From contig JAJRTK010000514.1 of the NCBI GenBank assembly GCA_024278345.1, forward strand, positions 1 through 12,229: a DNA stretch of 12,229 nt. Direction: 5' to 3'. Source of the DNA: a bacterium (GTDB lineage Bacteria > CSSED10-310 > JAJRTK01). This document shows, in pieces, positions 1 to 12,229 of the stretch. A program made the position numbers and the translations under genes. The notes beneath the pieces are model-generated. The model saw only the letters and a list, made by a program, of their open reading frames with translations. It searched no databases and was not told the DNA's origin. Each line of letters opens with the position of its first letter. Position 1 is the stretch's first letter.

Positions 1-98
1 ATCCAGAACCGTTTCATCGGCTCGGGCAATACTCCCTACGGGGCGACCAACAACTGCGGTCACTGATGCCGGATAAGCCTCGGGTGTGGGACGCATAA
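1..98 (+). CDS. Possible 3' end of an upstream gene (reading frame uncertain)
   Basis: The first bases are open in two + strand frames and may hold the C-terminus of a gene entering from the left. Frame 1 reads 21 residues rich in Asn, Gly and Thr, ending NNCGH, to a TGA at 64-66. Frame 3 reads 31 residues ending MPDKPRVWDA to a TAA at 96-98. By codon-position GC, frame 3 looks more gene-like (GC1 high, GC2 low), while frame 1 has the higher GC3. I do not recognise a family from either. The conserved intergenic repeat starts just after, at about 103, which fits a gene ending here. Confidence 0.3.
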   Translation, partial: PEPFHRLGQYSLRGDQQLRSLMPDKPRVWDA

Positions 99-102
99 AG
101 GA

Positions 103-185
103 GGGCAGGGTCTCAGGGAACCGCTCTCTTTTCCTTGGGTTGTCTTCCGCTCCCGTCGGCGGCAGTCCGTCCGCCGACACTCGCC
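103..185 (+). repeat. Dispersed intergenic repeat, copy 1 (core 139-185)
   Basis: This is one of three related elements in the window. It begins with GGGCAGGG (103-110), followed by a T-rich variable spacer of about 28 nt and a 47-bp core starting GTTGTCTTCCGCTCCC. Within the core, GTCGGCGG (155-162) pairs with CCGCCGAC (171-178) around an 8-nt loop, giving a perfect 8-bp stem. The core is identical to copy 2 at 44 of 47 positions and to copy 3 at 41 of 47. It lies 93 nt upstream of the sensor gene start and points towards it. A REP-like element or a 5' leader RNA motif are both possible. Confidence 0.8.
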
Positions 186-278
186 TTTCAGCGACCACCG
201 GATCGGGCTTGTCTCCCTGAAGCCGTACCCCGAGTAGCGGGTATGATCCTGTTTCTTGCCTTGGAGATTCCCACGACC

Positions 279-1004
279 ATGATTGTTCGCTTTTTTTCCC
301 TGGCGAAATCCTTTGTTCCAAGGCTTCCCCCCCAGACCCGGCTGAGCATCTATTTTATCTTGCTCAGCTTTTTCGCGAGCTTGGTGCCGTCGTACGTTCT
401 TTTCCTTTTCGCCGTTGATCAGACACTGGACAGTACAGGCAGAAAACTCGCATCCGTGGCGGCCGTGGCCGCCCTCCAAATTGACGGCGATCTTCATGCT
501 CGCGTCCAAGGCACCGGCTCTGACTATGACGCAATCATGGAGCAAATGCGCCGGATTTTACACGTCAACACCGACCAGAGCATCGTTCACGTGTACAGCT
601 TGCGCAAAGCGCCCCCGGAAGACGATGGCGAGGTGCGGGAAACCGAATTCGCGGTGGACTCGGCAAAGGTTTCCGACTTCCCTTGGCTGGCCCCGGAAGA
701 TATCGCTCCCTATGGCAAGCGTTACTGTCTCGACGAGGGAATGAAGAGTGCGTTCAGGGGGATTCCCGGATCGACGGCGAACCTCTATAGGAATGGCTGC
801 GGTGTTTGGAGAACCGGGTACGCGCCCATCCGAACGAGAGATGGCACCGTGGATGCGGTACTTTGCATCGATGGTTCGGTGCTGGATGAAGATCAGCGGC
901 TCCTCGAGCTTCGGAACCTCTGCCAGGCGCTAGTTCTTTCCGCGATGGTCATCGCTTTTTTCTTCAGCCTGCTCGCCGGTCGGTGGCTCATCCCAAGGCT
1001 CTAG
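279..1004 (+). CDS. Membrane sensor protein with Cache-like periplasmic domain, ends at the HAMP boundary
   Basis: This encodes a 241-residue inner-membrane protein. Residues about 22-46 form TM1, about 47-212 a periplasmic sensory domain, and about 216-234 TM2. The domain has the pattern of Cache/PDC-type ligand sensors found ahead of kinases, cyclases and GGDEF proteins: an IDGDLHARV start, a VHVYSLRK strand, and a closing GYAPIRTRDGTVDAVLCIDG segment. Only seven residues (GRWLIPR L) follow TM2; in relatives a HAMP linker begins there and leads to an output domain. No kinase, GGDEF or methyl-accepting domain is present, and the next gene is convergent. I chose the start at 279 because GGAG (263-266) lies 12 nt upstream and TM1 follows naturally; ATGs at 135 and 243 give unlikely N-termini. 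It may be a stand-alone sensor acting through a partner or a truncated receptor. The ligand is unknown. Confidence 0.7.
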   Translation: MIVRFFSLAKSFVPRLPPQTRLSIYFILLSFFASLVPSYVLFLFAVDQTLDSTGRKLASVAAVAALQIDGDLHARVQGTGSDYDAIMEQMRRILHVNTDQSIVHVYSLRKAPPEDDGEVRETEFAVDSAKVSDFPWLAPEDIAPYGKRYCLDEGMKSAFRGIPGSTANLYRNGCGVWRTGYAPIRTRDGTVDAVLCIDGSVLDEDQRLLELRNLCQALVLSAMVIAFFFSLLAGRWLIPRL

Positions 1005-1024
1005 GCCAGCAGCCGGCCCGGGCG

Positions 1025-1570
1025 CTACGCCTCTTCAGCCAGGAGTGGCCGGACCAGCTCCACGAGCCTCTCGATGGGAGTGTATCCCAACAGGCGGTGG
1101 GCGATCCGCCCTTGGCGATCAATGAGGAAGGTCGTGGGGATCGCCGTAATGCCACCCCAGTCCCGCCCACCATCTTCTCCAGCCAGGACAATCGGGTAGG
1201 TCGCTCCCATTTTCTCTGCTTCAACTCGGACGTACGATTCCGGCCTGGAATCGAGGCTAATTCCCACCACTACCAAGTCTTGATTGCGGTAGCTCTGGTC
1301 CAGCTTTGCCAGATCGGGGATCTCCATCCGGCATGGGCCACACCAGGTGGCCCAGAAGTTGATGAGGACCACTTTTCCCCTCAGCTCGGAGAGCACCAGA
1401 TCCGCGCCGGCAAGAGTTGTCGCTTCGAAGAGCGGAGCCTTCGGTCGTTTGGACGGGTCTTGGCTGCCGCTGGATCCGGACGGGCTTTCGGTGCATGCCC
1501 CCAGGCCGAGAATCACCCCGGCCAAGAGCAACAAAGACCGGCAAGCGCTGACTTTAAAAGTTTGGTTCAT
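1025..1570 (-). CDS. TlpA/ResA-like thiol-disulfide oxidoreductase, lipoprotein
   Basis: This is a 181-residue periplasmic thioredoxin-fold lipoprotein. The signal peptide (residues 1-25) ends in a lipobox LGLGAC, with Cys26 the predicted lipidated residue. A Ser/Gly/Pro-rich linker follows, then a TlpA/ResA/AhpC-type domain. The active site WCGPC (Cys77, Cys80) sits in NFWATWCGPC, and the cis-proline is Pro145 in AIPTTFLID. Proteins of this family reduce or exchange disulfides outside the cytoplasm, often for cytochrome c maturation; no cytochrome gene is nearby to show the partner. The start at 1570 has AGGAG 7-8 nt upstream; a longer frame to 1639 would bury the signal peptide behind 23 extra residues. 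It converges with the sensor gene across a 20-bp gap and diverges from the GH1 gene. Confidence 0.92.
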   Translation of the reverse strand: MNQTFKVSACRSLLLLAGVILGLGACTESPSGSSGSQDPSKRPKAPLFEATTLAGADLVLSELRGKVVLINFWATWCGPCRMEIPDLAKLDQSYRNQDLVVVGISLDSRPESYVRVEAEKMGATYPIVLAGEDGGRDWGGITAIPTTFLIDRQGRIAHRLLGYTPIERLVELVRPLLAEEA

Positions 1571-1895
1571 TCTGGATCTCCTTGATATTCCTTTGTCAGC
1601 GCAAGAGCTGAAGAGGGGGTCGGTGTTTCTCTTTTGCACTGAACAAACTTCCGCCCAATTCTGTTCCCGGCCAGGTTTTGGGCTGTGCTCTCTCCTTCGG
1701 GGCAGGGTTTTTCGGTAAGCTCCGTTTCCATTTTTGTGTTGTCTTCCGCTCCCATCGGCGGCAGTCCGTCCGCCGCTACTCGCCTTTTCATCGCACCTGT
1801 CCTGGGTTGCCGGAGTCAGGGATTGCTTCCGGTGATTGCCGGCTCCACGGTGAGCTTGTACCGTGGGTCAACGACACCCTTTGGGAGGACACACG
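1571..1895. other. Divergent intergenic region between tlpA-like and GH1 genes
   Basis: This 325-bp spacer must carry the start signals of both divergent genes. It holds repeat copy 2 (1700-1784) and the two Shine-Dalgarno sites (AGGAG just before 1570 on the minus strand; GGGAGG at 1883-1888 on the plus strand). I see no convincing sigma-70 -35/-10 pair and no additional gene. Short open frames here come from the repeat. Confidence 0.6.
1700..1784 (+). repeat. Dispersed intergenic repeat, copy 2 (core 1738-1784)
   Basis: The architecture matches copy 1: GGGCAGGG at 1700-1707, a T-rich spacer, then the 47-bp core. The invariant stem GGCGG/CCGCC is extended by C1756-G1775. The pair 1754/1777 is A-T here where copies 1 and 3 have G-C, a compensatory change. 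The next pair inward (1755/1776) is a T-C mismatch. The element lies in the spacer between the divergent tlpA-like and GH1 genes, 111 nt before the GH1 start and in its orientation. Confidence 0.8.
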
Positions 1896-3305
1896 ATGAC
1901 TGTAGTTTTGGGGCTTGTGGGAGTAGCTTTTCTGGTGGCGGGCGGGTGGATGGTCTGGTGGAACCTGAGCTGTCCAGAGCTCCGATGGGACTGGGATCGT
2001 TGCGACGTCGATGAAACCCGGTTTCCAAAGGAGATTCTTTGGGGCGTCGCCACCGCGGCGCACCAGGTGGAAGGCGGCTGCGACAACAACAACTGGAGCC
2101 ATTGGGAAAAACAGACCAACGCCCGGGGGCAACCCCGGATCAAGAATGATGACAAGGCGGGGATGGCCTGCGATCACTGGAATCGCTATTCCCAGGATAT
2201 CCGGCTCATGAAGGAGCTTGGCGTCAAAGCTTATCGTTTCTCCGTTGAATGGAGCAAACTGGAGCCGCGGCGTGGGGAGTTCGACGACGCCGCTTTCGCG
2301 CACTATCTGGACCTTTGTGATGCACTTTTCGAGGCTGGCATCTCTCCGGTCGTGACCCTTCACCATTTCACCCATCCCCTCTGGTTCCACGAATCGGGCG
2401 CCTTCGAAAAACGGGAAAACATCGAGCCGTTCGCCCGCTTTTGCGAAGAAGTTTTTGGCCGCCTCCGCTCCCGGGTCAAGATGTGGTGTACCATCAACGA
2501 GCCCGCGGTTTTCGCGACCCAGGGGTATTTTACGGGGCTCTTCCCTCCGGGCCGCAAGGATCTTCAACAGACGGGCGAGGTTCTCGTCAATCTTCTTGAG
2601 GCCCACGCCGTGGTCTACCGCCGGTTGAAGGCTCTTCCCGGCGGAGCCGAAGCCAGGATCGGCCTGGCCAAGAGCATCTTCCAGTTCGAGCCGTGGCGCC
2701 GGGCAAGTCTGTTGGACTGGATGGTCACCGGTGCCGTCAACCGGCTTTTCAACGATTGCTTGCTGGACGGCCTCCGAACCGGGAAGTTTCGCTTGCACAT
2801 TCCCGGTCTGGTCCGCGTCAAACGGAGTTTGCCTGATGCCAGGGGCTCCCTCGATTTCGTCGGGCTCAACTACTATTCCCACCTGCACGCCCGGGTACGT
2901 CTCGATCCGAAAGAGCCGTTCGAGCTTCGGTACCGGCAGGGGGACACCATGACCGACATGCCCTATGTCATCTATCCCGAAGGGTTTTATCGCGCCCTGC
3001 ACCAGGTGGCCACACTGGGAGTTCCCATCTACGTCACGGAGAACGGGATCGCCGATGCCAAGGATGATCGGCGGGCGCTCTTCATCCGGCGTTACCTCTA
3101 CGCAATGCACCGGGCCATCCTGGCCGGTTGCGACATTCAAGGCTATTTCTATTGGTCGCTCATGGACAACTTCGAATGGTCCGAGGGCTATTCCATGAGG
3201 TTCGGGCTTTACGAGGTGGATTTCAAAACCCAAGAGCGCCGGCTTAGAGAAGGCGCCAAGCCGTTCTTGCAGGCGATCCGCGGCGGCTCCCTTCAATCCA
3301 CCTGA
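1896..3305 (+). CDS. Glycoside hydrolase family 1 beta-glycosidase with N-terminal membrane anchor
   Basis: This 469-residue GH1 (beta/alpha)8-barrel enzyme retains both catalytic glutamates: the acid/base Glu202 in TINEP and the nucleophile Glu382 in VTENG. Other family hallmarks are FPKEILWGVATAAHQVEGG (sugar-binding Gln), DNNNW, the HHFTHPLWF strand and the C-terminal NFEWSEGYSMRFGLYEVDF. Such enzymes hydrolyse or transfer beta-linked glucose or galactose. Unusually, residues about 2-23 form a hydrophobic stretch before the barrel, so the protein is probably membrane-anchored; plant SFR2, a galactolipid-remodelling GH1 enzyme, has a similar plan. The start at 1896 is fixed by GGGAGG 7 nt upstream; the in-frame ATG at 1863 lacks such a site. 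The stop overlaps the convergent MFS gene by 13 bp. Substrate and the side of the membrane on which the barrel lies are not shown. Confidence 0.93.
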   Translation: MTVVLGLVGVAFLVAGGWMVWWNLSCPELRWDWDRCDVDETRFPKEILWGVATAAHQVEGGCDNNNWSHWEKQTNARGQPRIKNDDKAGMACDHWNRYSQDIRLMKELGVKAYRFSVEWSKLEPRRGEFDDAAFAHYLDLCDALFEAGISPVVTLHHFTHPLWFHESGAFEKRENIEPFARFCEEVFGRLRSRVKMWCTINEPAVFATQGYFTGLFPPGRKDLQQTGEVLVNLLEAHAVVYRRLKALPGGAEARIGLAKSIFQFEPWRRASLLDWMVTGAVNRLFNDCLLDGLRTGKFRLHIPGLVRVKRSLPDARGSLDFVGLNYYSHLHARVRLDPKEPFELRYRQGDTMTDMPYVIYPEGFYRALHQVATLGVPIYVTENGIADAKDDRRALFIRRYLYAMHRAILAGCDIQGYFYWSLMDNFEWSEGYSMRFGLYEVDFKTQERRLREGAKPFLQAIRGGSLQST

Positions 3306-4573
3306 TACCGCCGCCGGAGCCTCAGAAGAATGGGCAGGGTGCAAAGCGTCAGGAGGCCGCCCACCAGGCCGACCTTGTCGATTCCGTGGAGAAGGCCCGT
3401 CTTGGGGTCGGCTTTGACCACCAGGCCAGCGGCGAATCCAGAGAGCCCCATCACCAGATTTTGGATGAGCCGGAGCAGACTCATAAAGCGGCCCCGACGG
3501 TCGATGCCGGTCATGGTGGTGGCAAGGGCGAAGTAGGGCGCCCCACGGGTGCCGCCAGCAAAGAAAAGTGTGCAGAACAGTAGGCCGGCGGACGACGGCG
3601 TCAAGGAAAGATTTGTGAGGGCGATGAGCAGCAGTCCCATCAGGACGCAGCCCGCCGCCACAAGAAAAGTCTTCGGCACGCGATCCGCCAGCCACCCCGA
3701 ACCCAAGGTCGCCACGGCATTGAACAGACCACCCAACAGGTAAAGATGAGTGATGGCAAGCGTGGAGAGGCCATAATTTCTTTGGAGCCACGTGCTGGAG
3801 TTCGGGATGAACGACATGAGGCCCACGAAAAAGAAGAAGAGCGAGCTCAGGAAAAGGGCCAGGACTGGCTCCCGGAAGCAATCCAACATCTTGCCGTAGT
3901 CCTCTTGAAGGTCTGCCAATCCTTGGCGCAAAGAGCGAGGCCCCTCAGAGAGATTCAGAGCCTGGCGCGTGTCGGGTAACGTCACCAGCCCGCGGGCCGT
4001 CATGATGCCCATAAGAATGCCCACCAGCAGGAAGGGCGCGCGCCAGCTTCCCAGGAGGACTAGGTAGCCGCCCAAGGGAATCCCCACGATGCTCGCCAGG
4101 GAGAAGGAGCTCATCAGGAGCCCGATCATCCGGCCTCGGCGAGCGGGAGGAACGATGTCCCCGGCGTACGCCAGGATATTCACTTGCACCGGCCCGATGA
4201 AGGCGCCAGCCGCGAAACGGGATGCGTACAGAAAGCCGGATGATGGGGCAAGGGAAAAGAGGATCGTCGCCGCGCTTCCCAAACCGCCGAACACGATGAG
4301 CAGGCGACGGCGGCCCAGGCGATCAGAAAAGGGACCTGAAAGAAACGCGAACACGCCTGAGCCCACCATGTAAAGCATGAAGAGGAGGCCGGGGGCATGC
4401 TCTGGAAGCGCCAGGTCGAAAAGAATCTCGTTGACTACCGGGATCAGCATGACCGCCTGGACCACGGTCAAGAACTGCATGACGAAGAGAGTCAGGATCG
4501 CTTTCCGGACTCGGCCGGGCTCCAGCTCTACCTCGGCGTGAACCGAGAGCTTGCTCTCTTTTTTATTGGTCAT
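3293..4573 (-). CDS. Major facilitator superfamily transporter
   Basis: This 426-residue protein has the length and hydrophobic pattern of a 12-TM MFS permease. The loop 2-3 signature SGPFSDRLGRRR is at residues 79-90, and the equivalent loop in the second half reads SGWLADRVPK. A charged N-terminus of about 24 residues precedes TM1. The half after the central loop (around residues 200-230, rich in charged residues) repeats the six-helix plan. It resembles AraJ-like drug or sugar efflux permeases, but MFS substrates cannot be read from such motifs. The start at 4573 has no strong Shine-Dalgarno sequence. Repeat copy 3 lies 72 nt upstream in the same orientation. The stop overlaps the end of the GH1 gene on the other strand. 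Confidence 0.88.
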   Translation of the reverse strand: MTNKKESKLSVHAEVELEPGRVRKAILTLFVMQFLTVVQAVMLIPVVNEILFDLALPEHAPGLLFMLYMVGSGVFAFLSGPFSDRLGRRRLLIVFGGLGSAATILFSLAPSSGFLYASRFAAGAFIGPVQVNILAYAGDIVPPARRGRMIGLLMSSFSLASIVGIPLGGYLVLLGSWRAPFLLVGILMGIMTARGLVTLPDTRQALNLSEGPRSLRQGLADLQEDYGKMLDCFREPVLALFLSSLFFFFVGLMSFIPNSSTWLQRNYGLSTLAITHLYLLGGLFNAVATLGSGWLADRVPKTFLVAAGCVLMGLLLIALTNLSLTPSSAGLLFCTLFFAGGTRGAPYFALATTMTGIDRRGRFMSLLRLIQNLVMGLSGFAAGLVVKADPKTGLLHGIDKVGLVGGLLTLCTLPILLRLRRRYQVD

Positions 4574-4645
4574 GTGATCGGTCTTTGGAGCAACCCGCTG
4601 GTGGGCTCGGGATTGGGGTTCGTGGCCCGGGTGTGGGGGATGACG

Positions 4646-4725
4646 GGCGAGTGGTGGCGGACGGATTGCCGCCGCCGGGAGCGGAACGCAACCCCAAAAA
4701 TGATCGGCCTTGGTCGCCCATGCCC
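4646..4725 (-). repeat. Dispersed intergenic repeat, copy 3 (core 4646-4692)
   Basis: Read on the minus strand, the element starts with GGGCATGGG (4725-4717), then a spacer with a T-run, then the 47-bp core beginning GTTGCGTTCCGCTCCC. The hairpin stem GGCGG/CCGCC is kept. The two outer pairs (4676/4653 and 4675/4654) are both G-C, replacing the T-A found at the second of these in copy 1. The pair between them and the stem is a C-A mismatch. It lies between the end of the AftB-like gene and the start of the MFS gene, pointing at the MFS gene. Confidence 0.75.
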
Positions 4726-4765
4726 TTGAATCGTGGCGTGCCCTGGTTTCAACAGGCAGCTTTAC

Positions 4766-6451
4766 CTACTTCGAGGGGGGCGGGATTTCTTTGGGAAGCA
4801 AGAGTCCTTTTTCGGAGTAGAATCGAGCCTGATCCCGCTGCACCAGGAGATTGAAATAGCCGCCGCAGGCCTGAATGCTGGCCGGAGTATAGATTTTGCT
4901 CATCTGCTTGGCATTTTGCGGGTTGGCCAGGTAACCGATGAAGATGGAGGCGACGGCGGCATCGCGCAAAACGGCGTCCATGGGAAACTGGGTCATGGGA
5001 ACGGAGGTGATCTTGAGGATCTTACCGTAAATCCAGATGGGCGCCGCGGTCTCGATTCCGTTCCTCAGTTTGTATTTGCCATAAAGAACCGGTGAATCCC
5101 AGAGTTGGTGGGCGATTTCTCGATTGTTCAGGCCCACGAGATCGATCACTTGGATGGAGTCGGCAAAGAATTTCAATCGCTGGTAATCGCTTTGCGCCAC
5201 CGGTCCTTCGCCCACGATTCTTGCCAACTTGGAGCTGATTTCCTGGTCGCACCAGAAATCCTTTTCCAGGCCATGGGGCCAGGCGATGCGGTTTCGGGCC
5301 GAGGAGTTTTCCCAAACAAGGGCGCTCTGGGCAATCTGCCCAATGGTCAGGATGACGAGCAGTGCGATAGGGAGAAAACGGAGGCGGTTCATCCTGGCCG
5401 CGGCGACGATAAGGGTCGTGGGAAGAAAGAGTAATGGCAAGACAAGAAGACGGCTGCCGCGATAACAATCTCCCCCGCTGACGACGACCATGGCGAGGCT
5501 TCCCAGGGCGATGAATGCCAAAATCCCCACTTGCACCCGGCCATGGTGGTCCTTCCAGACCGGAAAGAAGAGCAAAAGAGGGACCCCCACGATGAGAAGG
5601 AGCTTCAGGGCGCCCAGCCCCGATTCCATCCGGGCGTAGGCACCCACGTACCGAAGTCCGTCCAGGATTTCGAGCCATCGGGAACTGGAGGTCTTGGCGA
5701 AGTAAGTGTTGGGTGCCACTGTCCCGAAGAGGCTCCAATGCCACGCCACATAGCCGATAATGGTTCCCAAAAGGAGAGCCGGGGGCATAAGGCGCCGGGT
5801 GACGGAGAGGTTTTTTCGGGTCCAAGACGCGACCGTCGCCAGGCCGAGGGCCAAGGGGATTCCTTCCGGCCGCGCCAGTGAAGTGGCTACCAGGAAAGAG
5901 GTTTCGGCAAGAAGAATCGGCCAGGAACGGCTGTTGAGCTGAAGACAGGACCAGGATGCCCAGAGGGTCACCAGCACGAAGAGAGGCCCTTCGAGAAGAT
6001 AGGCGGCGGATTCCGCCAGGCTTGGAGTGCTTCCCACGGCGAGGCCGGCGAGGAGAGCCATGGCCAAGATTCTGGATGCCGGCTGGCGCGTGTGGGCATG
6101 GATGGTGATGGCGATGGCGGTGGCAACGATGGCTGCAAACAGGAGGCACGTGAGCATCGAGATGGTGAAGATCGGATCCGCCGGAAAAAAATCGATGGCC
6201 AGCGCCTTGACAAGAACGTCTAGTAAACTGGTAAAACCGTCCAGAAAACCATCGGCCAGGTTCCAGTAAAACTTGCCTGAATCCAGGAAATGCCGAGCAT
6301 AGACCAGGACGATGAATGCGTCGTCGATGTTGCCGGGGTGTGCGGTCATCAAGTTCAAGAAAGCCGCGCCGGGAACGAGAAGAGCGCCCAAGAGGACGAG
6401 TCCAAGGTTGCCCGACTGAAAACGTTGTGACCGGCGATTTCCGCCTTTCAT
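4766..6451 (-). CDS. AftB-like GT-C family membrane glycosyltransferase
   Basis: This 561-residue polytopic protein has about ten hydrophobic segments and a C-terminal soluble region of roughly 150 residues. The first extracytoplasmic loop reads NIDDAFIVLVYARHF and then FLDGFTSLLD. This matches the DDAF...YARN...EGYT pattern of the AftB/GT89-type arabinofuranosyltransferases and related GT-C enzymes, in which the Asp pair (here Asp43-Asp44) is catalytic. These enzymes transfer a sugar from a polyprenyl-phosphate donor outside the membrane. The C-terminal phrase VIDLVGLNNREIA is also common in this family. The start at 6451 overlaps the upstream stop in an ATGA and follows GGGGAG at suitable spacing, indicating translational coupling; an alternative ATG lies 9 codons upstream. 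Donor and acceptor are unknown; mycobacterial-type arabinan is not implied. Confidence 0.75.
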   Translation of the reverse strand: MKGGNRRSQRFQSGNLGLVLLGALLVPGAAFLNLMTAHPGNIDDAFIVLVYARHFLDSGKFYWNLADGFLDGFTSLLDVLVKALAIDFFPADPIFTISMLTCLLFAAIVATAIAITIHAHTRQPASRILAMALLAGLAVGSTPSLAESAAYLLEGPLFVLVTLWASWSCLQLNSRSWPILLAETSFLVATSLARPEGIPLALGLATVASWTRKNLSVTRRLMPPALLLGTIIGYVAWHWSLFGTVAPNTYFAKTSSSRWLEILDGLRYVGAYARMESGLGALKLLLIVGVPLLLFFPVWKDHHGRVQVGILAFIALGSLAMVVVSGGDCYRGSRLLVLPLLFLPTTLIVAAARMNRLRFLPIALLVILTIGQIAQSALVWENSSARNRIAWPHGLEKDFWCDQEISSKLARIVGEGPVAQSDYQRLKFFADSIQVIDLVGLNNREIAHQLWDSPVLYGKYKLRNGIETAAPIWIYGKILKITSVPMTQFPMDAVLRDAAVASIFIGYLANPQNAKQMSKIYTPASIQACGGYFNLLVQRDQARFYSEKGLLLPKEIPPPSK

Positions 6452-8577
6452 TTCGGGCTCCCCTTCTTTTTCGTCCATGGCGTTTTGTAGACTCGGACGA
6501 ACGAGTCGGCATAGACGATCCCAAATGCCCTTGGCCTGGTGAGCACAGCGGCTTCCTGACGAGGGAACCGCCCGTAGTCGGGACTTGCACGGTCTCCGCT
6601 TTCTCGCGACACAATGATGTAGTCCGGCTGGAGGGAGACAATCTTTTTTCGCCATTCCTCCGCTGTCTGCGCCAAGCCCAAGGTCACCACCCGGTGCTGG
6701 AGGTGTGAACCGAAGAAGGGGTAGTTCCGAATGCCGATGGAGACCAGTAGCACCCGGTTGTCTTCGAGATCCTCGAGCCACGGGATGACCTGCGTGAAGC
6801 CCGAGTAGGTGTAGAATCGAGCTCGGCGAGCTTGTTGCATAGGGTGGAGGGCCATGGCAAGAAGGCCGAAAAGGAGGAGGCCAAGGTAGATGAATCCAAA
6901 CGGCTTTCGGGCTCGGCGGGCCTGAAACCAGCCGCTGGCGCGGGAAAGTCGGGAGGGACGGATGCACGGAAGGGCCAAAGAGAGCATCGATAGGATCCCG
7001 AACAACAAGCTCTCTTGCATTCCCCACCGCGCTGAGGGTGTTAGAAAATTGGCCACGACACCCAGGGCGGGAAGCCACAGGAAGCCTTTTCCCGGGTGGG
7101 TGACGCTGGTGAGCAAGAGGGCGGCCAGGAGGAAAAACGGCAGGGCGTACCGGAGCGAGCGCCCCCGATAGACCTGGTTCAAGGCGCCGGGGATGTTTTC
7201 CACGCAGAGAGGGGTCAGAGCGAAAATGAGTCCACAGCCAAAGAGTAGAAGGAGGAGGGGGCTGATCTGGAGAGCCCGTTGGCCACGGGCAGGCTTACGT
7301 CCCATCAACCAGGAAATGATCGCCAGGAAGCAGAGTACGAGGCTCGGCCACGCAAGTTGGAGAAACCAGTTCCCGAAACCGAAAAGCGCTTCCATCCCTC
7401 TTGCGTTCCCCCAAAGCGTGCTGGTGCGGAGAAACTCCTGGGTAACGCCACTCGCCGAGCCCACCACCAGGCTCATATCCCCCGGAGGAATCTGCAAGGG
7501 TCCCAGATCCACACCCGCCGGGTAGACGGGGTTACCGGTCAAAACCAGATTTCGGATGAAGAAGCTTCCTCCAAGAAGAAGGCCGGTGGCAACGATGGGG
7601 ACTCCATGGCGTAGCAGCCATTTCCAGAGCTTACGGGGCCAGTGCCATGCCGCGACGAATGCCAACCCCAAAGCATAGGCCACGCCGTTGTACTTGGTCC
7701 CGACCAGGAGGGAAGCAGAGGCGATGGCCAGAAGGGCTGGAGCCCCGGGCCGCACGGATTCCCTGGCCTGGGCGATGAAGTAGAGCGCCAAAAGAAAAAG
7801 CATGGCAAGAAACAGATCGTTGCCAAGCTCACCAAGGCTTCGGCGGAACAGCGGAGTCGTCGCCACAAGAACGGCCGAACCCAGGCTTGCCCACGCCGAG
7901 AGCCCTTGCATCCGCATCAAACGTCCAAGGGCCAGGACCAGGACGAGCCAGTAGACGCTATCGGAAACCCCGATGACGGCATCACCGCGGAACGGAAGCA
8001 TCAAGATCGCCAGGAGGAGTTCGGAATTGCCAGGGTAGAACCAGGCACGAACATCTTGTGCCCAGATGGTTCCTTCGCGGCACCATTGCGCCGCCATGGG
8101 CAGGTGATAGGCAAGCCCGTCACCGGAAAGCGGGGGATTGGAAAGGGCCTGGAAGAGACTGACAAAGAACACGCTGACCAGAGCCCCAAAGAAAAGCAGA
8201 ACTGGGATCCAGGTTGTCCTCCTCGCCGCGCTCTCCGGAGTTTTCAGAAACTGGGCCGATGGTCGCGTACCCGTTTTCCTCGGTGGTTTCTCCCTTTTTG
8301 GGGCGTCGGGCAAACCGGTGGCGGTGGCCACAGCGGCAAGGGACAAAACGAAGATCATCTGCCAGACGGCAAACTGGCCGATCCAAAGCAGGAGTAAAGC
8401 TGCCCCCAAGAGCAAGCTCAGGCCAAAGGCAAAGCCGTGGAGAAGGCGGTCCCAGAGCTCCTGAATGCCGATGAAATCGCAGACCCGACTGGCGAACCAA
8501 CCCGCCGCCAAAAGCATCGCGAAAAGTTTGAGCAGCGACCACGAAAAGGGGACCGCCCATTGGAACCACGAAGGCAT
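6448..8577 (-). CDS. GT-C/PMT-type integral membrane glycosyltransferase
   Basis: This 709-residue protein has a dozen or so hydrophobic segments and a C-terminal soluble domain of about 120 residues ending in the cytoplasm or periplasm. After the third or fourth helix comes SGDGLAYHLPMAAQW, followed by AWFYPGNSELL. An acidic residue in this first large loop (here Asp153) and the YHLP/YPG context are typical of dolichyl- or undecaprenyl-phosphate-sugar-dependent PMT_2/ArnT-like transferases. A Lys/Arg/Pro-rich cytoplasmic loop (residues about 90-122) separates the first helices from this core. GAGGAG lies 5-6 nt before the start at 8577. The gene overlaps the AftB-like gene by 4 bp, so the two are probably one transcriptional unit acting on the same glycan or lipid. 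The sugar is not identifiable. Confidence 0.72.
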   Translation of the reverse strand: MPSWFQWAVPFSWSLLKLFAMLLAAGWFASRVCDFIGIQELWDRLLHGFAFGLSLLLGAALLLLWIGQFAVWQMIFVLSLAAVATATGLPDAPKREKPPRKTGTRPSAQFLKTPESAARRTTWIPVLLFFGALVSVFFVSLFQALSNPPLSGDGLAYHLPMAAQWCREGTIWAQDVRAWFYPGNSELLLAILMLPFRGDAVIGVSDSVYWLVLVLALGRLMRMQGLSAWASLGSAVLVATTPLFRRSLGELGNDLFLAMLFLLALYFIAQARESVRPGAPALLAIASASLLVGTKYNGVAYALGLAFVAAWHWPRKLWKWLLRHGVPIVATGLLLGGSFFIRNLVLTGNPVYPAGVDLGPLQIPPGDMSLVVGSASGVTQEFLRTSTLWGNARGMEALFGFGNWFLQLAWPSLVLCFLAIISWLMGRKPARGQRALQISPLLLLLFGCGLIFALTPLCVENIPGALNQVYRGRSLRYALPFFLLAALLLTSVTHPGKGFLWLPALGVVANFLTPSARWGMQESLLFGILSMLSLALPCIRPSRLSRASGWFQARRARKPFGFIYLGLLLFGLLAMALHPMQQARRARFYTYSGFTQVIPWLEDLEDNRVLLVSIGIRNYPFFGSHLQHRVVTLGLAQTAEEWRKKIVSLQPDYIIVSRESGDRASPDYGRFPRQEAAVLTRPRAFGIVYADSFVRVYKTPWTKKKGSPK

Positions 8578-8784
8578 GGGTCTCTCCTCAACCTGTCACG
8601 GAAGGGGCTGCATGCAGCGTCCCCCGTGGAGGGGTCCGTGGTTTGCCACCTTTCCAGCTTCGGCGTTCCCCGAACCGATGACCGCGGCGATGGGCAAATC
8701 CCTGAAAACCACCAACCGGTCAACCGGCCCCCAAGACGAACGGAGCGTCGTCACCAACAGCGATTGGAAAAAACTCGAGAACTC

Positions 8785-9135
8785 TCATCGCTCGTCGTCG
8801 TTGGGGTCTTCGGGCTCTTTGGGCAGCTCGGGCTCCGCGATCTCCTCAAGCCGCTTTCTTGTCCGCTCGTTGATCTCTCTCACCTGTTTTCTCTGGCGTT
8901 CCAGGATCGGCGCGTTGGCGACCTTGGCTTCGCGATCTTCGCAACCGGTGAGCCCCACCAGGAGGGGGAAGAGAAAGAGGCTGAGCACCACCGGGATGAG
9001 GCCCGATTTTCTTCTTCGTGATGGCGCTGCCGCCCGGTGACGCGGATCTCCAGTGAGGAGGGAAGACGGAGGCCGAAGAGTAGAAACGGATCTGAAGCTC
9101 GGCCTGGCAATCGGTGGATGGGTGAGTTGTTTCAT
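8785..9135 (-). CDS. Small predicted lipoprotein of unknown function
   Basis: This 116-residue protein has a clear hydrophobic segment, GLIPVVLSLFLFPLLVGL, ending in the lipobox LTGC, with Cys65 as predicted lipidation site. The mature part is only 52 residues: a charged helix likely to be coiled coil (ILERQRKQVREINERTRKRLEEI) and a Pro/Glu/Asp-rich acidic end. The unusual point is the 45-residue Arg/Pro/Ser-rich stretch before the hydrophobic segment, far longer than a normal n-region. No ATG, GTG or TTG codon in this frame gives a shorter start, so either the leader is real or initiation uses a rarer codon. GGAGAGG lies about 6 nt before the ATG at 9135. It sits 59 bp downstream of glgB and 207 bp before the GT-C pair. 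I do not recognise a family. Confidence 0.6.
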   Translation of the reverse strand: MKQLTHPPIARPSFRSVSTLRPPSSLLTGDPRHRAAAPSRRRKSGLIPVVLSLFLFPLLVGLTGCEDREAKVANAPILERQRKQVREINERTRKRLEEIAEPELPKEPEDPNDDER

Positions 9136-9146
9136 GGGCAGCCTCT

Positions 9147-9161
9147 CCGGGCAGTGCCCGG
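9147..9161 (-). promoter_or_regulatory. Strong hairpin in the glgB-lipoprotein gap, touching the ribosome binding site
   Basis: On the minus strand CCGGGC-ACT-GCCCGG forms a 6-bp all-G/C stem with a 3-nt loop (an A-T pair could close it further). The 3' arm runs directly into the GGAGAGG that serves the lipoprotein start at 9135. No T-tract follows, so it does not look like a standard intrinsic terminator. It could stabilise the glgB mRNA end or limit translation of the lipoprotein. Confidence 0.45.
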
Positions 9162-9194
9162 TGGGTGCGAGGAGGTCCGGGATGTGGGATTTCG

Positions 9195-11642
9195 TCAGGA
9201 CTTTCGGCGCCGCTGAGCCCGCCGCCGTTTCCGGCGTCGTTTGGCCGCCTTCGCCATGGCCACGGCTTTTTCCTTGCGCCGCTCTCTCTTTGGGTCTTTC
9301 TTGGCATCCCCTGTCTCTCCGGGCGCTTCTCCTTTGGTTTCGTGCCTTTCCGTGGATGCGGTATCTTCCGCCTCCGCTACTGTCTCTTTGATCTCGCCGG
9401 CACCGGGAGCTGACTCCGCGGTGACTTCTCTAGCGGCTTCAGCCCTTTCCGCGCCGGCTTCCTCCGCGGCTTCAGCCCTTTCCGCGCCGGCTTCCTCCGC
9501 GGCTTCAGCCCTTTCCGCGCCGGCTTCCTCCGCGGCCTCAGCCCTTTCCGCGCCGGCTTCCTCCGCGGCTTCAGCCCTTTCCGCGCCGCCTCTTTCCTTC
9601 AGGGGCGGTTCAGCAGCCTTTTCCGTCCGGGCAAGGGCTTGGGCTTGGGCAAGGTTTTTCTCCACCAGCGCCTTGTACTGCTTCTCCAGATCCGTGGGCT
9701 CAGGCTCGGGAAGCTCCACGGGCTCCGGAAAGCTGTTCTTGAAGTAAAGCACTCCCAGAGGCGGTAACGTCAACTCCACCGAATAGGGATATCCGTGGAG
9801 CGGCTTCGGTTTCGGCTCGATCTTGCCCATGTTGCCCAGCCCGCAACCGGCGTAAGCTTCGGCTTCACTATTCAGGATCTCTATCCAATCACTCCCCCGG
9901 GGAACTCCAAGCTCATATCCCATCCTGGGAACCGGAGTGAAGTTGCAGACGGCCAAAATCAACACATCGGACCCAGGGGCACGCCGGAGAAAGCTGACAA
10001 CGCTTTTTTCGGCATCATGGCAATCGAGCCACTGAAAGCCAAAAGGCAAAAAATCCGCCTCGTGCATGGCCGGCTCCTCCCGGTAGAGCCGGTTGAGGTC
10101 TTCCACCCACTTCCGCACTCCCTCATGACTCGCATAGTGCAACAAATGCCAGTCCAGTTGGGACTCGTGGTTCCATTCTTTCACCTGGGCAAGTTCCTGG
10201 CCCATGAAGAGCAGCTTTTTGCCCGGCGTTCCATACATGTAGCCGTAAAGGAGCTTCAGATGGGCGAATTTCTGGTCCCAGCTCCCGGCCATCTTCCCAA
10301 GAAGTGACGCTTTGCCGTGGACCACTTCGTCGTGAGAGAGAGACAGAACGAAGTCCTCAGAATAGGCGTACATCATCCGGAACGTCAGCTTCTGGTGGTG
10401 GAACTTCCGGAAGATGGGATCCATCTTCAGGTAGTTCAGAGTATCGTGCATCCAGCCCATGTCCCACTTCATGTCGAAGCCCAGTCCTCCCACATAAGTA
10501 GGCCTCGAAACCATGGGCCACGAAGTCGAGTCCTCGGCGATGGTCAAAACGCCCGGAAACTCCTTGTGCAGCTCTTCGTTCAAGCGCCGGAGGAACTGGA
10601 TCGCCTCCAGGTTCTCCCTACCTCCGAACTCGTTGGGAAGCCACTCTCCATCCTTCCTGGAATAGTCCAGGTGGAGCATCGAAGCCACCGCGTCGATGCG
10701 AAAACCATCCAGGTGGTACTTATCGACCCAGAACATGGCGCTGGAAATGAGAAAGCTCCGAACCTCGCCCAACCCATAGTTGAAGATAAAGCTCTTCCAG
10801 TCGGGATGGAAACCCTTCCTGGGATCCGCGTGCTCATAGAGATGCGTCCCATTGAAATAGCCGATCCCATGTCCATCCGTGGGGAAATGAGATGGCACCC
10901 AGTCCAGAAGGACCCCGATCCCTCGCCGGTGCAGAATCTCCACGAAGGCCATGAAGTCCCGCGGAGTCCCGTAACGGCTGGTGGGCGCGAAGTAGCCCGT
11001 CGTCTGATACCCCCACGACCCATAAAAAGGATGCTCCGTAATGGGCAAGAGCTCCACGTGGGTGAACCCCATCCGCTCCACGTAATCGGCAAGCCGCCCA
11101 CCCAGCTCCCGGTAGGAAAGGTGGCTTCCGTCCGCCCACCGACGCCACGACCCAAGATGCACCTCGTAGATGGACATGGCGTCTTTCTTGGCCGACCGTG
11201 TCGTGCGCCCCAACATCCAGTCATCGTCTTCCCACTCATAGTCCAGATCCCACACGATGGACGCTGTGCTAGGAGGAAGCTCCGCATGGAAAGCAAACGG
11301 ATCCGACTTATCGATCTCATAGCCCCCAGGCGCGGAAATATGGTACTTGTACCGAGTCGAGCCAGGCCGAAGCCCCGGAACAAATCCCGCCCAAATCCCC
11401 GACTCGCCCTGGGGAAAAAGAGAATGCGCCCGAAGATCCCAGCCATTGAAATCCCCAAGAACCGAAACACTCCTGGCCATGGGCGCCCACACCGCAAAGT
11501 GAACCCCCTCGGTCCCCTCCATTCGCAAAGGATGCGCCCCAAGCTTCTCATAAAGGCGAAAATGCGACCCTTCGTTGAAAAGGTAGAGGTCCATCTCCGT
11601 CAACAGGCTGTTCCCAGGCGGCAGTGTCGTGGCAGGGATCAT
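9195..11642 (-). CDS. glgB: 1,4-alpha-glucan branching enzyme GlgB with repeat-rich, basic C-terminal extension
   Basis: This 815-residue cytoplasmic enzyme makes alpha-1,6 branches in glycogen. A CBM48-type N-terminal domain (LYLFNEGSHFRLYEKLGAH, VLGDFNGWD) leads into a GH13 barrel with all catalytic residues: nucleophile Asp317 in DGFRID, acid/base Glu370 in TIAED and Asp438 in LSHDEVVHG. The all-beta C-terminal domain ends near residue 636 (GVLYFKN). The start at 11642 follows GGGAG by 7 nt and matches the family's usual N-terminus without the extra N1 domain; a longer frame to 11801 adds an unlikely leader. About 180 further residues are not part of GlgB: a Pro/Glu spacer, 4.7 copies of GAERAEAAEEA (residues about 686-737), an acidic linker, and a 35-residue tail dominated by Arg and Lys (KRRRKRRRAQRRRKS at the end). 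The first gene of the leftward series; no other glycogen genes are present. Confidence 0.97.
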   Translation of the reverse strand: MIPATTLPPGNSLLTEMDLYLFNEGSHFRLYEKLGAHPLRMEGTEGVHFAVWAPMARSVSVLGDFNGWDLRAHSLFPQGESGIWAGFVPGLRPGSTRYKYHISAPGGYEIDKSDPFAFHAELPPSTASIVWDLDYEWEDDDWMLGRTTRSAKKDAMSIYEVHLGSWRRWADGSHLSYRELGGRLADYVERMGFTHVELLPITEHPFYGSWGYQTTGYFAPTSRYGTPRDFMAFVEILHRRGIGVLLDWVPSHFPTDGHGIGYFNGTHLYEHADPRKGFHPDWKSFIFNYGLGEVRSFLISSAMFWVDKYHLDGFRIDAVASMLHLDYSRKDGEWLPNEFGGRENLEAIQFLRRLNEELHKEFPGVLTIAEDSTSWPMVSRPTYVGGLGFDMKWDMGWMHDTLNYLKMDPIFRKFHHQKLTFRMMYAYSEDFVLSLSHDEVVHGKASLLGKMAGSWDQKFAHLKLLYGYMYGTPGKKLLFMGQELAQVKEWNHESQLDWHLLHYASHEGVRKWVEDLNRLYREEPAMHEADFLPFGFQWLDCHDAEKSVVSFLRRAPGSDVLILAVCNFTPVPRMGYELGVPRGSDWIEILNSEAEAYAGCGLGNMGKIEPKPKPLHGYPYSVELTLPPLGVLYFKNSFPEPVELPEPEPTDLEKQYKALVEKNLAQAQALARTEKAAEPPLKERGGAERAEAAEEAGAERAEAAEEAGAERAEAAEEAGAERAEAAEEAGAERAEAAREVTAESAPGAGEIKETVAEAEDTASTERHETKGEAPGETGDAKKDPKRERRKEKAVAMAKAAKRRRKRRRAQRRRKS
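9433..9588 (-). repeat. 33-bp in-frame tandem repeat within the glgB 3' end, 4.7 copies
   Basis: Units start at 9433, 9466, 9499, 9532 and 9565; the last is cut short after 24 bp. All are identical except for one T-to-C change at 9537 in the fourth unit, which is synonymous (GAA to GAG) in glgB. Each unit encodes GAERAEAAEEA in GlgB. Near-identity at the DNA level points to recent expansion or homogenisation, so copy number may differ between strains. Confidence 0.95.
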
Positions 11643-12110
11643 GAAACATCTCCCAGGAAAGAATCCGGCGGCCGGCAACACGGATGATTTCGTGGCGGAT
11701 TCTCCTCCCATCGCGGCGGCCGCATCCAAAGGGTCCAACGCTTCCCTATCAGCACACCGGCAATCTCTCAACAGGGAACTCGACGTTCCAAGCAATTTCA
11801 AGAAGGCTCAGTGTTGAGTTCCGCTCACGCTCCTCGCGGCCGCTCGGATCCCTCGCCCAACTTCCCGCCAATCCCGGGCGGTAACACCGCCAAGGCGGCC
11901 TTGGTCATCGGTGGTGCCTTCGGCAGCTCTGGATTCCGTTGGCACCGCGAATCCGGATCCGCCGGGTTTCCGCTTCCTCCCAACCTTGATCCGCACGCTC
12001 CAACTCCCGTTCCTCCCGCGCTGGCGGTCCCAGCTCGATGGTGGTGGGCTGCGGACCACCGGGTCGGCCATCCGCTGAGTTCCCTGGAACCTGCACCGAG
12101 GGGACCTATC

Positions 12111-12138
12111 AAATTGTCGTGTTTTTGCTTTACAATTT
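12111..12138. promoter_or_regulatory. AT-rich inverted repeat, possible operator or promoter region
   Basis: AAATTGT (12111-12117) and ACAATTT (12132-12138) form a perfect 7-bp inverted repeat around a 14-nt T-rich centre. This is the most AT-rich patch of the right-hand spacer and sits in otherwise GC-rich DNA. It could bind a dimeric regulator or hold a promoter in either direction; no clean -35/-10 combination was found. Confidence 0.25.
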
Positions 12139-12150
12139 TCTTCGCCGAAA

Positions 12151-12229
12151 CGGTGGCACCGGCATCTTGCCGGTGTAGCGCCCTCCGGGCTGCACGGAGC
12201 CGGGAAGGAGGCCCGCCCCAGCGGTGAAG
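12151..12229. repeat. REP-like hairpin element at the right edge (cut by the window end)
   Basis: CACCGGC-ATCTT-GCCGGTG (12157-12175) makes a perfect 7-bp stem, followed by CTCCG-GGCTGCA-CGGAG (12183-12199) and more G/C-rich inverted segments. Hairpins of the type CCGGCATCTTGCCGG recur as dispersed intergenic repeats in several bacterial groups, and spurious peptides from them are common in databases. Only one copy lies in this window, so repeat status rests on resemblance. Confidence 0.45.

Follow-up and report, generated by a model that had tools for sequence, protein, structure and literature searches.

The glgB gene in the window, that is, the whole stretch of 12,229 nucleotides that was analysed and the entire contig C460 of the host genome, encodes what is, judged by its sequence, an ordinary and intact glycogen branching enzyme with every catalytic residue present. 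The long tail that follows the enzyme is probably a low-complexity extension of the C-terminus, specific to its lineage, in which the repeats arose by in-frame tandem duplication. The gene lies on the minus strand, from 11603 to a stop codon at 9195–9197, within an enclosing open reading frame (ORF; 9195–11801, minus strand) that is open from start to stop. Reading from 11603 yields a protein of 802 residues, in which the body ends at residue 623 and a 179-residue tail continues in the same frame, in agreement with the original prediction that the frame runs on for about 180 residues. That prediction also had the catalytic enzyme complete by about residue 636; the completeness holds, while the position moves to 623 in the 11603 reading and depends on the start codon.

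Analysis of the body revealed Pfam matches to CBM_48, Alpha-amylase, and Alpha-amylase_C, with all Pfam and NCBIfam domains of GlgB falling inside residues 1–622. The protein scored 946.9 bits against the NCBIfam GlgB equivalog NF003811 (cut-off 741) and 885.9 bits against TIGR01515 (cut-off 463.95). Residues D304, E357, and D425, which we take to be the Asp/Glu/Asp catalytic triad of GH13, are invariant across 25 aligned sequences, and the PDB matches of the body reach E values of about 1e-230. Known GlgB enzymes of GH13 (PDB 6joy, 1m7x, and 5gqw) match it over the full length of the body, sharing its catalytic residues, its CBM48, and its beta domain. Branching enzymes normally stop at the beta domain, as had been noted, whereas the host protein ends 179 residues later, in a tail with no homologue in the examined relatives. 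The glycogen synthase GlgA is present in the genome as two pieces (L253 and L254, on contigs C130 and C229), suggesting that GlgB probably serves the normal glycogen pathway. The two GlgA pieces are probably one gene broken up by assembly.

The tail is composed of four segments (Table 1), and an example peptide within it is ETVAEAEDTASTER. The spacer, array, and linker together carry a net charge of −23 over 142 residues, followed by the opposite charge of the 37-residue basic end, giving about −6 for the whole tail, while the net charge of the body is −20. AlphaFold2, run on a shallow alignment of 25 sequences that also yielded a poor model for some of the catalytic body, placed the last body strand at residues 617–623 and the disordered linker at approximately 724–769. 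In addition to the helices listed in Table 1, it predicted a helix at residues 676–728, in line with the long helices expected from the 11-residue repeats, but with low confidence (approximately 40–60 for this helix, compared with 60–80 for the basic end).

Table 1. Segments of the host GlgB and examples of other in-frame arrays in the host genome
Feature	Position	Strand	Basis
GlgB body (CBM48, GH13 catalytic barrel, all-beta C-terminal domain), residues 1–623	9735..11603	-	Pfam, NCBIfam, alignment
Pro/Glu spacer, then predicted helix (638–663), residues 624–672	9588..9734	-	composition, AlphaFold2
33-bp in-frame minisatellite, 4.7 copies, GAERAEAAEEA, residues 673–724	9432..9587	-	TRF, repeat counts
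Acidic linker, predicted disordered, net −7, residues 725–765	9309..9431	-	composition, AlphaFold2
Basic C-terminal segment, 21/37 Lys/Arg, net +17, predicted helix 771–801, residues 766–802	9198..9308	-	composition, codon usage, AlphaFold2
In-frame coding arrays elsewhere (examples)	L162:16-529, L252:8313-9778, L155:1085-1173, L226:6073-6231, L141:1-179

No family was found for the tail in Pfam even at E ≤ 10, and a PDB search with the tail gave no match. The possibility that a gene or domain lying downstream had been fused to the enzyme was rejected, as a homologue of the tail is absent from the genome, the phylum, Pfam, NCBIfam, and the PDB. A mobile or plasmid origin was likewise set aside after a search, limited by its low-complexity filter, gave no plasmid match. 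The literature searched, consisting of open-licence papers only, contained no report of C-terminal tails on GlgB. The tail is real and is most likely an ordinary low-complexity extension, not a new domain.

TRF located the 33-bp array at 9433–9588, with 98% matches and a score of 305, far beyond chance expectation, and the copy number of 4.7 bears out the almost five repeats of the original count. Copies 1–4 differ by one synonymous base, and copy 5 diverges at its end. As the unit is a multiple of three, the length of the tail can change while the frame is kept. The near-identical copies, the period divisible by three, the location within an ORF, and the lack of the array in orthologues mark it as a lineage-specific coding minisatellite. 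Neither the tail nor the unit recurs within the host genome, and no other copy of the unit was found there within 3 mismatches.

Of every 11 residues in the array, 5 are Ala and 4 are Glu, and both this Ala/Glu richness and the 11-residue period are shared with the 11-mers of LEA group 3 proteins (LEA_4). Unlike LEA_4, the array has no Pfam match, no pairing of Arg or Lys with Glu at i+3 or i+4, and a low hydrophobic moment. The counts gave zero Glu-Arg pairs at these spacings, where Glu-Glu pairs number 9 and 8 (17 in total), and a weak hydrophobic moment of 0.16, indicating that the array does not form a single alpha-helix of the salt-bridged type and is not an amphipathic 11-mer either. The alternating charge originally read into the repeat is therefore not seen at helical spacing, and the suggested likeness to LEA-type or apolipoprotein 11-mers, including kinship with LEA group 3, was abandoned, the tail having no LEA profile match.

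To place the tail among relatives, we compared the ends of about 125 GlgB proteins, which stop 0–44 residues after the body, none with a comparable tail. Among the 80 closest GlgBs of genome_contigs, the protein runs 0–32 residues past the body and none (0 of 80) has such a tail; none of the approximately 45 distinct others has one either. The 28 GlgBs from a wider search extend by at most 25 residues. Two closely alignable GlgBs of the same phylum end 6 and 44 residues past the body. The 44-residue end, in the phylum relative G003 (L008), is Ala/Gly-rich and unrelated to the tail. The phylum is thinly sampled, with 8 genomes in the collection used, of which one is the host and the others come from outside its genus and family, so the absence in relatives demonstrates lineage-specificity only. 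The absence in close relatives that was named as a possible refutation is thus found in the GlgBs examined, while members of the same genus and family lie outside the sample. At the resolution of these genomes, and as far as sequence comparison reaches, the tail is private to its lineage.

Analysis of the host genome indicated that arrays of the kind seen in GlgB form a class that is common there. At a TRF score of at least 150, 30 arrays were detected in 1.25 Mb of the host genome (23.9 per Mb), compared with 2 arrays in 0.67 Mb (3.0 per Mb) of control loci, which come from 80 other genomes, are confined to the surroundings of glgB genes, and do not amount to a matched sample. At a score of at least 100, the period is divisible by three in 28 of the 39 arrays, where one third is expected (binomial p ~1e-6). 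An end of the analysed stretch is touched by 12 of the 39, and with so many arrays at stretch or contig ends, copy numbers in the assembly need caution. In-frame tandem arrays with units of 27, 45, 57, and 69 bp, among others, enrich the genome, often at contig ends. Several arrays code Ala/Glu/Lys-rich stretches on proteins with conserved domains, namely a Uma2 nuclease carrying AEEAAQK/AEETAQK four times, a cyclophilin carrying PAEAKPEAK repeats, and a TPR protein, and a RAEAEKE array stands at one contig end. These Uma2, cyclophilin, and TPR minisatellites resemble the GlgB array in that the period is a multiple of three, the copies are alike, and the products are rich in Ala/Glu/Lys, but the GlgB unit differs in sequence and is unique in the genome. 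The host ribosomal protein S2 bears an Ala/Glu/Pro-rich C-terminal extension, and Ala/Glu-rich regions are the commonest low-complexity type on bacterial ribosomal proteins (PMC6821194). The GlgB array is similar in composition to such regions on S2 and S16, but it is located on a metabolic enzyme and is followed by a strongly basic end. Because in-frame minisatellites are abundant in the genome, the origin of the GlgB repeat is ordinary, and this origin is well supported. This unusual genome-wide richness in in-frame arrays may deserve more interest than the tail of GlgB.

These observations suggest that recent tandem duplication of the 33-bp unit, by slippage or unequal exchange, would have built the repeat part of the tail. 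The product would probably be an acidic, Ala/Glu-rich arm, partly or weakly helical, with a basic hook at its tip that the arm may hold away from the body. We infer that the hook probably contacts polyanions (nucleic acid, ribosome, or polyphosphate) weakly and non-specifically, or the acidic surfaces of GlgB itself, and that any effect on localisation or self-association would be modest at most. If the tail is idle, it would still illustrate cleanly how a coding minisatellite can lengthen a conserved enzyme, with the core untouched, in a repeat-rich genome.

The basic end, which is not built from the 33-bp repeat, is the part of the tail most likely to matter. The count of 21 Lys or Arg among 37 residues confirmed the original estimate of about half, and this C-terminus ranks first in Lys/Arg content among 1050 sampled ORFs; compared with 512 longer ORFs, it also holds the 37-residue stretch richest in Lys/Arg. 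As the basic end is beyond neutral-drift expectation in this proteome and not repeat-derived, selection may have acted on part of the tail, which counts against reading the whole as an ordinary low-complexity extension. The likeness to histone H1-like tails did not extend to family membership, since the basic segment searched alone matched no Pfam family and no PDB match was found for the tail, and sharing of the basic tail across the genome was confined to weak, chance-level matches. A survey of prokaryotic low-complexity regions linked Lys/Arg-rich ones to nucleic-acid binding and tied Lys-rich ones to this role in other bacterial proteins, citing the lysine-repeat C-terminus of Streptomyces topoisomerase I (PMC6821194). 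The latter is likewise an enzyme with a basic low-complexity C-terminal tail, but the GlgB tail is a mix of Arg and Lys without lysine repeats, and the substrate of GlgB is not DNA.

This composition, the long acidic spacer before it, and the nucleic-acid binding of Lys-rich regions elsewhere would fit a selected tether, in which nucleic acid, ribosomes, or polyphosphate are bound by the basic end, with the repeat serving as spacer, so that glycogen synthesis is kept at a defined site in the cell. We regard this reading as unlikely, since the tail is missing from every relative examined and matches no family, and its net negative charge may let the acidic part mask the basic end. It appears decidedly improbable that this poorly sampled phylum contains a branching enzyme whose tail functionally binds polyanions, is carried on a repeat arm of tunable length, and couples the making of glycogen to the nucleoid, ribosomes, or polyphosphate. 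If the tail did work, it would show how replication slippage can provide an enzyme of central metabolism with an electrostatic anchor that is adjustable. The strong charge segregation, from −23 to +17, would also suit a block polyampholyte, in which the acidic arms and basic hooks of neighbouring GlgBs attract each other and form oligomers or condensates clustering the enzyme on glycogen, but segregation by itself is no proof of self-association and the relatives lend no support, leaving this idea with little probability. The preferred reading of a low-complexity extension describes a known enzyme lengthened by a known route, with the basic end as the part deserving attention.

Codon likelihoods, based on usage in the host genome and compared over six frames per tail segment, were highest for frame 0 in all three parts compared (spacer, array, and remainder); in the control, frame 0 was best in 221 of 228 ORF ends. 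The antisense frame is close behind in the tail, and with this small margin, the likelihoods support coding but do not prove it. The antisense ORF at 9241–9747 (plus strand) was rejected as a real gene, having no Pfam match and a codon likelihood below that of the sense frame. The codon bias runs straight past 9730 without interruption at the body end, making the read-through of a lost stop there, raised earlier as a refutation, unlikely. An artefact in which an assembly or sequencing error erased that stop, or in which a chimeric contig attached a tail foreign to GlgB, draws on the fragmented genome (550 contigs, 87.9% complete) and on the arrays at contig ends, which may mean a miscounted GlgB copy number, but is very improbable given that frame 0 is favoured right after the body and in every segment, that the tail stops about 60 bases short of a co-oriented ORF, and that the array period preserves the frame at any copy number.

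Several further features were observed in the window and genome. A small ORF just downstream of glgB (8785–9135, minus strand) has a lipoprotein-like LTGC motif, a charged C-terminus, and no family match. Two large hydrophobic proteins without Pfam match are encoded at 4766–6391 and 6448–8577 (minus strand), the latter bearing a weak likeness to membrane proteins of the LIC_10190 family, with a score of 39.1 bits that falls short of the cut-off. On two other contigs, 83-bp tandem units (L157:9653-9854 and L218:5439-5610) have a related core in common, ACGCCCGTGG and then ACACC, and possibly represent a dispersed non-coding repeat family.
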